Assembly: GCF_019285735.1 (NCBI RefSeq)
Contig: NZ_CP079107.1
Coordinates: forward strand, 2,480,001 to 2,544,000
Source of the DNA: Paeniglutamicibacter sp. Y32M11
GTDB lineage: Bacteria; Actinomycetota; Actinomycetes; Actinomycetales; Micrococcaceae
DNA: 64,000 bases
Direction: 5' to 3'
This document shows positions 1 to 64,000 of the stretch, in pieces (position 1 is the stretch's first letter; every line of letters begins with the position of its first letter). Position numbers and translations under genes: made by a program. The notes under the pieces are model-generated. The model was not told the origin of the DNA. It made no database searches and saw only the letters and a program-made list of their open reading frames with translations.

Positions 1-213
1 GCCAACGGACCGGTATTTGCTTGGCGATTTCCGGGTTCCTTGGCGGTTGGATGTCCATAGCGGGAGCCTATCGCGAAGCAGCGTGCCGTGTGATGCAAAC
101 CATAGTGAAACAGCGGGAATTTTTCCGGGCCCGTGAGTGCTATTACATGCAAACGCATACAAATCTGTCATACTGATTACAGAACGACAGTCCAATGGCC
201 CTAGGAGGCACCC
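1..213. promoter_or_regulatory. Upstream region of the monooxygenase-marR operon
   Basis: I see no supportable gene here. The octamer ATGCAAAC occurs at 93-100 and again at 147-154, where it forms ATGC-AAAC-GCAT. Such repeats upstream of a gene that is co-transcribed with a MarR regulator could be its operator, but this is inference only. A Shine-Dalgarno stretch (CTAGGAGG) lies just before the ATG at 214. Confidence 0.35.
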
Positions 214-1332
214 ATGCAGTTCGGTATTTTCTCAGTCAGCGACATCACCCGCGATCCCACCACGGGCAAGACGCCGTCCGAGGCCCAGCGCATCAAGGAC
301 ATCGTGGCCATCGCCAAGAAGACCGAAGAGGTCGGCATGGACGTCGTTGCCATCGGCGAACACCACAACCGCCCGTTCTTCTCATCCTCCCCCACCACCA
401 CGCTGGCCTACATCGCCGCGCAGACCGAGAAGATCATCCTCTCCACGGCCACCACGCTGATCACCACCAATGATCCGGTGAAGATCGCCGAGGACTTCGC
501 GATGCTCCAGCACCTGGCCGACGGCCGTGTGGATCTGGTCCTCGGGCGCGGCAATACCGCCCCGGTCTACCCATGGTTTGGGAAGAACATGCAGGACTCG
601 GTGAACCTGACGATAGAAAACTACAACCTGCTGCGCCGCCTTTGGGATGAGGACACGGTGAACTGGGAAGGCAAGTTCCGCGGACCCCTGCAAAACTTCA
701 CCTCCACCCCGCGTCCGCTCGACGACGTGGCTCCGTTTGTCTGGCATGGCTCGATCCGCACCCCGCAGATCGCCGAGATTGCTGCCTACTACGGAGACGG
801 TTTCTTCGCCAACAACATCTTCTGGCCGAAGGAGCACTACATGCAGCTGATCAACCTCTACCGCGAACGCTATGAGCACTACGGCCACGGCCGTGCGGAT
901 CAGGCCATGGTGGGCCTGGGCGGACAGTTCTTCATCCGTAAGAACTCGCAGGATGCCAAGAATGAATTCCGTCCGTACTTCAACAACGCACCGGTCTACG
1001 GCCATGGTCCATCGATGGAAGACTTCACCGATCAGACCCCGCTAACCGTCGGCTCACCGCAGGAAATGATCGAAAAGACCCTCACCTTCCAGGAGGCGTT
1101 CGGCAACTACCACCGCCAGCTCTTCCTCGTTGACCACGCTGGCCTGCCGGTCAAGACCGTTCTGGAGCAGCTTGATCTCTTCGGTGAAGAGGTGTTGCCA
1201 ACATTGCGGAAGGAACTTGAATCCCGCACTCCGGCTGATCACCCGGCACCGCCGACCCACGCCAACCGCGTTGCTGCCCGCGATGCGAAGCTCGCCGCCG
1301 AAACCACAGCGGCCGGGAGCGTTAATGCCTAA
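214..1332 (+). CDS. LLM-class flavin-dependent oxidoreductase (luciferase-like)
   Basis: A 372-residue luciferase-like monooxygenase, a TIM-barrel enzyme that uses reduced flavin (FMNH2 or F420). The GEHHN motif sits near residues 48-52, followed by the usual TTTL..IAA...I.L.T stretch, and LGRGNTAPVYPWF near residue 110 matches the family. Length is normal. The ATG at 214 follows a strong AGGAGG. The end overlaps the next gene, a MarR regulator, by 8 bp, so the two are almost certainly co-transcribed and perhaps coupled in translation. The substrate cannot be read from the sequence; many relatives are annotated only as alkanal-monooxygenase-like. Confidence 0.9.
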   Translation: MQFGIFSVSDITRDPTTGKTPSEAQRIKDIVAIAKKTEEVGMDVVAIGEHHNRPFFSSSPTTTLAYIAAQTEKIILSTATTLITTNDPVKIAEDFAMLQHLADGRVDLVLGRGNTAPVYPWFGKNMQDSVNLTIENYNLLRRLWDEDTVNWEGKFRGPLQNFTSTPRPLDDVAPFVWHGSIRTPQIAEIAAYYGDGFFANNIFWPKEHYMQLINLYRERYEHYGHGRADQAMVGLGGQFFIRKNSQDAKNEFRPYFNNAPVYGHGPSMEDFTDQTPLTVGSPQEMIEKTLTFQEAFGNYHRQLFLVDHAGLPVKTVLEQLDLFGEEVLPTLRKELESRTPADHPAPPTHANRVAARDAKLAAETTAAGSVNA

Positions 1333-1780
1333 CGATCCAGCTTCATTGCGTTCGTCAACCGCCGCGTGGGAGGCACTCTTCCGGGCACAGGTAACCGTGA
1401 TGCGCGAAATTCAGAAGCTTCCGGAATTCAAGGCGTTGAGCACCAAGGAATACGACGTGCTCTTCAATCTCTCGCGCTGCCCCTCGGGATCCAGCCGACT
1501 CACGGATTTGAACCAGTACCTGCTCATTTCCCAGCCGAGCCTGAGCCGCATGGCCGAACGTTTGGAGTCCAAGGGCCTGCTTTCCCGCCATCCCGACCCC
1601 ACCGATCAGCGCGCGGTACTCTTCACCCTGACTGAGGAGGGCGCTAGGCTGCAAAAGGCCGTGGGCCGCGAGCACATCAAGGGCATCCATGCCCTGATCG
1701 GCAAGGCTTTATCCGCTGAGGAGTTCGAAACGCTCCAAGAGCTGAGCACCAAATTGCGCCTGCACATGGAAGCACGCTAA
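1325..1780 (+). CDS. MarR family transcriptional regulator
   Basis: A 151-residue winged-helix regulator of the MarR family. The reading frame is open further upstream, but the ATG at 1325 gives the normal family length and begins inside the end of the monooxygenase gene. The central region contains L..L.....ISQPSLSRMAERLESKGLLSR (recognition helix) and DPTDQRAVLFTLTEEG (wing), both diagnostic. It probably controls its own operon and responds to a small aromatic or oxidant ligand, as is usual for MarR proteins linked to a flavin monooxygenase. The ligand is unknown. Confidence 0.9.
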   Translation: MPNDPASLRSSTAAWEALFRAQVTVMREIQKLPEFKALSTKEYDVLFNLSRCPSGSSRLTDLNQYLLISQPSLSRMAERLESKGLLSRHPDPTDQRAVLFTLTEEGARLQKAVGREHIKGIHALIGKALSAEEFETLQELSTKLRLHMEAR

Positions 1781-1805
1781 GGCAGTCAGCAAACCTGACT
1801 TCCTT

Positions 1806-1841
1806 GGTCCCGCCTCGCCGAACATCCGGCAGGGCGGGACC
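1806..1841. terminator. Bidirectional terminator hairpin between convergent genes
   Basis: Perfect 9-bp inverted repeat GGTCCCGCC (1806-1814) and GGCGGGACC (1833-1841), with further GCCG/CGGC pairing inside. It lies between the marR stop and the end of the convergent acetyltransferase gene. There is no long T tract. Confidence 0.65.
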
Positions 1842-1879
1842 ATTCCTGTTTCACCGGCACCTGCCCGGCAACGCAGTCT

Positions 1880-2392
1880 CTAGACCCCAAACGGTTCCGC
1901 ATAACGAAACTTGCCCTTCGGCAGCGGCGCTGTCGATAGATTAAGCACCATGAAGTAGTCGCCCCAGGAACTATCGGAAGGAATGATTCCGCTGGGGATG
2001 GCCGGGACGTATCCGAAACGGGTGTAGTACTCGATGTGCCCCAGCAGCACGATGGCGCGTTCACCATTCTGCGTGGCCCGGAGCCGGATCTCCGCCAAAA
2101 GTGCTGCACCAATTCCCTGTTTCTGGCTCGCAGGGTCCACCGACAGCGGACCAAGACCCAGCAGCGGGATGTCCCCGTCGAGCCACCCACGTGTGGCAAT
2201 CACGTGTCCAACGATGTGTCCGTTAACCTCTGCCACCACGGAATACTCGGGCAGGTACCCGTCGCACGCGTAGAGTTCGGCAAGCAACCCAGCTTCACCG
2301 GGCGTTGTGACGGAATCGGGGTTGGTGAAGGCGCGAATTGTCAGCTTATGGATGTTAGGCCGGTCCGCAGGCGTCTCGGTACGAAGTTTCAT
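1880..2392 (-). CDS. GNAT family N-acetyltransferase
   Basis: A 170-residue acetyl-CoA-dependent acetyltransferase resembling the YhbS group. The acetyl-CoA loop is visible as a DPASQKQGIGAALL stretch, preceded by a PLLGLGPLSV strand and followed by an ERAIVLLGHIEYYTRFGY segment typical of YhbS-like members. It starts at the ATG at 2392 and is the only gene of its transcription unit. The acceptor substrate is unknown. It converges on the marR gene across a hairpin terminator. Confidence 0.85.
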   Translation of the reverse strand: MKLRTETPADRPNIHKLTIRAFTNPDSVTTPGEAGLLAELYACDGYLPEYSVVAEVNGHIVGHVIATRGWLDGDIPLLGLGPLSVDPASQKQGIGAALLAEIRLRATQNGERAIVLLGHIEYYTRFGYVPAIPSGIIPSDSSWGDYFMVLNLSTAPLPKGKFRYAEPFGV

Positions 2393-2479
2393 CCATCCAG
2401 CCTACGGCGCAAGAGCCCGCGATGGTCGGCGGACAGCACAAGGGCCCGGTCAATGACCGAGCCCCAAATTGTTGAGGAT

Positions 2480-2845
2480 CTAGTGCGAACCCATGGGGTG
2501 ATGCTCGCGGTAGACCTTCATTGCGGGTTGAACGGCCATCACCGAAGCAACCAGTGCCACGGCTCCTGGGATCCAGGTATTCCATGCAACGCCTGGAGTG
2601 TTCATTGCGAAATTACCCATCCACGGTGACGCAATCACCAGTGCTGCCACGATCAGCTGAATCCATTCGGCCGCGGGCATGCCCGGTGCTGCGAGGTTGA
2701 TGGCTCCGATAACCGCCAGAACGACACCACCGGTGAGCATGTACGCGTTCGATGATCCGACTGCGGTTGTCCACGTCATGGCCACGACCGTATAGACACC
2801 AGCGGCCACGGCGACCCAATTTTGCCATGCAGTCCATCGCTTCAT
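2480..2845 (-). CDS. SPW repeat membrane protein
   Basis: A 121-residue integral membrane protein with four predicted hydrophobic helices. It carries the SPW-type pattern: a W-x-N-W near the N-terminus and a clear IASPWMGNF segment in the second half. This small family is common in actinobacteria and has no established biochemical role. I chose the ATG at 2845 because an AGGAG lies 9 nt upstream; a TTG two codons earlier is possible. Nothing adjacent suggests a partner. Confidence 0.8.
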   Translation of the reverse strand: MKRWTAWQNWVAVAAGVYTVVAMTWTTAVGSSNAYMLTGGVVLAVIGAINLAAPGMPAAEWIQLIVAALVIASPWMGNFAMNTPGVAWNTWIPGAVALVASVMAVQPAMKVYREHHPMGSH

Positions 2846-3175
2846 GGTCAAGATCTCCTTTTGTCTCTCTTCAGCTCCCGATTAACGGATGACCCGAAAT
2901 CGCGAAGTTTGCCCTTTCATGCACCGCCAGCGCTCCGGATCACTTGCGACCCACTGCCGCTTCGGCTGTATCTCCATCGTGCTCGTGTGCTGATACTTCG
3001 GGTAGGGTCCAAAGTCACTGTCGGTAATGCTGCGGTCTGCGCGTGGTTTGATCTACAAATCCTGCTACTCAGCGTCGCCCTCGTCCGTTTCGCCCGCTCC
3101 TGGCCATTGGTCGCGTGGACTAGCGCCGGACAAAGGCCCTTGATTGCGTCAAGATCATACGGTTGGATAAATGCC
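2846..3175. other. Intergenic region without a recognisable gene
   Basis: About 330 bp between the divergent SPW gene and the DUF4287 gene. Open frames exist but their residue composition does not look coding. It presumably holds both promoters. I see no strong repeat. Confidence 0.5.
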
Positions 3176-3385
3176 ATGAGTGAACCGATAAAGGGTCCTA
3201 AATCCTATTTCCCGTCCATTGAAACTAAGTACGGTCACCCGATCGAGCACTGGATGACGTTGCTGGGAACAGTTTCTGGACAGAAGCACCTTGAGCAGGT
3301 GAACTGGCTGAAGGTTGAGCACGGTATCGGACACGGACATGCAAATGCGTTAGTCCACGTGTACCGGGCAGAACACCAGCAATAA
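3176..3385 (+). CDS. DUF4287 domain-containing protein
   Basis: A 69-residue protein that is essentially one DUF4287 domain: a KSYFPSIE start, then HPIEHWM, then the conserved LK.EHG.GHGHANALV segment. Function is unknown; the domain is widespread and is often found alone or fused to DUF5655. The frame is open back to 2822, but the domain begins at once after the ATG at 3176 and the upstream part has no coding character. No operon partner is evident. Confidence 0.85.
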   Translation: MSEPIKGPKSYFPSIETKYGHPIEHWMTLLGTVSGQKHLEQVNWLKVEHGIGHGHANALVHVYRAEHQQ

Positions 3386-3454
3386 CACCCCACGTCCGGC
3401 CGCCGAGAAGATGGCCGTGCGCCAGAGACCTACGAGCAGTGGAGTTATAGAAAA

Positions 3455-4405
3455 ATGAGCAAACGGCCTAGTATCTGGGTGGCTGTTACGGCCGCATCGT
3501 TCAGCCTTGCACTAGTCACTGCCCCTATGGCGACCGCGTCTCCCGCGCCATTAACTGCACAAAATTCGGTGAATCAGCTACTGCCTAGCTCTTCCTCTCA
3601 TTTGCCGCTCATCCCTTTGGCCTCCAAACCTGCACCTCCCCGCGATCCTGAAAAGATCAACGTGCTGGTCAATAAGGTCTATCCATTGGTGCCACGGAAA
3701 TACACACCCAAACTGCGGACCATCTCTGGCACTGATGTCCGGCTGCGCCCCGAAGCTGCTGCCGCCTACAAAAAACTGTTGGCCGCCGCGCGCAAAGACG
3801 GTGTGCGCATCAGGCTGACCTCCGGCTATCGGTCCTATTCGGTTCAGGCTGGCTTGCTCGAGAAATACACGCGAGCCTACGGGCTGGACTATGCACTTCG
3901 GATCGCAGCTCGTCCGGGAACCTCCGAACACCAGACTGGCCTGGCCATCGACGTGGGAAATCCCAGCCGAGCTTGCGCCCTGCGTGACTGCTTTGCCACC
4001 ACCAAGGTTGGACGGTGGATGGCCAAGAAAGCCCCCAAATACGGGTTCATCCTGCGATATCCCGAGGGCCAAGAATCCGTCACCGGCTACAAATATGAGC
4101 CATGGCATTTCCGCTTCGTCGGTGTAACACAGGCAAAGTCCATGGCAGGTTTTAAGTCCCTCGAGCATTACTACGGCGTCAGCAAGGCATCAACCAAGAC
4201 CCCAAAAACTAGCAAATCTGCTCAGGGCACCAAAATAACAACCGCCAATCTGAACTTGCGAACCGGGCCCTCCACCAGCGAATCCATCATCAAGACCGTC
4301 AAAAAAGGGTCAAAGGTACAGCTGGCAGGGAAGAGCTCTGGCGTCTGGATCAAGGTGAAACACGGTGGCAAGACCGGTTGGATGAGCTCCGACTACTTGC
4401 GCTAA
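3455..4405 (+). CDS. Secreted VanY-type D-alanyl-D-alanine carboxypeptidase with C-terminal SH3 domain
   Basis: A 316-residue M15B metallopeptidase that trims D-Ala from peptidoglycan stem peptides. Residues 1-29 look like a signal peptide ending in ATA-SP. Zinc ligands are visible as His159 and Asp166 in SEHQTGLAIDVG and His218 in EPWHFR, with Glu215 as the probable catalytic base; GYRSY near 124-128 also fits. After a basic linker, residues about 250-316 form a bacterial SH3 domain (NLNLRTGPS ... GKTGWMSSDYL) that probably binds the cell wall. It is a stand-alone gene with no van cluster nearby, so a housekeeping role is more likely than glycopeptide resistance. Confidence 0.9.
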   Translation: MSKRPSIWVAVTAASFSLALVTAPMATASPAPLTAQNSVNQLLPSSSSHLPLIPLASKPAPPRDPEKINVLVNKVYPLVPRKYTPKLRTISGTDVRLRPEAAAAYKKLLAAARKDGVRIRLTSGYRSYSVQAGLLEKYTRAYGLDYALRIAARPGTSEHQTGLAIDVGNPSRACALRDCFATTKVGRWMAKKAPKYGFILRYPEGQESVTGYKYEPWHFRFVGVTQAKSMAGFKSLEHYYGVSKASTKTPKTSKSAQGTKITTANLNLRTGPSTSESIIKTVKKGSKVQLAGKSSGVWIKVKHGGKTGWMSSDYLR

Positions 4406-4474
4406 ACGCCCGCGAAGCACCCGCCCGACGGGCACGATGCCCATCAATACCCTGCGGGAAACTAAACTGGAGGA

Positions 4475-6121
4475 ATGACAGCAACACTCGTGGCCAAAGA
4501 CCTTGCAGGTGGCCACGCCCACCGCACACTCTTCTCTTCCCTCAGCTTCACCGTTTCCCCCGGGGACGTCATCGGTGTGGTCGGTGCCAACGGGGCCGGC
4601 AAGTCCACGCTGCTGCGGCTTCTTGCCGGTGTTGACGAACCCCTAGGCGGCACCATCTCCAGCGCCCCCGACGGAGCCTTCATCGGTTGGCTGCCTCAGG
4701 AACACGAACGCATCGAGGGTGAAACCATCGAGGGCTATCTGGCCCGGCGCACGGGTTGTGCCGCGGCAACCGCGGCCATGGAGTCAACCGCCGAAGCTTT
4801 GGGATCCGGTGCACCGGGCAGCGATGACGCCTACGCCACCGCTTTTGATCACTGGATGGCATCGGGTGCCGCCGACCTTGAGGACCGAGCACCGGCGACG
4901 CTGGCCGAGCTCGGATTCACCCTGCCCATCAACACGTTGATGACCGCGCTCTCCGGTGGCCAGGTGGCCCGCGTGGCGCTGGCTGCGCTATTGCTCTCGC
5001 GCTTCGATTTGGTGCTGCTTGACGAACCCACCAACGACCTTGACTTGGCAGGCCTAGAGCGGCTCGAGTCCTTCGTCTCCTCTCTGCGCACCGGTGTCGT
5101 ATTGGTATCCCACGACCGCGAATTCTTGGCCCGCTGCGTAACCCGCATCGTTGAGCTGGATCTGGCACAGAACCAGGTCGCCGTCTACGACGGTGGTTAT
5201 GACTCCTACCTCGAGGAACGCGCCATCAACCGGCGCCATGCTCGTGAGGCCTACGACGAGTTCGCCGATAAAAAGGCCGACCTGGTGACCCGCGCGCGCA
5301 CCCAGCGCGAATGGTCATCCCAGGGCGTGCGTAATGCCATGAAGAAGAACCCCGACAACGACAAGATGCGTCGCAAAGCCTCCAACGAGTCCTCCGAGAA
5401 GCAGGCCCAGAAGGTCCGCCAGATGGAATCCCGCATCAAGCGGCTGGACGAGGTCATCGAGCCACGGAAGGAATGGGTGCTGCAATTCGAAATAGCTGCT
5501 GCCCCGCGTTCCTCTACCGTGGTCGCCACGCTGAATGACGCGGCCATCACACTGGGCGATTTCACCTTCGGGCCGATTTCGGCTCAGGTGAACGCGGGCG
5601 ACAGAATCGGGATCACTGGCCCCAACGGTGCCGGCAAATCCACGTTGCTGAAGTTGCTGCTGGGTCATCTTTCTCCCGATGCTGGCTCAGCGTCCATGGG
5701 ATCTAATGTGGCCATCGGCGAGATTGATCAGTCCCGTAGTTATCTCGGGGAAGACTCCGTGCTGGGTGATGCCTTTGAACTGGCCGTCCCGGACATGTCC
5801 CCGGCCGAGGCCCGGACCTTGTTAGCCAAGTTTGGGCTCAAGGCCCACCAGAGCGCATCGTTGGTGCGTGATCTGTCTCCGGGCGAGCGGACCCGAGCTG
5901 GCCTAGCCCTTTTGCAGGGTCGCGGGGTTAACCTTTTGGTGCTGGACGAACCCACCAACCACCTTGACCTCCCGGCCATCGAACAGCTGGAGGAGGCGTT
6001 GGAAGCCTACGAGGGAGCATTGCTACTGGTGACCCACGACCGCCGACTACTGGACAACGTACGGCTCGATTCCCGTTGGCAGGTTGAGGCCGGAAACGTC
6101 AGCATCTCGGTGGTCTCCTAA
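4475..6121 (+). CDS. ABC-F family ATP-binding protein
   Basis: A 548-residue soluble protein with two ATPase domains and no membrane segment. The first Walker A (GANGAGKS, residues 37-44) pairs with signature LSGGQ and Walker B LLDEPTNDLD. A charged interdomain linker (about 245-345) is followed by a second Walker A (GPNGAGKS), signature LSPGE and LVLDEPTNHLD. ABC-F proteins act on the ribosome; some protect it from antibiotics, others assist translation. Nothing in the sequence alone decides between resistance and housekeeping. It starts at the ATG at 4475 directly after a GGAGG. Confidence 0.92.
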   Translation: MTATLVAKDLAGGHAHRTLFSSLSFTVSPGDVIGVVGANGAGKSTLLRLLAGVDEPLGGTISSAPDGAFIGWLPQEHERIEGETIEGYLARRTGCAAATAAMESTAEALGSGAPGSDDAYATAFDHWMASGAADLEDRAPATLAELGFTLPINTLMTALSGGQVARVALAALLLSRFDLVLLDEPTNDLDLAGLERLESFVSSLRTGVVLVSHDREFLARCVTRIVELDLAQNQVAVYDGGYDSYLEERAINRRHAREAYDEFADKKADLVTRARTQREWSSQGVRNAMKKNPDNDKMRRKASNESSEKQAQKVRQMESRIKRLDEVIEPRKEWVLQFEIAAAPRSSTVVATLNDAAITLGDFTFGPISAQVNAGDRIGITGPNGAGKSTLLKLLLGHLSPDAGSASMGSNVAIGEIDQSRSYLGEDSVLGDAFELAVPDMSPAEARTLLAKFGLKAHQSASLVRDLSPGERTRAGLALLQGRGVNLLVLDEPTNHLDLPAIEQLEEALEAYEGALLLVTHDRRLLDNVRLDSRWQVEAGNVSISVVS

Positions 6122-6510
6122 GACCGGTTGTCGCTTTCGCGCCGTCCGAACTGGAGTAGTTGAGCAGTTTCGCTTGTCCGTGACTCGTAGCAATACCGAG
6201 CCACGGACAAGCACCAGGTTGCGCTGCAGGGCCACGCATTGGCAGTTTTCCGGATGTCCGGGATGCAGCACGAGGTGATCAGGGCCCTTCGTTAGCCAGG
6301 GGTCCCAGCAGCTCGGTGTCTAGGCCGTGGGTGACCTCGCAACGATCTCGGGAACATTATTTCCAGACGCGACAGCCCGGGCCCCTGATCTCACGATTCG
6401 ATCCGATGCTGAAGGGTCATAACACCGGCAAACTGTTCGCCGGCCGCGTCTCACCGCTGGGCACCATGCAAGGCTCGATCAGTAAGCGCGCGCTGCGGCA
6501 CCTAGGATAT
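6122..6510. other. Intergenic region with a long hairpin, no supportable gene
   Basis: About 390 bp between the ABC-F gene and the end of the convergent glycosidase gene. A strong hairpin lies at its left end (6172-6212). The rest shows no convincing coding frame. Confidence 0.5.
6172..6212. terminator. Stem-loop 50 bp after the ABC-F gene
   Basis: GCTTGTCCGTG (6172-6182) pairs perfectly with CACGGACAAGC (6202-6212). After one mismatch, CTCG/CGAG continues the stem inside, leaving a 9-nt loop. No T tract follows, so it may be a factor-dependent or bidirectional terminator. Confidence 0.6.
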
Positions 6511-7860
6511 TTAGGGTGTCAGAAAAACCTCGGCCACTCCTGGAATCTGTTCCTTATAGGTCTGAAGCAGCTGCTTGGCCACGGAGATTGAATCCACCAA
6601 CGGGTGTGCGGCCAGCGCCCTCCAGGCCAGAGTTTCGCTTTTGTCCTTCGCTGCGGCGATCACCAGTTGCTCCACGGCCTTGAGTTGCTGCAATAGCCCG
6701 AGCATTTCCCCGGTGACAGGAGCAATGTTCATCGGGGCAATGCCAGCACTCGTTACCCTGCATGGAACCTCGATCACCGCTTCATCGGGCAGCTGCGGCA
6801 CCAGACCCCGATTGGCCACATTCAAGATCATGGTTGCTGGTGCTCCGCCGAGTAACGCCGTCATGAGGTCTAGGGCGACCTGTTGATACCCCCCACCCTC
6901 AATATCCGAGGCTTCCCGGTTGCTGCGCTGATCTTCGGGCCGACTTTCGGCCATGTAGCTGGCCTCACGTTCATGTTTGGTCCGCTGCCACAGCTCCAGG
7001 GCGCTATCAGGGTGCTCGCAAGCTAGCTCGTAAAAATGTCCCTGCTGGTCATGCAGAAACTCGCCACGGGTTTGCCCCGAACCGCGTAGCCGCGCGGTGG
7101 CCTCACGTTGAAAGTAGTAGTAGTAAAGGTATTCATTGGGTATCGCGCCCAGCGCCCTGATCCAGTCCAAGCCCATGAGGCGGGCTTCCTCGATCGACTC
7201 CAGCGCCGCGTCATCGTCCAACAACGCGGGCAATTTGTCTTCCCCATCCACCACTAGGCTGCGCAACCACCCCAGATGGTTCAGGCCCACGTAGTCGAAG
7301 TCGACCTGGCGATCGGTGGCCCCGATGGCATGCACGGCGCGTCGAATCAGTCCGATGGGGGTATCGCAGATGCCCACCACGCGATCGCCCAGTGACTCAC
7401 GCATGGCTTCGGTAATAATGCCGGCGGGATTGGTGAAGTTGATGACGATCGCCTCCGGGGCGAGTCTGGCCACCCGCCGCGCGAGGTCGCGGGCGTGCGG
7501 CAAGGTGCGCAACGCATAGGCCAGCCCGCCGGGACCGGTGGTTTCTTGGCCCAGCACACCGAGATTCAGGGCGATGCGTTCGTCCATAATGCGCCCTGCG
7601 GTACCCGAGATGCGCATGGCGGAGAAGATGAATCTGGCCCCGGTGATGGCCTCATCCAATCCACTGGCGGTGGTGACTCGCGGCGGGCGAGGCAGGGAGG
7701 ACACCATTTGATTAAGCACCGCTTGGATGGTGAGCACCCGCTGGGGATCGGCGTCAAAAAGGCACAGCTCGGTGATCCGCACCGAATCGTTGTCCCCCGA
7801 AAGCGCTTCAAAGATCTGCGGTACCCGGAACCCGCCACCGCCGATAATGGTGAGTTTCAT
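6511..7860 (-). CDS. 6-phospho-beta-glucosidase-like glycoside hydrolase, family GH4
   Basis: A 449-residue NAD- and divalent-metal-dependent GH4 enzyme. GH4 enzymes cleave phosphorylated or free glycosides by an oxidation-elimination mechanism. The N-terminus has the dinucleotide loop (TIIGGGGFRVP), then TNPAGIITEA near residue 140, CDTPIGLIRRA with the metal-binding cysteine, and LNHLGW with the metal-binding histidine. The frame is open to 8232, but the Rossmann fold starts with the ATG at 7860. It diverges from a PfkB sugar kinase and a sugar ABC importer, which suggests joint uptake, phosphorylation and cleavage of a glycoside. Whether the substrate is truly phosphorylated is inferred. 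Confidence 0.88.
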   Translation of the reverse strand: MKLTIIGGGGFRVPQIFEALSGDNDSVRITELCLFDADPQRVLTIQAVLNQMVSSLPRPPRVTTASGLDEAITGARFIFSAMRISGTAGRIMDERIALNLGVLGQETTGPGGLAYALRTLPHARDLARRVARLAPEAIVINFTNPAGIITEAMRESLGDRVVGICDTPIGLIRRAVHAIGATDRQVDFDYVGLNHLGWLRSLVVDGEDKLPALLDDDAALESIEEARLMGLDWIRALGAIPNEYLYYYYFQREATARLRGSGQTRGEFLHDQQGHFYELACEHPDSALELWQRTKHEREASYMAESRPEDQRSNREASDIEGGGYQQVALDLMTALLGGAPATMILNVANRGLVPQLPDEAVIEVPCRVTSAGIAPMNIAPVTGEMLGLLQQLKAVEQLVIAAAKDKSETLAWRALAAHPLVDSISVAKQLLQTYKEQIPGVAEVFLTP

Positions 7861-8129
7861 GCCAGAATCACTTCGCTTCCTGCGTCTTTGAAGGCCCTCA
7901 CGTGGTGTGGATCTGCACCCCAACTGCGCACCAATCCGGTGGCATCCGAGGTAGTACAGGACGTGGCAGCGCACCTGTTCGGCTCCCACCTGCTTACGCA
8001 AGGCCTTTTCACGACGTCGGCAGTGAGTGGCGCAACAGAAACACCACCGGTCTCCCGGACCCTGAACAGGATGTTGCACTGCGACACGCTGATGAGCATG
8101 GCCCCAGAGTAGCAGTCGCACGTGAGCAA
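7857..8129 (-). CDS. Small uncertain open frame overlapping the GH4 start
   Basis: A 90-codon frame whose stop overlaps the GH4 start in an ATGA arrangement, as in coupled genes. Its last 40 residues, ending DAGSEVILA, look protein-like, while the first part is cysteine-rich and not convincing. It could be the remnant of an upstream operon member, with the real reading frame broken further up, or only a chance frame in the divergent promoter region. I recognise no family. Confidence 0.2.
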   Translation of the reverse strand: MLTCDCYSGAMLISVSQCNILFRVRETGGVSVAPLTADVVKRPCVSRWEPNRCAATSCTTSDATGLVRSWGADPHHVRAFKDAGSEVILA

Positions 8130-8270
8130 AACCGAGCACTTTCAATTGCTTGTACCGCTCCCCTATGCGTGTTAGCGTCCAAGCCAAGGTGTGTTTCACC
8201 GATGCTCCGTGCCGCGAGAGCCATGGGCACACCGACCCGGTCCGCGAGAAGACAAACGAAGAGGTGCCAC
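7861..8270. promoter_or_regulatory. Divergent promoter region between GH4 and PfkB genes
   Basis: About 410 bp that must hold promoters for both sugar-utilisation units. No clear palindromic operator was found by eye, and no regulator gene lies next to the locus. The left part contains the uncertain small frame listed separately. Confidence 0.4.
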
Positions 8271-9389
8271 GTGCTGGAGACGGCAGCAGAGCCCGGCCCC
8301 GAGCTTGATCTATTCCTCACCGGATCACTCTTCTTCGACATCATCTTCACCGGCCTGCCCACCGAGCCGCGACCCGGCACCGAAGTCTGGGCCGAAGGCA
8401 TGGGCTCGGTGCCCGGCGGCATTGCGAATCTGGCGGTGGCTGCCGCCAGGCTGGGTCTGTCCACCGGCCTCTCGGCGGGATTCGGCGACGATGCTTACGG
8501 TGCTTGGTCCTGGTCACTGTTGGCGGAGCAGGAGGGCATCGATTTGAGCCGGTCACGAATCTTTTCCGGCTGGCACTCGGCACTCACCGTTTCTCTGGCC
8601 CGCGGCGGGGACCGTTCCATGGTCACCCATGGCCACCCGATTCCCATCAGCGACAAGGAACTCATCGGCATCCCGCCCACCTCGCGGGCCATGATCACCG
8701 AGCTGACATTGCCCGGCAACGAGCAGCCCTGGTGGGTTGATTCCGTCCCGGATCAGGGCAAGATTTTCGCCGCCGTCGGCTGGGATCCCACCGAAAAGTG
8801 GGATACCGCGATGCTCAGCGATCTGGACCTCTGCCACGGTTTTTTGCCTAACCATGTTGAGGCCATGGCCTACTCGCGCACCTCCTCGCCCGAAGCCGCG
8901 CTGAGTGCGCTGGCTGACCGCGCACCGCTAGTGGTCATCACCCAGGGCGTGGACGGTGCCATGGCGGTTGACGCCTCTACCGGCGAACGAGCGCAGGTGC
9001 CCAGTCTCCCGGTGCCTGCGATTGATCCAACGGGCGCCGGCGATGTCTTTTCAGCCGGTATCGTGCTTGGCACCCTGGCCGGATGGCCGCTCGAGCAGCG
9101 ACTGCTTTTCTCCACGCTCTGCTCGGCTTTGGCGGTGAGCCACTTCGGCGGATCCCTGGCCTCGCCCGGCTGGGGAGATATTTCCGACTGGTGGGCGTCC
9201 AAAAAACTGCGAGCCAGGGAAAATGCCGAATGTGCAGCCATCGCCAAGCGCTACGGATTTCTCGACGAGGTCCTGTCCCAGCACAAGCTCAACGCGGTGC
9301 GCCGTGCCGAAGCCACCTTCGGATTGCTGACCGAGGCCGAAGCTCACTACCGTCCCAACGAGCCTTTGCGCCCGGCCGCAGAGACATAA
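8271..9389 (+). CDS. PfkB family carbohydrate kinase
   Basis: A 372-residue ribokinase-fold sugar kinase. The N-terminal signature appears as GSVPGGIANLAVAAARLG, and the C-terminal PfkB signature as DPTGAGDVFSAGI with the catalytic aspartate. About 80 residues follow the catalytic core, longer than usual, with a charged helical tail. I chose the GTG at 8271 because the fold starts within 15 residues and GAAGAGG lies upstream; the frame is open to 7902. It heads an operon with a solute-binding protein and two permeases, so it probably phosphorylates the imported sugar or a product of the divergent GH4 enzyme. Confidence 0.85.
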   Translation: MLETAAEPGPELDLFLTGSLFFDIIFTGLPTEPRPGTEVWAEGMGSVPGGIANLAVAAARLGLSTGLSAGFGDDAYGAWSWSLLAEQEGIDLSRSRIFSGWHSALTVSLARGGDRSMVTHGHPIPISDKELIGIPPTSRAMITELTLPGNEQPWWVDSVPDQGKIFAAVGWDPTEKWDTAMLSDLDLCHGFLPNHVEAMAYSRTSSPEAALSALADRAPLVVITQGVDGAMAVDASTGERAQVPSLPVPAIDPTGAGDVFSAGIVLGTLAGWPLEQRLLFSTLCSALAVSHFGGSLASPGWGDISDWWASKKLRARENAECAAIAKRYGFLDEVLSQHKLNAVRRAEATFGLLTEAEAHYRPNEPLRPAAET

Positions 9390-9400
9390 TCCACCACCGG

Positions 9401-9435
9401 CAACAGCACCAGCACCAGCACCAGCACCAGCCACC
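9401..9435. repeat. CACCAG hexamer tandem repeat
   Basis: One degenerate (CAACAG) and four exact CACCAG units at 9401-9430, followed by CCACC. It lies in the 92-bp gap between the kinase and the solute-binding protein genes. Confidence 0.75.
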
Positions 9436-9481
9436 GAAACCTGGCGCATCTGGGTCACCGACACCGTTTGAAAGGACAAAA

Positions 9482-10843
9482 ATGTTTCCCCGAGGCAAAA
9501 CCTTCACCGGCACCCTGATCGCCGCGGCCCTAGCATTAACTCTTGCTGCGTGCACCCCAGGTTCCGAGGCTCCAGCCCCTTCGGCCCCCGCCACGGGCGC
9601 CGCGATCAACAAGGACGTAGCGTCAATGGGCGATGTCACGCTCACGGTCTGGGATCAGGAGGTCCGCGGCGGGCAGAACGAACAAATGACCAAGCTGAAT
9701 GCCGCCTTCGAGGCGAAATACCCCAATGTGAGCATCAAACGTAATTCCCAGTCCTTCGAGGATCTGGGCAAGACTCTGCGGCTAGCCCTCTCTGGCACCG
9801 ATGCCCCGGACGTGGTCCAAGCCAACAATGCTCGCAACACCATGGGCGCATTCGTGAAGGCCGGCCAATTACTGCCACTGGACGGCTGGGCCGATGCCTA
9901 CGGCTGGAATGAGCGATATCCCGCCTCGGTGCTGAAGTACTCGCAGTATTCTACTGACGGCACGACCTTCGGCTCGGGTTCGATCTACGGCTTGCCACAG
10001 GTCGGAGAGATCGTGGGCGTCTTTTACTCCAAGAAGAAGCTCGAGTCCTTGGACCTGACGCTCCCGGCCGATTGGGCAGGGTTCGAATCGGCCATCGTCA
10101 CGGCCAAGGAGGCTGGCGAAACCCCCTTGCTCCTGGGCAACATCGAGAAGTGGCCGGCAGGTCACGTCTTTGGCCCCATTCAGGGCGCAAAGGTCCCCCC
10201 GGAGCAGATCGAGAAGCTCGGCTTCGGCAATGCCGGTGCCTCGTGGATAACTCCCGAAAATCAAGCCGCGGCACAGACCCTGGCGGACTGGAACGCCAAG
10301 GGTTACTTCAACAAGGGGGTGAACGGCACCGAGTACGACGCCGCATGGCAGAAGCTGACCAAGGGCGAAGGCGTATTCCTGATGGGCGGATCGTGGATGG
10401 CCGCCGACTTGGCCGATGCCATGGGCGAGGACGTAGGGTTCTTTGTTCCTCCCGCCACGGCCGGGGACGGAGCACAAACTACCGGAGGCACCGGATTGCC
10501 GTTCACCGTGACGGCCAAAACCAAAAACCCCGACCTGGCTGCCGCCTACATCGACTTCATCACCAACGATGAGGCCATGGGCATCTTGGCCGACACCGGG
10601 AACCTGCCGGTGCTCAACACCTCCACCTATGCGCCGGAAACCGGGGCGCTCAAGGATGTGTTCACCGCCTTCGAATCGGTGACCACCGACGGGGTATTGC
10701 TGCCCTACCTTGACTACGCGACACCCACCATGGGAGACACCCTCGGCGACTCGCTGCAGGGACTGCTCGAGGGCAAACTGGACGCACCGGCATTCACCGA
10801 GGCCATGGAAGCTGACTATGCGGGCTTCACCCAAGGAAAGTAG
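9482..10843 (+). CDS. Sugar ABC transporter substrate-binding lipoprotein
   Basis: A 453-residue extracellular solute-binding protein of the MalE/UgpB class. The first 22 residues form a lipoprotein signal with lipobox LAAC, so the mature protein is anchored outside the membrane. TLTVWDQEVRGGQNEQMTKL is a typical family start, and the YGLP.V segment and the C-terminal AYIDFITNDEAM also fit. The ATG at 9482 follows AAAGGAC. Two permease genes follow in the same operon, but no ATPase gene; actinobacteria often use a shared MsiK-type ATPase for such importers. The ligand is probably a plant-type glycoside, given GH4 nearby, which is inference. Confidence 0.92.
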   Translation: MFPRGKTFTGTLIAAALALTLAACTPGSEAPAPSAPATGAAINKDVASMGDVTLTVWDQEVRGGQNEQMTKLNAAFEAKYPNVSIKRNSQSFEDLGKTLRLALSGTDAPDVVQANNARNTMGAFVKAGQLLPLDGWADAYGWNERYPASVLKYSQYSTDGTTFGSGSIYGLPQVGEIVGVFYSKKKLESLDLTLPADWAGFESAIVTAKEAGETPLLLGNIEKWPAGHVFGPIQGAKVPPEQIEKLGFGNAGASWITPENQAAAQTLADWNAKGYFNKGVNGTEYDAAWQKLTKGEGVFLMGGSWMAADLADAMGEDVGFFVPPATAGDGAQTTGGTGLPFTVTAKTKNPDLAAAYIDFITNDEAMGILADTGNLPVLNTSTYAPETGALKDVFTAFESVTTDGVLLPYLDYATPTMGDTLGDSLQGLLEGKLDAPAFTEAMEADYAGFTQGK

Positions 10844-11738
10844 AACAACCGGCGCCCCGCGCAACGCCTCGGGGCGCCGGGGGCACGCGGCCACACCGTA
10901 CCTTTTTATCGCCCCGGCGTTCATTCTCTACGCGGCCTTTATGCTCTACCCACTGGCCCGTTCCGTACACCTTTCCCTCTTCGCTTGGGATGGGTTAACG
11001 CTGGCGACCTTTGTCGGGTTCGGTAACTACACCGAGCTATTCACCGACGATCGACTGCGCGCCGCCTTTGGCCATGCACTGGCCTTCATCATCTTTTTTG
11101 CGGTGATTCCCTGCGGCATCGGACTCGTGTTGGCGGCGGTCCTGACGCGCTCCAAGGCCCGCGGACTCTCACTTTTCCGCACCCTAGTGTTCCTGCCCCA
11201 GGTCATTGCGATGGTCGTGGTGTCGGTGGCGTTCAAACAGATTTATGCTCCCGATGGGTTACTGAACTCGGCCCTGCGCTCCATCGGATTAGACTCACTG
11301 ACCCGCGCCTGGCTCGGTGACTATGTTTTCTCACTGCCCGCCGTCGGGTTGATCGGCTCCTGGGTTTCCACCGGGCTGGTCACGGTGCTATTGCTCGCCG
11401 GCATGGCCAAGATCCCCACCGAGCTCTTCGAAGCCGCTCGCCTCGATGGCGCCGGGGCCGTGCGTGAATTCATCTTCATCATTGTTCCCTCGGTGCGAGC
11501 CGAGCTCACCGTGGCGCTCACCCTGACCATCGTCGCATCGCTGAAGACCTTTGATTTGATCTACATGACCACCGCGGGCGGGCCCGGATCCTCCACCACG
11601 GTGCCGAGCTATGAGGTGTACCGCAGGGCCTTTGAGACCGGACAGGTGGGCTCCGCCGCGGCCATCGGCGTCACGCTGAGCATCATCATCTTCCTGATCA
11701 CCCTGGCCGTTAACCGGATCTCGGAGCGTGGCGCATGA
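10818..11738 (+). CDS. Sugar ABC transporter permease (MalF-like)
   Basis: A 306-residue membrane permease with about six helices. The ABC-interaction loop appears as EAARLDGAGAVREFIFIIVPS (EAA motif), and the N-terminal segment PYLFIAPAFILYAAFMLYPL is typical of first permeases of carbohydrate importers. No start codon exists between the previous stop and the first helix, so the ATG at 10818, inside the end of the binding-protein gene (26-bp overlap), is the best start. As a result a perfect 11-bp hairpin (10849-10880) falls inside its first codons. It pairs with the following permease. Confidence 0.9.
   Translation: MRASPKESRTTGAPRNASGRRGHAATPYLFIAPAFILYAAFMLYPLARSVHLSLFAWDGLTLATFVGFGNYTELFTDDRLRAAFGHALAFIIFFAVIPCGIGLVLAAVLTRSKARGLSLFRTLVFLPQVIAMVVVSVAFKQIYAPDGLLNSALRSIGLDSLTRAWLGDYVFSLPAVGLIGSWVSTGLVTVLLLAGMAKIPTELFEAARLDGAGAVREFIFIIVPSVRAELTVALTLTIVASLKTFDLIYMTTAGGPGSSTTVPSYEVYRRAFETGQVGSAAAIGVTLSIIIFLITLAVNRISERGA
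10849..10880 (+). promoter_or_regulatory. Perfect hairpin just after the binding-protein stop
   Basis: CCGGCGCCCCG (10849-10859) and CGGGGCGCCGG (10870-10880) form an 11-bp perfect stem with a 10-nt loop, 5 bp after the binding-protein stop. It lies within the first codons of the permease gene. Stems in this position in sugar importer operons are known to keep binding-protein message more abundant than permease message; that role here is inferred. Confidence 0.65.
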
Positions 11739-12550
11739 GGGTTTCGCCGAGTGAACGCACGCTGAACTACGCCATCCTGATCTTCTTCTCCGTCGTGGTG
11801 CTCACCCCGGTCTTCTCCATCGTGGTTACGGCGTTCGGTCCGGCCAACGCCGCTGCCGCCCGGGCCGGTGCCTTCCACCCCGAGAACTTTGCCCAGGCCT
11901 GGGTCCAGGGCAGGTTCGGGACGTACATGGCGACTTCGGTGCTCATCGCGGTGATCGTGGTGTCCCTCGCGCTGGTCCTTTCGGTCATGGCCGGCTACGC
12001 CTTTGGCACCATGCGCTTCCGTGGCGAGCAGGTACTGTTCTATCTGTTCCTTTTGGGGATCATGGTGCCCTCCGAGGCCATCATCGTCCCATTGTTCTTC
12101 GATCTGCGGACCTTCGGACTCACCGATACCCCCTGGGCTGTGGCACTGCCCCAGGTCGCCCAATCCATCGCCTTCGGTACGTACTGGATGCGCGCCTATT
12201 TCAAATCCGTGAGTCCCTCGATCATGGATGCGGCCCGGGTGGACGGGGCCTCGAAGGGCCGCATCTTGGTCTCCATTCTGGTGCCGATGGGGCGCCCTGC
12301 AATCACGACGATGATCGTGCTGATGTTCATGTGGACGTGGAACGAGTTCCTGATCCCGCTGGTGATGTCACCCTCCGGCGAGTTTAGAACGGCACCCCTG
12401 GGTCTGGCCTTCTTCCAGGGCCAATACACCCAGGGCACCGCCCTATTGGCGGCCGCAGCGGTCATGGTCGCGCTACCGGTGGTGATTCTCTACTTCCTGA
12501 TGCAGCGCCACTTCATCCGGGGCATGCTCGAAGGTGCGGTAAAGGAATAG
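11735..12550 (+). CDS. Sugar ABC transporter permease (MalG-like)
   Basis: A 271-residue second permease of the importer. It begins with one transmembrane helix, and the EAA loop reads DAARVDGASKGRILVSILVPMGRPA. The C-terminal GTALLAAAAVMVALPVVILYFLMQRHFIRGMLEGAVKE is the classic end of MalG-type permeases. Its ATG overlaps the stop of the first permease by 4 bp, so the two subunits are translationally coupled. It is the last gene of this operon. Confidence 0.92.
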   Translation: MRVSPSERTLNYAILIFFSVVVLTPVFSIVVTAFGPANAAAARAGAFHPENFAQAWVQGRFGTYMATSVLIAVIVVSLALVLSVMAGYAFGTMRFRGEQVLFYLFLLGIMVPSEAIIVPLFFDLRTFGLTDTPWAVALPQVAQSIAFGTYWMRAYFKSVSPSIMDAARVDGASKGRILVSILVPMGRPAITTMIVLMFMWTWNEFLIPLVMSPSGEFRTAPLGLAFFQGQYTQGTALLAAAAVMVALPVVILYFLMQRHFIRGMLEGAVKE

Positions 12551-12637
12551 CTGCGCCCCGATTCCGCAGACTTCCACGGATCCCTAAGTCCGGTAGCGAC
12601 TCTGCCGGGACGGGCTGCGGGAGCGCACACTGGAGAC

Positions 12638-13204
12638 ATGAAGATCCTGTTGCGCAGCCCGCGCCTGATATTGCGAGAATTTACCGATGAGGATGCCGGG
12701 CTGTTGGTAGAGCTGGATTCGGATCCACGCGTCATGCGCTTCATCTCCAACTCGGTACCCACGCCCGTTCTCGAACTCATCGATGATTACCTGCCCGCCT
12801 ACCTGAACTACCACCGCGCCGGGGCTGACTTCGGGTTCTGGGTGGCTCAAATGCGCGAAACCGGGGAGTTCATCGGCTGGTTTCACCTGCGCCCGGAGCC
12901 CGGTGGACCCATCGACGAACCGGAGCTTGGCTATCGAATCAGGCACAAGTTTTGGTCTCAGGGATTTGCCACCGAGGGAGCCCGGGCACTGATCAACCAT
13001 GGGTTCACCGTGGATTCGGTGGCGGTTACCCGAATTATTGCCAGCACCATGGTGGTGAACACGGCATCACGTAGGGTGCTGGAAAAATCCGGCATGAGGT
13101 TGATCCGCCACTTTACCGCCGACTGGCCGGTGCGCATCGACGGGGACGAAGCAGGAGATGTTGAATATGCCATCACCCGGCACCAGTGGCTCACCACGCG
13201 CTAA
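12638..13204 (+). CDS. GNAT family N-acetyltransferase, RimJ/RimL-like
   Basis: A 188-residue acetyltransferase with the RimJ/RimL layout: a basic start (RSPRLILREFTDEDA), a central GYRIRHKFWSQGFATEGARAL acetyl-CoA site, and a VNTASRRVLEKSGM stretch that is nearly invariant in the group. It starts at the ATG at 12638, three bases after GGAG. It is a stand-alone gene. Members modify ribosomal proteins, antibiotics or small amines; the target here cannot be told. Confidence 0.88.
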   Translation: MKILLRSPRLILREFTDEDAGLLVELDSDPRVMRFISNSVPTPVLELIDDYLPAYLNYHRAGADFGFWVAQMRETGEFIGWFHLRPEPGGPIDEPELGYRIRHKFWSQGFATEGARALINHGFTVDSVAVTRIIASTMVVNTASRRVLEKSGMRLIRHFTADWPVRIDGDEAGDVEYAITRHQWLTTR

Positions 13205-13308
13205 GCGCTGTTGGTCGCCGGGTCTCGACGCCGGGCGTCGATCAAGATCACCGGTGAGGTCTGTACGCTGGGAAATAACCTCACTCCTGCCCACCAACAA
13301 AGGACAAA

Positions 13309-13764
13309 ATGACCGAAACAGCATTCGTCCGGATCGCTGAAAATATCGCCCGGATCAATCACGCCGGACAGGTAGATAAATCCGGTATCGACTACATCAC
13401 CCATCCCGAACGTGTTGCCGCTGGCGTTGCGCAACACGGCGGCAACACCGAGGCCATTGCCGCAGCTTGGCTACACGACGTGCTGGAGGACTGCGACGTG
13501 AGCGCCGCCGAACTCGCGCTTGCCGGGATCCCGGCCACGGTAATCGAGGCGGTGCAAGCAGTGACCAAGATCGACGGCGAATCGCTACAAGATTATTGCG
13601 CGCGCATCGCGGCGAATCCCACGGCCCTGGCGGTGAAGCGTGCGGATCTGGCGGATAACACCGACCCCGCCCGGACGGCCCTGTTACCGGCCGAAATGCG
13701 CGAGCGGTTGGCCGCCAAGTACGCCCGGGTTCGCTCGTTGCTCGGATTCACCCCTCCGGCCTAG
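13309..13764 (+). CDS. HD-domain protein resembling the (p)ppGpp hydrolase domain of RelA/SpoT
   Basis: A 151-residue metal-dependent phosphohydrolase consisting of one HD domain. The motifs match the hydrolase half of RelA/SpoT and the small alarmone hydrolases: YITHPERVA with the first His, AAWLHDVLEDCD with the HD pair, and VKRADLADNTD near residue 107. It has no synthetase or TGS domain. It may therefore hydrolyse (p)ppGpp or a related nucleotide, but this is an assignment by motif. An AAAGGA precedes the ATG at 13309. Neighbours give no further hint. Confidence 0.8.
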   Translation: MTETAFVRIAENIARINHAGQVDKSGIDYITHPERVAAGVAQHGGNTEAIAAAWLHDVLEDCDVSAAELALAGIPATVIEAVQAVTKIDGESLQDYCARIAANPTALAVKRADLADNTDPARTALLPAEMRERLAAKYARVRSLLGFTPPA

Positions 13765-13906
13765 GCACCGGACCACCCTGCGCTGCGGTATTTCTTAGTT
13801 ATTTTCCACCACGGGGCTTTGGCCCCTTGTCCGGGGCGGGTTCGGCGGCCAAGAATGGAGTAAAGCGCAGGATTGCTGCGGCACGCACCATCAATGGGGG
13901 GGCACC

Positions 13907-14677
13907 ATGGAGAACGTCGGTACTGCGGCGCCCGCGCCTCATCCGCTGCCAGACCCTTCTCAGGATCCGGGTCAGGATCACGGAATTGCCGAGGCAACGG
14001 GCCCGCTGCAGCACAATGACCCCGATTCACCCATCCGTGTTTTCATCCTTGATGATCATGAGTTGGTCCGCCGCGGCCTGCGCGAATTACTTGAGGGTGA
14101 GGGCTTTGAGGTGGTGGGTACTTCCGGCACCGCGGGTGAGGCACGCAAACAGATCCCGGCGCTCCGCCCGGATGTCTCGGTGCTTGATGCCCGGCTGCCC
14201 GATGGCACAGGCATCGAGGTCTGCCGCGATGTGCGTTCGATTGATGAGTCGCTCAATTGCCTGATTCTCACCAGCTACGACGACGAACAAGCCCTGCGCG
14301 GGGCGGTACTCGCCGGCGCCATGGGATACGTGCTCAAGCAGATCGCCGGCAATGACCTGATCAACGCGTTGCGCCGGGCGGCTCGCGGCGAATCGCTGTT
14401 CACCCCGGGGCTCAAGGCCCGCATCATCTCCGGGTTGATTACCCACGAAAACCTTGACCCGCGGTTCACCCAACTGACCACGCAGGAACGCCGCGTGCTG
14501 GAACTGGTGGGTGAGGGACTGAGCAACCGGCAGATCGGCGAGCGCATGCGCTTGGCGGAGAAGACGGTGAAGAACTACGTCTCCTCGATGTTGGCGAAGC
14601 TGGGTTTTGAATCGCGCACCCAGGCAGCGGTGTTTGTGACCCATCCGGTGCGTGGTCCGGACGCCGGTGGTACCTAG
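13907..14677 (+). CDS. NarL/LuxR-family response regulator, DevR-like
   Basis: A 256-residue response regulator. A proline-rich, disordered N-terminal tail of about 40 residues precedes the receiver domain (VFILDDHELVRRGL ... SVLDARLPDGTG with the phosphorylated Asp). The LuxR-type helix-turn-helix sits at the C-terminus (LTTQERRVLELVGEGLSNRQ..., then EKTVKNYVSSMLAKLG). The order of motifs resembles DevR/DosR. The long N-terminal tail is unusual; the ATG at 13907 follows a G-rich run. It converges on its probable partner kinase, and the two stop codons interlock within 4 bp. Confidence 0.88.
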   Translation: MENVGTAAPAPHPLPDPSQDPGQDHGIAEATGPLQHNDPDSPIRVFILDDHELVRRGLRELLEGEGFEVVGTSGTAGEARKQIPALRPDVSVLDARLPDGTGIEVCRDVRSIDESLNCLILTSYDDEQALRGAVLAGAMGYVLKQIAGNDLINALRRAARGESLFTPGLKARIISGLITHENLDPRFTQLTTQERRVLELVGEGLSNRQIGERMRLAEKTVKNYVSSMLAKLGFESRTQAAVFVTHPVRGPDAGGT

Positions 14678-16212
14678 TCCGTTCTGCCCGGCGCTGGCGG
14701 TGCTGGCAGCGGGATGATCCAGCTCAGGGTGGTGCCGTGCCCGGGCGTTGAGTGTACGGCCAGCGTTCCTCCGAGTTCGGCGGCACGTTGGCGCATGTTT
14801 GCCAGTCCGCTTTCGTGGTGCACCGCGCCAAGTCCCACTCCGTCATCGTGGATACGCAGGTGCAGCGTGGAAGAGGTCGGTTCGATGCTCAGTTCCACGG
14901 CGCTTGCATGGGCATGGCGCACCACGTTGCTCAGGGCCTCGGTGATCACCGCGAGCACGTGGGTGAGCGTGCTCTGGTGTACCAGTGCATCTATTCCGTC
15001 TCCCAGGTGCACCCGTGGGGTGAAGTCTAGGGGTTCGGCGGCCAAGCGAATGGCTCGCAGAATCCGGGAGCTGGGACTTTCGCTAGCCCCCACGGTGGCC
15101 TGTAGCGAATAGATGGTGGCACGCAGCTCGGCAATGGTGGTGTCCAGTTCCCCGGCGATGGCCCCCGCGCGTTCCCGGGTCGCGAGGGTTGGTAGGTGTT
15201 TGCTCAGCGCGCTGATGCCCAAACCCGCGGCGAAGATGCGTTGGATGACGATGTCATGCAGGTCCCGGGCGATGCGTTCGCGCTCCAGATAGAGCAGGAC
15301 CTCCTCGCGTAGGTGATGCATCTGGAGAAGCCCGAGTCCCTGGGCGACGTTATCGGCGAAGATCCCGGCCATCTGGATGTCGACCGGCCCATACTCATCA
15401 CTGCCCTCCTCGCGGATCATCAGCAGGATTCCGTAGTGCGTGGCGCGGGCACTGAGTTCTACCAGCAGCGTGTGGGCACCGGTGGGGATGAGGCCGGCGG
15501 GCAGGATGGCGTCGGGCGTGGGTAGCAGCAGGGGCGTGGAGTACGCCAGGTTCAGTTCATTGCTCTCCCCCTGCTCCGGCAACACCCTTCCCACGAGACC
15601 GTCCGGGAGGTTCTGGCTAATCCCGGAGATCCGGTAACCGGGTCCGGTTCCCTCCTGATGTTCGATGGGGGTCAGCAGCAACGCATAACTGGCGCGCGAT
15701 TCGTTGCTGGCCAGCTCCGCCACCTCGTTAAGCCCCTGGGTGTGGTGGCGCGACTCTCCCCCCAGCAAACCGCCAATGCGTGCACAGGCGCTGAGCCAGC
15801 GGGCGCGATCTGCGGCATCTTGGTAGAGCTGTGCATTCTCCAGGGCGACCGATGCGCTTCCGGCGAGCGCAGCGCCAAGCTCCTGATCGGCCTTGGAGTA
15901 ACGGTCCTTACCGTTTTTAGGTCCCAGGGTGAGTAGCGCGAAAATTTCCTGCCGGGTCCGCAGTTCTAGGCGCAGACGCTTGGCTTCGTCCTTACCTGCC
16001 GGTTGGCTTAAACCGGCGGCATCCTTGCCCTTGGCGAGGTGTCCTTGTTGGTGCGACGAGCTGGTGAGCTCTAAGAGGCCCGAGCTGGCGCCGTAGATGG
16101 CCATTGCCTCATCAAGCACGCGGTGGGTGATGGCGGTGACGGAGAGATCGCTGGAGATCGAGGCCATGGAGGCGAGCAGTTCGCGAATACGGGCATCGCT
16201 GCGCTTGGACAT
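14674..16212 (-). CDS. GAF-domain sensor histidine kinase, DevS/DosT-like
   Basis: A 512-residue soluble sensor kinase. After an N-terminal helix come two GAF-like regions (about residues 20-150 and 165-300), then a HisKA_3 phosphoacceptor segment (ERERIARDLHDIVIQRIFAAGL) and a C-terminal ATPase domain with DDGVGLG and GLANMRQRAAELGG. This arrangement matches DevS/DosT redox and oxygen sensors, but I cannot confirm haem binding from sequence. There are no membrane helices. The ATG at 16212 has AGGAGG 6 nt upstream. It faces the response-regulator gene tail to tail and is probably its partner. Confidence 0.88.
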   Translation of the reverse strand: MSKRSDARIRELLASMASISSDLSVTAITHRVLDEAMAIYGASSGLLELTSSSHQQGHLAKGKDAAGLSQPAGKDEAKRLRLELRTRQEIFALLTLGPKNGKDRYSKADQELGAALAGSASVALENAQLYQDAADRARWLSACARIGGLLGGESRHHTQGLNEVAELASNESRASYALLLTPIEHQEGTGPGYRISGISQNLPDGLVGRVLPEQGESNELNLAYSTPLLLPTPDAILPAGLIPTGAHTLLVELSARATHYGILLMIREEGSDEYGPVDIQMAGIFADNVAQGLGLLQMHHLREEVLLYLERERIARDLHDIVIQRIFAAGLGISALSKHLPTLATRERAGAIAGELDTTIAELRATIYSLQATVGASESPSSRILRAIRLAAEPLDFTPRVHLGDGIDALVHQSTLTHVLAVITEALSNVVRHAHASAVELSIEPTSSTLHLRIHDDGVGLGAVHHESGLANMRQRAAELGGTLAVHSTPGHGTTLSWIIPLPAPPAPGRTD

Positions 16213-16476
16213 CTCTACCTCCTGACCCCTATGCGCCAGACTACTCGCGATGCCGAAGCCGGGACCAGAGAGTGCGCTGCGGATTTATTGCTCCGTGCGC
16301 TAAATCGCGCCACGTGGTGCGGAAAGCCCGGCGCATGTCCCCGATGCGCATCCGCGGTGCAATTCATCGGAAACGCGGATGCCCGCGCTCGCATCCCCCG
16401 TCGGGAAGCTCATGGGGCGATCTCGATATTTGAGACGTCGCTACTGAGATGGCTGACCGTCTGTATATCGTGAGGC

Positions 16477-17310
16477 ATGGACGCGATTCAAGCCAACCCC
16501 GGCATCATTCCCCCTTTTGTTGACGGAGCGTGGCTACACGGGCACCACCGTCAGGTGATCATTGCCGATGCACGCTGGTACCTCAATGGATCCTCCGGGC
16601 GGGACGCATTCGACAGGGGGCACATCCCCAACGCCGTGTTTGTCGACCTCGATACGTGGTTATCCGGCGAGTCCGGCGCGCGGGGGCTCAATCCTCTGCC
16701 CTCTCCGCTGGTTTTCGCCCGGGGGATGTCTTCACTGGGGGTGGGCGATGACTCGACGGTCATCGCCTACGACGATGCAGGGGGCGTCATTGCGGCACGG
16801 TTGGTGTGGATGCTGCGGGCACTCGGGAAGCGGGCAGCATTGCTCGATGGCGGCATTGCCGCATGGAATGGTCCACTCGAACGTGAATCGGTACATCCTG
16901 TGCCGGCGCACTTCACGCCGGCGCCCTGGCCCGAAGCATCTCTGGTGCATGCCGAGGACCTCGCTGCCTAGACCGGGATCGTGGTTGATGCCCGCACCAC
17001 CGAACGCTTCGACGGTAGCCTTCAGCTCCCCACGGATCCCCAAGCCGGGCATATTCCCGGCGCGGTGAACGTGCCCTGCAGAGAAAACCTGGACTCCGTT
17101 GGCCGGCTCCTGCCGGTCGCCGAGGTACGTGAGGCGTTTGCGCGCGCCGGGGTCCAGGACGGCTCTGCCGTCGTTTCCTATTGCGGATCCGGCATCACCG
17201 CGTGCCACAATCTGCTGGCCCTCGAACACGTCGGGCTCGGACGCGGCCGCCTCTACCCCGGTAGCTGGTCCGAATATGCCAGGGACCCGCGACGCGTTGC
17301 GGAGAGGTAG
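16477..17310 (+). pseudogene. Sulfurtransferase (two rhodanese domains) interrupted by an in-frame TAG
   Basis: The frame encodes a complete two-domain sulfurtransferase of the thiosulfate/3-mercaptopyruvate type, 278 codons in all. The N-terminal inactive rhodanese domain (IIADARWYL ... GHIPNAVFVDLD) is intact up to codon 164. A TAG at 16969-16971 then interrupts the interdomain linker, and the same frame resumes at once with the catalytic domain (IVVDARTTERF, GHIPGAVNVP, SYCGSGITA with the active cysteine). One C-to-T change from CAG would explain the stop. Most likely a recent nonsense pseudogene; readthrough, a suppressor or a base-call error remain possible. Separate expression of the halves would leave only the second with a catalytic cysteine. 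Confidence 0.8.
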
Positions 17311-17379
17311 ATCCAACCGAGAAGACATTCGACCACGCCCCGATCCTATGGTCTGGCGCGTTCCCACCTAGCTCTGTCA

Positions 17380-17450
17380 CTGGCGCACGTGGGTCAGTGA
17401 TATCGTGAGATACTAGAACATAGATTCGAATGCGTTCGAGCGTGCGCCAG
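17380..17450. promoter_or_regulatory. Inverted repeat enclosing a LexA-like box, no gene attached
   Basis: CTGGCGCACG (17380-17389) and CGTGCGCCAG (17441-17450) are perfect inverted copies. Between them, TAGAAC-ATAG-ATTCGA (17414-17429) matches the actinobacterial SOS box TCGAAC-N4-GTTCGA at 10 of 12 positions, and TTCGAATGCGTTCGA follows. No real gene starts downstream within the 66 bp before the next gene end. It may be a promoter left over from a deleted gene. Confidence 0.4.
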
Positions 17451-17476
17451 TCCCGGGCCGTCGCACGCCGACAACT

Positions 17477-17505
17477 GCCCCGACGAGTCGACACACGATC
17501 GGGGC
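17477..17505. terminator. Terminator hairpin downstream of nifS-like gene
   Basis: GCCCCGA (17477-17483) and TCGGGGC (17499-17505) form a perfect 7-bp stem with a 15-nt loop. It lies 12 bp beyond the stop of the minus-strand cysteine desulfurase and after the plus-strand sulfurtransferase. Confidence 0.5.
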
Positions 17506-17516
17506 GCCTGACCGGC

Positions 17517-18662
17517 TCAGTCTCCGGCGATGGCCTTCACCGCCGCCACCACGGCCCGGGCAGCGGTGGCCACCTCGGATTCCTTGACCTTGCGTGTAAA
17601 GCTCAGGCGCACCGCGGTGTGCGCCTCTTGTTCGCTGTACCCCATACCGATGAGCACCGGTGAGGGATCGGTGGACCCCGCCGAACATGCCGAACCGGAG
17701 GAACAGATCACCCCGCGACGCTCCAGTTCCAGCAGAACCGTCTCGCCCCCGGTCTCCGGGAAAACGAAGGAGACGATGCCCGGCACGCGGTGTACCGGAT
17801 CCCCGGTGAGCCGCGCACGAATCCGCCCATCGGTATTCAGTCCCTTGAGCACCGCGGAAATGATGTAGTCGCCATAACTCTGGGCGGCGGCCTCGGTGTT
17901 GGCGCGCGCGGCAAGGGATAACGCGGTGGCGGTGGACACGGCGCCCGCCACATTCTCGGTGCCCGAACGCCGTTCCCGCTCCTGCCCTCCCCCATGGATC
18001 AGCGGCTCAAGGGCTAGCTTGCCGCGTACCATCAGCAGCCCGGCCCCCTTGAGCCCGCCAATCTTGTGCCCCGAAATGCTCAGGGCGTCGGCCTGTGCGG
18101 CGATCTGCCCCATGTGAAACCAACCGGCCGCCTGCACACCGTCCACATGCACCAGGGCACCGACGTCATGGGCGGCGGCCGCCAGCTCGGTGATGGGTTC
18201 GATGGTGCCCACCTCATTGTTCACCGCCATGACGCTCACCAGCGTGGTGTCACTGCGCAGCAATGCCTTGAAGGCGGTCAGCTGTACACGGCCGTGGGCA
18301 TCCACCGGGGCGATATCCAGCTCAAAACCGTGGTGGCGCACCAAATAGGCGCAGGCCTCGGTCACCGAGGGATGTTCGATGGCCGAGCGAATCAGGTGGC
18401 GTCCGCGCGGGGCACCAAGGGCCAACCCCTTGATGGCCAGGTTGTTGGACTCGGTACCGCCGGAGGTGAAAACGATGTCCCCGGTGCGGACGCCCAGCAC
18501 GCCGGCGGCGGTTTCGCGCGCGTAGTTGAGGGCACGGGCCGCGGTTTGGCCCATTTCATGGGTGCTGGACGGGTTGCCATAGTCGTGGGTCAACAGTGGA
18601 ATGATGGTGTCCAGCACGTCTTGGCGCACGGGGGTGGTGGCCGCCGCATCGAGGTAAATCAC
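17517..18662 (-). CDS. Cysteine desulfurase, NifS/IscS family
   Basis: A 381-residue PLP enzyme that removes sulfur from cysteine for iron-sulfur cluster assembly. It starts IYLDAAATTPV, has the PLP lysine in SISGHKIGGLKGAG and the active-site cysteine loop in SSGSACSAGSTDPS. I prefer the GTG at 18662, one base after the nadC stop and with GGAAG upstream; an ATG 13 codons earlier inside nadC is possible. It is the last gene of nrtR-nadA-nadB-nadC-nifS. NadA needs a 4Fe-4S cluster, so its likely job is to supply sulfur to quinolinate synthase, as known for NifS-type genes in nad operons. Confidence 0.92.
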   Translation of the reverse strand: MIYLDAAATTPVRQDVLDTIIPLLTHDYGNPSSTHEMGQTAARALNYARETAAGVLGVRTGDIVFTSGGTESNNLAIKGLALGAPRGRHLIRSAIEHPSVTEACAYLVRHHGFELDIAPVDAHGRVQLTAFKALLRSDTTLVSVMAVNNEVGTIEPITELAAAAHDVGALVHVDGVQAAGWFHMGQIAAQADALSISGHKIGGLKGAGLLMVRGKLALEPLIHGGGQERERRSGTENVAGAVSTATALSLAARANTEAAAQSYGDYIISAVLKGLNTDGRIRARLTGDPVHRVPGIVSFVFPETGGETVLLELERRGVICSSGSACSAGSTDPSPVLIGMGYSEQEAHTAVRLSFTRKVKESEVATAARAVVAAVKAIAGD

Positions 18663-18663
18663 G

Positions 18664-19602
18664 TTAGTTTGCTTCCATCCTGATATCCAGGCCGAGGTCA
18701 AGGGCGCGCACCGAGTGGGTCAGGGCGCCGGAGGAAATGACGTCGACCCCGGTGGCGGCGATTGACGCCACGGTCTCCAGCTTAACGTTCCCGGAGGCTT
18801 CCACCAGTGCCGCACCGGCAATGCGACGCACCCCGATGGCCAAATCGGCGAGCGTGAAGTTATCGAGCATGATGGTGTCCACTCCGGCCGCCAGCACCGC
18901 GTCGAGCTGATCCAGGGAATCGATCTCCACCTCAAAGTGCACGGTGTGCCCCAGCGCGGCACGGGCCCGGCGCAACGCGTTGGTCAGCGTCGATCCGGTG
19001 CCCAGCAACGCGAGGTGATTGTCCTTGGCCATCACGGCCTCGGAGAGATTATCCCGATGATTAAAGCCGCCACCGCAGCGCACCGCGTAGCGTTCAAGCA
19101 CCCGCAACCCGGGGGTGGTCTTGCGGGTGTCCACGATCCGGGCGCCGGTTCCCTGCGCGGCCGCAACGTAGGCGGCGGTGGCGGTGGCGATGCCGCTCAG
19201 GCGCTGAAGCAGGTTTAATCCCACGCGTTCTCCGGCCAACAGCGAGCGGGCCGGACCGCTGACGGTGATCAGCGTATCCCCCGGCGCAAAACTGTCCCCG
19301 TCGGCGAGCGCCGGAACCAGTTCGAGGGCGGGATCGGTGAGTTTCATCGCGGTGATGAAGGTGTCCAGCCCGGCGCAGATGCCCGATTCGCGGGCGATGA
19401 CCGCGGCGGTGGCGGTGGTGTGCGCGGGGATCAGTGTGTTCCCGGTGAGATCTCCGCGCGGGTTATCTTCCTCCAGGGCCGCCAGCACAATCTTCTGAAT
19501 CACGCGGGCCGGTACCGGTTGGATGTTAATGCCGGGCACCGCGATGTCCGCGCCGGGATTGGAGGTGGAGTGGGTGGTGGTGTGGGTGGTGGTTTCAGAC
19601 AA
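18664..19602 (-). CDS. nadC: Nicotinate-nucleotide diphosphorylase (carboxylating)
   Basis: Quinolinate phosphoribosyltransferase, which makes nicotinate mononucleotide from quinolinate and PRPP. It shows EEDNPRGDLT near the start, DTRKTTPGLRVLERYAVRCGG in the centre, and the C-terminal DNF and EASGNV segments. No ATG suits the start. A TTG at 19602 that overlaps the nadB stop gives 312 residues; a GTG 21 codons later gives about 291, closer to the usual length, and lies after a run of Thr/His codons that may be untranslated. It is the fourth gene of the NAD operon. Confidence 0.9.
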   Translation of the reverse strand: MSETTTHTTTHSTSNPGADIAVPGINIQPVPARVIQKIVLAALEEDNPRGDLTGNTLIPAHTTATAAVIARESGICAGLDTFITAMKLTDPALELVPALADGDSFAPGDTLITVSGPARSLLAGERVGLNLLQRLSGIATATAAYVAAAQGTGARIVDTRKTTPGLRVLERYAVRCGGGFNHRDNLSEAVMAKDNHLALLGTGSTLTNALRRARAALGHTVHFEVEIDSLDQLDAVLAAGVDTIMLDNFTLADLAIGVRRIAGAALVEASGNVKLETVASIAATGVDVISSGALTHSVRALDLGLDIRMEAN

Positions 19603-21334
19603 GGGTCGTGATCCTTTGCTGTGCTTGAAGCGATTCTTGAAGCGCGGTGGGTGCCTGTTGGGCGAAGCGCTGGAGGTGACCTGCCACCGGTAGCGGTGGC
19701 TCAGGTGCATCGGAGCGGTAGTGTGCGCCGAGGGAATTTTCCCGATGCAGCGCGGCGGTGGCGATCAAGGTGGCTAGGGTCAGCAGGTTGGCCAGTTCGT
19801 GGGAGCTGCGATCATGCGGGATCACTTGCCAGCGTTCAAGTTGTCGAAGCGCGGATCTCAGCCCATCGCCGGTGCGCACCACGCCCAGGTAGCGCTGAGC
19901 TAGATCTTGGAGCTGAGCCAGGTTCTGCAGCTCGTCCGCTTCGGAGTCCGGCGACGATTCTGCCTTTCCCTCGGTCCAACGCCGGGGCGGGGCGACTATC
20001 ACCTTGGCGAGTGCCCTGTTGGTCTCGGAGTTGGCAAGGTCGCCGATCTCGGGGGTCATCGGCAGGTTCACCACCATCCGCCAGGCGAAGACCAAGCCCT
20101 CGAGCAGCGAGTTGGACGCCAAGCGGTTGGCCCCGTGCACACCGGTGTTGGCGCATTCCCCGGCGGCATAAAGCCCGGGCAGCGTGGAGGCACCCAGATC
20201 ATCGGTCAAGATCCCGCCCATGATGTAGTGCGCGGCGGGCGTGACGGGCACCGGTTCCAGGCCCAGGTCATAACCCAGCTTCCCCAGTTCCGCGGTGATG
20301 GAGGGGAAGCGGCGGGCCAGGAACCCCGGCCCGTGTTTGGCTTCGACCGCGCGGGCGTCAAGGTGCACGGTGCCGCCGTTGGCTCGAACCGCGTGGATGG
20401 CGCGGGCCACCACGTCGCGTGGTGCCAGTTCGGCATCGGGATGGATCTCTTGCATAAAGCGCTCGCCGTGTTCATTAATCAAGATCGCGCCCTCCCCGCG
20501 CACCGCTTCGGAGACCATAAATCCGCCGGGGCTCACCAAGGTGGGGTGGAACTGGATGAATTCGAGATCCCCGAGTGCCGCGCCGGCCCGGTAGGCCAGG
20601 GCCGCACCGTCGCCGGTGGCACCGGCCGGGTTGGTGGTGGCGGCATATAGTTGCCCCGAGCCGCCGGTAGCCAGCAGCACCGCGGGGGCGAACAGCTCTT
20701 CACGGCTCCCCTCTGGCCCCAGCGTGCGCACGCCGATGACTCTGCTGGTTGCCTGATCCGTGGCGGCGTGAGCCTGGGACGGGTCGGCATGGGGGTTCGC
20801 TGCGGTGATCAGTTGGGTGACAAACACATGCTCCCGGATGGTGAGCCCGCCGGCGGCCTCCTGTCGGCGACAGGCGGTGATCAGCGCACTGGCCAGTGAC
20901 CGGCCCGTGGCATCACCGCCGGCATGCAGGATTCGCGGGTGACTGTGCGCCGCCTCCAAACCCCGAGCAAACTCACCGCTGGCGTCGGTATCAAAGTGCG
21001 CGCCGACGCTCACCAGTTCCTGAACATGCGCCCAGGCCGAGGAGCACATCAGCGCCACGGTCTCGGCATCGTTCAGCTGCGCGCCGGCGGTCAGCGTGTC
21101 GGCCACGTGGCTCGTGATCGAGTCCCCCGCGGCGATGCCCTCCGGGCCCACGGCGCTGAGCCCACCCTGGGCGTACCAGGAGTTCGAATTCTCCAGCGCA
21201 TCCTTGGTCAGCAGCGTAACCGTGCGTCCGCGGGCAGCTGCCGAAAGCGCCGCGTAGAGACCGCTGACACCGGAGCCGACGACGATCAGGTCCGCACCGT
21301 TTAGCTCCCCGGCGCTCAAATTCGCGGCATTCAC
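19595..21334 (-). CDS. nadB: L-aspartate oxidase
   Basis: A 579-residue FAD enzyme that oxidises L-aspartate to iminoaspartate, the first step of de novo NAD synthesis. The FAD-binding start is ADLIVVGSGVSGLYAALSAA, followed by the family segments NSWYAQGGLSAV, EFIQFHPT, RGEGAILIN and AAGECANTGVHGANRLASNSLLEGLVF. Length is near normal, with a helical C-terminal domain. Its ATG at 21334 overlaps the nadA stop by 4 bp, so synthesis is coupled to that of NadA, which uses the unstable iminoaspartate. Confidence 0.95.
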   Translation of the reverse strand: MNAANLSAGELNGADLIVVGSGVSGLYAALSAAARGRTVTLLTKDALENSNSWYAQGGLSAVGPEGIAAGDSITSHVADTLTAGAQLNDAETVALMCSSAWAHVQELVSVGAHFDTDASGEFARGLEAAHSHPRILHAGGDATGRSLASALITACRRQEAAGGLTIREHVFVTQLITAANPHADPSQAHAATDQATSRVIGVRTLGPEGSREELFAPAVLLATGGSGQLYAATTNPAGATGDGAALAYRAGAALGDLEFIQFHPTLVSPGGFMVSEAVRGEGAILINEHGERFMQEIHPDAELAPRDVVARAIHAVRANGGTVHLDARAVEAKHGPGFLARRFPSITAELGKLGYDLGLEPVPVTPAAHYIMGGILTDDLGASTLPGLYAAGECANTGVHGANRLASNSLLEGLVFAWRMVVNLPMTPEIGDLANSETNRALAKVIVAPPRRWTEGKAESSPDSEADELQNLAQLQDLAQRYLGVVRTGDGLRSALRQLERWQVIPHDRSSHELANLLTLATLIATAALHRENSLGAHYRSDAPEPPLPVAGHLQRFAQQAPTALQESLQAQQRITTLV

Positions 21335-22599
21335 GGCCGGGCCGCCAGCATCCGCTCCAGGGCCACCTTCGCGTCGGCCGCCACGTCATCGGCCACGGTG
21401 ATCTTGTTCAGCACCACCCCATCCACCAGTGCCTCCAACACCCAGGCGAGGTAGCCGGGGTGAATGCGGTACATGGTGGAGCAGGGGCAGATGACCGGGT
21501 CCAGGCAGAAGATGGTGTGTTCGGGGTGCGCGGCGGCCAACCGGTTCACCATGTTGATTTCGGTGGCGATGCCGAAGACCGAACCGGCCGGCGCATTGGC
21601 CACGGCCTTTTGGATGTAGTCGGTGGATCCGGCCTCATCGGCCGCGTCTACCACCGGCATCGGGCATTCGGGGTGCGCCAGAATCCGCACCCCGGGGTGT
21701 TCGGCGCGCGCCTTCTCGATCTGGGCCACGGTGAAGCGCTTGTGCACCGAGCAGAAGCCATGCCAGAGGATGACCTTGGCATCGAGCAGGGTGGCAGCGT
21801 CATTGCCACCCAGCGCCTTGCGCGGATTCCACATCGGCATCTTTTCCAGTGGAACGCCCATGGCCTTGGCGGTATTGCGTCCCAGGTGCTGGTCCGGGAA
21901 GAAGAGCACCCGACGACCGCGCTCAAACGCCCATTCCAACACCGTGGCGGCGTTCGAGGAGGTGCAGACGATCCCGCCGTGCTTGCCAACAAAGGCCTTC
22001 AGCGCCGCCGAGCAGTTCATGTAGGTCACCGGGATGACGGCGGCCTTACCGTCGGCCTCCGATTCCTCCGCGTAGAGATCCATGAGCTGTTCCCAGCATT
22101 CCTCCACCGAGGATTCATCGGCCATGTCGGCCATCGAACAGCCCGCGGCCAGGTTCGGCAGGATGACCTGCTGCTCCGGCGTGGAGAGCACATCGGCGGT
22201 CTCGGCCATAAAGTGCACACCGCAAAAAACGATGTACTTGGCCTTTTCACGCGTCAGCGCCGCATTGGCCAGTTGGAAGGAATCCCCCACGAAGTCGGCA
22301 AACGCCACCACCTCATCACGCTGGTAGTGATGCCCGAGCACCACCAGGGAATCACCGAGGGTCTTTTTCGCGGCAAGAATGCGTGTGGTGAGTTCGGCAT
22401 CCGAGGCTTCGCGGTACTCGGCGGGAATTTCTCCCTGGCGCGGGGTGGAAACCGGCGCCACATCCTCTTGCGAGGAGCCGGGCCCATAGGCCGGTGCACC
22501 GGTGTCAAAAAGCCACGGCCCCTTGGACAGATCGGTGTTGCAGCTGGCCTCGGGGGAAACGAGTTTCAGGCTCTGCAGGGTGGAATTGATGCTGCTCAT
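21331..22599 (-). CDS. nadA: Quinolinate synthase
   Basis: A 422-residue 4Fe-4S enzyme that condenses iminoaspartate with dihydroxyacetone phosphate to quinolinate. The three cluster cysteines are probably those in YIVFCGVHFMAETADVL, GGIVCTSSNAAT and FCLDPVICPCSTMYRIHP. HHYQRDEVV and HPECPMPVVDAADEAGST are further family markers. It has an N-terminal extension of about 50 residues that is common in actinobacteria. It overlaps nrtR and nadB by 4 bp each and is the second gene of the operon. Confidence 0.95.
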   Translation of the reverse strand: MSSINSTLQSLKLVSPEASCNTDLSKGPWLFDTGAPAYGPGSSQEDVAPVSTPRQGEIPAEYREASDAELTTRILAAKKTLGDSLVVLGHHYQRDEVVAFADFVGDSFQLANAALTREKAKYIVFCGVHFMAETADVLSTPEQQVILPNLAAGCSMADMADESSVEECWEQLMDLYAEESEADGKAAVIPVTYMNCSAALKAFVGKHGGIVCTSSNAATVLEWAFERGRRVLFFPDQHLGRNTAKAMGVPLEKMPMWNPRKALGGNDAATLLDAKVILWHGFCSVHKRFTVAQIEKARAEHPGVRILAHPECPMPVVDAADEAGSTDYIQKAVANAPAGSVFGIATEINMVNRLAAAHPEHTIFCLDPVICPCSTMYRIHPGYLAWVLEALVDGVVLNKITVADDVAADAKVALERMLAARP

Positions 22600-23360
22600 G
22601 CGATGGACTCGCTCTCAAGTCGGTGGGTAGGTGTGCCGGTGTAGCGATAGAGGCGTGGGGGGCGGTGTTTGCCGCCGGAGAGGAACTCGTCGGTTTCCTC
22701 GATGTTGGCCGCCGTGCGCAGTTGCCGGCGGAAGTTGGCTGGATCAAGGGCCTTATCCAGCACGGCCTCATAGACCTCACGGACCTGGGCCAGGGTAAAG
22801 CGCTCGCCGAGTAGGCGGTGGGCGATGGAGCCGTATTCGACCTTGTTGCGCAGGCGCCACAGCGCGTACTCAATGATTTCCCGATGGTCAAAGGCCATCT
22901 CGGCCAGGACCTGCGGGTCATCGGCACGGAACCAGGCGACATTCGGGTCATCCAGCAGCACCGAGGTGGCTCGATCGTGCGCATCATCCTCGCGGACCAA
23001 TGCCCAGTAGACGATGGAGACGACCCGGCGGGTGGGCGAACGGTCTAGGTCCCCGAAAGCGTAGAGCTGTTCAAGGTAGCGCGGGATCAATCCGGTGGTA
23101 TCGCGCAGGTTGCTCGCCGCGGCGTCCAGCAGTGAGTCCCGGGCCCCGAGCGGGCCACCGGGCAATGCCCATTGGCCACGGAAGGGTTCGCGTGTGCGAC
23201 GCACCAGTGGTAGCCAGAGGCTCTTGCGCCCGGTGCGTTCGTTATCGCGTAGCGAAAATATCACCGTGGACACGGCAAGTGTTGGCGGTTGCTCGCGGCG
23301 TTCTGCCACATTCGAAAACGGCAAGCGATCCACCTTCCTAGTTAGTGTCACTTTGACCAT
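22596..23360 (-). CDS. nrtR: NrtR-like Nudix-family transcriptional regulator of NAD synthesis
   Basis: A 254-residue protein with an N-terminal Nudix-like domain and a C-terminal winged helix (YGSIAHRLLGERFTLAQVREVYEAVLDKALDPANFRRQL, given here only as a position guide near residues 165-205 in shorter parts: LLGERFTL, LDPANFRR). The Nudix box is degenerate, as expected for an ADP-ribose sensor. It heads the NAD operon and overlaps nadA by 4 bp, fitting the NrtR repressor family. The ATG at 23360 lies inside a candidate operator, and no Shine-Dalgarno is clear, so the start is uncertain; a GTG 10 codons later is too close to its AGGAAG. Confidence 0.85.
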   Translation of the reverse strand: MVKVTLTRKVDRLPFSNVAERREQPPTLAVSTVIFSLRDNERTGRKSLWLPLVRRTREPFRGQWALPGGPLGARDSLLDAAASNLRDTTGLIPRYLEQLYAFGDLDRSPTRRVVSIVYWALVREDDAHDRATSVLLDDPNVAWFRADDPQVLAEMAFDHREIIEYALWRLRNKVEYGSIAHRLLGERFTLAQVREVYEAVLDKALDPANFRRQLRTAANIEETDEFLSGGKHRPPRLYRYTGTPTHRLESESIA

Positions 23361-23361
23361 A
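23343..23361. promoter_or_regulatory. Candidate NrtR operator
   Basis: Imperfect inverted repeat TAGTGTCA-CTT-TGACCATA, six of eight positions symmetric, at the head of the NAD operon and covering the proposed nrtR start codon. Autoregulation by NrtR would fit. The assignment rests on position and symmetry only. Confidence 0.45.
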
Positions 23362-23547
23362 AGTGAGGCTACTCCCAACCAGCGCCATCCGCAAGAGCAT
23401 GACACGCCGCAGAACCACGGGCATTACCGACTCGTTACTCGGCCATGACGAGCCTTGACTGGCCCGAGAACCGCGGATGTACTGAGCTCACCACCGGTCT
23501 GCATTCCACCTCGGATGCCGACTTCCTGCAGTGAAAGCGTGAATGAC

Positions 23548-24006
23548 ATGCCCCAAGAACCGGGCCCTGACAGCAATACCGGGGCCATGCGACTGATCTT
23601 CGAATACGAGGGAGACGCGGTTCGACTCATCTCCCAACAACGGGTAAATATGGCGTTAACCGGAGCCGAAACACCTCTTGAATCCCGCAATGGCCACTTC
23701 GCCGTCATCCGCGATACGGCAGAACGGGAGATCGCCCGCGTCCCGGTGAGCGGCCTTCAGAACACACTGGAGGTCTTCCCCGAGACCGCCGGTGAACCCA
23801 TCGTCCGCGTTACCCCCGATGCACCACGCGGCGCCTTCACCGTGATCCTGCCGGCGCCCACGGCCGCGGCAAGCGTCGCACTCCTTTCCGTGAGCACCCC
23901 ACCAGCGGACCGCGAGGTTGAACCGGGGCTCCCGCCGGCACCAATCGAGCCCACCGAAACGGTCCTTGGCGTCTTTACCCTCGAGCCTCAGGGAGATTCA
24001 GAATGA
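23548..24006 (+). CDS. Hypothetical protein coupled to the M64 peptidase gene
   Basis: A 152-residue protein of no family I recognise. It has no signal peptide or membrane segment. The pattern of alternating hydrophobic residues (MRLIFEYEGDAVRLISQQRV, then ARVPVSGLQNTLEVF and GAFTVILPAP) suggests a beta-sandwich, with a proline-rich tail. The frame is open to 23455; I took the ATG at 23548, and the one at 23587 is also possible. Its stop overlaps the start of the metallopeptidase gene by 4 bp, so it is probably a partner of that protein, such as a chaperone, inhibitor or structural companion; this is inference. Confidence 0.7.
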   Translation: MPQEPGPDSNTGAMRLIFEYEGDAVRLISQQRVNMALTGAETPLESRNGHFAVIRDTAEREIARVPVSGLQNTLEVFPETAGEPIVRVTPDAPRGAFTVILPAPTAAASVALLSVSTPPADREVEPGLPPAPIEPTETVLGVFTLEPQGDSE

Positions 24007-25913
24007 CTACCGCCGATGGCACCATCATGGGAACGACCCAGATCAGCGGCTCGGCACCGGCAAATAGAGCCTTCAACGTGGTGCTGCTGGGCGACGGATT
24101 CCAAACTGGCCAACAGGGTGCCTTCAACACGGCCTGCTCCGCGTTTGTCAGCGCGTTGCTGGGCACGGCACCGTTTACCGATCTGGCCAGCGCCATCAAC
24201 ATTTTCCGGGTTAATGTTTCCTCCACCGACACGGGGGCAGATGATCCGGTCTCCGGAGGCGGCACCGGGGCGAGCGCCCGCACCTACTTTGATGCCAGCT
24301 TCGGCGGGAACGGCATCCGTCGGCTCCTGATCTGCAATACCAGCACGGTACTTTCCGTCGCCGCGGCCCAAGTCCCACAATTCACCCTGGCGCTACTGGT
24401 GGTTAATTCCACCATCTATGGCGGCTCCGGCGGCTCGGTGGGCACCTTCTCGCTGGCCTCGGGGGCCTCGGAGATCGGCATTCACGAGGCGGGGCATACC
24501 GCCTTTGGCCTGGCCGACGAATATCCCTACTACGCCGGGGGCGCCGAAACCGGGCACGACCACCACCCGGCGTCCGAACCCGGGGAACCCAACGTCACCA
24601 TCAACACCAACCGTGCGACGCTCAAATGGGGCTGGGCCGTCGCAGCGAGCACCGCGTTGCCCACCATGGCCAATCCCAATTGTGCGGCCGTGGATTCCCG
24701 GGCCAGCACCGTGCCCAACGGCACCGTGGGAACATTCGAGGGAGCGCACTATTACCACTGCGGGGCCTACCGCCCCGAGTACGACTGCAAAATGCGCAAC
24801 CTTTCGGTCCCGTTTTGCCGGATCTGCGCTCAGGTGATTATCAACCGCATTGCGCCGCTGACCACACTCACGGCCCGCGCTCGCACACCCATCAACGTCG
24901 TGGCTCGGTACCCGGAGCACCTTGACGTTTTTGCCGCGGGTACCGATGGACGCACCGTCACCGACTGGTGGGATGCCTCCACCGGGTGGAGCGGCTGGTT
25001 CCAGATTTCCGGTGGCGTGGCGTCCCCGGGTGGTCCCGGCTCCCCCATCACCGCGGTTTCCCGCTACGCCCGACATTTGGACCTCTTCACCGTTGGCACC
25101 GACAATCGGGTCTATTCGGCATGGTGGGACGCGTCCGGCGGATGGTCCAACTGGTTCGTTTTGGCCGGCGGATTAATCGCGCGGCCCGGCTCCACCGTCA
25201 ACGTGGTCTCCCGGCTCACCGGACACCTGGATGTGTTTACCACGGCCGCCGATGGCCGAATCATGTCCTGTTGGTGGGATGCGTCCGGCGGCTGGTCCAC
25301 TTGGTTCCACGTCTCCGGCGGTATTGCCGCGGCCGGGGCCACCGTCACGGCGATCGCCCGGTACCCCTTCCATTTGGACCTCTTCACGGTGGGCACCGAC
25401 AATCGCATCTGGAGCTGCTGGTGGGATGAACGCAGCGGGTGGTCCTCCTGGTTCCGGATCGGGTCTCAGCTTGCCCGCAGTGACTCGACGGTGAATGTGG
25501 TGGCTCGCCATCGTGACCAGCTGGATCTGTTCACCGTGGCTTCGGACCAAAAAATCGTGAGCACGTGGTGGAATGCGCTCGGCGGTTGGGGCAGCTGGTT
25601 CCAGGTCTCAGGCGGTCTCGCCTCACCCGGATCGCAAGTTACCGCGGTATCCCGGTACTCGAATCAGCTGGATCTGTTCACCGTGGGCACCGATAACCGC
25701 ATCTACAGCACGTGGTGGCATGACCCTGGCGGATGGGCTGGCTGGTTTAACGTCAGCGGTGGCATTGGCGCCCCGGGCAGCACGGTCACCGCCATCTCCC
25801 GCATCACCGAGCACCTTGATGTTTTTGCTGTTGGCTCCGACTCCAAGGCCTACAGCACCTGGTGGGATGGAAGAACCGGTTGGGCCGGCTGGTTCCAACT
25901 GGGCGTCAGCTAG
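24003..25913 (+). CDS. M64-type zinc metallopeptidase fused to a seven-repeat propeller
   Basis: A 636-residue two-part protein. Residues 1-290 match the M64 (IgA peptidase-like) family: FNVVLLGDGF near residue 24 and the zinc site HEAGHTAFGLADEY, with His161, His165 and an Asp/Glu pair at 172-173. Residues 297-636 hold seven repeats of about 48 residues, each with a core like HLDLFTVGTDNR-YS-WWD-GGW-WF, which predicts a seven-bladed beta-propeller like the PLL-type lectins. Such propellers bind sugars, so a peptidase directed to glycoproteins is plausible. No signal peptide is visible at the N-terminus, which is odd for this family. It is coupled to the small upstream gene. Confidence 0.85.
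   Translation: MTTADGTIMGTTQISGSAPANRAFNVVLLGDGFQTGQQGAFNTACSAFVSALLGTAPFTDLASAINIFRVNVSSTDTGADDPVSGGGTGASARTYFDASFGGNGIRRLLICNTSTVLSVAAAQVPQFTLALLVVNSTIYGGSGGSVGTFSLASGASEIGIHEAGHTAFGLADEYPYYAGGAETGHDHHPASEPGEPNVTINTNRATLKWGWAVAASTALPTMANPNCAAVDSRASTVPNGTVGTFEGAHYYHCGAYRPEYDCKMRNLSVPFCRICAQVIINRIAPLTTLTARARTPINVVARYPEHLDVFAAGTDGRTVTDWWDASTGWSGWFQISGGVASPGGPGSPITAVSRYARHLDLFTVGTDNRVYSAWWDASGGWSNWFVLAGGLIARPGSTVNVVSRLTGHLDVFTTAADGRIMSCWWDASGGWSTWFHVSGGIAAAGATVTAIARYPFHLDLFTVGTDNRIWSCWWDERSGWSSWFRIGSQLARSDSTVNVVARHRDQLDLFTVASDQKIVSTWWNALGGWGSWFQVSGGLASPGSQVTAVSRYSNQLDLFTVGTDNRIYSTWWHDPGGWAGWFNVSGGIGAPGSTVTAISRITEHLDVFAVGSDSKAYSTWWDGRTGWAGWFQLGVS
24891..25910 (+). repeat. Seven tandem propeller-blade repeats within the peptidase gene
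   Basis: Seven copies of a unit of about 145 bp encode near-identical blades. Each starts with V-x-V/A-V/I-S/A-R, then LD-F, a TD/SD turn, WW, GW and WF. Units alternate between two subtypes (INVV/VNVV and VTAV/VTAI starts). Confidence 0.85.
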
Positions 25914-25922
25914 CCACGGCAC

Positions 25923-25952
25923 GTTGCCGGTGGCGAAACTGCCACCGACAAC
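25923..25952 (+). terminator. Terminator hairpin after the metallopeptidase gene
   Basis: GTTGCCGGTGGC (25923-25934) pairs with GCCACCGACAAC (25941-25952), with one mismatch and a 6-nt loop, 10 bp after the stop codon. No T tract follows. Confidence 0.55.
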
Positions 25953-26142
25953 ACACCCAATATCCAGCGGAGTGCCCGCTCCGGCGCGATGGAAACCACC
26001 GCAGGATCATCCCGGATCGGACTCTCCCTTTGTGCCATCATTTCTTGGCCCCTGCGCTCAGTCATCGGACTGCACCAGCAGCCACCTCACCGCGCATCCT
26101 CCGCCCATCCACGGCGCGTTTCGCCCTCCTTCGATCAACTTC

Positions 26143-26174
26143 TTGCGCAACCTCTGGCTCAACCTCTTGCGCAA
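26143..26174. promoter_or_regulatory. Paired TTGCGCAA palindromes upstream of the ArsR gene
   Basis: The perfect palindrome TTGCGCAA occurs at 26143-26150 and 26167-26174, 24 bp apart; AACCTCT also repeats between them. Placed 28 bp before the regulator start, it is a good candidate for the ArsR-family operator. DNA binding is inferred. Confidence 0.5.
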
Positions 26175-26202
26175 TGCGTTAGTGAGCGCTGACGTATTTC
26201 CT

Positions 26203-26502
26203 GTGCCTGACATTCTGGAAACCACCGCCGAACCGCCTAGGCGTGCCCTGCTCCAGATTCTCGCCGACGGCGAGCGCACCGTCAGCGAATTGGCTCAGAA
26301 GTTCCCCGTGACCCGCTCGGCCATCTCCCAACATCTGCTCTTGTTGGCAGAGGTTGGATTGGTTGAGGGGAGGAAAGTTGGCCGCAATCGGTACTACCGA
26401 CTTAACCCCGCGGGGATGCGCGGCCTGCGAAGCGCACTGGAGTCCTTTTGGACCTCGGAGCTGGATCTACTGGTCACCGAAGCCACGGGCCTGACATCCT
26501 AA
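26203..26502 (+). CDS. ArsR-family winged-helix regulator
   Basis: A 99-residue regulator starting at a GTG. PDILETTAEPPRRALLQILADGERTVSELAQ is the usual start of the ArsR group that travels with AHSA1/SRPBCC proteins; the recognition helix lies in TRSAISQHLLLLAEVGLV and the wing in GRKVGRNRYYRL. It lacks the metal-binding cysteines of arsenic sensors. No Shine-Dalgarno precedes the GTG, so translation may be leaderless; a GTG seven codons earlier is an alternative. The next gene, an SRPBCC fusion, follows 26 bp later and is its likely co-transcribed target. Confidence 0.85.
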   Translation: MPDILETTAEPPRRALLQILADGERTVSELAQKFPVTRSAISQHLLLLAEVGLVEGRKVGRNRYYRLNPAGMRGLRSALESFWTSELDLLVTEATGLTS

Positions 26503-26528
26503 ATATCATTCTCAAGGAGAACCCCCTC

Positions 26529-27497
26529 ATGTCCATCAGCAAATCAGTATTCCTCCCGGTTTCCCCTAGCACCGCCTTTGACCTCGTCACCTCGCCCGAA
26601 CGCCTGCGCCGGTGGCAGACCGTCGCCGCGCGTATGGAGTTGCGAGCCGGTGGCGACTACCGCTGGACGATGACTCCCGGTCACTCCGTCGCCGGAACCG
26701 TGAAGGAAATCGAGCCCGGGCGCCGCCTAGTCATCGGCTGGGGCTGGGAAGGTTCCGAGTCCTCGCCCTCAACGCTCACCATTACCCTGGAGCCGACCGA
26801 GGGTGGCATCACGCTGACCTTGCTGCACGAGGGTCTGGCCGCCGAGGACGTTGCGGGCCATGTCGAGGGCTGGAACCACTTTATGGATCGTCTGGTCCGT
26901 TTTAGTACCGATGGGGACGCTGGGCCCGATGAATGGGCGGCGCTCCCGGATCCGATCAACGAGCTCAATAGTGCCGAGGCAACGCTGGCCATAGTTCAAC
27001 GTGTGCTGAACCAGCTCAAGGCGACCGATGCCGCTCTTCCCACTCCGTGTGAGAACTTCACGGTCTCCCAGTTGGTGGACCACCTCGTGGGTTCCGTGGT
27101 GGGCATCGGCAAGGCGCTGGGCGTGGATCATGTTGATAACGACTCCGCCACCGCCGAGGCACGCGTTGCCGATGCAGCCCAGGCAACGCTCGAGGCCTTC
27201 ACGAAGCGCGGACTGGAAGGCACCATCAACATGGGCTTCGCCGAACTACCCGCCACCACCGTCGCGAACATCCTCAACCTCGAGTTCCTGGTTCACGCCT
27301 GGGATCTGGCCACTGCCACCGGAGCGGAACTAGACGTGACCCCGGGACTCTCGGACTACGTGCTGTCCCTAGCGCGGAACACCATCGGCCCGCAGATGCG
27401 CGGAACCAGCTTTGCGGAGGAAACGTTGGTCGACGAATCGGCCGCCAGCCTCGAGCGACTGATGGCCTTCACCGGCCGAGACGTTGCGGCCCGCTGA
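26529..27497 (+). CDS. SRPBCC (AHSA1-like) domain fused to a TIGR03086-type domain
   Basis: A 322-residue fusion. Residues 1-145 form an AHSA1-type SRPBCC domain (LPVSPSTAFDLVTSPERLRRWQ at the start, EIEPGRRLVIGWGW in the middle). Residues 150-322 match the TIGR03086/DinB-like helical family, with PCENFTVSQLVDHLVGS, a GFAELPATTVANIL segment and NLEFLVHAWDLATATG; the histidines in these segments are the usual metal ligands. The SRPBCC half binds hydrophobic ligands; the other half resembles mycothiol-dependent enzymes. Combined function unknown. AAGGAGA precedes the ATG, and the ArsR gene lies just upstream. Confidence 0.85.
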   Translation: MSISKSVFLPVSPSTAFDLVTSPERLRRWQTVAARMELRAGGDYRWTMTPGHSVAGTVKEIEPGRRLVIGWGWEGSESSPSTLTITLEPTEGGITLTLLHEGLAAEDVAGHVEGWNHFMDRLVRFSTDGDAGPDEWAALPDPINELNSAEATLAIVQRVLNQLKATDAALPTPCENFTVSQLVDHLVGSVVGIGKALGVDHVDNDSATAEARVADAAQATLEAFTKRGLEGTINMGFAELPATTVANILNLEFLVHAWDLATATGAELDVTPGLSDYVLSLARNTIGPQMRGTSFAEETLVDESAASLERLMAFTGRDVAAR

Positions 27498-27523
27498 TCG
27501 GCACGGAAAATCGAGGAGCACCC

Positions 27524-27970
27524 ATGGTCAACGTTCGGTGCGAGATCCTGATCCAGCGTCCGCGCACCGTCGTGGCCGAGTTCGCCACCGATCCCGCCAA
27601 CGCCCCCACCTGGTATGCCAACATCGGGACGGCCACTCACCGCGGTGGACCGCCGCTGGGTGTTGGCACGCTCGTGGACTTTGGCGCCCGGTTCATGGGG
27701 CGCGAGTTGAACTACACCTACGAGTTCGTCCGATGGGTGCCCGACACCACGTTAGTCATGCGCACCGCACAGGGCCCCTTCCCGATGCAAACCACGTACA
27801 CGTTCAGCGATGAGGGCACCGGAACGCGCATGAGCTTAACCAACACCGGTGAACCGGCAGGATTTTCGAAGATTGCCGGATTCTTGATGACGCCGATGAT
27901 GCGCCGAGCCATGAGCAAGGACCTGCTCAAACTCAAGACCCTGCTCGAGTCGGGCGCCGCCGAGCACTGA
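27524..27970 (+). CDS. SRPBCC family protein
   Basis: A 148-residue single-domain START-like protein (polyketide cyclase/dehydrase group). It begins VRCEILIQRPRTVVAEFATDPANAPTWY, contains FMGRELNYTYEFVRW, and ends in an amphipathic C-terminal helix (AMSKDLLKLKTLLE). These proteins hold a hydrophobic ligand in a deep cavity; the ligand is unknown. A GAGGAG precedes the ATG, and the gene follows the SRPBCC-TIGR03086 fusion by 26 bp, so it is the third member of the ArsR-led operon. A pair of hairpins closes the unit. Confidence 0.85.
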   Translation: MVNVRCEILIQRPRTVVAEFATDPANAPTWYANIGTATHRGGPPLGVGTLVDFGARFMGRELNYTYEFVRWVPDTTLVMRTAQGPFPMQTTYTFSDEGTGTRMSLTNTGEPAGFSKIAGFLMTPMMRRAMSKDLLKLKTLLESGAAEH

Positions 27971-27981
27971 CCCACGAAAAG

Positions 27982-28066
27982 CCGCGCCCACCAAAGCTTC
28001 GTGCGATTCGACGCGGCGGGTGGGCGCGGTATTGTGCCGCGAACACCAGAGTCCGCGGCACAATTT
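27982..28066 (+). terminator. Two consecutive terminator hairpins
   Basis: CCGCGCCCACC (27982-27992) pairs with GGTGGGCGCGG (28019-28029). TTGTGCCGCG (28032-28041) pairs with CGCGGCACAA (28054-28063), followed by TTT. Both stems are perfect. They end the ArsR/SRPBCC operon. Confidence 0.75.
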
Positions 28067-28102
28067 CGCTTCGGTGACCCGGGTTGGTGCAGACTTGGAT
28101 GC

Positions 28103-28423
28103 ATGATCACCGAACACGCATTGCTGCCAGTCATCGCGGGAATGGAAGAAGAATTCATGGCCGCGTTTGAACGCGCGCGCCCGCTCATCGCCGCCACCGA
28201 GGGCTTCGAAGGACTGCAGCTCTCGCGCAGCATCGAGACACCACACCATTTCCTGCTCTTGGTCCTGTGGCAGAGCGTGGAGGCGCACACCGTCGGCTTC
28301 CGCGGTTCTCAGAATTACCTGCAGTGGAAGCACCTGCTACACCGCTTTTACGAGCCGTTCCCGGTGGTTGAGCACTTTAGGACGATCGAGCCGATGAGAG
28401 CTTCGCCGGCCGAGCACGCCTAG
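28103..28423 (+). CDS. Antibiotic biosynthesis monooxygenase (ABM) domain protein
   Basis: A 106-residue protein with a dimeric ferredoxin-like fold. It opens with MITEHALLPVIAGMEEEFMAAF, continues with TEGFEGLQLSRSIE and ends with FYEPFPVVEHF, all typical of ABM-domain proteins. Some members are haem-degrading or quinol monooxygenases, but a plain ABM domain does not reveal the substrate. No clear Shine-Dalgarno precedes the ATG at 28103, and the start lies 37 bp after the terminator pair, so the transcript may be leaderless. Confidence 0.8.
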   Translation: MITEHALLPVIAGMEEEFMAAFERARPLIAATEGFEGLQLSRSIETPHHFLLLVLWQSVEAHTVGFRGSQNYLQWKHLLHRFYEPFPVVEHFRTIEPMRASPAEHA

Positions 28424-28519
28424 CGACCACCGCGGCCGCGGAAAATCAAACCCGCATCCACAGCGGGCACACACCTTCCACACTCGCATTGCTCATCAAG
28501 ATCTGAAAGGATCTGCCTC

Positions 28520-29335
28520 ATGGACACCACACACAACCACCTTGTTGAAGGCACAGCTAACGCCCTGGGGCTGAGCGTTTATGAGCCGGGCACCCCCTCG
28601 GCATTGCGCCCGGTGGTCCTGCTTCACGGCTTTGCCTCATCCAGCGTGCTGAATTGGGTTAAGTCCGGTTGGATCCGCAGTCTGACAGAGGCCGGGCGCA
28701 AGGTATTGGCCGTGGATTTACCCGGCCACGGCACCTCTCCGGCGCCCGAGGATCTTGATGCCTACACTCCCAGCCGCATGCGTGCGGACCTGCTCCAACT
28801 GCTGATGGACCACGGGGTCACGGCTCTGTCCCCGAACGACGCGTTGAGCGGTGTGGATCTCGTTGGCTATTCCCTCGGCGCCCGCCTGGCGTGGGAATTT
28901 GGCGGTACACAGCAGCAGCTCGTGAACCGTCTGGTGCTCGGCGGTCCGGCCAGCATTGACCCGCTGGCCGCCTTTGATGTTGATGCCGCCCAACGGTTCC
29001 TGGCCGATGGCACATCGATCGTCGACGAATCCACGGCGGATTTGCTGCGCATGGCGATGACCGTGGAGTCCAACGATATGTTCTCGCTGATGAGCATGAT
29101 CCTGGCCATCAAGACCGAACCGTTTGCGCCCGAGCAGATGGTCCCTTCGATGCCGACCCTGCTCGTGGCGGGAGACGGTGATGCGCTGGCCACCACCATG
29201 CCCCGACTCACCGAGCTCTTGAGTACTCGGGGAACACAAAAGTCGGTGCTCTGGATAGCGGGCCGTGACCACGCGAACGCCGTGACCAGCCGGGAGTTCA
29301 AGAACGCCGCGGTCGAGTTCCTGGGCGAGAAGTAA
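28520..29335 (+). CDS. Alpha/beta-fold hydrolase
   Basis: A 271-residue alpha/beta hydrolase. The oxyanion strand is VVLLHGFASSSVLNW, followed by DLPGHGTSPAP. The nucleophile elbow reads VGYSLGAR with the serine in the usual G-x-S-x-G, the acid is probably in LLVAGDGDAL, and the histidine in IAGRDHANAV. All three members of the triad are therefore present. AAAGGA lies upstream of the ATG. The substrate is unknown. It is separated from the ABM gene by about 95 bp and may or may not share its transcript. Confidence 0.87.
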   Translation: MDTTHNHLVEGTANALGLSVYEPGTPSALRPVVLLHGFASSSVLNWVKSGWIRSLTEAGRKVLAVDLPGHGTSPAPEDLDAYTPSRMRADLLQLLMDHGVTALSPNDALSGVDLVGYSLGARLAWEFGGTQQQLVNRLVLGGPASIDPLAAFDVDAAQRFLADGTSIVDESTADLLRMAMTVESNDMFSLMSMILAIKTEPFAPEQMVPSMPTLLVAGDGDALATTMPRLTELLSTRGTQKSVLWIAGRDHANAVTSREFKNAAVEFLGEK

Positions 29336-29403
29336 ACCCGGACTCCGTGTATGGCCCCTCGCCCTCATGCCCGCGTCCGGCCATGGGCCGGGCGCATCCT
29401 GAT

Positions 29404-30192
29404 TCAGCGGCCCGCCCCCACCTGCACCAATAGCTCCCCGAGCCGAGCGTGGGCGCGCTTCAGGGCCGGCAACGTCACCGGCAAGGATGCGGCCCGGTCG
29501 GTGCGGTGCTCGTCCCGATCGTTACCGACGGTGTTCCAGCAATCCAGGGCGAGGTAGAAGCAACCGCGACTACCCTCGGCGCCGGGGGTATAGACGGCCC
29601 GTGCCGCCAGCAAGTTGGCCGCCCCCGCCGCAGCACCCAGATCCCCGTAGACCAGGTTCTCGTCACCGGATCCGGCGGATAACCCCAGCGTCTTGGTCAG
29701 ACGGCAGCCGTCGCCACCATGGACCTCGCACCACGGCTGACAGTCGTCCGGGTGCTGTTGGCCCCGGTGCCGGGCAACCCAGTCCACGTGGGTCGGCGCA
29801 ACGCCCGCTTCTCGCTCGGCCAGGTGCGCGTCCCCGCTGCGGACCAGGGCCAGAAACCGTCCCAGCTGCGCGTGGACGGTTTTCATGCCCGCGGCGTTGG
29901 TTTGGAACGATGCCGTCGCCTCCCCACGGTAGGTGCTATCAATCCGGGCGAGGTTCAGGGTGCACCACAGTACTGGCGCGTGGTCCTCGTCATCGAGAAA
30001 TTCGCTGCCCACCGAAAGCTCAAGGTCGTTGCAGCCCGAAATCCCGCCGCCGATCCCTTCCGGGTCGATCCCGGCCAGCGTCTCCCTGCTATGAAGTGTT
30101 GCGGGCTTTTCATAGAGCACAAACGCGGCCCCGCAGGTACCGCCGCCGTGATCCTCGCACCATGGCTGGCAGTATTCCGTGGTCTCTGGCAT
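29404..30192 (-). CDS. Two-repeat cysteine-motif protein (DUF6907-like)
   Basis: A 262-residue protein made of two similar halves. Each begins with a metal-site-like motif: YCQPWCEDHGGGTC near residue 7 and DCQPWCEVHGGDGC near residue 153. Each half continues through a beta-rich part and ends in a helix such as LKRAHARLGELLVQV. This resembles the actinobacterial DUF6907 domain (CPxWC...H), here duplicated; function unknown. I chose the ATG at 30192, with AGGAG 9 nt upstream; the frame is open to 30474, but codon use there (AGA, GGA, TTG) is poor and the DNA forms strong hairpins, so I treat it as leader RNA. No signal peptide. Confidence 0.65.
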   Translation of the reverse strand: MPETTEYCQPWCEDHGGGTCGAAFVLYEKPATLHSRETLAGIDPEGIGGGISGCNDLELSVGSEFLDDEDHAPVLWCTLNLARIDSTYRGEATASFQTNAAGMKTVHAQLGRFLALVRSGDAHLAEREAGVAPTHVDWVARHRGQQHPDDCQPWCEVHGGDGCRLTKTLGLSAGSGDENLVYGDLGAAAGAANLLAARAVYTPGAEGSRGCFYLALDCWNTVGNDRDEHRTDRAASLPVTLPALKRAHARLGELLVQVGAGR

Positions 30193-30268
30193 GGCTGTTG
30201 GCTCCTGGGCTACAACGGGAACGATGGTTGCTGCACACACTGCCATGAAGCACCGATACTTTGGCCTG

Positions 30269-30403
30269 CGGAACCCGCCGCCCACAAAAACGGCGGGTTC
30301 CGGATTCCCCCAAGGAACCCAGAACCCGCCGTTTCCCACATCAAGGGACCCCCAAGGTCCCCAGCGTCTTCGCCGAAGTTCTCGTCTCCCCCAAGGAGTC
30401 GAG
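30269..30403 (-). ncRNA. Structured leader RNA with three identical-loop hairpins and an attenuator-like switch
   Basis: Read on the minus strand: hairpin 1 (30403-30381), hairpin 2 (30361-30345) and hairpin 3 (30320-30302) all carry loop TTGGG closed by CC/GG. Arm A (30334-30322) and arm C (30280-30269) both read like CGGCGGGTTC, while arm B (30302-30286) is their complement GAACCCGCCG followed by TTTTT. Thus B can pair with A (13 bp, then T tract: terminator) or with C (12 bp, perfect). Hairpin 3 has an A-C mismatch on the plus strand but a G-U pair on the minus strand, which supports minus-strand transcription, toward the gene starting at 30192. Function is inferred. Confidence 0.5.
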
Positions 30404-30589
30404 ATCACCCACGGGCAGACCACCTCGCCAACGTCGCTTGATCGGCACCCAGCCAATCCTCGATGTCTCTCCACAGGGGCAGACTCGTCTTTTGCGCGTT
30501 GTGCCTGAGCGGAGATGAGCTACATCTACCCGCTTTCACTAGCTAAGACACATGTTCGTCTGGATCGTGACGCGAGGTGGAAAAGAAAA

Positions 30590-30606
30590 TCGAAAAACTT
30601 TTTCGA
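30590..30606. promoter_or_regulatory. 17-bp palindrome in the divergent intergenic region
   Basis: TCGAAAAA-C-TTTTTCGA is perfectly symmetric. It lies between the leader RNA region and the catabolic operon and could be an operator or affect either promoter. Confidence 0.4.
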
Positions 30607-30691
30607 GACCTTCCCCGCCCCCGATGCCACGACCTTTCGAGGCTCACCATGCCACGGGCCGGACGCATCGAAAATACTTTGAGCCCACGCC

Positions 30692-30734
30692 TTGACATCC
30701 ATCGAGATCCGCATCACACTGGATCGTATACGAT
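30692..30734 (+). promoter_or_regulatory. Promoter and GntR-type operator of the homoprotocatechuate operon
   Basis: A consensus -35 TTGACA (30692-30697) with a weak -10 (CACACT, 30715-30720; spacing 17) is followed by the perfect palindrome ATCGTATACGAT (30723-30734). GntR-family FCD regulators commonly bind such GTATAC-centred sites, and a GntR gene is the second gene of the operon. Confidence 0.55.
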
Positions 30735-30757
30735 TTCATACACAACAGGAGGAACCC

Positions 30758-32263
30758 GTGAGCGAAGAAGCCACAGCCACCGAATTGGTCAAGGTCGACC
30801 AGAGCACCTTCGATGCTGCAGGCAAGGTCCTTGCCGTTCATCTCTCCTACTCCTCACGGGCCGCCCAGCGCGGACGCACCCCCGCCTTCCCGTCGTACTT
30901 CATGAAGGCCTCTTCCTCCTTGGCAGCCTCCGGCGCCACCGTCGAACGTCCGGCCGGTACCGAATTGCTCGCCTTCGAGGGCGAAATCGCGCTGATCATC
31001 GGCACCGACGCCCGCCGCGTGTCCGTCGAGGACGCGTGGAGCCACGTTGGACACGTCAGCGCGTCCAACGACCTGGGCGTGTATGACATGAAGTACGCCG
31101 ACAAGGGATCAAATATCCGCTCCAAGTCCGGTGACGGCTACACCCCACTGGGCCCCGTTCTCCTGCCGGCAGCCGCCCTGAACCCTACCGCTCTGCGCAT
31201 CCGCACCTGGGTCAACGGCGAGATCGCCCAGGACGCCTCCACTGCCGAATTGATCTTCTCCTTTGCACAGATTGTTGCCGACCTTTCCCAGCAGATGACA
31301 CTCAAGGCCGGGGACGTGATCCTCACGGGCACTCCGGCGGGTTCCTCGGTCATCGTGCCCGGTGACCTCGTGGAGGTCCAGGTTGATGACGAGGCAGCCG
31401 GACTGTCCACCGGTCGACTGGCCACCACCGTGGTGGAAGGCACCGCCACGTTCGCTGCCTTCGGCAACCAGCCAAAGATCACCGACGCGGACAAGGTTGA
31501 CGCCTTCGGCACCGCCGCCGCAGCCGGCATCGATTCTCCGATCACCGGCAAGGAGGCACTGACCGATGAGGTCAAGGCCAAGTTGCTGTCGGTGGCCACG
31601 GCCACCATCTCCGGTGCGCTGCGCAAGCGCGGGCTGAACAACGTTTCGGTGGACGGGCTGCAGGCCACCAAGGGCATGAAAAAGGTCATCGGCACCGCCC
31701 GCACGCTGCGCTATGTACCGAACCGCGAGGACCTCTTCAAGACGCACGGTGGCGGCTACAACGCCCAGAAGCGCGTCATCGACGACATCGGGCCCGGTGA
31801 AATTCTCGTCATGGAGGCCCGCGGCGAAAAGGGCTCGGGCACGCTGGGCGACATCCTGGCCATGCGTACCCAGGTGCGTGGTGCCGAGGCCATCATCACC
31901 GACGGCGGAGTCCGCGACCTTGACGCCGTCGCAGCCCTGGACATCCCCACCTTCCACAACGGGGCACACCCCGCGGTGCTCGGGCGCAAGCACGTGCCGT
32001 GGGACACCGACGTGGCAGTGGGTTGCGGTGGCACCACCATCGTTCCCGGGGACATCGTGATTGCCGATGCCGATGGCATTCTGGTCATCCCGCCGCACCT
32101 GGCAGCGGAGATCGCCGACGAGGTCGTTGAATCCGAACGCCAGGACACCTTTGTGTTCCTGAACGTGAAAAACGGTAACCAGATCAAGGGCCTGTTCCCG
32201 ATGAACAAGGAATGGAAAGCCAAGTACAACGCATGGGTCGCCGACGGCGAACCGGAAATCTAG
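30758..32263 (+). CDS. Fumarylacetoacetase-fold hydrolase/isomerase fused to an RraA-like aldolase domain
   Basis: A 501-residue fusion. Residues 1-245 form a FAH-fold domain (LAFEGEIALIIG, SASNDLGVYDMKYADKG, GDVILTGTPAG) like HpaG/HpcE, the isomerase-decarboxylase of the homoprotocatechuate pathway. Residues about 275-475 form an RraA-like domain (GDILAMRTQVRGAEAIITDGGVRDLDAVAAL given in part, then PWDTDVAVGCGGTTIVPGDIVIADADG). RraA-like proteins include 4-hydroxy-4-methyl-2-oxoglutarate-type aldolases, so this half may do the final aldol cleavage in place of HpaI. It starts at a GTG 5 nt after AGGAGG and is the first gene of the operon. Confidence 0.85.
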   Translation: MSEEATATELVKVDQSTFDAAGKVLAVHLSYSSRAAQRGRTPAFPSYFMKASSSLAASGATVERPAGTELLAFEGEIALIIGTDARRVSVEDAWSHVGHVSASNDLGVYDMKYADKGSNIRSKSGDGYTPLGPVLLPAAALNPTALRIRTWVNGEIAQDASTAELIFSFAQIVADLSQQMTLKAGDVILTGTPAGSSVIVPGDLVEVQVDDEAAGLSTGRLATTVVEGTATFAAFGNQPKITDADKVDAFGTAAAAGIDSPITGKEALTDEVKAKLLSVATATISGALRKRGLNNVSVDGLQATKGMKKVIGTARTLRYVPNREDLFKTHGGGYNAQKRVIDDIGPGEILVMEARGEKGSGTLGDILAMRTQVRGAEAIITDGGVRDLDAVAALDIPTFHNGAHPAVLGRKHVPWDTDVAVGCGGTTIVPGDIVIADADGILVIPPHLAAEIADEVVESERQDTFVFLNVKNGNQIKGLFPMNKEWKAKYNAWVADGEPEI

Positions 32264-32269
32264 ACCGCC

Positions 32270-32929
32270 GTGGCCCCGAGTAAATCAGAGTCGGCCTACC
32301 GGCTGCTACACGAACGGATCACCGAGGGTTCCTTCACCCCCGGTTACCGACTGGTGCTGGGTACCATCGCGGCGGAACTTGGCTGCTCGGTGGTCCCGGT
32401 GCGCGAAGCCATCCGGCGTCTGGAAGCAGAAGGTCTGGTGACCTTCGAACGCAATGTCGGAGCCACCGTGGTGACTACCGATGCCGCTCTGTATCTGCAC
32501 ACCATGCAGACCCTGGCGATCATCGAGGGCGCGGCCACGGCCCTGAGTGCCCCGTTTGTTGATGCCGGGCAGCTGGCCGCGGCCCGCGCCATCAACCAGC
32601 TCATGAGCGAGTTGTTGCTCGATTTTGATGCCACCCGATTTACCGAACTGAATAACGAGTTCCACCAGGTGCTCTACCAGCATTGCCCCAATCCGCACAT
32701 TCTGGATCTGGTGCACCGCGGGTGGAACCGGATGTCGCTCATGCGCTCCTCGTCGTTCACCCACATCCCCGGCCGCGCCAGGGAATCGGTGAAGGAACAC
32801 GAACAGATCCTGGATCTGATCGAGGCTAAGGCCCCGGCCGCCGAGATTGAACAGGCGGCTCGGGCCCACCGCACCAGAACACTCAACGCCTACCTCGCGG
32901 CGGCCAGCCTTCCGGCCTCACCGCTCTAA
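32270..32929 (+). CDS. GntR-family transcriptional regulator with FCD domain
   Basis: A 219-residue regulator starting at a GTG 6 bp after the fusion gene. The winged helix occupies the first 70 residues (AYRLLHERITEGSFTPGYRL, SVVPVREAIRRLEAEGLV). The C-terminal helical FCD domain has the metal-binding histidines in NEFHQVLYQHCPN and near KEHEQI. FCD regulators of aromatic catabolism usually release DNA on binding a pathway intermediate. The GTATAC palindrome at the operon head is the obvious target. Confidence 0.88.
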   Translation: MAPSKSESAYRLLHERITEGSFTPGYRLVLGTIAAELGCSVVPVREAIRRLEAEGLVTFERNVGATVVTTDAALYLHTMQTLAIIEGAATALSAPFVDAGQLAAARAINQLMSELLLDFDATRFTELNNEFHQVLYQHCPNPHILDLVHRGWNRMSLMRSSSFTHIPGRARESVKEHEQILDLIEAKAPAAEIEQAARAHRTRTLNAYLAAASLPASPL

Positions 32930-32984
32930 AGAACCGGCGCGGGATCACCCGCCGCCAGCACACTTACCAGCAAGGAGAGAACAT

Positions 32985-34490
32985 ATGAGCAAGCACTTCG
33001 TTCCCGAGAACCTCCCGACCCACCTGCAGCACTACATTGGCGGGCAATTCGTTGACTCCATCGGCGGGGAAACCTTTGACGTCCTGGATCCGGTGACCAA
33101 CACCAATTACGCCACCGCTGCCGCCGGCCAAAAGGCAGACATCGATGCGGCCGTCGCTGCGGCCACCGAGGCGTTCAAGAACGGCCCGTGGCCGAAGATG
33201 AAGGCCCGCGAGCGTGCCAAGGTGCTCTACAAGATCGCCGATGCGGTGGTCGCCGCCGAAGACCGCCTCGCCGAGATGGAAACCTTCGACACCGGCCTAC
33301 CGATCACCCAGGCCCGAGGCCAGGCCCAGCGGGCAGCCGAGAACTTCCGCTTCTTCGCCGATTTGATCGTCGCCCAGCACGACACCGCGCTGAAGGTGCC
33401 CGGATCCCAGCTGAACTACGTGAACCGCAAGCCCATCGGCGTCGCCGGACTCATCACCCCGTGGAACACGCCGTTTATGCTCGAATCCTGGAAGCTCGCC
33501 CCCTCGATCGCCTCCGGTTGCACCGTGGTGCTCAAGCCGGCCGAGTTCACCCCGCTCTCCGCCTCCCTGTGGGCCACCATCTTCAAGGATGCCGGCCTGC
33601 CCGACGGCGTTTTCAACCTGGTCAACGGCATCGGCGAGGAAGCCGGCGACGCACTGGTCAAGCACCCGGATGTCCCGCTGATTTCCTTCACCGGCGAGTC
33701 CTCCACCGGACAGCTGATCTTCCGCAACTGTGCCGAGAACCTCAAGGGCATGTCCATGGAGCTGGGCGGCAAGTCTCCGGCCATCGTATTTGCCGATGCC
33801 GACTTCGACGCGGCCATCGATTCAACCCTCTTCGGTGTCTTCTCCCTGAACGGCGAGCGCTGCACCGCCGGTTCCCGCATCTTGGTGCAGCGCCCGATCT
33901 ACAACAAGTTCGTGGAGGCCTATGCGGCCCGCGCCAAGAACATCACCGTGGGCGACCCGCACGATCCGGCCACGCAGGTCGGCGCGCTGGTCCACCCGGA
34001 GCACTATGACAAGGTCATGAGCTACGTGGAGATCGGCAAGTCCGAGGGCCGCGTGGTGGCCGGCGGTGGACGCCCGGAGAATCTGCCCGAGGGCCAGGAA
34101 AACGGCTCCTACGTCGCCCCCACGGTATTTGTTGATGTGGCTCCGGATGCGCGCATCTTCCAGGAAGAAATCTTCGGCCCGGTCGTGGCGATCACCCCGT
34201 TCGACACCGACGAAGAAGCCCTCGAGCTGGCCAACAACACCAAGTACGGTCTGGCCGCCTACATCTGGACCAACGATTTGAAGCGCGCGCACAACTTCGC
34301 CCAGGACGTCGAGGCCGGCATGGTGTGGCTCAACAGCCACAACGTGCGTGACTTGCGCTCCCCCTTCGGCGGCGTGAAGGCCTCGGGCTTAGGACATGAG
34401 GGCGGCTACCGCTCCATCGATTTCTACACCGACCAGCAGGCAGTGCACATCACTCTCGGTGAGGTTCACACCCCCAAGTTCGGCGCCTAG
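32985..34490 (+). CDS. hpaE: 5-carboxymethyl-2-hydroxymuconate semialdehyde dehydrogenase
   Basis: A 501-residue NAD-dependent aldehyde dehydrogenase that oxidises the ring-cleavage product of homoprotocatechuate. It shows GLITPWNTPFMLESWKLAP in the NAD site, the general-base Glu in MELGGKSP and the catalytic Cys in NGERCTAGS. The residue pattern at the termini (QHYIGGQFVDS, DLRSPFGGVKASG) fits HpaE, and the operon context with HpaD supports that over other dehydrogenases. GGAGAG lies upstream of the ATG at 32985; the frame is open back to 32847 within the regulator gene. Confidence 0.88.
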   Translation: MSKHFVPENLPTHLQHYIGGQFVDSIGGETFDVLDPVTNTNYATAAAGQKADIDAAVAAATEAFKNGPWPKMKARERAKVLYKIADAVVAAEDRLAEMETFDTGLPITQARGQAQRAAENFRFFADLIVAQHDTALKVPGSQLNYVNRKPIGVAGLITPWNTPFMLESWKLAPSIASGCTVVLKPAEFTPLSASLWATIFKDAGLPDGVFNLVNGIGEEAGDALVKHPDVPLISFTGESSTGQLIFRNCAENLKGMSMELGGKSPAIVFADADFDAAIDSTLFGVFSLNGERCTAGSRILVQRPIYNKFVEAYAARAKNITVGDPHDPATQVGALVHPEHYDKVMSYVEIGKSEGRVVAGGGRPENLPEGQENGSYVAPTVFVDVAPDARIFQEEIFGPVVAITPFDTDEEALELANNTKYGLAAYIWTNDLKRAHNFAQDVEAGMVWLNSHNVRDLRSPFGGVKASGLGHEGGYRSIDFYTDQQAVHITLGEVHTPKFGA

Positions 34491-34537
34491 TTTCCTCCCC
34501 CTCCCCCAATATTTTTTCGCGAAGGAGCGAACCCACT

Positions 34538-35647
34538 ATGACGAAGTCACCAGCAAACCCCATTCCCACCCCATCGGTTCCGGCCCCGGACATCCTGCGC
34601 TGCGCCTATGCCGAACTCGTGGTCACCGACCTGGCCGCCTCGCGTAAGTTCTACGTCGATGTCCTGGGCCTGCACGTTTCCTACGAGGATGACACGCAGA
34701 TCTACCTGCGCTCCTTCGAAGAGTTCATCCACCACAACCTGGTCTTGACCCTGGGTCCGGTCGCAGCGCTGAAGGCCATGGCCTTCCGTGTGCGTTCCAA
34801 CGAGGAAGTTGACGCTGCCGAGGCCTACTACAAGGAACTGGGCTGCCGGACCGAGCGTCGCAAGGATGGCTTTGTCCGCGGCATCGGCGATGCACTGCGC
34901 GTGGAGGATCCGTTGGGCTTCCCCTACGAGTTCTTCTTCGAGACCACCCACGTGGAACGCCTGCACATGCGTTACGACCTGTACTCCGCCGGTGAACTGG
35001 TCCGTTTGGATCACTTCAACCAGGTGACCCCCGATGTTCCGCGGGGCCGGGCGTACCTCGAGGACTTGGGCTTCCGCGTCACCGAAGACATTCAGGACGA
35101 AGAGGGAACCACCTACGCGGCCTGGATGCAGCGCAAGGGCACGGTGCACGACACCGCGCTGACCGGGGGCGATGGTCCGCGCCTACACCACGTGGCCTTC
35201 TCCACCCACGAGAAGCACAACATCATTCAGATCTGCGACAAGATGGGTGCCCTGCGCATCTCCGATCGCATCGAGCGCGGCCCGGGACGCCACGGCGTCT
35301 CCAACGCGTTCTACCTCTACATCCTGGATCCGGATGATCACCGCATCGAGATCTACACCCAGGATTACTACACCGGGGATCCGGACAACCCGGTCATCAC
35401 CTGGGATGTCCACGATAACCAGCGTCGCGACTGGTGGGGCAACCCCGTTGTTCCGTCCTGGTACACCGAGGCTTCGAAGGTCCTTGACCTGGACGGCAAC
35501 GTCCGCGAGGTCCACAAGCGCACCGACAGCTCGGAGATGGCAGTGACCGTCGGGGCCGACGGCTTCTCCTACACCCGCGCTCCGGGCGATGCCATGACCG
35601 GGGATCCGGGCGAGGAAATCGGTTTCAAGATGGGCAACCAGGTCTAG
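34538..35647 (+). CDS. hpaD: 3,4-Dihydroxyphenylacetate (homoprotocatechuate) 2,3-dioxygenase
   Basis: A 369-residue extradiol ring-cleavage dioxygenase of the vicinal-oxygen-chelate fold. Metal ligands are His159 (RLDHFNQVTP), His218 (RLHHVAFSTH) and Glu271 (HRIEIYTQD), four residues later than in the well-studied MndD and Brevibacterium enzymes. Conserved second-sphere segments such as GRHGVSNAFYLY are also present. Relatives use Mn(II) or Fe(II); the sequence alone does not settle which. The N-terminus carries about 10 proline-rich extra residues. It is the last gene of the operon, followed by a strong hairpin. Confidence 0.93.
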   Translation: MTKSPANPIPTPSVPAPDILRCAYAELVVTDLAASRKFYVDVLGLHVSYEDDTQIYLRSFEEFIHHNLVLTLGPVAALKAMAFRVRSNEEVDAAEAYYKELGCRTERRKDGFVRGIGDALRVEDPLGFPYEFFFETTHVERLHMRYDLYSAGELVRLDHFNQVTPDVPRGRAYLEDLGFRVTEDIQDEEGTTYAAWMQRKGTVHDTALTGGDGPRLHHVAFSTHEKHNIIQICDKMGALRISDRIERGPGRHGVSNAFYLYILDPDDHRIEIYTQDYYTGDPDNPVITWDVHDNQRRDWWGNPVVPSWYTEASKVLDLDGNVREVHKRTDSSEMAVTVGADGFSYTRAPGDAMTGDPGEEIGFKMGNQV

Positions 35648-35662
35648 ATAGATCATCCGGCC

Positions 35663-35717
35663 GGGGGTCGGTTCCTCGGTGACGCATCGGTTGATGCATC
35701 ACCGAAGAACTGGCCCC
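35663..35717 (+). terminator. Terminator hairpin after hpaD
   Basis: A long, slightly imperfect stem from GGGG (35663-35667 region) to CCCC (35714-35717), including TCGGTGA/TCACCGA and GCATC/GATGC with a GGTT loop. It lies 16 bp after the stop. Confidence 0.7.
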
Positions 35718-35781
35718 TTGTTGCGTTTGTGCCCCTTGGCCACGGCCCGCCACCGCGCTACCATTCGTTTTCGCTCCCCGT

Positions 35782-35809
35782 GCTCAGCGCTCAGCGCTCA
35801 GCGCTCAGT
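35782..35809. repeat. GCTCAGC heptamer tandem repeat over a stop codon
   Basis: Three exact GCTCAGC units and one GCTCAGT unit. The last unit contains the stop codon of the minus-strand DHFR-like gene (35805-35807). The unit is not a multiple of three. Confidence 0.7.
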
Positions 35810-36365
35810 GCTCCACCGCGTAGCGCAGGAAGACCATCCCGTTGTCGAAACGACGTTCATCAAGCAGTTGCAGGGCTTGATGAACACCGTCGGGGAACAT
35901 CCGTTTTCCGCCCCCCACGAGCATCGGGGCCACGTAGATCTGGACCTCGTCGATGAGTTGCGCGCTCCATGCTGATGCGGCCACATCCGCCCCGGAAATA
36001 CCGAGGTCATGCCCGGCCGACGCCTTAATGTCCCGGACCCGATCGGGATCAAAATCGCGCTCTAGCCGTGTGCGCTTGGTGGACACCGCCTCAAGCGTGT
36101 GCGAAAAAACGATCTTGTCGGCAGCCTGCCAGATCCGAGCGAACGCCGCGTTCCCTTCCGATGCTGCGGCATATTCGGGGTCGGTTTCCCAGCCGATCAT
36201 CATTTCATACATGGTGCGCCCGTAGAGGTAGGTACCCACATCGCGCTCGGAAATATTGATAAAGTCCAGCACCTCTTCGCCCGGGTACGCCCACCCGAAG
36301 TCCCCGGACTCGTCGGCGATATAGCCGTCCAGCGAGGCGAGAAAGGTGTAAATCAACTTGGACAT
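35805..36365 (-). CDS. Dihydrofolate reductase family protein (RibD C-terminal-like)
   Basis: A 186-residue protein with the RibD C-terminal/DHFR-like fold. It starts KLIYTFLASLDGYIAD, has YLYGRTMYEMMIGWE in the NADPH-binding part, then ISGADVAASAWSAQLIDEVQIYVAPMLVGGGKRMF, a segment typical of this family. Such proteins are widespread in actinobacteria and rarely have a known substrate. The gene has its own ATG at 36365 and ends within a heptamer repeat. A second family member lies at 41223. Confidence 0.87.
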   Translation of the reverse strand: MSKLIYTFLASLDGYIADESGDFGWAYPGEEVLDFINISERDVGTYLYGRTMYEMMIGWETDPEYAAASEGNAAFARIWQAADKIVFSHTLEAVSTKRTRLERDFDPDRVRDIKASAGHDLGISGADVAASAWSAQLIDEVQIYVAPMLVGGGKRMFPDGVHQALQLLDERRFDNGMVFLRYAVEH

Positions 36366-36549
36366 GGTGGGCCCTTCGACGGCGTGTGGCTAACTCTCTG
36401 GCTGGTATAAAAGCACGCAAATGTGTCGACCTCACGCTACTCTGCGGTGTGCACGAAGTCATCGGATATCGGAGACGAACAACTAGCTCTGGCGACCTCG
36501 TGCCCAGCCGGGTCTTCACTCACACCGGGAATCCGATCACACTAAGTCC

Positions 36550-37239
36550 ATGGGTAAGCAGTCGGGACTGCAGTTTCGGGATCGGGCACAGGCAGGCACT
36601 GCGCTCGGCGAGGTTTTGACCGCTCAGGGAGTGAACGGGTCATGCGTGGTGCTGGGGCTCCTCCGTGGTGGGGTGCCGGTTGCCGCGGCGCTGGCCCAGC
36701 GGCTGGATGCGGAGCTCGGGGCCCTGGCGGTTCGTAAGCTCGGGGTTCCGGGACAGCAAGAGCTCGCGTTCGGGGCCATCGCCTCCTATGGTTCGGCGCA
36801 CGGGAGATACGTGGTGCCGCGGGTGTACCGGCAGACTCTAGATCTGGTGCCACACGCCGACTTGCTGGATGTGGAAACACGCGCCGCGCTCGAGCTCCAG
36901 CGCTTGGCCAAGCTCTTTGCCAGCTTCGCCCCCGATCTCAACGGCCGCACGGTGGTGCTCTGTGATGACGGGTTGGCCACCGGAGCCACCATGCGCGCCG
37001 CCCTGGACGTGGTGGCTCAATATGAGACCCGGGAAATCATCACCGCCGTTCCCGTGGCACCGTCCAAGCTGATCCATCCCCTGGCCGGGGCGTCGGCCGC
37101 TATCGTGCTCATTTCCCCACCGGATTTTTCCTCCGTTGGCGCACACTATGTCGACTTTTCACAGGTCACCGAGGACGAAGTGCTCCAGCTTCTGCGCACC
37201 GCGCGGGAAACACCCCATGCCGATGGGCATCGATCCTAA
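36550..37239 (+). CDS. Phosphoribosyltransferase family protein
   Basis: A 229-residue protein of the stand-alone PRTase group. The family start F-RDRAQAGTALGE is followed by LGLLRGGVPVAAALAQ and LAVRKLGVPGQQELAFGAIA. The PRPP-binding loop is VVLCDDGLATGATMRAAL. It is a paralogue of the gene at 38474. These proteins are often found in stress loci with hydrolases or universal stress proteins. The base or other acceptor is unknown. Confidence 0.85.
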   Translation: MGKQSGLQFRDRAQAGTALGEVLTAQGVNGSCVVLGLLRGGVPVAAALAQRLDAELGALAVRKLGVPGQQELAFGAIASYGSAHGRYVVPRVYRQTLDLVPHADLLDVETRAALELQRLAKLFASFAPDLNGRTVVLCDDGLATGATMRAALDVVAQYETREIITAVPVAPSKLIHPLAGASAAIVLISPPDFSSVGAHYVDFSQVTEDEVLQLLRTARETPHADGHRS

Positions 37240-37268
37240 ACGCGGCCCCCCGAGGAGAATCCGTTGAT

Positions 37269-37817
37269 TTAGTGGGCGACGTTTAGCCTCGGTAGCGTGC
37301 CGATCTCCACACCGTTCTTGTCGCTGACCCGTAGCGTCTCTCCGTCTACCGTCACGAAGGCGGCGCCCGAAAGCCAGGTGTCCATCCCGAGACAACCAAT
37401 CAACGTCATGGTCATCTCTTGCAGCTCGAACTTCTTCCCGGAACCGGTCCAGGTGCCGGATAACGAGTTGCACCCATCGTTGCCATTAAAACGACCTTCC
37501 GGAGCGAACCACAGCACCTCAGAACCTTCCGTGGCGCCGCCCCATTGGCCGATGACCGCTGCGTTGGCATCAACTCCACGCGATGGGCTCGGTGAGCTCG
37601 GCCCGGGTGACGTGTACGCCGGCGAGCTCGTCTCCGGCGAAGCGGTTGGAGAGGTCATCTGGTTCGGCGTGCTTGACGTGGTGGGTCCGCGCTGGTCGGT
37701 TGGTGACACCATGCGGGGAGCAGAGCTATCGGCTCCGCCGGGCCCGGTCGAACATCCGGCCAAGGCAGCAGCCATGACCGCAACCATGATCGAGGTCCGC
37801 GTTCGCTTCATGCTCAC
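37269..37817 (-). CDS. META-domain lipoprotein
   Basis: A 182-residue secreted lipoprotein. The lipobox is in VAVMAAALAGCSTG, followed by a Ser/Thr/Pro-rich linker to about residue 90. The C-terminal half is a META/HslJ-like domain (IGQWGGATEGSEVLWFAPEGRFNGNDGCNSLSGTW in part, then MTMTLIGCLGMDTWL). META proteins are thought to act in the envelope, some in motility or antibiotic stress. I used the GTG at 37817, with GGGAG 7 nt upstream; an ATG two codons later is possible. It lies between the two PRTase paralogues. Confidence 0.82.
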   Translation of the reverse strand: MSMKRTRTSIMVAVMAAALAGCSTGPGGADSSAPRMVSPTDQRGPTTSSTPNQMTSPTASPETSSPAYTSPGPSSPSPSRGVDANAAVIGQWGGATEGSEVLWFAPEGRFNGNDGCNSLSGTWTGSGKKFELQEMTMTLIGCLGMDTWLSGAAFVTVDGETLRVSDKNGVEIGTLPRLNVAH

Positions 37818-38473
37818 ATGCTAGCTCCCCGAACCGGATTTCAGCAGCGGTCGTGTTGCCCCGCGCGCGCGAGGCAACTAGCAGGAGTACAACATTCGCG
37901 CGCGAGTCAGAAATTGGAGCGTCCCGGTGGCTAGGACGGCTCACGGGCAGAAGTCGCGCTGGGGCATGCTGGGGCATCGGGACAATCACCAGCGCACTGC
38001 CATCGCGCCGATGTTAGGTCCCGAACGTTCTCCGCCATCTCCACCAAGACCTTCGATAGTTCGGATCATCCACACCGGAAAAACACGCCGTAAAGGTTGG
38101 GCGATCGGATGTCCGGACCGCGTTCGCCGCCGGTTTGATGACATTTAGAGGACAGAAGTCTGGCGATTCACCCGGAGCTATGTGCGGATCAATGATGGCG
38201 CGCTCAGTGAAGTTCTCATCGCACTCCAAGGAGCCGCCAGTCCGAAGGTTCCGCCCGCGAGACCACAATAGGGGCAGCAAGGAACTGAGCATCCTCGATG
38301 GTGGCTTCGCGCGCCCGGCGGCGCCCGGCCCATGGGCAATGACCCCGGACAATCGAGCAACCAACACTTCTGCCGCCTTTTTTGGCATCATCGGTCATCA
38401 CGTGGAAAAGACCGCGGGCCGGTGGATCGTGGCTGGGAGACCGCACGGGACGTGGCTGGGGCACACTTAGGAG
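37818..38473. other. Intergenic region without a recognisable gene
   Basis: About 655 bp. Open frames on both strands look non-coding. A small stem (GTTGCC 37855-37860 and GGCAAC 37873-37878) flanks a CG-alternating run. The length suggests a gene lost by decay, but no remnant can be identified by eye. Confidence 0.4.
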
Positions 38474-39142
38474 ATGACAACCGAGCATATAGCCCCCACC
38501 CGCTTTGACGATCGTATGGCGGCCGGCACTTTTTTGGCCGTGGGCTTGGCAGCTTATGCTCAAGACCCCAATGCATTGGTCCTTGGCCTGCTGCGCGGCG
38601 GGGTGCCGGTGGCAGCCGAGGTGGCCACCCGATTGGGACTTCGGTTTGATGCCCTGGCGGTGCGTCGACTGGTGATGCCCGAACGCACCGAGATCGCCTT
38701 CGCCGCGATCGCCGCCTACGGCGAACATACCTCGTTGAAGTACGTTGAGGGCGTCTGGGACTCCGCGCAGCTACGCTTCGAGAAGGCGATCCTGGACCAG
38801 GTCGAAATCACCGCACGGCAGGAACTCGAGGAGTTGCGTGCCCGCCTGGTCGGCCAGAGCGTCCTGCCGGTCGCCGAGCGCACCGTGATCCTGGTTGACG
38901 ATGGCATGGCCAGCGGGGCCACGATGTCCGCGGCCATCGAGCTGATGCGCGAGGCCGGCGCCGGGCGCATCGTCGTGGCCGTCCCCGTGGCACCGAAGGA
39001 AGCCCTCAGGGAGGTGACGCCGCTCGTTGATGAGCTGCTCTGCGCCATCACGCCCAGGGTCTTCCACTCCGTCAGCGCGTTCTACTCACGCTTTGATTCG
39101 CTCGCCGACTACGAGCTCACCGCCCTGATTCCCCGCCGCTAG
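38474..39142 (+). CDS. Phosphoribosyltransferase family protein, paralogue
   Basis: A 222-residue PRTase similar throughout to the gene at 36550: FDDRMAAGTFLAVGLA at the start, VLGLLRGGVPVAAEVATRLG, and the PRPP loop VILVDDGMASGATMSAAIEL. It ends SAFYSRFDSLADYELTALI. The two copies probably arose by duplication and then diverged. It ends before a strong terminator that it shares with the convergent MFS gene. Confidence 0.85.
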   Translation: MTTEHIAPTRFDDRMAAGTFLAVGLAAYAQDPNALVLGLLRGGVPVAAEVATRLGLRFDALAVRRLVMPERTEIAFAAIAAYGEHTSLKYVEGVWDSAQLRFEKAILDQVEITARQELEELRARLVGQSVLPVAERTVILVDDGMASGATMSAAIELMREAGAGRIVVAVPVAPKEALREVTPLVDELLCAITPRVFHSVSAFYSRFDSLADYELTALIPRR

Positions 39143-39174
39143 ACGGTAACCCTCGCGCGGGCGGACGCAGCATA

Positions 39175-39241
39175 AAGGGGCCGAGCGACCCTCTCCCCCG
39201 GCCGGTTCAGCGCGGAGAAGAGGGCAATCGCTCGGCCCCTT
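39175..39241. terminator. Strong bidirectional terminator
   Basis: AAGGGGCCGAGCGA (39175-39188) and TCGCTCGGCCCCTT (39228-39241) are perfect 14-bp arms. CCCTCT (39189-39194) pairs with AGAGGG (39219-39224) inside. It lies between convergent genes. Confidence 0.8.
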
Positions 39242-39258
39242 GGAGTTGGTGGTGAGGT

Positions 39259-40629
39259 TTAGGCGTGCTTACCGTGGTGCTTGGCGTCGTGTGCCGCCTG
39301 CAGTTCCGGGTCCACGTCCTCAACATGCAGATTGTTGCCCTTGGTCTCCCCCACCCACAGCACGGCTGCGACCGAGATCAGGGTGAGCACCATGATGTAG
39401 AGGGCGATGGAGATCGACTTACCGGTTTCCTCCAGCAGGATCTGGGCGACGGTCGCAGCGAAGGCGCCACCGAGGATCGCGCCCAGTGCGTAGCCAATGG
39501 AGATGCCCGAGTAGCGGATGTGCGCCGGGAACATCTCGGCGTACATGGCCGACTGCGGTCCATAGGACAGCCCCAGCCCGGTGGTCAGCACGAAGACCGA
39601 GAGCCCGTAGAGGAAGATGGACCCGGTGTCGATGAGCATGAACATCGGAATCATCCAGACGAACACGATGGCGTAGCCGAGGACAAAGGTATTTCGTCGT
39701 CCGATGATGTCCGAAAGCCACCCGCCGACCAGGGTGAAGATCAGCCAGCCGACGGCACCAATGGTGGTCGCCAGCAGCACCGGTGCGACGGGCATACCCA
39801 GCACCTTGGTGGTGTAGGAGATGAAGAAGGCGATGACCAGGTAGCCGGCCGCGTTGTTGGAGATGAAGATCAGTGCGGCCTGGAGGACTTCCTTGGTATT
39901 GGTCTGGAAGAGCTGCTTGAGCGGGGTGTGCTCGCTGGCCTTGCGAAGGGCCAGCTGCTTGAAGACCGGGGACTCCTCCACGGCCTTACGAATCAGGTAG
40001 CCGACCACGATGAGCACGACCGAGAGCAGGAACGGGATGCGCCAGCCCCAGGTGCCGAACTGCTCCGGGGTCATCGAGGTGCGCAGGATGTAGAGCATGC
40101 CGGTGGCGATGATCATACCGATCGGAACGCCGATCTGTGGGTAGGCGCCAAAGTATCCGCGCTTGTTTTTTGGTGCGTGTTCAACGGCCATCAATGCCGC
40201 GCCGCCCCATTCGCCGCCGGCGGAGAAGCCCTGGATGATCCGCAGCAGCACCAGCAGGATGGGTGCCCACACGCCAATGGAGGCGTAGGTAGGCAGCATG
40301 CCGATCAGTGCGGTGGCCGCCCCCATCAGGATCAAGGTGGCAACCAGGACGCGTTTGCGTCCGTATTTGTCGCCGAGGTGTCCGGCCACGATCGCGCCCA
40401 ACGGGCGGAAGAGGAAGGAGATGCCGATCATGGCAAAAGCCAAGATCTGGGCCAGACCCGGGTTCGATTCTCCCAGGGGCGCCAGGAACAACGGGGTGAG
40501 TAGCGTCGCCGTCAGCTGGGCGAAAATGAAGAAGTCGTACCACTCGATGGTGGTGCCAACCAAGGTTCCGGCGAGAACCCGGCGCTCCTCGGATCGTTTC
40601 GAGGGTGCTGTCTGAGATAAGGAAGACAT
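39259..40629 (-). CDS. MFS transporter, metabolite:H+ symporter (ShiA/ProP-like) family
   Basis: A 456-residue transporter with 12 predicted helices. The family signature after helix 2 reads GHLGDKYGRKRVLV, helix 1 starts TTIEWYDFFIFAQLTATLL, and the central GYFGAYPQIGVPIGMIIATG is typical of the MHS family. These carry organic acids, osmolytes or aromatic acids with protons; the substrate is unknown. The C-terminus is His-rich. I chose the ATG at 40629; the frame is open to 40734 through the operator region. A TetR-type palindrome lies 43 bp upstream. Confidence 0.88.
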   Translation of the reverse strand: MSSLSQTAPSKRSEERRVLAGTLVGTTIEWYDFFIFAQLTATLLTPLFLAPLGESNPGLAQILAFAMIGISFLFRPLGAIVAGHLGDKYGRKRVLVATLILMGAATALIGMLPTYASIGVWAPILLVLLRIIQGFSAGGEWGGAALMAVEHAPKNKRGYFGAYPQIGVPIGMIIATGMLYILRTSMTPEQFGTWGWRIPFLLSVVLIVVGYLIRKAVEESPVFKQLALRKASEHTPLKQLFQTNTKEVLQAALIFISNNAAGYLVIAFFISYTTKVLGMPVAPVLLATTIGAVGWLIFTLVGGWLSDIIGRRNTFVLGYAIVFVWMIPMFMLIDTGSIFLYGLSVFVLTTGLGLSYGPQSAMYAEMFPAHIRYSGISIGYALGAILGGAFAATVAQILLEETGKSISIALYIMVLTLISVAAVLWVGETKGNNLHVEDVDPELQAAHDAKHHGKHA

Positions 40630-40671
40630 GAGGAGCTCCAGCGTCGGGCGCTTCGCGCATTGTGAGTGTTG

Positions 40672-40689
40672 ACCGACCGTTCGGACGGT
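40672..40689. promoter_or_regulatory. TetR-type operator upstream of the MFS gene
   Basis: ACCGACCGTTCGGACGGT is symmetric at 14 of 18 positions and resembles the ACCGACCG-CGGTCGGT sites of TetR regulators. No TetR gene is in this window, so the repressor must be encoded elsewhere. Confidence 0.45.
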
Positions 40690-41222
40690 AAGTGTGCTGT
40701 GAACATGATAACCCATGATGGTGATAACTCTCACATCATTTCCCGGGCGGCGACGCCTCGAGCCGCGAATCCCCGCCGGCCCCTAATCTTCGTGAAGGAA
40801 TTCTTTAGCGCGCCGAAGCGCCGAGCAGCCGCGTGGAGCTTCAGCCGAAACGTCCTGCGGATTATTCTCCCCGCGGCCGAGGCCATCACGAGTCACAGTC
40901 GTTACTGTTGAAGGATGGGCCACCAGCTATATGTGCCCGAGCATGTGGGCCGGCATTTCGTTGTCGAGGGCTCCCTGGGTCTCAGGGCGCAATAATCCCG
41001 CGCGCCAACCACTGGTCGACCAACGGATTCCCTGATGATCCCGCTCGAGGTTTGCTCCGGGCACGACCAAGACCACCTTTCCGGCCGACGTTTGATTCCG
41101 ACGTGGCGGGTCCGGCCTGCCGCCGTTCGGGATTACTCGGCCCCGGCACCAACCCGACGCTACCGATCAGCTCACGGTGTCAGTTGAGCACCCCTGCGTC
41201 CCATTGATCCGAGGAGTACCCC
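40690..41222. other. Intergenic region without a recognisable gene
   Basis: About 530 bp between the divergent MFS and DHFR-like genes. Open frames have poor coding character. It presumably carries both promoters; the only clear site is the palindrome at 40672. Confidence 0.4.
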
Positions 41223-41807
41223 ATGCGCGTTCTAGTTGTGAATCACATCAGCCTCGACGGAGTCCTGCAAGGTCCTGGGCGAAGCGACGAAGACACCCGT
41301 GACGGTTTCCGGCACGGCGGCTGGGCCGAACCGGACAACGACCCGGCGATGGGTGCGGCCATGGGCGAGCGGATGGGCCACGACTTCGCTTGGCTATTTG
41401 GTCGACGCAGCTACAACGACATGCTCACTCACTGGAACGAGGTCGGCGGACCGTTCAAGGACGGCCTCAACCAGGCAATCAAATACGTTGCCTCCTCCAG
41501 CCCCGAAACCAGACTCCCCTGGCCGAACTCCACACTGCTCGCCGGTGATGTCCAGAATCAGGTAGCTGCGCTACGCGAGCAGCCCGGCGGCAACCTCGTC
41601 ATCATGGGCAGCGGTCAACTCATCCGTTCCCTCCTTCCTCACGGCCTCGTCGACGAGCTGTTTCTCATGATTCACCCGATCGTTCTCGGTTCCGGCCACG
41701 GCCTGTTCGGACCGGAGGAAAAAGCGCACCGGATGCAGCTGATCGCCTGCAGCCCCACCGCCACGGGAGTTCTCCTGGCCACCTACCAACCGACCGCAAT
41801 GACGTGA
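41223..41807 (+). CDS. Dihydrofolate reductase family protein (RibD C-terminal-like)
   Basis: A 194-residue DHFR-like protein. It shows VVNHISLDGVLQGPG at the start, WLFGRRSYNDMLTHW in the middle, and VIMGSGQLIRSLLPHGLVDELFLMIHPIVLGSG, the NADPH-binding signature of the family. It has a normal length. A GGAG lies 6 nt before the ATG. It is only distantly similar to the family member at 35805. The substrate is unknown, and it stands alone between two intergenic regions. Confidence 0.87.
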   Translation: MRVLVVNHISLDGVLQGPGRSDEDTRDGFRHGGWAEPDNDPAMGAAMGERMGHDFAWLFGRRSYNDMLTHWNEVGGPFKDGLNQAIKYVASSSPETRLPWPNSTLLAGDVQNQVAALREQPGGNLVIMGSGQLIRSLLPHGLVDELFLMIHPIVLGSGHGLFGPEEKAHRMQLIACSPTATGVLLATYQPTAMT

Positions 41808-42387
41808 GTCGGCGAGGCATTCGCGAGTCCTCCGCTCGCAACGGGCGCGCTCTGCGTCCCGCGGCCGCACGCCTGCTGGATTCGACGATTTGGATCGCTG
41901 GTGGTGACGTGTTTGAGCGCGAGGCGGTTTGGCAACGATGAAGTAAACCCGATGAATTCCGAGCTTGTGGTGTTTCAAGCCCCGTGGCATTGCATCTCAT
42001 TGGAGGGGTCCCGAGCGCCGCCGCTTCCCGGCCGGTTCTCAGCGCGGCGCGTCATGGACCCCGGAGTCGCGGGCCGCGGGGCTGGGCGCCAGCGGATGCT
42101 CCATGACCACCGCGGGACGGAGGTGATCGGACGCTCGTGCCAAAGTGGCCACGACTGCCGGGGAAAAGTGGCAATGTTGAGGCATCAACCGTGCGTGGCC
42201 CACCGCTCTCGTCGAGGTCCCAGTGGGGCGGGGAAAACCATCGCAGCTTCCTGAATTCAGTTTGGTCCGCTGGAATCCTCGCATTCGATCAGCAAGTGTT
42301 CTAATATCGAACGAGTGGTTCTAATAAGGAACTGCTTCTGCACCGCACCCCCACCGGCGGCCGAACGACAACCTGCAGCCACCGACC
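41808..42387. other. Intergenic region with IclR operator, otherwise no recognisable gene
   Basis: About 580 bp. No convincing coding frame on either strand. The right end holds the tandem GTTC-GAAC sites in front of the iclR-type gene, listed separately. Confidence 0.4.
42298..42332. promoter_or_regulatory. Tandem inverted repeats, candidate IclR operator
   Basis: GTTCTAATATCGAAC (42298-42312) and GTTCTAATAAGGAAC (42318-42332) are near-identical 15-bp elements, each with GTTC/GAAC symmetry, repeated exactly 20 bp apart. They lie 56 bp before the IclR-type gene and so suggest autoregulation. Confidence 0.55.
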
Positions 42388-43146
42388 ATGCCACCACAGC
42401 GCGAATCCCAAAGGATGGCCACCAAACCCATGACTGTCACCGGCACGCCCGCCCCGGCATCCCAGACTCTCTCCCGCGGCATCCGCATGCTCGAAATCCT
42501 GGCCGAGGCCAGCGGACCGATGACCATTGCCGAACTTTCCTCCGGCCTCGGGGTACACCGCTCCATCGCCTACCGCATCCTGCGCACCCTGGAATCGCAT
42601 CGTTTGGTGACCCGGGATGAGTCGGGCCGTGTGCACGGTGCCCCCGGTCTGGCGGTGCTGGCCTCTAGCGTCCAGCGAGATCTGCAGAGTGCCGCCCTGC
42701 CGGAACTAACCCTGCTGGCCAACGAGCTCAAAATGTGTGCCTTCATCGCCGTCTGGGACCAACCAGATTGCACCACCTTGGTCACCGTTGAACCACGCCA
42801 CGTGCACGCGGCGGTGGTTCAACGTCCCGGTTCCCGCCACCCCTTTGGGCATGGAGCGCCCGGCATCGCCATGCAGTCAACACTCACCGAGGATGCGTGG
42901 AACGCGCTAAATCACGAGACCGGCTACCGGCAGATCGCCACCACCGCTCGCGCTCTGGGCTACGCCACCAGCATCGATGAGGTGATCCCCGGGCTGTCCT
43001 CGGTGGCCGCCCCGATTATGATGCCCGGGCAGCTACCGGCGGCGGTCGCGGTGGTGTACTCCACCGGCTCGGAGCACATCGATGTGAATGACATCGGCGA
43101 ACGAATCAAGGCGGCCGCCCGCGCCATCGAAGCCGAACTCGGTTAA
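42388..43146 (+). CDS. IclR-family transcriptional regulator
   Basis: A 252-residue regulator. The N-terminal winged helix reads TLSRGIRMLEILAEASGPM, then GVHRSIAYRILRTLESHRLV. The C-terminal effector domain has HPFGHGAPGIAM and GYATSIDEVIPGLSSVAAPIM, as in IclR-type GAF-like sensors. The start is uncertain: ATGs at 42388 and 42415 are both possible. No catabolic operon adjoins it, so its targets may be itself, the MFS gene downstream on the other strand, or genes elsewhere. Confidence 0.88.
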   Translation: MPPQRESQRMATKPMTVTGTPAPASQTLSRGIRMLEILAEASGPMTIAELSSGLGVHRSIAYRILRTLESHRLVTRDESGRVHGAPGLAVLASSVQRDLQSAALPELTLLANELKMCAFIAVWDQPDCTTLVTVEPRHVHAAVVQRPGSRHPFGHGAPGIAMQSTLTEDAWNALNHETGYRQIATTARALGYATSIDEVIPGLSSVAAPIMMPGQLPAAVAVVYSTGSEHIDVNDIGERIKAAARAIEAELG

Positions 43147-43252
43147 CCACAGCGGCCAGCCCCAGCCAGCGCCCGATGACACTGGCCGGAACTGGCCGGA
43201 ACCGCTGAAGGCTCGCCGGAGCTAGGTGGAGCTTCTTGGAGCTTCCTTGGAG

Positions 43253-44506
43253 CTAGGGCAGCTGTCGCAGCATGACCCGGCGCTGTTGGACGCGCAGCAG
43301 GGCCATACCGATGCCGGAGATCAGGATCAGTCCCGCGGCAGCACTGGACACACCGAAGGCGCCGGCGTAACCGTGTGAATCCGCCAGCACTCCGGCCAAC
43401 GAATTACCAATGGCGGTGCCCACCACGATGCCCGAGGAGAGCAGCGTCATCACCGTGGAGAGACGTGTTGGCGGGGCGATTTCCCCACCCAGGGTGAAGA
43501 TCGTGACCAGAATCGGTCCGACCCAGATACCGACCAGCAACAACGCGCCGATCATCGGCAGAACCTCGCCGGGCAATTGCAGGACCAACGAGGCGGGGAC
43601 CATGAAGATGGCGGCGGCCAGCCAGCGGCTGGCTTGCGGCCAGCCGCTGGGCCAGAAGGCCACCGAGAGCGCGGCGATCGCCGAGGTGAACCCCACCGCG
43701 GCATACAGCAGCCCGCCAATGTTGGCATCGCCCATGGCACCGGCGAAGGCCAGCGTTCCGGCGGCGCTGGAGCCAAAGAACGTGCCCATGCCAATCATGC
43801 CCAGGATCGCGATGCCGATCCCGATGGCCTGGGCCGAGGTGAGCTTGGCCTTCACGGCGTCGCGCACCGCCGGCACCACCGCGCGCTCGGTGCGGTGCAC
43901 CGCAAAGAGCGGGACCAAGATCAGGGTCAACAGTGCGGCGATGGCCAGCGGGAGCCAGGGTGCCACCAAGGCGGCGAAGAGACCCACGAGCGCTGGGCCG
44001 AGCACAAAGCCCAGCTCGTCGACCATTGATTCGTAGCTCAGGGCCGCGCCCAGCTCCTTCCCGCCGGATTTTCGCTTAGCGGTCAGCGCCATCCAGCGCA
44101 CCCGGGCCAGCGGACCAACCTGCGGACCGCTGGCGCCGGCGAGGATCGAGAGTACGGTAATCACCGGCAGAGATGCCAGTGGCCCGGCACCACCAAACCA
44201 CATGAGGGCCGTGACAAAGATGACTTGTAGCAGTGCGACGGGAATCAGCACGCGGCGCTGACCGAACCGATCGGCAAGGTATCCGATGGACGGTCCGCCC
44301 ACGGCGGAGCCCAAACCCACCATCGCGGCGGACATGCCGCCGGCGGCGTAGGATCCGGTTGAATCGCTGATCAGCGTCATCGAACCGATGGTGAGCATCG
44401 CTAAGGGTAGGCGGGCGAAGAAGCCCAGGGGGAAGAAGGCCCACCCGGAGAGCGGCGGAAGCGCCGCATAGGGTGAGGATTTGGTCTTGGGGGCAGAAGT
44501 GGTCAT
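43253..44506 (-). CDS. MFS transporter
   Basis: A 417-residue major facilitator with 12 predicted helices. The loop after helix 2 reads GYLADRFGQRRVLIPV, a clear MFS signature. The rest is small-residue-rich helices, as in putative exporters of sugars or drugs. The gene converges on the iclR-type gene. I used the ATG at 44506; a TTG two codons upstream has a better spaced GGAG. The substrate is unknown. Confidence 0.85.
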   Translation of the reverse strand: MTTSAPKTKSSPYAALPPLSGWAFFPLGFFARLPLAMLTIGSMTLISDSTGSYAAGGMSAAMVGLGSAVGGPSIGYLADRFGQRRVLIPVALLQVIFVTALMWFGGAGPLASLPVITVLSILAGASGPQVGPLARVRWMALTAKRKSGGKELGAALSYESMVDELGFVLGPALVGLFAALVAPWLPLAIAALLTLILVPLFAVHRTERAVVPAVRDAVKAKLTSAQAIGIGIAILGMIGMGTFFGSSAAGTLAFAGAMGDANIGGLLYAAVGFTSAIAALSVAFWPSGWPQASRWLAAAIFMVPASLVLQLPGEVLPMIGALLLVGIWVGPILVTIFTLGGEIAPPTRLSTVMTLLSSGIVVGTAIGNSLAGVLADSHGYAGAFGVSSAAAGLILISGIGMALLRVQQRRVMLRQLP

Positions 44507-44612
44507 GGTCAACCGGGTACTCCACAGAAACGCGTGTAGCGTCCCTGCCTCCCGCTACACAGAACCCTTTGCAGACATCTCCCATCCTAACCGAGGCTTA
44601 CAACGACGGAGC

Positions 44613-47600
44613 TCACACCCCGATCTGCATCGAAACGGTGGAGCCGAACTGCGACTTGTGCACGTTGAGCTGGGTAGCGATGCGTTGCTTCATCTCCGCG
44701 ACATGAGATACCACCCCAATGACGCGGCCCCCGCTGCGCAGCTTCTCCAGCGCGTCCATGACGAGTTCAAGCGTTTCGGCGTCCAGCGAACCGAAACCCT
44801 CGTCAACAAAGAGCGTTTCGATGTCGATGCCACCGGATTGCGCCTGGATCACGTCGGCCAGACCCAGCGCGAGGGCGAGGGAGGCCATGAAGGACTCCCC
44901 ACCCGAGAGCGTTTGGGTATCGCGTTTGACCTGGGTCCACGAGTCCAACACCTGCAGGCCGAGGCCGGATTTGTTATTCCCCCGCGGGGTGTCATCGTGA
45001 ACCAACGAATAACGCTGCCCGGTCATCATCAGCAGTCGTTGGGTGGCGGCCAGCGCGACCGACTCCAGCCGGGCCGCGAGCACGTAGGTGCTCAGGGTCA
45101 TTTTCAGCCGGTTCTCCCCCGCTCCGCGCACCAGCTCGGAAATCCCCTTCAGCGTGGCGTAGCGCTCCAGCACCGGACCAGCCTCCCGCGCCAGCACCTC
45201 CAAGGCGTGCAGTGCTTCCTCCAGCCGCTGGGCGTAGCTGGCGAGCACGGCGTCGCGGGATAAGACGGCATCACGGGCGGTTGTTGCCACCGCAAGAACC
45301 TGGGCCGCCGCGGCGTGCTCGGCATCGTCCGGGGCCCCGATTCCGGCAGCGGCCTCGCGCCGGGCCGCCTCGATTCCGGGCGCCTCGGCCAGCGTCTTGA
45401 TGCGCACCGCCTCATCGTTGTGAGCGCGCACCTCCCGCTGGTGAACGGTGCGTCGAGCATCATCCAACAGCAGGGCACGCCAGGCAGCGGTATCGGGGAC
45501 AGAAATCTCGCCCAGCTTCTGCTCCCACAGTTTTGCCGCGGCATTCTCCGTCCTACCGGCCTCGAGGCACGTCCGCACGGCGGAGACAACGCCTTCCAGC
45601 GCGGTTGCGCCGGCTAACAGCAGTGCGTGGCGTTCGGTCAGGGACTCTCCGGCCCTGCCCAGCTTGGCCAGCCGCGTCTCCAGCTTCAAGACCCGGGCCG
45701 CTTGCGCTTCCTGCTTCGCGGCCGTCACCTGACGTTCGGTTTCGGCCGCGGAGACTTCGACCTTCAGGGTGTCGAGCTCGATTTCCGAGGCGTGCAATTT
45801 CTCTTCGGCCGCGCTTTGTTGCTGGCCCGAGGCCAGTGCCGATTCATGCGCCGCCGTCGCGGAGGCCAGCTCCGTGGCGGCAGCGGCGGTACTGAGCTCA
45901 CCGATCTTTCCGCGACAGAGATCAAGGGCCGTTTCCGCCTTCTTCAGGGCAGCATTCCGCTGGTCCTGGGCCTTTTCGGACACCGCCAGCAGGTTCCGGG
46001 CGGCCTCGATGCCGTCATTGGTGACCAGCTCACCCTCCGGCAAGCTGGCCGGTTCGGGGTGAGAGGTGGAACCGCAGACCAGGCACGGTTGCCCGTCGCG
46101 CAGTTCCTGCGCCAGCACCGCGGCGGATTGTTCAAGCCGCAGCGTGATCAGGTTATTAACCCGCTCGCGGGCATCCAGCGTGTGCGTCCGCGCCGTATTG
46201 GCCGCCGAATGTGCCGTTGCCTGCGCCTTTTCGGCTTGGGTCCGCTCGAGCACCGCGTCACGGCGTTGTGTGGCGGCCAGCACCGCGGCCTCAAGTGCCG
46301 CTGCCGACTCGGTGAGCGCGGCAAATTCCGCATGTTGTTCGCGCAGCATCGGCAGTTCCGCGTTGATCACCTCGATCCGGGCCGCGCGTTCGGTCTGCTT
46401 CGCTGAGAGGGCACCGAGGCGCTGCCCCAGGACAAGAACCTCGCCGCGCACCTGTTCCAATTCCTCCTCCTCGGGCAGGGCCGCCTCGATCAACGCGGCG
46501 GCAGCGCGCGCGGCCTGCGCGGCCTCACTTCCGTGACCGGCCAGGGATTCGAGCACGGCCGCCTCGGGTTCCGAGCCGCGGGCAGCATCCAGCACGGCGG
46601 CGATATCGGGTTCCCGGGCGAGCAAAAGCTCGTTGGCTTCGCCGCTCTGAACCGCGGCTGCTGCCGCGGCGAGCAGGCGGTGTGCCTCCCCAACCTTCGC
46701 CCGGGCGTCAACACATTGCTGGTGGTAGGGCAGCAATCCGACGGCGCGGGCATCTGCCTCCAGCAGCGCACCGAGTGCGGCGATCGATTCGGCGTGGGAC
46801 TCGTGAGCCTGACGCAGGTCCCCCAGTTCACTCAGCTGCCGATGCCGGGTGGCCCGCTCATCGAGCGCAGCATGGGATTTCTGCGCCGCGGCCACTTCCG
46901 CATCGGCACGCTCACGGCTCTGCCCCAGCCCACTGCGGGTGCCCCGAACCTCGGCGCGCAACAGCTCACCGAGTTCGGCACCGTCCCCCGCGGCTAGGTG
47001 TTCGCGGGCCGCCTGCGGCAATCCACCGGACCCCTCCTCGTCCGGCTGCGCGTAGAGCGTGGAGCTCGCGTCCGCCGCCAGCTGCGCCAGGGTGGCGCTG
47101 CGGGCCCGCTCGGCGTCCTCGGCCTCGGCGCGGGCGGCAGTGGCGCGCTCACTCAGGATCCGCTCGGTCATCGCATAATCGCTGGTATCAAAGAGCGAGC
47201 GCAGCAGCTCCTCGCGGTCCTTGTCCTTGGCGCGCAGGAACGCGGCGAAGGCTCCCTGTGGCAGCATCGCCACCTTGGTGAACTGCTCCATGTTGAGGCC
47301 CAAGATCTCGGCCAGCACGAGTCCGACCTCGTCGTTGCGCGTGGATTTTTCCACCCACACCCCGGCGACGCGCTCCCGCAGCCGAGACTGGGCATTCTCA
47401 ATGGTGAAACCTTTTTTGCTGCGCTTCGAGGGCCTGTTCCAGGCGGGCGAACGGGTGACCTCAAAGCGCCGACCGCCGGTGGAGAACTCGCAGATGACCT
47501 CCGGGGCCGCATCGGGGGCCGCATGGTCACTACGCAGTGACTTGGACCCGGTGCGGACCCCGGGCAGCGAGCCGTAGAGGGCGTAACAGATGCCGTCGAG

Positions 47601-47732
47601 CACGCTGGTCTTCCCCGCCCCGGTTTCCCCGTTGAGCAGGAAGATCCCGGCTTCGGAGAGCGCATCGAAGTTGATGGACGCGCGCTTGGCAAAGGGGCCG
47701 AAGGCCTCCAACTGCAGTGCATGGACCCTCAT
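44613..47732 (-). CDS. sbcC: Exonuclease subunit SbcC (SMC-like ATPase)
   Basis: A 1039-residue SMC-type ATPase, the large subunit of the SbcCD (Rad50-Mre11-like) nuclease that opens DNA hairpins and processes ends. Walker A is GETGAGKTS (residues 35-43). Two long coiled coils flank the zinc hook, which is visible as CLVCGSTSHP near the middle. The C-terminal half of the ATPase has LSGGESFMASLALALGLADV and ETLFVDEGFGSLD. Coiled-coil segments are rich in Ala/Glu. It overlaps sbcD by 4 bp and forms a two-gene operon with it. Confidence 0.95.
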   Translation of the reverse strand: MRVHALQLEAFGPFAKRASINFDALSEAGIFLLNGETGAGKTSVLDGICYALYGSLPGVRTGSKSLRSDHAAPDAAPEVICEFSTGGRRFEVTRSPAWNRPSKRSKKGFTIENAQSRLRERVAGVWVEKSTRNDEVGLVLAEILGLNMEQFTKVAMLPQGAFAAFLRAKDKDREELLRSLFDTSDYAMTERILSERATAARAEAEDAERARSATLAQLAADASSTLYAQPDEEGSGGLPQAAREHLAAGDGAELGELLRAEVRGTRSGLGQSRERADAEVAAAQKSHAALDERATRHRQLSELGDLRQAHESHAESIAALGALLEADARAVGLLPYHQQCVDARAKVGEAHRLLAAAAAAVQSGEANELLLAREPDIAAVLDAARGSEPEAAVLESLAGHGSEAAQAARAAAALIEAALPEEEELEQVRGEVLVLGQRLGALSAKQTERAARIEVINAELPMLREQHAEFAALTESAAALEAAVLAATQRRDAVLERTQAEKAQATAHSAANTARTHTLDARERVNNLITLRLEQSAAVLAQELRDGQPCLVCGSTSHPEPASLPEGELVTNDGIEAARNLLAVSEKAQDQRNAALKKAETALDLCRGKIGELSTAAAATELASATAAHESALASGQQQSAAEEKLHASEIELDTLKVEVSAAETERQVTAAKQEAQAARVLKLETRLAKLGRAGESLTERHALLLAGATALEGVVSAVRTCLEAGRTENAAAKLWEQKLGEISVPDTAAWRALLLDDARRTVHQREVRAHNDEAVRIKTLAEAPGIEAARREAAAGIGAPDDAEHAAAAQVLAVATTARDAVLSRDAVLASYAQRLEEALHALEVLAREAGPVLERYATLKGISELVRGAGENRLKMTLSTYVLAARLESVALAATQRLLMMTGQRYSLVHDDTPRGNNKSGLGLQVLDSWTQVKRDTQTLSGGESFMASLALALGLADVIQAQSGGIDIETLFVDEGFGSLDAETLELVMDALEKLRSGGRVIGVVSHVAEMKQRIATQLNVHKSQFGSTVSMQIGV

Positions 47733-48895
47733 CGTTGAACCTTCTCGCTACGCACCTGGGCCAGGACCGAGGTCATCAGCTCTTCCTCGGCTTCGTTGAG
47801 CGGGCGCATTCTCACGTGGTCAACAAACCCCGCGCAGACGTCCACCGGGGAGATTGCTGCGGCCAGTCGGTCGGCGTAGGAATGCTGTTCGTCCGCGGGC
47901 CGGTCCTCGGGCTCAAAGTTCAGCACCAGGGTGTCGGGGAAGCGGGTGCGCAGCCGTTCCATGGCTCCGGCGGGGCGGTGCGTGTCGGTGAGCGTGATCT
48001 GGCACCAGGCGTCCGTGGCCGACTCGTGGGCCGGATCGGTGAGTAGCGCATCAATCTTGCCCTTGAGGATGCGCAGTTCCTTGGCCGCGGGCCAGTCGAT
48101 GCCGCGCACCTCACCCAGCCCGTCGGGGCCTAGCTCCAGCAGCCAGGCGCCCTTGGAATGCCCGGCCTCGGAGAAGGAGTATGGAATCGGGGAGCCGGAG
48201 TACCTGATGTGGTCGGCCAGCTTCTGCCGCCCATGCAGGTGGCCCAGGGCGGCATAGGTGAAGTCGGTGAAATAGCTCGTGGGCACGATGTCCAGCCCGC
48301 CGATGCTCAGTTCGCGCTCCGACTCCGAGGCAGCACCTCCGGCGGCAAAAACGTGGGCCAGCACGATGGAATGCACCGGATGTTGTGCCGCATCCTGCCG
48401 AGCGGCCACATCCGCACGCACCTTTTGCAGGGCCGCGTGGATGACCGGCGGGTGCCCGGGTTCGGTAACCTCCAGGGCCTCGGCGACCATCCGCGGTTCC
48501 AGATAGGGCAGCCCATAAACGGCCACCTCAAAGCCTTCCCCGTGAAAGAGCGCGGGTCGGTCCATGGTGGCCAGGGAGGTGCGCAGGTGCAGCCCCGCAT
48601 GCTCCAGCAGTGCCGAGCCGAAGCCCAGGCGCAGGGCAGAATCGTGGTTGCCGCTGGTGATCACCATTTGCACGCCGGTTTCGCGCAATCGCAGCAGGGT
48701 ATCGTCGAACAATTTCACCGCATCCACCCCCGGAAGCGCCCTGTCATATACGTCCCCGGAGACCAGCAGCACATCAACCGCCTCGGCCTCGATGGTGCTG
48801 ATGAGCCGGTCAATAAATTCACGCTGGGCTTCCAACAGCGAAGCCTGGTGGAAGGTGCGGCCCAGATGCCAGTCGGAGGTGTGCAAGATACGCAT
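47729..48895 (-). CDS. sbcD: Exonuclease subunit SbcD (Mre11-like)
   Basis: A 388-residue metallophosphoesterase, the nuclease subunit of SbcCD. Phosphoesterase motifs are in order: ILHTSDWHLGR, VSGDVYDRA, TSGNHDSA, IVLAHVFA and ALGHLHGRQ, followed by the C-terminal capping region with YSGSPIPYSFSE. I chose the ATG at 48895 because the first motif follows at once; the frame is open to 48985 into the divergent gene. It is the first gene of the sbcDC operon. Confidence 0.94.
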   Translation of the reverse strand: MRILHTSDWHLGRTFHQASLLEAQREFIDRLISTIEAEAVDVLLVSGDVYDRALPGVDAVKLFDDTLLRLRETGVQMVITSGNHDSALRLGFGSALLEHAGLHLRTSLATMDRPALFHGEGFEVAVYGLPYLEPRMVAEALEVTEPGHPPVIHAALQKVRADVAARQDAAQHPVHSIVLAHVFAAGGAASESERELSIGGLDIVPTSYFTDFTYAALGHLHGRQKLADHIRYSGSPIPYSFSEAGHSKGAWLLELGPDGLGEVRGIDWPAAKELRILKGKIDALLTDPAHESATDAWCQITLTDTHRPAGAMERLRTRFPDTLVLNFEPEDRPADEQHSYADRLAAAISPVDVCAGFVDHVRMRPLNEAEEELMTSVLAQVRSEKVQR

Positions 48896-48972
48896 GAAGT
48901 CCACAGTAGCGACACCGTGGGACGCGTTGGTATTCGCAGTCTCAAGCAGCGGAAAACTACTAGACTGGGATC

Positions 48973-49974
48973 GTGAGTGAATCAACTGATCAGTACGCGC
49001 TTCCCGCCGATTATTCGGACCATGTTTTTGGCGTGCTGCTGGCCGCTGCCGACGGTGCAGCCCACGCCCGTGACGGCCAGGAACCCGGTGAAACCGAGAC
49101 CCTAGCCCTGTACCTGCTTGACGGACTGCTCGAGGCCCTGGAATGGGCCCATGAGGGAGTTGCCTCCGATGAGGCTGCCTGCATGTGGTTGGCCGCGCTG
49201 CGCTGGTACAAGCTGGTCAACAAGTCCTACCCCGTTGATGCCCCCGAACCGCAACCTCGCTGGATCGATGAGGCCTTTGCCGGGGCTCCGGACTTCGCCA
49301 CCGGCGATTCGCAGAACCTGCTGGCGCTGGATAACAAGGACATGGCCTCCGTGGGCCGGCCCTTGTTCCCCGAGGCCAATAGCACCGGGGTACTGACCCG
49401 CGCCGCGTTCATGGCGTTACTGCCTCGAGTGGATGAGGCCACCACCGCCAAGATCGCCACCGACGCCGCAGCCCTGACCCACGGTCATCCGGCCGCCCAC
49501 CGTGCCGCAGCAGCCGCTGCTCTGGTGGTGCGTGCCGCCCTGGAATCCGGGACCGACTCGATCAGCCGCTGGGCCACGCTGGTTCAGGAATTTGATGTTC
49601 AGGACCCTGAGACCCCGCAGATAGATATCGACGCCGTTGCTACCGACCTGGACGCTGGTGAGGATGAAGCGAATGACGCTGAACTCAGTGACGATGAGCA
49701 GAGCGAGACCGTAGACCTCAGTGCCGGTGCGGGACTCGTGAGGGCCGTGAAGTACGTGACCCGCGCGCTGAAAAACGCGGATCCCCAGGCCTCCTACGAT
49801 GCGCTCTTCGACGCCCTGGGCGAGGAACCCGATGTTGAGACCGCGGCCTTCGCCACCACACTGCTGGCAGCGGTGCAGGGCACCGACGCCGTGGCTCACC
49901 GCCCGGCATCGGAAATTGACCCGATCCTCGATGCGATGCACGACCGCTGGGTAGCCCTCACCGCCGGACAGTAA
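48973..49974 (+). CDS. ADP-ribosylglycohydrolase-like protein with degenerate metal site
   Basis: A 333-residue mostly helical protein related to the DraG/ADP-ribosylglycohydrolase family. The fold is suggested by HVFGVLLAAADGAAHA at the start, ETLALYLLDGLLEALEWA, then MALLPRVDEATTAKIATDAAALTHGHPAAHRAAA, which matches the family core. The usual DDT metal motif appears as a TET, and the C-terminal G-DTDT motif is missing; an acidic low-complexity insert (about residues 215-250) occupies part of that half. It probably lacks hydrolase activity. It starts at a GTG and diverges from sbcD with 77 bp between them. Confidence 0.65.
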   Translation: MSESTDQYALPADYSDHVFGVLLAAADGAAHARDGQEPGETETLALYLLDGLLEALEWAHEGVASDEAACMWLAALRWYKLVNKSYPVDAPEPQPRWIDEAFAGAPDFATGDSQNLLALDNKDMASVGRPLFPEANSTGVLTRAAFMALLPRVDEATTAKIATDAAALTHGHPAAHRAAAAAALVVRAALESGTDSISRWATLVQEFDVQDPETPQIDIDAVATDLDAGEDEANDAELSDDEQSETVDLSAGAGLVRAVKYVTRALKNADPQASYDALFDALGEEPDVETAAFATTLLAAVQGTDAVAHRPASEIDPILDAMHDRWVALTAGQ

Positions 49975-50179
49975 GACACCGCCTAGCGCCCCGAGCTCCG
50001 CACCGAGCGCCCCAAAGTTTGGCGGTCGCTGCGGGGCTCGGTGCCATGGGCTGCGCACAGGCCGCGGGCAATTCCTCGAGACATTCTCCTGGGCACCGCT
50101 GCATCGTGGGGCAGTTTGCTCCCTGCCTCCGGCCCCGGCGAGGTAGATCAGACAGTCGCTCGTACGCGCGCGCGCGCGA

Positions 50180-50390
50180 ATGAGCAGGGAATCTACCCAC
50201 CGCGGGCGCTCGAATTCACGGCTACTGCGCGGCAACCGGCAAACATCTGCAGCGCGGCGAGGAAATAACAGTCGTGCCCATATCCGGTACGCTGGCGCGG
50301 GCCTACCCGCCCGAGGCTAGTTGGCGAGAGCTCGCCCGTGAGGGAATGGGCACCCTGTGGGAGTTGCGCACCCAACGAGCCAACGCTTAG
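50180..50390 (+). pseudogene. Decayed Phd/YefM-type antitoxin
   Basis: Three frames read in turn give a recognisable Phd-type antitoxin: an MSRE start at 50180, an RALEFTATA part in a second frame, and the final frame from about 50240 with QRGEEITVVPISGTLARAYPPEASWRELAREG and the stop at 50388-50390. No single frame covers it, so it needs at least two frameshifts. A matching toxin gene is not visible on either side. It is a remnant of a toxin-antitoxin locus or a solitary antitoxin. The match is by motif pattern only. Confidence 0.45.
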
Positions 50391-51385
50391 GCGGCGTCAA
50401 AGCCGTCAATCAGCTGCAGGAATTCGCCCTCGGCCAGAATTGCTACCCGTTGTCCGGCCTCCTGGAGGCGCAGCACCCGCTTAGCCTTACCGGTCAACCG
50501 GCCGGTGGAGAGATCTTCTGGCACAAAGCCGTCACCCACCACCAAGACCGTGGTGGCACGGGTGACCCGGCTGGCGGTGGAAGCACCACGCTCCGCCGCC
50601 CGGTCCTTAGCGACCTGGCGGGAAATGCGCAGGTTACCGGTGAACACCACCATCTCGCCGTACAACGGGTGAGCGGGGTCAGCCAGTGGATCACCGCTGC
50701 GATCCTCACCCTCCTGCGGCCAGGCGGCCCACTCCGGCTGTACCGGGACCGCATTACCGCTGGCGGCCCACCCGTGGGCATCGCGCGTGGCCTTGGACAG
50801 CGCGTCACCCGGGGCATAGGCGGGGGCGAAGCCCATCTTGACCTTTAGTTTGTCGGCAGCCGCAACTACAGCATCCACGTCCTGGCGATGGGCGATGTCG
50901 ATCATGATCTGGGCGCAGGCCCGGGCATCGGCGAGCGCATCGTGGTGGTTCTCCATTGGAGAGCCGGCCTCTTCGGCCACAAAGGGCAGCGAGTAGGAGG
51001 AGAGTTCGTAGGTGCGGCGGGACATCTTCACGGTGCAGGCGTACTCAAACGCCGGACCGGAAAGTTCTGAAACTTCCAGACCCGAGCGGATCACGCCCAG
51101 ATCGAAGGCCGCATTGTGCGCCACCAGGGTGTCGGTGCCGATGAAGTTGGCCATCGGGGTGAAAATCTCGCCAAAGCGCGGGGCGTTGGCGACCATGTCG
51201 GCGGTGATGTGGTGGATCATCACGTTGCGCGGATCGAAGTGGTCAAATCCGACCGGCGGGCGCATCAGCCAGTTGGCTTCCTCAACGATCTTTCCGCCAC
51301 GGACTCGGCTGAGTCCGACGCTGCAGGCGGAGCCACGGAATCCGTTGGCGGTTTCAAAGTCTATTGCTGTAAAGTCCAGAGCCAC
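50387..51385 (-). CDS. 3'-5' exonuclease (DnaQ-like) with BRCT domain
   Basis: A 332-residue protein. Residues 1-170 are a DEDDh exonuclease domain: FTAIDFETANG (first acidic pair), LVAHNAAFDLGVI (third), and HHDALADARACA (His and last Asp), so the catalytic set is complete. The C-terminal part (about 245-320) is a BRCT domain (MVVFTGNLRISRQVAKDRAAERGA in part). This pairing is common in actinobacterial DNA-repair exonucleases of the polymerase III epsilon type. I used the GTG at 51385; an ATG at 51454 would add 23 residues. It stands alone. Confidence 0.88.
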   Translation of the reverse strand: MALDFTAIDFETANGFRGSACSVGLSRVRGGKIVEEANWLMRPPVGFDHFDPRNVMIHHITADMVANAPRFGEIFTPMANFIGTDTLVAHNAAFDLGVIRSGLEVSELSGPAFEYACTVKMSRRTYELSSYSLPFVAEEAGSPMENHHDALADARACAQIMIDIAHRQDVDAVVAAADKLKVKMGFAPAYAPGDALSKATRDAHGWAASGNAVPVQPEWAAWPQEGEDRSGDPLADPAHPLYGEMVVFTGNLRISRQVAKDRAAERGASTASRVTRATTVLVVGDGFVPEDLSTGRLTGKAKRVLRLQEAGQRVAILAEGEFLQLIDGFDAA

Positions 51386-51505
51386 GTGCCACAGCTTACC
51401 GCCGATCCCCCACGCGTCGGGAACCGGGAAGACCGGATGTGGCACGAAAGACATCGTTGATCTCTGCGCCACACCCCGTCCGGCACGGGAATACCCCGGC
51501 CCTGA

Positions 51506-52201
51506 TCAGGCGTTGGCCCGGCGCAGTGTGAGGTACGATCCCCCGGCCAGCGCGACGCCAATCACTCCCATGACCAGGGCCAGTCCGGGCACCTTCGTCG
51601 CGGCAAACCAGGAGCCCACTTGGGCCCAGGCGTCATTGAGACCCACCAGTGCCAGCAGGCCAATCACCAGCACCGCGAAGCAGATGCCGGCGATCAGCAG
51701 GCCGGTGGCCTTCCAGCGCATGTATACCGTGGCGCTCCAGAACCCGATCATGAACAGCAGCACCATGGCCACGAAGTAGAACAGGATTTGGATCGCGGCG
51801 TTATTCTCCGCTATCCACCCCAGGGCGAAGATCTGGCCCTTGAAGCCCCAACCGCCGGTGGCAGTTTCCAACAGACCCAGTAGGTAATACAGGATCGAGT
51901 AGCCCAGGGCTAAGGCAGCAAAGATTCCCAGCGTTCCAAGGTAGAAGGTCCGCCGTGAGACGCTCATGGCCTGGGAGAAGGGGAAGGTATAGGTCAGCGA
52001 CTGGATGCCCAGAGCTAGGAAATACCACATGAGGGCCTGGCCGGAACCCGAATAGAGTTCCCCCTCCCTGGCGCTGGCCGGCAGGAGCGCCCAGATGGCC
52101 AGTGTCATGACGGTGGATCCCACCAAGATGACCAGCGGAATCCCCAGGAAGGTCCACCTGTTGATCATTTGCATCTTGGCGACGTTGATGATGCGACTCA
52201 T
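51506..52201 (-). CDS. ABC transporter membrane protein
   Basis: A 231-residue membrane protein with six predicted helices and no known family signature beyond that of ABC-2-like permeases. Helix 1 includes WTFLGIPLVILVGSTVMTLA. Its ATG overlaps the stop of the ATPase gene by 4 bp, so the pair form one exporter. The operon order GntR(YtrA)-ATPase-membrane protein is common in Gram-positive bacteria and often responds to cell-envelope antibiotics. The substrate is not evident. Confidence 0.8.
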   Translation of the reverse strand: MSRIINVAKMQMINRWTFLGIPLVILVGSTVMTLAIWALLPASAREGELYSGSGQALMWYFLALGIQSLTYTFPFSQAMSVSRRTFYLGTLGIFAALALGYSILYYLLGLLETATGGWGFKGQIFALGWIAENNAAIQILFYFVAMVLLFMIGFWSATVYMRWKATGLLIAGICFAVLVIGLLALVGLNDAWAQVGSWFAATKVPGLALVMGVIGVALAGGSYLTLRRANA

Positions 52202-53124
52202 TTGAGGACCTCCAGGAATTCGGTGTTGTCGAGGTTGTGCGTCCCGGCCATGGTGGTGCGTACCACCAGTTGCTGCAGTGGAACGGCGGAGAGTTCGAGC
52301 CCCAGTTCGGCGGCCATGGCCCGCTCGGTATCGCCAAGTCGCGCCCGGATGGTGACGGATGCCAGGGACCCCATGGTGTCCCGGTGTAGTACCTGGTGTC
52401 CGTTGATGAAGGCGTCGACCTTTTCCCGGCTTCCGGTGACGGCCACCGCCGAGCCGCGCAGCGATTCGGCGTCCTCGTTCAGGAGGATACGTCCCTTGTC
52501 GATGACCACCACGTGTTCGAGCAGATTCGCAATCTCGTCGATCAGGTGGGAGGAGAGCACGATGGTGCGCGGGTGTTCGGCAAAGTCTTCAAGCAGTCGA
52601 TCGTAGAAGATCTGCCGGGCCACCGCGTCGAGCCCCAGATATGGCTCGTCGAAGAACGTCACCTCGGCACGGGCGGCCATGCCGATGATCACTCCCACCG
52701 CCGAGAGCTGACCGCGCGAGAGCTTCTTGATGCGTCGCTTCATCGGCAGGGCAAAGTCCTCGATCAGGCGGTCGGCAAGGTCTTGGTCCCAGTTGCCGAA
52801 GAAGAGCGCGGCCGCCGCGAAAGCCTGTCGGGCGTTGAAGTCCTCAGGGTACTTCTGTGACTCGCGGATGAAGCAGATCTTCGCCAGCGTGTCATCGTTT
52901 TCGTAGGGGTTGCGCCCGAAGATCAGTGCCTCTCCGCTACTGGGCAATCCCTGGCCGGTCAGGATCGACATCAGGGTGGTCTTCCCCGCGCCGTTGCGGC
53001 CCAGCAGGCCGTAGATGCGCCCTGCCTCGAGTCGCAGCGAGACATTATCAAGTGCATCTAACTCGCGGTAGGACTTTCTCAGGTTCCTGGCCTCGATGGC
53101 CGGTGCCGGTGTCTCATTCATCAA
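52198..53124 (-). CDS. ABC transporter ATP-binding protein
   Basis: A 308-residue ATPase. Walker A is GRNGAGKTT near residue 43, the signature is LSRGQ, and the Walker B EVTFFDEPYLGLD is followed by SSHLIDE. About 80 residues follow the ATPase domain, as in exporters of the CcmA/YtrB type. It overlaps the regulator upstream and the permease downstream by 4 bp each and is the central gene of a three-gene operon. Confidence 0.9.
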   Translation of the reverse strand: MMNETPAPAIEARNLRKSYRELDALDNVSLRLEAGRIYGLLGRNGAGKTTLMSILTGQGLPSSGEALIFGRNPYENDDTLAKICFIRESQKYPEDFNARQAFAAAALFFGNWDQDLADRLIEDFALPMKRRIKKLSRGQLSAVGVIIGMAARAEVTFFDEPYLGLDAVARQIFYDRLLEDFAEHPRTIVLSSHLIDEIANLLEHVVVIDKGRILLNEDAESLRGSAVAVTGSREKVDAFINGHQVLHRDTMGSLASVTIRARLGDTERAMAAELGLELSAVPLQQLVVRTTMAGTHNLDNTEFLEVLK

Positions 53125-53510
53125 AGAACACTTCCTTCGGTTGCCGCGGCGCTCAGGGATTCGTGAACCATCACGGCGAGCTGCTCCGCGTTGATTCCCA
53201 GTTTGCGGGCCTCACGGGCCAGTGGCTGGACGTATTGATGCTGGAAAGCGCTGCGCCGATCTGCCATCAGCTTCTCGCGGGCGCCGGTGGCGACAAACAT
53301 GCCGATTCCCCGTTTCTTGTATAGGATCCCGCTTTCCACCAAGAGGTTGACTCCCTTAGCGGCAGTGGCCGGATTGATGCGGTAGTAGGCCGCGAACTCG
53401 TTGGTCGATGGGACCTGGCTCTCTTCGGCCATGGTTCCGGCAACGATCTCCGATTCGATCAGTTCAGCGATCTGGATGAAGATCGGCCGCGAATCGTCAA
53501 TAACTGCCAC
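53121..53510 (-). CDS. GntR-family regulator, YtrA subfamily
   Basis: A 129-residue regulator with a winged helix (IFIQIAELIESEIVAGTM, then VPSTNEFAAYYRINPATAAKGVNLLVESGIL in part) and a short C-terminal dimerisation region, the layout of the YtrA group. I took the GTG at 53510 since GAGG lies 9 nt upstream and YtrA proteins start there; the frame is open to 53543. It heads its own ABC-transporter operon, as is usual for YtrA. Probably a repressor of the operon. Confidence 0.85.
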   Translation of the reverse strand: MAVIDDSRPIFIQIAELIESEIVAGTMAEESQVPSTNEFAAYYRINPATAAKGVNLLVESGILYKKRGIGMFVATGAREKLMADRRSAFQHQYVQPLAREARKLGINAEQLAVMVHESLSAAATEGSVL

Positions 53511-53553
53511 GTCGGCCAACCTCACTCGAAACGCAACGACCACGCCCGCCTAG

Positions 53554-53585
53554 TTGGTTATGTGGTTCATTACTCATGTAACTAA
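53554..53585. promoter_or_regulatory. Candidate YtrA-type operator
   Basis: TTGGTTA (53554-53560) and TAACTAA (53579-53585) form an imperfect inverted repeat (six of seven) with an 18-bp spacer, 44 bp upstream of the regulator gene. Confidence 0.4.
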
Positions 53586-53685
53586 CCTAGGGCCGAGCCT
53601 TTCCCCTGTCAACCCCTTCTCGCCACCACAGAGCTTCGCGCCACGCCCAGATTCCGACGACATGGGCCCGAGATAGCGCGGCAGC

Positions 53686-53746
53686 AAAAAGCCCGGCCGC
53701 ACCTCGCTGGCGTTCGCATGGCGAAACCAGTGACGTGCGACCGGGC
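53686..53746 (-). terminator. Rho-independent terminator of the dedA-like gene
   Basis: On the minus strand GCCCGGTCGCAC (53746-53735) pairs with GTGCGGCCGGGC (53702-53691) with one wobble, followed by TTTTT (53690-53686). Inner CTGG/CCAG and TTCGC/GCGAA pairing extends it. Confidence 0.8.
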
Positions 53747-53771
53747 CAGGGCCCTGCTGCGGCGAAGAGGA

Positions 53772-54470
53772 CTAGTTGGCGGTTTCGCGCTCCCGCGCCG
53801 CCGACTTCTTGGCCCGTGTTTTGCGAATCTTGAGCACCAGCCAGAGCACCAGCAAGAGGACGACCACCACGATGACAATCTTCTGGAAGATCCCGGCGTA
53901 GGCCTCAACGATGTGCCAGTTCTCCCCCAAGAAGTACCCGGAGAGCACGAAGATGGAGTTCCAGATCAGCGAACCGGCAGCGGTGAGCCCCAAGAACTTG
54001 CCCTGATGCATCTTGGTGATGCCGGCGGGAATGGAGATCAGCGAACGGAAAATCGGAATCATCCGGCCAAAGAACACGGCCTTGGCGCCGTTGCGCTCAA
54101 ACCAGCCCTCAACCTTATCAACGTCGTCGAGTTCCACCAGTGGCAACCAACCGAAAATCGCGCGCGTGCGGTTGCGGCCCAGGGCCCGGCCCACCCAATA
54201 CAGGGCGTAGGCGCCAACGATCGAGCCGATCGTTGTCCACAGCAGCGCCTCAAAAAGCGTGAAGGATCCGCGGCTGGCGGTGAATCCTGCCAGCGGCAGG
54301 ATGACCTCGGAGGGCAGGGGTGGGAAGAGGTTCTCCAAGGCGATGGCCAGGGCTGCCCCGGGGGCGCCGATCACCTCCATCAGCTGAACTGCCCAGTCGG
54401 CGAAACGAGTAATCAGGCTGCCGTCGGTTGCTTCGGCGGGTGCGGCCTGTAGCGCAATCAAGATAGTCAT
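53772..54470 (-). CDS. DedA family membrane protein
   Basis: A 232-residue membrane protein of the DedA/SNARE-associated family. The family core is visible as ALENLFPPLPSEVILPLAG near residue 46, then GRALGRNRTRAIFGW, FFGRMIPIFRSLISIPAGITKM, and GSLIWNSIFVLSGYFLG. DedA proteins act in membrane lipid balance, as flippase-like transporters. The C-terminus is basic. The ATG lies at 54470. It is a single gene with its own terminator. Confidence 0.92.
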   Translation of the reverse strand: MTILIALQAAPAEATDGSLITRFADWAVQLMEVIGAPGAALAIALENLFPPLPSEVILPLAGFTASRGSFTLFEALLWTTIGSIVGAYALYWVGRALGRNRTRAIFGWLPLVELDDVDKVEGWFERNGAKAVFFGRMIPIFRSLISIPAGITKMHQGKFLGLTAAGSLIWNSIFVLSGYFLGENWHIVEAYAGIFQKIVIVVVVLLLVLWLVLKIRKTRAKKSAARERETAN

Positions 54471-54618
54471 TACCTTTCAGTCTCCCCTAAGCCCGCCGAT
54501 TCCTCCCGCGTGGCGGAATGAATGTGGCCAAAAACTCACCACAACTCATCGCACCTGCGGATCCAGCCAGCACCAATTACTTCCCCACCAGCGGGTGCCC
54601 ACTTGTTAGAGTGAGCCG

Positions 54619-55143
54619 ATGGGAAGCTACAACTCACCGCAGCCAGCGGTCATTCGGATGTTTGTCGACTACGCGGACACCGTGCTGTGGATAGCTGAGC
54701 CCATCGACTATACGGACACGGCGCTGAGCGTCGAGCTGGTCGCTGCCCTACGGGCGTGGGAGGCGGACTTCTACGCTTCGCTCAACGGCGACTACGGGTT
54801 CCGCACCGCTGAACTTGCCCTGGTCCACTCGGCCGAAGGTCAGCGCCTGGCACAGCGGGTGGCCGGGGAGCTCGGGCACGGTTTTGTCATCGATCACCAA
54901 GGCGACGAAGGGCCCGCGTCCCCTCGCTATCTGCACAGCGATCACCCCGCCAGCAACCCGGAAGCCGCACGGTGTTTCACGGCGCTCTGTGCCGCAGCGC
55001 AGAAACAGGTTGATGAACTCGCCGCCCTGGCCCAGGAAGGCGGACTCTACTTCTCTTCACCGCGCACCGGTGAAGAGTTCCCCTCACGGCCGCGGCGCAC
55101 GAGACCCGGGCGCACCCAACGCCGGCTAGAGCCCACCGGGTAG
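54619..55143 (+). CDS. Hypothetical protein
   Basis: A 174-residue protein I do not recognise. The first 80 residues contain a Trp/Tyr-rich core (FVDYADTVLWIAEPIDYTDTALS), then a helical stretch (LVHSAEGQRLAQRVAGELG) and the C-terminus is basic and rich in Arg/Pro. No signal peptide or membrane helix. It starts at the ATG at 54619. Its 3' end overlaps the convergent oxidoreductase gene by 18 bp, which supports it being a real but loosely conserved gene. Confidence 0.6.
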   Translation: MGSYNSPQPAVIRMFVDYADTVLWIAEPIDYTDTALSVELVAALRAWEADFYASLNGDYGFRTAELALVHSAEGQRLAQRVAGELGHGFVIDHQGDEGPASPRYLHSDHPASNPEAARCFTALCAAAQKQVDELAALAQEGGLYFSSPRTGEEFPSRPRRTRPGRTQRRLEPTG

Positions 55144-56334
55144 AAGTGCCTCCGCCCCGCGTTGCTCACCCGTGCCGTGCCGCTGCGCCCCTGGGGGTTC
55201 GGCGGACATGCTCACTCCCGCTCCGCCGGCGGCCGCGCTCTGTTCGATGGCAGCCAATACCCGCTGGACCTCAAGTCCGTCATCGAAGGACGGTGAAGCG
55301 GTGGTTCCATCGGTTATGGCGAGCAGGAAGTCACGTAGTTCATGCGTGAAGGTGTCGGCCCAACCCAGCACGTGGCCCGTGGGCCACCACCCGTCAAGAT
55401 ACGGGTGCTCCGGTTCGGTGACAAGGATGGTCCTAAATCCCTGCTCCCCCGCCGGTGCATCGCGAGAGTACACCTGCAGATGGTTCAGCGACTCCAGGTC
55501 AAAGGACAGGGCACCAAGCGAACCATACATCTCAATCCGCAGGGCATTTTTTCTACCCGTGGCCATCCGCGTGGCCTCCACGCTCGCCACCGCCCCGTTC
55601 TCCAGCTGAAGAGTTGACCACATGGCATCATCCACGCTTACCTCCTCCTCTCCGCGGGGACCCGGGCGCCGGGTGACAAACGTGCGGCTGGTGGCCGAGA
55701 CGCTGGTGACTTCAACGCCGGTGAGGAATCGAACCTGATCCACCGCGTGCGAGCCCAGGTCCCCCAGCGCTCCGGATCCCGCATCCTGTTTGCGCAGCCG
55801 CCAGCTCATCGGAGACTGATCGTCACTGAGCCAATCCTGGTAGTAGCGCAGATTCAGCTGACGGATCTCCCCCAGTTTCCCCTCGGCCACCATGCTCCGG
55901 GCCAGCGCCAGTGCCGGAACACGGCGGTAGTTGAAGCCCAGCATCGACACCACGCCGGTCTCGGCCGCCTCCCGCGCGGCCGTAGCCATGGCCTGAGCCT
56001 CGGGGACCGAATTGGCCAACGGCTTTTCCACCAGCACGTGCTTGCCGTGCGCCAACGCAAAAAGCGCGATTTCGGCGTGCAGGGCGCCCGGCGTGCAGAT
56101 ATCAACGATGTTGATGTCTTCGCGCAGGATCGTGGCCCGCCAATCGGTACTCGATTCCTTCCACCCGTAACGACGCGCGGAGGTTTCAACGGCGGCGCCG
56201 TTGGTGCCAACCAGCACGCGCATCACCACGGGTGGGGTATCGAAGGCGGCGTTCACGTTACGCCAGCCCAGCGAGTGGGCCTTGCCCATGAACGAATGGC
56301 CAATCACTGCAACGCCGAGGGCCAATCCGGCCAT
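55126..56334 (-). CDS. Gfo/Idh/MocA family oxidoreductase
   Basis: A 402-residue NAD(P)-dependent sugar or inositol dehydrogenase. The Rossmann loop is GVAVIGHSFMGKAH; the catalytic lysine lies in VLVEKPLANS. The substrate-domain segment MSWRLRKQDAGSGALGDLGSHAVD is well conserved in the family. The ATG at 56334 has AGGAGG 6 nt upstream. It is the last gene of the sugar-importer operon; together with the isomerase-like gene across the divergent promoter it probably acts on the imported polyol or sugar. The exact substrate is unknown. Confidence 0.9.
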   Translation of the reverse strand: MAGLALGVAVIGHSFMGKAHSLGWRNVNAAFDTPPVVMRVLVGTNGAAVETSARRYGWKESSTDWRATILREDINIVDICTPGALHAEIALFALAHGKHVLVEKPLANSVPEAQAMATAAREAAETGVVSMLGFNYRRVPALALARSMVAEGKLGEIRQLNLRYYQDWLSDDQSPMSWRLRKQDAGSGALGDLGSHAVDQVRFLTGVEVTSVSATSRTFVTRRPGPRGEEEVSVDDAMWSTLQLENGAVASVEATRMATGRKNALRIEMYGSLGALSFDLESLNHLQVYSRDAPAGEQGFRTILVTEPEHPYLDGWWPTGHVLGWADTFTHELRDFLLAITDGTTASPSFDDGLEVQRVLAAIEQSAAAGGAGVSMSAEPPGAQRHGTGEQRGAEALLPGGL

Positions 56335-56348
56335 GTGATCCTCCTGGT

Positions 56349-56374
56349 GGTTGTCGTGTTTGGTTGTCGTGTTT
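56349..56374. repeat. Tandem 13-bp duplication
   Basis: GGTTGTCGTGTTT occurs twice in a row (56349-56361 and 56362-56374), followed by a partial GGTT. It lies in the 58-bp gap between the oxidoreductase and the binding-protein genes. Confidence 0.7.
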
Positions 56375-56392
56375 GGTTCAGCAGGTCGTAAT

Positions 56393-57454
56393 TTAGGACT
56401 CGAAGGCCGTCGGCAGGTACTTTTCGACATTGTCCTTGGTAACAACTGCCGCGTAGAGCACGATTTGGCGTGGGATCTCGATGTCTAGCAGGTCCCCCAG
56501 CGCCTTGTCTTGGGCCACGAGGCGGGCCACCCGCACACCATCGGCTGCCTGATAGGCCGGGTAGACGGTGGTGGCCTTCACGACCGATGTTCCCGACTGG
56601 ATCTCGCGCATCATGTTGGCCGAGCCGCCGTTGCCGACCATGAAGAATTCGTCGCGGTCTGCGGCCTTGATGGCGGCCAAAACGCCAACACCTTGATCAT
56701 CGTCATGGTTCCAGATGGCGTCCAATTGCGGTGCAGCCTGGAGGAGATTCGATGCTGCCTTCTCGCCGGATTCCACGGTGAATTCGGCCGGGACCCGGTT
56801 GGAGACCTTGAGCCCGCACTTTTCCAGCGCGTCCTTAAAACCACGACTACGGTCCTGGGTCAGCGGCAGCGAGTCGATGCCCGGGATCTCCCCAATCTTG
56901 GCATCCTTCTTGCCGTCGAGCTCCTTGCAGATGAAGTCTCCGGCCGAGACCCCCACACCATAGTTATCCCCCAGTACCGTCACCCTCGATGACTGGGAGG
57001 TACTGAATTCACGGTCGACGTTGATGACAGGAATACCGGCGTCCATGGCCTTTTGCGCGACCTGGGTGAGCGCCGCCCCGTCGAAGGGCAGCAGGACGAT
57101 GGCGTCGACCTTGTCGTTGATCATGGTCTCAACCTGGCTGATCTGGACACTGACGTCGTTGGTGCCCTCGGCGACCTTCAGCTCGACGTCCGGGTACTCC
57201 TTGGCGGTTTCAACGGCTAAATCGGTCATCGCTGCCATAAAGCCGTGGTCCGCCGCCGGAACGGAGAAGCCGATAGTGACCTTCTTGCCTTCCTCGGCGT
57301 TGGATCCTGCAGCTACCGGTGCCGCGGCAGCGGCGCCGGTGGGCGTGGTCGCGGCCGGGGCATTGGAAACGCAGGCGGTGAGCATGAAGGCGGAGGAAGC
57401 CAGCAGGGCTGCGGCTCCGAGCATTTTCTTCGATCCTGAGTTGGGCTTGAACAT
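56393..57454 (-). CDS. Sugar ABC transporter substrate-binding lipoprotein (RbsB-like)
   Basis: A 353-residue periplasmic-binding-like lipoprotein. The lipobox is FMLTACVSN near residue 27. The mature part follows the ribose-binding (PBP1) pattern: KVTIGFSVPAADHGFMAAM, LLPFDGAALTQVAQKAMDAGIPVINVDRE given in part, and DAIWNHDDDQGVG. It anchors outside the membrane and delivers a sugar or polyol to the permease encoded next. It is the third gene of the operon. Confidence 0.92.
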   Translation of the reverse strand: MFKPNSGSKKMLGAAALLASSAFMLTACVSNAPAATTPTGAAAAAPVAAGSNAEEGKKVTIGFSVPAADHGFMAAMTDLAVETAKEYPDVELKVAEGTNDVSVQISQVETMINDKVDAIVLLPFDGAALTQVAQKAMDAGIPVINVDREFSTSQSSRVTVLGDNYGVGVSAGDFICKELDGKKDAKIGEIPGIDSLPLTQDRSRGFKDALEKCGLKVSNRVPAEFTVESGEKAASNLLQAAPQLDAIWNHDDDQGVGVLAAIKAADRDEFFMVGNGGSANMMREIQSGTSVVKATTVYPAYQAADGVRVARLVAQDKALGDLLDIEIPRQIVLYAAVVTKDNVEKYLPTAFES

Positions 57455-57506
57455 TATTTCTCCTTCGAAACAGGGTGCGGTGCGGTTCTGGACGGGGTGG
57501 AGCGGA

Positions 57507-58535
57507 TCAGGTACGTGAGGCGCGGTTGGCCAGCTGGCGCTGAATCAGGACGGCGATCACGATGATGGCGCCCTTGGCCACAAGCTGAACCGAGAGCGAG
57601 AGGTTGTTCAGAGTGAAAATATTGGTCAGCGTGGAGAAGATCAGCACGCCAAGTACCGTGCCGAAGATCGATCCGCGCCCACCGGTGAGCAGGGTTCCGC
57701 CGATGACAACAGCGGCAATCACATCGAGTTCCAAACCCGTGCCGTGGGTGGCACTGCCCGTGGTGGTCCGCGCCATGAGCATCAACGCACCGATGCCTGC
57801 GCACAGCCCGGCGAGCGCGTAGATCGCCATGGTGTGGCGTTCAACCTTGATGCCCGCCAAGCGAGCGGCCTCCGGATTGCCGCCGATGGCGAAGGTACGC
57901 CGTCCAAAGGTGGTCCGATTGAGCAGTACCCAGCCGGCGATGGCAACAAAAACGAAGATCAGCACGATGACCGGGACACCTAAGACGTCGCCACCCACCG
58001 CCTCAAGGAATCCGTCGGTGGTGATGATCTGGGTCTTTTTGTCCGAGATGATCTCCGCTAGACCGCGGGCGGCGGCCATCATGGCGAGCGTGGTGATGAA
58101 TGAAACGACCTTGCCATAGGCGATCAAGATCCCATTAATCAGTCCGGCCGCGGCTCCGACGGCCATCGCCGTCAGCGCCATAAAGATCCACGAGGTGGAA
58201 TCCGCGAAGGCCTGACCCGAGACGGTTGTTGCCCAGACCGCCGATAGCGCCAAGATGGCGCCAACGGACAGATCGATCCCGGCGATGGTGATCACGAAGG
58301 TCGCCCCGATACTGACCACACCGGTGACGGCGGCCAGTCGAAGAATGGTCATCATGTTGTTGGAGTCGGCGAACCTGTCACCGGCGGTGACAGCGCCCAG
58401 GATACAGAGCAGTATCAAGGCGAAGATCAGCCCCATATTCCGGCGCAGTCCCGCATCAAGCAACCACTTCAGCGCACTGCGCCGCGGCGGGGTGAAGGCT
58501 GTGCGTGTCGGCTGAAGCTCGGTTGATGCGCTCAT
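57507..58535 (-). CDS. Sugar ABC transporter permease (RbsC-like)
   Basis: A 342-residue permease of the BPD_transp_2 family with about ten helices. GIDLSVGAILALSAVWA near residue 88 and GRRTFAIGGNPEAARLAGI near residue 215 are signature segments; the EAA-like loop is present as usual. The end is FTLNNLSLSVQLVAKGAIIVIAVLIQR in part. Its ATG overlaps the ATPase stop by 4 bp. It is the membrane component of the RbsABC-type importer. Confidence 0.92.
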   Translation of the reverse strand: MSASTELQPTRTAFTPPRRSALKWLLDAGLRRNMGLIFALILLCILGAVTAGDRFADSNNMMTILRLAAVTGVVSIGATFVITIAGIDLSVGAILALSAVWATTVSGQAFADSTSWIFMALTAMAVGAAAGLINGILIAYGKVVSFITTLAMMAAARGLAEIISDKKTQIITTDGFLEAVGGDVLGVPVIVLIFVFVAIAGWVLLNRTTFGRRTFAIGGNPEAARLAGIKVERHTMAIYALAGLCAGIGALMLMARTTTGSATHGTGLELDVIAAVVIGGTLLTGGRGSIFGTVLGVLIFSTLTNIFTLNNLSLSVQLVAKGAIIVIAVLIQRQLANRASRT

Positions 58536-60070
58536 AGTGTTGTCCCTTCCATCACGAGGTCAAGAATTTGGTGTTCACTCAATTGAGCGGCCGGCGCACG
58601 GTGCACAATCCGGTTTTCGGAAACAACGAGAACTTGATGGCAGAGCCCCAACACTTCCTCGAGTTCGCTGGAGACCACGATGATCGCGATCCCTGATCGC
58701 GACAGCTCGGAGATGAGCGCGTAGATTTCGCTGCGCGCCCCCACATCGACCCCGCGCGTCGGTTCATCGAGCAGCAGTACTCGGCAGCCATGCGAAAGCC
58801 ACCGGCCCAGGACGATCTTCTGCTGGTTACCGCCCGAGAGGGTGCGTGCCTCACGCAGTGGGTCCGCCGGACGCAGCTGGAGCCTGGAGATCTGTTCCAT
58901 GCTGGCTTGATATTCGCGTTTGCCCGACGTGAATCCGGCGCTGGCATACCGCCCGATGCTCGCCAACGTGAAGTTTGCCGCCAACGTGTCATCAAGCAGG
59001 AGTGCTTGACTCTTGCGTTCCTCGGGGCAGAGCCCCATGCCGGCGTTAACGGCCGAAACCGTGGATCCGGGACGTAGTTTGCGCCCGTCAAGGTGAACTG
59101 TGCCCGAGACGGGCTTGCTGCTGCCGTAGATGGCTCCCAGGATTTCCGAGCGTCCAGATCCGACCAACCCCGCTAGTCCCAGGATTTCCCCTGCTGCCAC
59201 GTTCAGGGTGATGGGCTCACTGCCCGAGGTCACGACAAGGTTGTTGACCTCCAGGATTTTCGGTGCCTCGGCGCTCACGGGTACCAGCGCCGGGAAGATG
59301 TTGCTGATTACTCGCCCCGTCATGAGCTTGATCAGCTCAGCGTTGGGGGTTTGCGACACCAACAGGTTTGATGCCACCGCGGTGCCGTCCTTCAACACGG
59401 TTATCCGATCACCGATCTGCCGAATTTCTTCGAGTCGGTGCGAAATGTAGATGACAGCGACGCCGCTGGCCGTCAGGGCACGCACCGTATCAAAAAGGTT
59501 GCGGACTTCTTCGGAGTCCAGCACCGCGGACGGCTCATCCATAACGATCAGCCGGACATCACGTGAGAGCGCACGAGCCATCGAGACGATTTGCTGGCCC
59601 GCCGCGGAGAGTTCACCGACCTCCATGTCTGGCGAAATTTCCGTGTGCCCCAATCGGCTCAACAGCTTGGCGGCGCCTTGATGCTCTGTCTTTCGCGAAC
59701 TAAATCCGGCCCGGGATTTTTCGTGACCCAGGAAAATGTTCTCCGCCACGGTCAAAGATTCCACCAGATCCAGTTCCTGGTACATGGTTCCGATGCCGGC
59801 TTTGATCGCATCGTCCGGGGTGGAAAAATCAACTTCGCTGCCGTCAAGCATAATTTGGCCGGCGTTGGGTTGATGGACACCGGCCAGCACCTTGATCAGC
59901 GTAGATTTGCCGGCCCCGTTCTGTCCCAACAGGCAATGGACCTCGCCGGCGACTACCTCAAAGGCAACCTCGCGCAGGGCAACGATGCCGGGGAAACGCT
60001 TTTCGATACCCCGCATTTCCAGCAACGTACCGCCGCCTGGCGCATGGTGGGTAACTTCATCGAGGCTCAT
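58532..60070 (-). CDS. Sugar ABC transporter ATP-binding protein (RbsA-like)
   Basis: A 512-residue fused double ATPase. The first domain has Walker A GQNGAGKS and signature-like LSAAGQQIVSMARAL; the second has GLVGSGRSE and LSGGNQQKIVLGRWL, followed by DEPTRGVDVGARSEIYAL. The second Walker A is degenerate, as usual for RbsA-type ATPases. The ATG at 60070 starts the operon. The divergent ROK repressor lies 112 bp away and probably controls it. Confidence 0.93.
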   Translation of the reverse strand: MSLDEVTHHAPGGGTLLEMRGIEKRFPGIVALREVAFEVVAGEVHCLLGQNGAGKSTLIKVLAGVHQPNAGQIMLDGSEVDFSTPDDAIKAGIGTMYQELDLVESLTVAENIFLGHEKSRAGFSSRKTEHQGAAKLLSRLGHTEISPDMEVGELSAAGQQIVSMARALSRDVRLIVMDEPSAVLDSEEVRNLFDTVRALTASGVAVIYISHRLEEIRQIGDRITVLKDGTAVASNLLVSQTPNAELIKLMTGRVISNIFPALVPVSAEAPKILEVNNLVVTSGSEPITLNVAAGEILGLAGLVGSGRSEILGAIYGSSKPVSGTVHLDGRKLRPGSTVSAVNAGMGLCPEERKSQALLLDDTLAANFTLASIGRYASAGFTSGKREYQASMEQISRLQLRPADPLREARTLSGGNQQKIVLGRWLSHGCRVLLLDEPTRGVDVGARSEIYALISELSRSGIAIIVVSSELEEVLGLCHQVLVVSENRIVHRAPAAQLSEHQILDLVMEGTTL

Positions 60071-60088
60071 AGTGATGCACGTTACACA

Positions 60089-60121
60089 GACTTTTGATTA
60101 TTGTCGAGCAAAAGTCGACAA
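60089..60121. promoter_or_regulatory. Overlapping inverted repeats, candidate ROK operator
   Basis: TTGTCGA (60101-60107) and TCGACAA (60115-60121) are perfect inverted arms around GCAAAAG. GACTTTTG (60089-60096) and CAAAAGTC (60109-60116) form a second perfect pair that overlaps the first. They lie midway between the importer and the ROK gene, so both promoters could be covered. Confidence 0.6.
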
Positions 60122-60182
60122 CTTAAACTCATTAGTTGTGACGGGCACTACATCTTCTGCGTCAATATGCTTCACTAGAACC

Positions 60183-61397
60183 ATGGCAATAACGACGATC
60201 CCTCTCAAGACAACAGCAGGTGGCACCGGTTCGGGTGACCTATTTCAGTACCTGCGCGACGGTAAGCCACGCACACGTTCGGAGTTAGCCACGCTCACCG
60301 GGCTCTCCCGTTCGACCATTGCCGCACGCGTGGATGCACTACTGGAGGTTGGGCTCGTCGGTACCGTTGGATCGGCACTATCGTCCGGAGGACGCCCCCC
60401 ATCGACCTTCGCCTTCGCACCGGAATCTCGAACAGTGCTCGCCGCGGACCTCGGTGCAGCCCATGCCATCTTGGGGCTCACCGATCTCGCCGGAAATATC
60501 ATCGACCACCTCCGCGCCGACGTTGACATCACCAACGGACCGGTGGCAGTGCTCGACTGGGTGGCGGAGCGCTTTGTCGAGCTACTGGCCCGCAACGGAC
60601 GCGACGTCTCCACACTCTCGGGCATCGCCATCGGTGTACCGGGCCCCGTGGAGCATTCCACCGGCCGCCCCACCAAGCCGCCCATCATGCCCGGCTGGAA
60701 CGACTTCGACATCCCGGGCACCATGCAACAAACCTTCAACGTGCCGGTCTTGGTGGACAACGACGTGAACATCATGGCGTTGGGCGAACAATCCCTCGCC
60801 TGGCCGCAGACCCAGGACCTGATGTTCGTCAAGGTCGCCACCGGCATCGGTGTGGGGTTGATTAGCGGCGGAGAACTTCAGCGCGGTGCCCAAGGATCGG
60901 CCGGAGACCTCGGCCATGTGCAGGTTCCGGGCGGGGCTGACACGCTGTGCCGCTGTGGCAATACCGGGTGTCTGGAGGCACTGGCCGGCGGAAGCGCGGT
61001 CGCAAAAAACCTTGCCGAACAAGGATTTGCCGTGAATACGGCCGGCGACGTGGGCAAGCTCGCCGAGGACAACAACACCGCAGCCATAACGGTGCTGCGT
61101 CAGGCAGGACGGGACATCGGCTCCGTGCTGGCCATGTGTGTGAATCTACTGAACCCCTCTGTCATAGTTCTTGGCGGCAGATTGGCCAGTGCCGGTGAAC
61201 ACGTGATCGCCGGTGTTCGCGAACAGGTCTATTTCCGTTCAACGCCCCTGGCCACCCAACATCTGGTGATCGTGGGATCTGCCGCGGCAGAAATGGCCGG
61301 GGTGCGCGGAGCCAGCATGCTGGTGATCGCCCATATCCTCTCCGCCGATTCCGTTGAACACCTCGTCATGAACCATTCCGCGGCCATGGCCATCTGA
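60183..61397 (+). CDS. ROK-family transcriptional regulator
   Basis: A 404-residue repressor. The N-terminal winged helix (TRSELATLTGLSRSTIAARVDALLEVGLV given in part) is followed by a ROK sugar-binding domain: LAADLGAAHAILGLTDLAG, GIAIGVPGPVEH and the zinc motif CRCGNTGCLE, which is complete. ROK proteins of this type repress sugar transport operons and respond to the sugar or its phosphate. I took the ATG at 60183, just before the winged helix; the frame is open further back over the importer gene. Confidence 0.92.
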   Translation: MAITTIPLKTTAGGTGSGDLFQYLRDGKPRTRSELATLTGLSRSTIAARVDALLEVGLVGTVGSALSSGGRPPSTFAFAPESRTVLAADLGAAHAILGLTDLAGNIIDHLRADVDITNGPVAVLDWVAERFVELLARNGRDVSTLSGIAIGVPGPVEHSTGRPTKPPIMPGWNDFDIPGTMQQTFNVPVLVDNDVNIMALGEQSLAWPQTQDLMFVKVATGIGVGLISGGELQRGAQGSAGDLGHVQVPGGADTLCRCGNTGCLEALAGGSAVAKNLAEQGFAVNTAGDVGKLAEDNNTAAITVLRQAGRDIGSVLAMCVNLLNPSVIVLGGRLASAGEHVIAGVREQVYFRSTPLATQHLVIVGSAAAEMAGVRGASMLVIAHILSADSVEHLVMNHSAAMAI

Positions 61398-61476
61398 GCC
61401 CGCGGTTCACAACGAGTACTTTCACCACCACAGCGCCCATTGGAGTCGTTCACGGCCCCACGAAGGAGACAGCGTC

Positions 61477-62514
61477 ATGAGCAGCACCACAGCGAATCGT
61501 CCCGTCACGCTCTTCACCGGCCAATGGGCAGATCTACCGTTCGAACAGGTGGCCAAGAACGCTGCGCTATGGGGTTACGACGGACTGGAAATCGCGGCCT
61601 CGGGTGACCACCTCGACCTGAAGCGAGCAGACGAAGACGAATCGTATCTTCAGTCGAGACTCGACATTCTGAACCGCCACGGGCTCAAGGTCTACGCCAT
61701 CTCCAACCATCTCACCGGCCAAGCAGTATGCGATGACCCCATCGATTTTCGCCATCAGTCGCTGGTGCGCCAGTACACGTGGGGCGATGGGGACCCCGAG
61801 GGCGTGCGACAGCGGGCGGCGGAGGACATGAAGCGTGCCGCACGCGTGGCCCGCAAACTCGGTGTAGATACGGTCGTGGGATTCACCGGCTCAAAGATCT
61901 GGCCCTACGTGGCAGCCTTCCCGCCGGTTCCGGCATCGATCATCGACGCCGGATACCAAGATTTCGCTGACCGCTGGAACCCGATCTTGGACGTGTTTGA
62001 CGATCACGGTGTGCGCTTTGCCCATGAGGTCCACCCCTCCGAAATCGCGTATGACTACTGGTCCTCGGTTCGCACCTTGGAGGCCATCAATCACCGCGAA
62101 GCCTTCGGTTTTAACTGGGATCCAAGCCACATGATGTGGCAGAACATCGACCCGGTCGGATTCATCTGGGACTTCAAAGACCGGATCTACCACGTTGATT
62201 GCAAGGACACCCGAATGCGGACCCCCAACGGTCGAGCGGGAGTACTCGGCTCTCATCTTCCATGGGGAGATCCACGCCGGGGGTGGGATTTTGTTTCCAC
62301 CGGACACGGCGATGTCCCGTGGGAAGACGCATTCAGGGCACTGAACTCCATTGGCTACACCGGGCCAATCTCCATTGAGTGGGAAGACGCCGGCATGGAT
62401 CGCATGCACGGTGCGAGCGAGGCCCTGACGTACATCCGCTCACTGCTGTGGAAGCTGCCCGATGCTTCCTTCGATGCCGCCTTCAGCAATCAGGAATCCG
62501 TCGCTCAGGACTAG
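61477..62514 (+). CDS. Sugar phosphate isomerase/epimerase-like TIM-barrel protein
   Basis: A 345-residue xylose-isomerase-like TIM-barrel protein (AP endonuclease family 2). It begins VTLFTGQWADLPFEQVAKNAALWGYDGLEIAA, and metal ligands are probably in VRFAHEVHPSEIAYD (Glu), GFNWDPSHMMWQ (Asp and His), DCKDTRMR (Asp) and SIEWEDAGMDR (Glu). It lies after the ROK gene and probably works with the MocA-type oxidoreductase on the imported sugar or inositol. AAGGAG precedes the ATG. Its end overlaps the convergent DUF6966-like gene by 4 bp. Confidence 0.9.
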   Translation: MSSTTANRPVTLFTGQWADLPFEQVAKNAALWGYDGLEIAASGDHLDLKRADEDESYLQSRLDILNRHGLKVYAISNHLTGQAVCDDPIDFRHQSLVRQYTWGDGDPEGVRQRAAEDMKRAARVARKLGVDTVVGFTGSKIWPYVAAFPPVPASIIDAGYQDFADRWNPILDVFDDHGVRFAHEVHPSEIAYDYWSSVRTLEAINHREAFGFNWDPSHMMWQNIDPVGFIWDFKDRIYHVDCKDTRMRTPNGRAGVLGSHLPWGDPRRGWDFVSTGHGDVPWEDAFRALNSIGYTGPISIEWEDAGMDRMHGASEALTYIRSLLWKLPDASFDAAFSNQESVAQD

Positions 62515-62834
62515 AGGGTCCGCGCCCTCTGCAGAGCCTTAGCCAACCCATCAACCGCGTGAGCCGAAGCGGCGGTTCCGACATCGGCGAAGGATCCCAT
62601 GCCGCCATACAGCCCAAGAGCCGTAGCCGCGGCGACGTGTAGCGCGGTACGATCCGTTGCGTCGTGGAACAACCCCTCGAGCCAATCAGCAACTTGACCG
62701 CGTCGACTGTCACCTTCTGACCGGGCAACGGAACGGACCTCGGCGATGGCCGCTGCTACATCATTTTGTACCGACTCGACGGTTGCCCGTTTACTTTTCG
62801 CGGGCCGAATCCCTCGGCCCCGTGCTGGTTGCAT
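62511..62834 (-). CDS. DUF6966-like small protein
   Basis: A 107-residue helical protein. After a basic N-terminus it has AAIAEVRSVARSEGDSRRGQVADWLEGLFHDA in two parts and then YGGMGSFADVGTAA, close to the GGMGSF.D motif of DUF6966. Function is unknown. I used the ATG at 62834 because residues before it do not look coding (the frame is open to 62909). It converges with a 4-bp overlap on the isomerase gene and diverges from the DUF222/HNH gene. Confidence 0.55.
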   Translation of the reverse strand: MQPARGRGIRPAKSKRATVESVQNDVAAAIAEVRSVARSEGDSRRGQVADWLEGLFHDATDRTALHVAAATALGLYGGMGSFADVGTAASAHAVDGLAKALQRARTL

Positions 62835-62932
62835 CCGTTCCACCTCACCAAATCCGCAGGTTCGACTTTCAGTTTTCCACAACTTCGCGGAGCTTGCCCC
62901 ATGGCGCATCGATCACGCGCATGCTGATGGAC

Positions 62933-64000
62933 ATGGAAACCACCCAATTCATCGAAATCACCGCGGGCTCCCGCGGTATCCAGGGTCACGAGGTGTCCCT
63001 GGACGATGAACTGCGCGCACTTTTGACGGCTCAGGTCCTCGTCCGCGATTTGGGCCGCCGGGTGGCCGCCCACTCTTCTTCCCCAGTTCGCGCCGCATTG
63101 TTCGCCCGTGCCGCCGAAGACGCGCACCGCACCGCGGCCCACATGCAACTCCTGGCAGCCGACAGTGTCAGGCACACCCTGGCCCATGAGCTTCCCGAAA
63201 CGACCTTCGATGAAATTGCCGCAATTTATCAAAACCCGACGAAGTACCTCAGCGGCAACGCCGACCTACCACCGGACCCCAGAACGGTTCCCACCGGAAG
63301 GCTCGTATTCAAAGACACCACCGACTTCCTCACCGGATTCCTGCACATCGGCTACTTCGAGGCCCGCGAACGCGTCCGTGCCATCGATCGGCTACTTCCC
63401 GGCACCGACATTCATGGTGTGCCCATGCCGCCACAATTTCCGACCCTGGCAAAAGACCTGGCCGACGGTGCAGCAGATCCCCATGCAATCGGTACTGCCG
63501 CCCGCAAACTTGAAAAGCTGACACCGCAGATCAGCCAACTCCCCGATCCCGGGCCCGCAAGAGAACGGTTCGAAGGCCAAGTCGCCGAATCGGTCCGCCG
63601 CGAGGACCCCCGGACCACCGCAAAGCTACTCAGTGGCATCCAAACCACTCTCGACCAGGGAAACAAGGACATTTCCGAAGAGGTCCTGCGTTCACGATGC
63701 GGTTTCTTCTTTCGGGGTGTCATGGGAGGCCTAGGAGAATTTCTGCTGCGCACTCGTCCCGCAGACACCGAAGCTATCCTCGCCATGTTCGCGAGCACCG
63801 ACAATCCTCGGAGCAACGCAGGAAACCGTGACGGACTACTTTCGCAGGCTCGGGGCGTCAGTGGTCACGCGGACACCCGCGGTCCCGCCAGGGTTCGCGA
63901 CGAAGCGGTGAACACGGAGTCGAACACCACCGAATCGAACAGCGGGACCACCACTGAATCAAGTACCACCGAGTCCTCCAAATTCCCCGATTTCCTCGTT
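62933..64000 (+). CDS. DUF222 domain protein, probable HNH endonuclease (truncated by window end)
   Basis: The first 356 codons of an open frame that runs past the window. The part seen is the DUF222 domain that precedes the HNH nuclease domain in many actinobacterial genes: ALLTAQVLVRDLGRRVAAHS, GYFEARERVRAIDRLLPG, GVPMPPQFPTLAKDLADG and LEKLTPQISQLPDPG. A low-complexity stretch of Thr/Glu/Ser/Asn repeats (about residues 325-350) follows the domain and probably links it to the HNH part. Such genes occur in many dispersed copies in Arthrobacter; their role is unsettled. ATGs at 62921 and 62927 are also in frame. Confidence 0.8.
   Translation, partial: METTQFIEITAGSRGIQGHEVSLDDELRALLTAQVLVRDLGRRVAAHSSSPVRAALFARAAEDAHRTAAHMQLLAADSVRHTLAHELPETTFDEIAAIYQNPTKYLSGNADLPPDPRTVPTGRLVFKDTTDFLTGFLHIGYFEARERVRAIDRLLPGTDIHGVPMPPQFPTLAKDLADGAADPHAIGTAARKLEKLTPQISQLPDPGPARERFEGQVAESVRREDPRTTAKLLSGIQTTLDQGNKDISEEVLRSRCGFFFRGVMGGLGEFLLRTRPADTEAILAMFASTDNPRSNAGNRDGLLSQARGVSGHADTRGPARVRDEAVNTESNTTESNSGTTTESSTTESSKFPDFLV

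Follow-up and report, generated by a model that had tools for sequence, protein, structure and literature searches.

A Probable Genus-Restricted Group of UUGGG-Loop RNAs in Paeniglutamicibacter, One with a Putative recA-Type Promoter, as a Better Account of a Hairpin Array than a Leader Switch

Upstream of a DUF6907-like gene in Paeniglutamicibacter sp. Y32M11, three consecutive hairpins with one and the same loop stand on the minus strand of the window, by which we mean the whole 64,000-nt stretch of DNA that was analyzed. Does this array serve the gene behind it, or is it an RNA in its own right? An earlier note on this DNA had described it as a leader RNA with a terminator/antiterminator switch, in which an arm B pairs with either arm A or arm C. 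We examined the locus in 15 genomes of the genus Paeniglutamicibacter, among which G000 is the window's own genome; the window's array is located on the 4.17-Mb chromosome. The features are collected in Table 1.

Table 1. Features of the array locus in window coordinates; promoter and terminator functions are predicted.
Feature	Position	Strand	Remarks
Promoter-like block CGTCACGATCC-N12-GTCTTAG	30543..30572	minus	transcript would start near 30535; putative function
CAAG-type element TCAAGC	30436..30441	minus	between the H0 position and H1
H1	30380..30404	minus	loop UUGGG; G-C to C-G change in G014, pairing kept
H2	30345..30361	minus	loop UUGGG (UCGGG in G014); at this position only in G000 and G014
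H3	30288..30334	minus	21-bp stem, UUGGG loop, probable intrinsic terminator; G-C to A-U change in G014, pairing kept
Terminator U-run	30286..30290	minus	first three U paired within the stem
Arm C of the proposed antiterminator	30269..30280	minus	perfect partner of B only in own species
Promoter-like stretch of the DUF6907-like gene	30237..30262	minus	after the array; contains CGG, from which an ANNNT box is correctly spaced
DUF6907-like gene	29404..30192	minus	two CxPWC...H repeats; SD AGGAG 30206-30202 before ATG at 30192

All three minus-strand hairpins with their CC-UUGGG-GG closure were indeed found where the earlier note had placed them, its third hairpin being the apical part of the 21-bp stem H3. 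The loop spacings of 39 and 42 nt and the positions of arms A, B and C were confirmed as well, with B:C forming a perfect 12-bp pair in the window. Folding of 30193-30480, which the note had proposed for the minus strand upstream of 30193, gave a z of -3.1 for this strand, and the plus strand was equally non-random (z -3.7). The proposed reading direction toward 30192 is supported by G-U pairs on the minus (sense) strand, because of which H3 is more stable there: the whole stem reaches -39.6 kcal/mol in its minus version versus -30.6 kcal/mol in its plus version, and its apical part -14.4 versus -5.5 kcal/mol. H1 is nearly as stable on one strand as on the other (-12.0 and -12.5 kcal/mol), and for H2 the difference is small (-12.5 and -10.8 kcal/mol). 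Three hairpins (4 bp or more) with a common 5-nt loop arose in only 1 of 20000 dinucleotide shuffles of 30193-30560, two such hairpins in 998 of 20000. Simple scans of the array region found no sigma-70-like promoter and one terminator-like site, which is no excess over shuffles (mean 1.2). That no known RNA family has this pattern, as the note had stated, held in a scan of the window with Rfam 15, which returned 0 matches at the gathering score. The same collection, run against seven array or thiD loci (see below) at E up to 2, gave three matches, none anywhere near the cut-off; these include a human microRNA model, which hit the plus strand of H3 with 24.5 of 70 bits (E 0.5).

The note had further suggested a covariation check, and among relatives the array stems are conserved by paired changes. 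Over 12 pooled hairpins, 9 of the 10 pairs have changed on both sides, and the covariation amounts to 0.54, compared with 0.22 after shuffling and 0.14-0.26 after sliding. The proportion of paired cells is 85%, versus 66% shuffled and 36-68% slid; this percentage is partly built in, since the 12 were chosen as hairpins, whereas the fixed loop on changing stems is not. In G014, 3 of the 21 cells of H3 are unpaired, one of these being a gap.

Next to the array, in divergent orientation, lies an FAH gene, which is present in 15/15 genus genomes. The array itself was found beside FAH in six of them (G000, G014, G005, G010, G001 and G009) and as a remnant in a seventh, G002. The neighbouring protein led to named relatives, which comprise Arthrobacter sp. 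AQ5-05 and three species of Paeniglutamicibacter. For the single hairpin, a covariance model (R1) was built from the hairpins of G000, G014, G005 and G010 together with the lone one of G002. On the 15 FAH loci it gave 21 matches at E up to 1, and 19 of these fall in arrays adjoining FAH, three each in the six genomes with a full array and one in G002. G001, G009 and the FAH copy of G002 were outside the training set; their best matches have E-values of 2.6e-5, 1.2e-5 and 0.31, respectively. Taken alone, the G002 hairpin does not rise above chance level, nor do hairpins two and three of G009 (E 0.21 and 0.69). No other R1 cluster was reported in the 15 genus genomes (E 1) or in 295 family genomes (E 0.1). 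Away from the arrays the hairpins stand singly, and beyond the genus R1 gave only single matches in these 295 genomes at E 0.1, the large family and order scans having run under strict filters with 7-26 candidates scored per genome. In plasmids and phages the window leader had no match.

How closely is the array tied to the DUF6907-like gene? In the window the gene starts 93 nt after the array's U-run, and it lies just downstream of the array in four of the seven array loci (G000, G014, G005 and G010). The arrays of G001 and G009 and the remnant of G002 are without it; in G009 the array sits between FAH and a convergent abhydrolase, with no gene between. The gene in turn occurs without the array in G003 (67% identity) and G007 (48% identity), around which R1 gives three matches only, at E 0.4-0.9 and none of them upstream. 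Thus, 3/7 arrays (one a remnant) have no gene and 2/6 full-length genes have no array, which speaks against a leader of this gene and supports the view that the gene adjoins the RNA without being its target. For G006 a partial relative containing a stop was seen. Outside the genus, the protein has a single weak match (G164, E 7e-4); its window version matches no Pfam family at E up to 5, DUF6907 included, and no NCBIfam entry near the cut-off, and its predicted structure (pLDDT 33) is useless.

Between array and gene lies a promoter-like stretch, which is kept in six homologues, 44 nt before the ATG in five and 41 nt in G007. It carries 9 of the 12 letters of the RecA-NDp consensus (see below) in five genomes and 8 in G007, and with one mismatch allowed the window gene's stretch fits the genome-wide RecA-NDp-type pattern. 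G000 and G014 hold an equal rival site, and a match as good was found in 717 of 20000 random 100-nt windows (3.6% per 100 nt). A RecA-NDp/PafBC-type promoter at this place can be proposed only tentatively, the match being too weak to assign.

If the array were a leader, premature termination at H3 would be relieved by a loop-binding factor or by B:C pairing. The common strand, the short distance to the gene and the terminator-like H3 would suit this, as would the gene's place downstream in four genomes, two of which (G005 and G010) have no U-run between array and gene, so that read-through is possible there. The switch did not withstand comparison: A:B together with H3 reaches -39.6 kcal/mol versus -28.1 kcal/mol for B:C, and A:B is complete before C is transcribed. 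B:C is not conserved either, being perfect (12/12) only in the own species of the four compared; the count, which took in G000, G014, G005 and G010 and left out G001 and G009, found 10/12 aligned cells kept in G014 and 8/12 each in G005 and G010, with insertions. As to the stem followed by TTTTT, the last hairpin is present in 6/6 arrays, and the U-run holds for 3/6 (G000, G014 and G001) and fails for G005, G010 and G009. Given in addition that array and gene each occur without the other and that a conserved promoter-like stretch separates them, we consider a leader unlikely.

The earlier note had also observed that the three loops share a frame reading Pro-Trp-Gly, and had thought of a Trp-rich leader peptide. 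The window does contain an open frame up to 30474 with its loops in one frame. The window's genome is the only one of six in which both loop spacings can be divided by 3, and the Pro-Trp-Gly frame is not conserved: the segment from promoter to last hairpin has stops in every frame except one in G005. A coding region or leader peptide is hence hardly credible. Overall, the earlier interpretation is partly supported by the sequence comparison: a structured same-loop RNA, its direction and the lack of a known family are borne out, while the leader switch and leader peptide are unsupported, and with them a plausible annotation is corrected.

Upstream of the hairpins we found a second kind of regularity. 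The block CGTCAYGATYC followed by [GC]TCTT stands at one spacing in all six genomes with a full array and is degenerate in G002; it has no match to the sigma-70 consensus. From this promoter-like block beside the FAH gene the hairpins recur at about +100, +178 and +260, with the loop of H0 at 94-101 (four genomes), that of H1 at 171-180 and that of the last hairpin at 231-263 (both 6/6 arrays). A CAAG-type element lies 131-132 nt from the start of the block in 4/7 arrays (G000, G005 and G010, and as TTAAAC in G014) and is absent from those of G001, G009 and G002.

Lone UUGGG hairpins also occur in terminator-like places in genus and family. In G011, G000 and G014 (L053, L074 and L064), a single CC-UUGGG-GG hairpin follows an sdhB-like gene at a place typical of a terminator, and G002 has a UUGGG hairpin (L021 4670-4707), 92% identical to H3 over 39 nt, between convergent rmuC-like and ispH-like genes (named from their ORFs), an unrelated place. 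Such intergenic hairpins, which are seen in other genera too, would fit the idea that the array, lying between divergent and convergent genes, is just a stack of terminator-type hairpins with UUGGG as a favoured terminator loop. Against it stand the missing U-runs of H1 and H2, the distances from a conserved promoter-like block, which vary little across six species, and a second RNA with the same parts, described below. Moreover, 106 perfect hairpins with at least 9 bp were counted in 864 kb of the window's genome, and a TTGGG loop is seen in none of them, one having CCCAA across the stem-loop border; H1-H3 themselves fail this strict rule because of an internal loop, their length or G-U pairs. 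We regard the terminator stack as rather improbable.

The second RNA was reached through a lone R1 match in G003 (L055, 24.2 bits, E 0.06), which led to an element adjacent to thiD. It is present in 13/15 genus genomes (L144-L156), the own copy lying at G000:C1:361754-361977 (L154 1342-1565). TTGGGG occurs in the first hairpin of 11/13 copies and in the second of 6/13, at least once in each, which means in both hairpins of four (G003, G013, G012 and G011) and in one of the other nine. All 13 have a loop GGGCAAG or a one-letter variant of it, and GGGCAAGG would be the counterpart of the CAAG-type element, whose homology between the two loci we propose tentatively. CUUG in the loops and CAAG in the core could conceivably form a kissing contact. 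Double-sided changes affect 15 of the 40 consensus pairs; the covarying terminator accounts for seven of these, the first hairpin for six and the core for two. The RNAalifold consensus omits the second hairpin, and six pairs fall on the promoter boxes. G012 was left out of alignment A6 as a near-duplicate of G013. One copy (L055) was scanned against Rfam and gave no match.

Importantly for the relation of both RNAs, a covariance model R2 built from 12 thiD RNAs and from no FAH-locus sequence was run on the window and 14 FAH loci (113 kb). The five best of its 15 matches lie on FAH arrays at E 2.4e-4 to 0.0094, namely in G001 (twice), G005, G010 and the window (30300-30408, E 0.0094); the arrays of G014 and G002 escaped it, and from that of G009 it picked up a single hairpin (E 0.22). 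From this result we conclude that the two RNAs are probably sisters. The UUGGG hairpins are the main link, and the CAAG-type element at +131 in 4/7 FAH arrays lends weaker support. One or both RNAs are present in 15/15 genus genomes, if the G002 remnant is counted. Outside the genus, R2 matched 2 of 280 family genomes at E 0.01, once inside a 291-aa ORF and once in L172 (E 0.0077), and in an order sample it matched 1 of 396 genomes at E 0.001, which was the own genome; plasmids gave no match to the thiD RNA. Since nothing convincing was found in these 280 genomes or in the order sample, the thiD RNA is genus-restricted as far as searched.

We then turn to the promoter of the thiD RNA. The RecA-NDp consensus is given as tTGTCRgtg-8-TannnT in PMC5656591, and PafBC uses this consensus according to PMC6789036. 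TANNNT stands at one spacing in 13/13 thiD RNAs and TGTCGG in 11/13 (CGTCGG in G004, TGACGG in G011), the cut-outs having been anchored on the CGG-ended box. Ten copies carry 10 of the 12 consensus letters and the remaining three 9, 9 and 8, and at least 9 letters are reached at 82 of 200000 random positions. The recA genes of ten genomes score 9/12; of 26 loci examined out of 30, ten have a RecA-NDp-type pattern in front of recA, each in a different genome, and one has it in front of a radA-like gene, named from ORFs. With one mismatch allowed, it is commoner in the 15 genomes than its reversed control (213 versus 75 sites), and a gene for a fused PafBC is present (E 3.2e-91 to 6sj9). By its sequence, with TGTCR at the -26 site and the correct spacing to TANNNT, the thiD RNA thus has a putative promoter of PafBC/RecA-NDp type. 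It resembles known PafBC-dependent promoters in that it scores at about the level of recA, and differs in that it serves an apparent non-coding RNA. The FAH-locus RNA is without a promoter of this type. We found no PafBC-driven sRNA of such kind in the PafBC literature, among the matches listed (the best 8 of 239 in one listing). Genotoxic-stress-responsive non-coding RNAs have been sought in M. tuberculosis, as PMC5057432 reports, so that a damage-responsive RNA as such would not be new.

What, then, is the array? With a probability of roughly 60%, we take it to be an sRNA that stands alone, acts in trans, is restricted to the genus and carries its docking loop in several copies. The minus strand from about 30535 to 30286 would be the gene of a structured RNA of about 250 nt, starting at the conserved promoter-like block and ending at an intrinsic terminator with a UUGGG-loop hairpin; we infer that the window's own copy is transcribed and terminated in this manner, and it may have a link to stress. 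Together with the thiD-adjacent RNA it would form a Paeniglutamicibacter-specific group. Its apparent independence from the downstream gene, the conserved stems and loop, the geometry of the array, the resemblance to the thiD RNA and the RecA-NDp-type promoter of the latter are all supported at the sequence level. We find the locus better explained by a group of UUGGG-loop RNAs confined to the genus, of which one has a recA-type promoter, than by a leader switch.

The UUGGG loops on variable stems are probably repeated docking sites for one partner, through which the RNA would most likely act in trans. This partner would more likely be a protein that is held or titrated, as CsrB holds CsrA, than mRNAs, because the stems vary freely and the complement of the loop is not enriched at mRNA starts in a crude test. 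In that test, CCCAA, CCCCAA and CCCAAG were counted 11, 3 and 1 times near 435 crudely called gene starts, versus 19, 7 and 3 times for the reversed words. These counts weigh against an antisense sRNA whose G-rich loops would pair with CCCAA-type sites in mRNAs, for which there is an actinobacterial precedent of loops as pairing seeds: the 6C sRNA of M. tuberculosis, to judge by the title of a study on it, reportedly binds mRNAs through C-rich loops. We hold this mode of action to be unlikely. More far-reaching is the thought that both sister RNAs bear UUGGG docking loops, that at least one is switched on together with recA by PafBC on DNA damage, and that they titrate an actinobacterial RNA-binding protein. 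This damage-induced counterpart of CsrB is speculative and as a whole doubtful. Returning to the docking-loop sRNA, the conserved repeated loop offers a direct bait for finding the partner, and the recA-type promoter makes the membership of a non-coding RNA in the PafBC response testable.

CsrB/RsmZ-type RNAs consist of several hairpins with one repeated loop motif on variable stems and a terminal terminator. The FAH array also repeats hairpins with one loop motif, but its loop is UUGGG instead of GGA and it is genus-restricted as far as searched. We know of no CsrA in this actinobacterial group and of no sponge RNA of the CsrB kind; to our knowledge, few regulatory RNAs and hardly any sRNA-binding proteins have been described in this family. 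With 6C RNA (RF01066) the array shares that both are actinobacterial sRNAs with a repeated homopolymer-rich loop, the loops being C-rich in 6C and G-rich here. In Corynebacterium glutamicum, 6C RNA is about two-fold up on mitomycin C, as stated in PMC6789036. We considered 6C RNA as a relative or as the target of a G-loop sponge and rejected it: five weak matches lie at unrelated places, one at the end of an aspS-like gene. With the RF01066 model, 0/15 genomes came over the cut-off of 47 bits (best 40.7), in a test that is not sensitive since the control, C. glutamicum, was also below the cut-off. RNAP-binding RNAs of the 6S type follow a bulged long-stem plan. This plan was not seen in the window RNA, which has no Rfam match at the cut-off. 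The likeness to 6S, Ms1 and CoRP is that these are structured intergenic RNAs as well, and for C. glutamicum, searches based on synteny or structure are reported to have yielded no Ms1/6S (PMC11077062). Literature on Paeniglutamicibacter/Arthrobacter small RNAs or DUF6907, mostly non-subscription papers, gave no account of the UUGGG-loop element.

Two further sites were observed. In genus g10 (L085, L087, L091 and L092), a gene that reads like a carboxymuconolactone decarboxylase is preceded by a TGTCA...TGACA palindrome, behind which lies structured sequence that ends in a UUGGG-loop hairpin. In L067, at about 1480-1570 (G001:C49:162226), a 15-bp outer stem encloses two G-loop hairpins, one with UUGGG; judged by eye, the place looks intergenic, and this element is possibly a further structured RNA.
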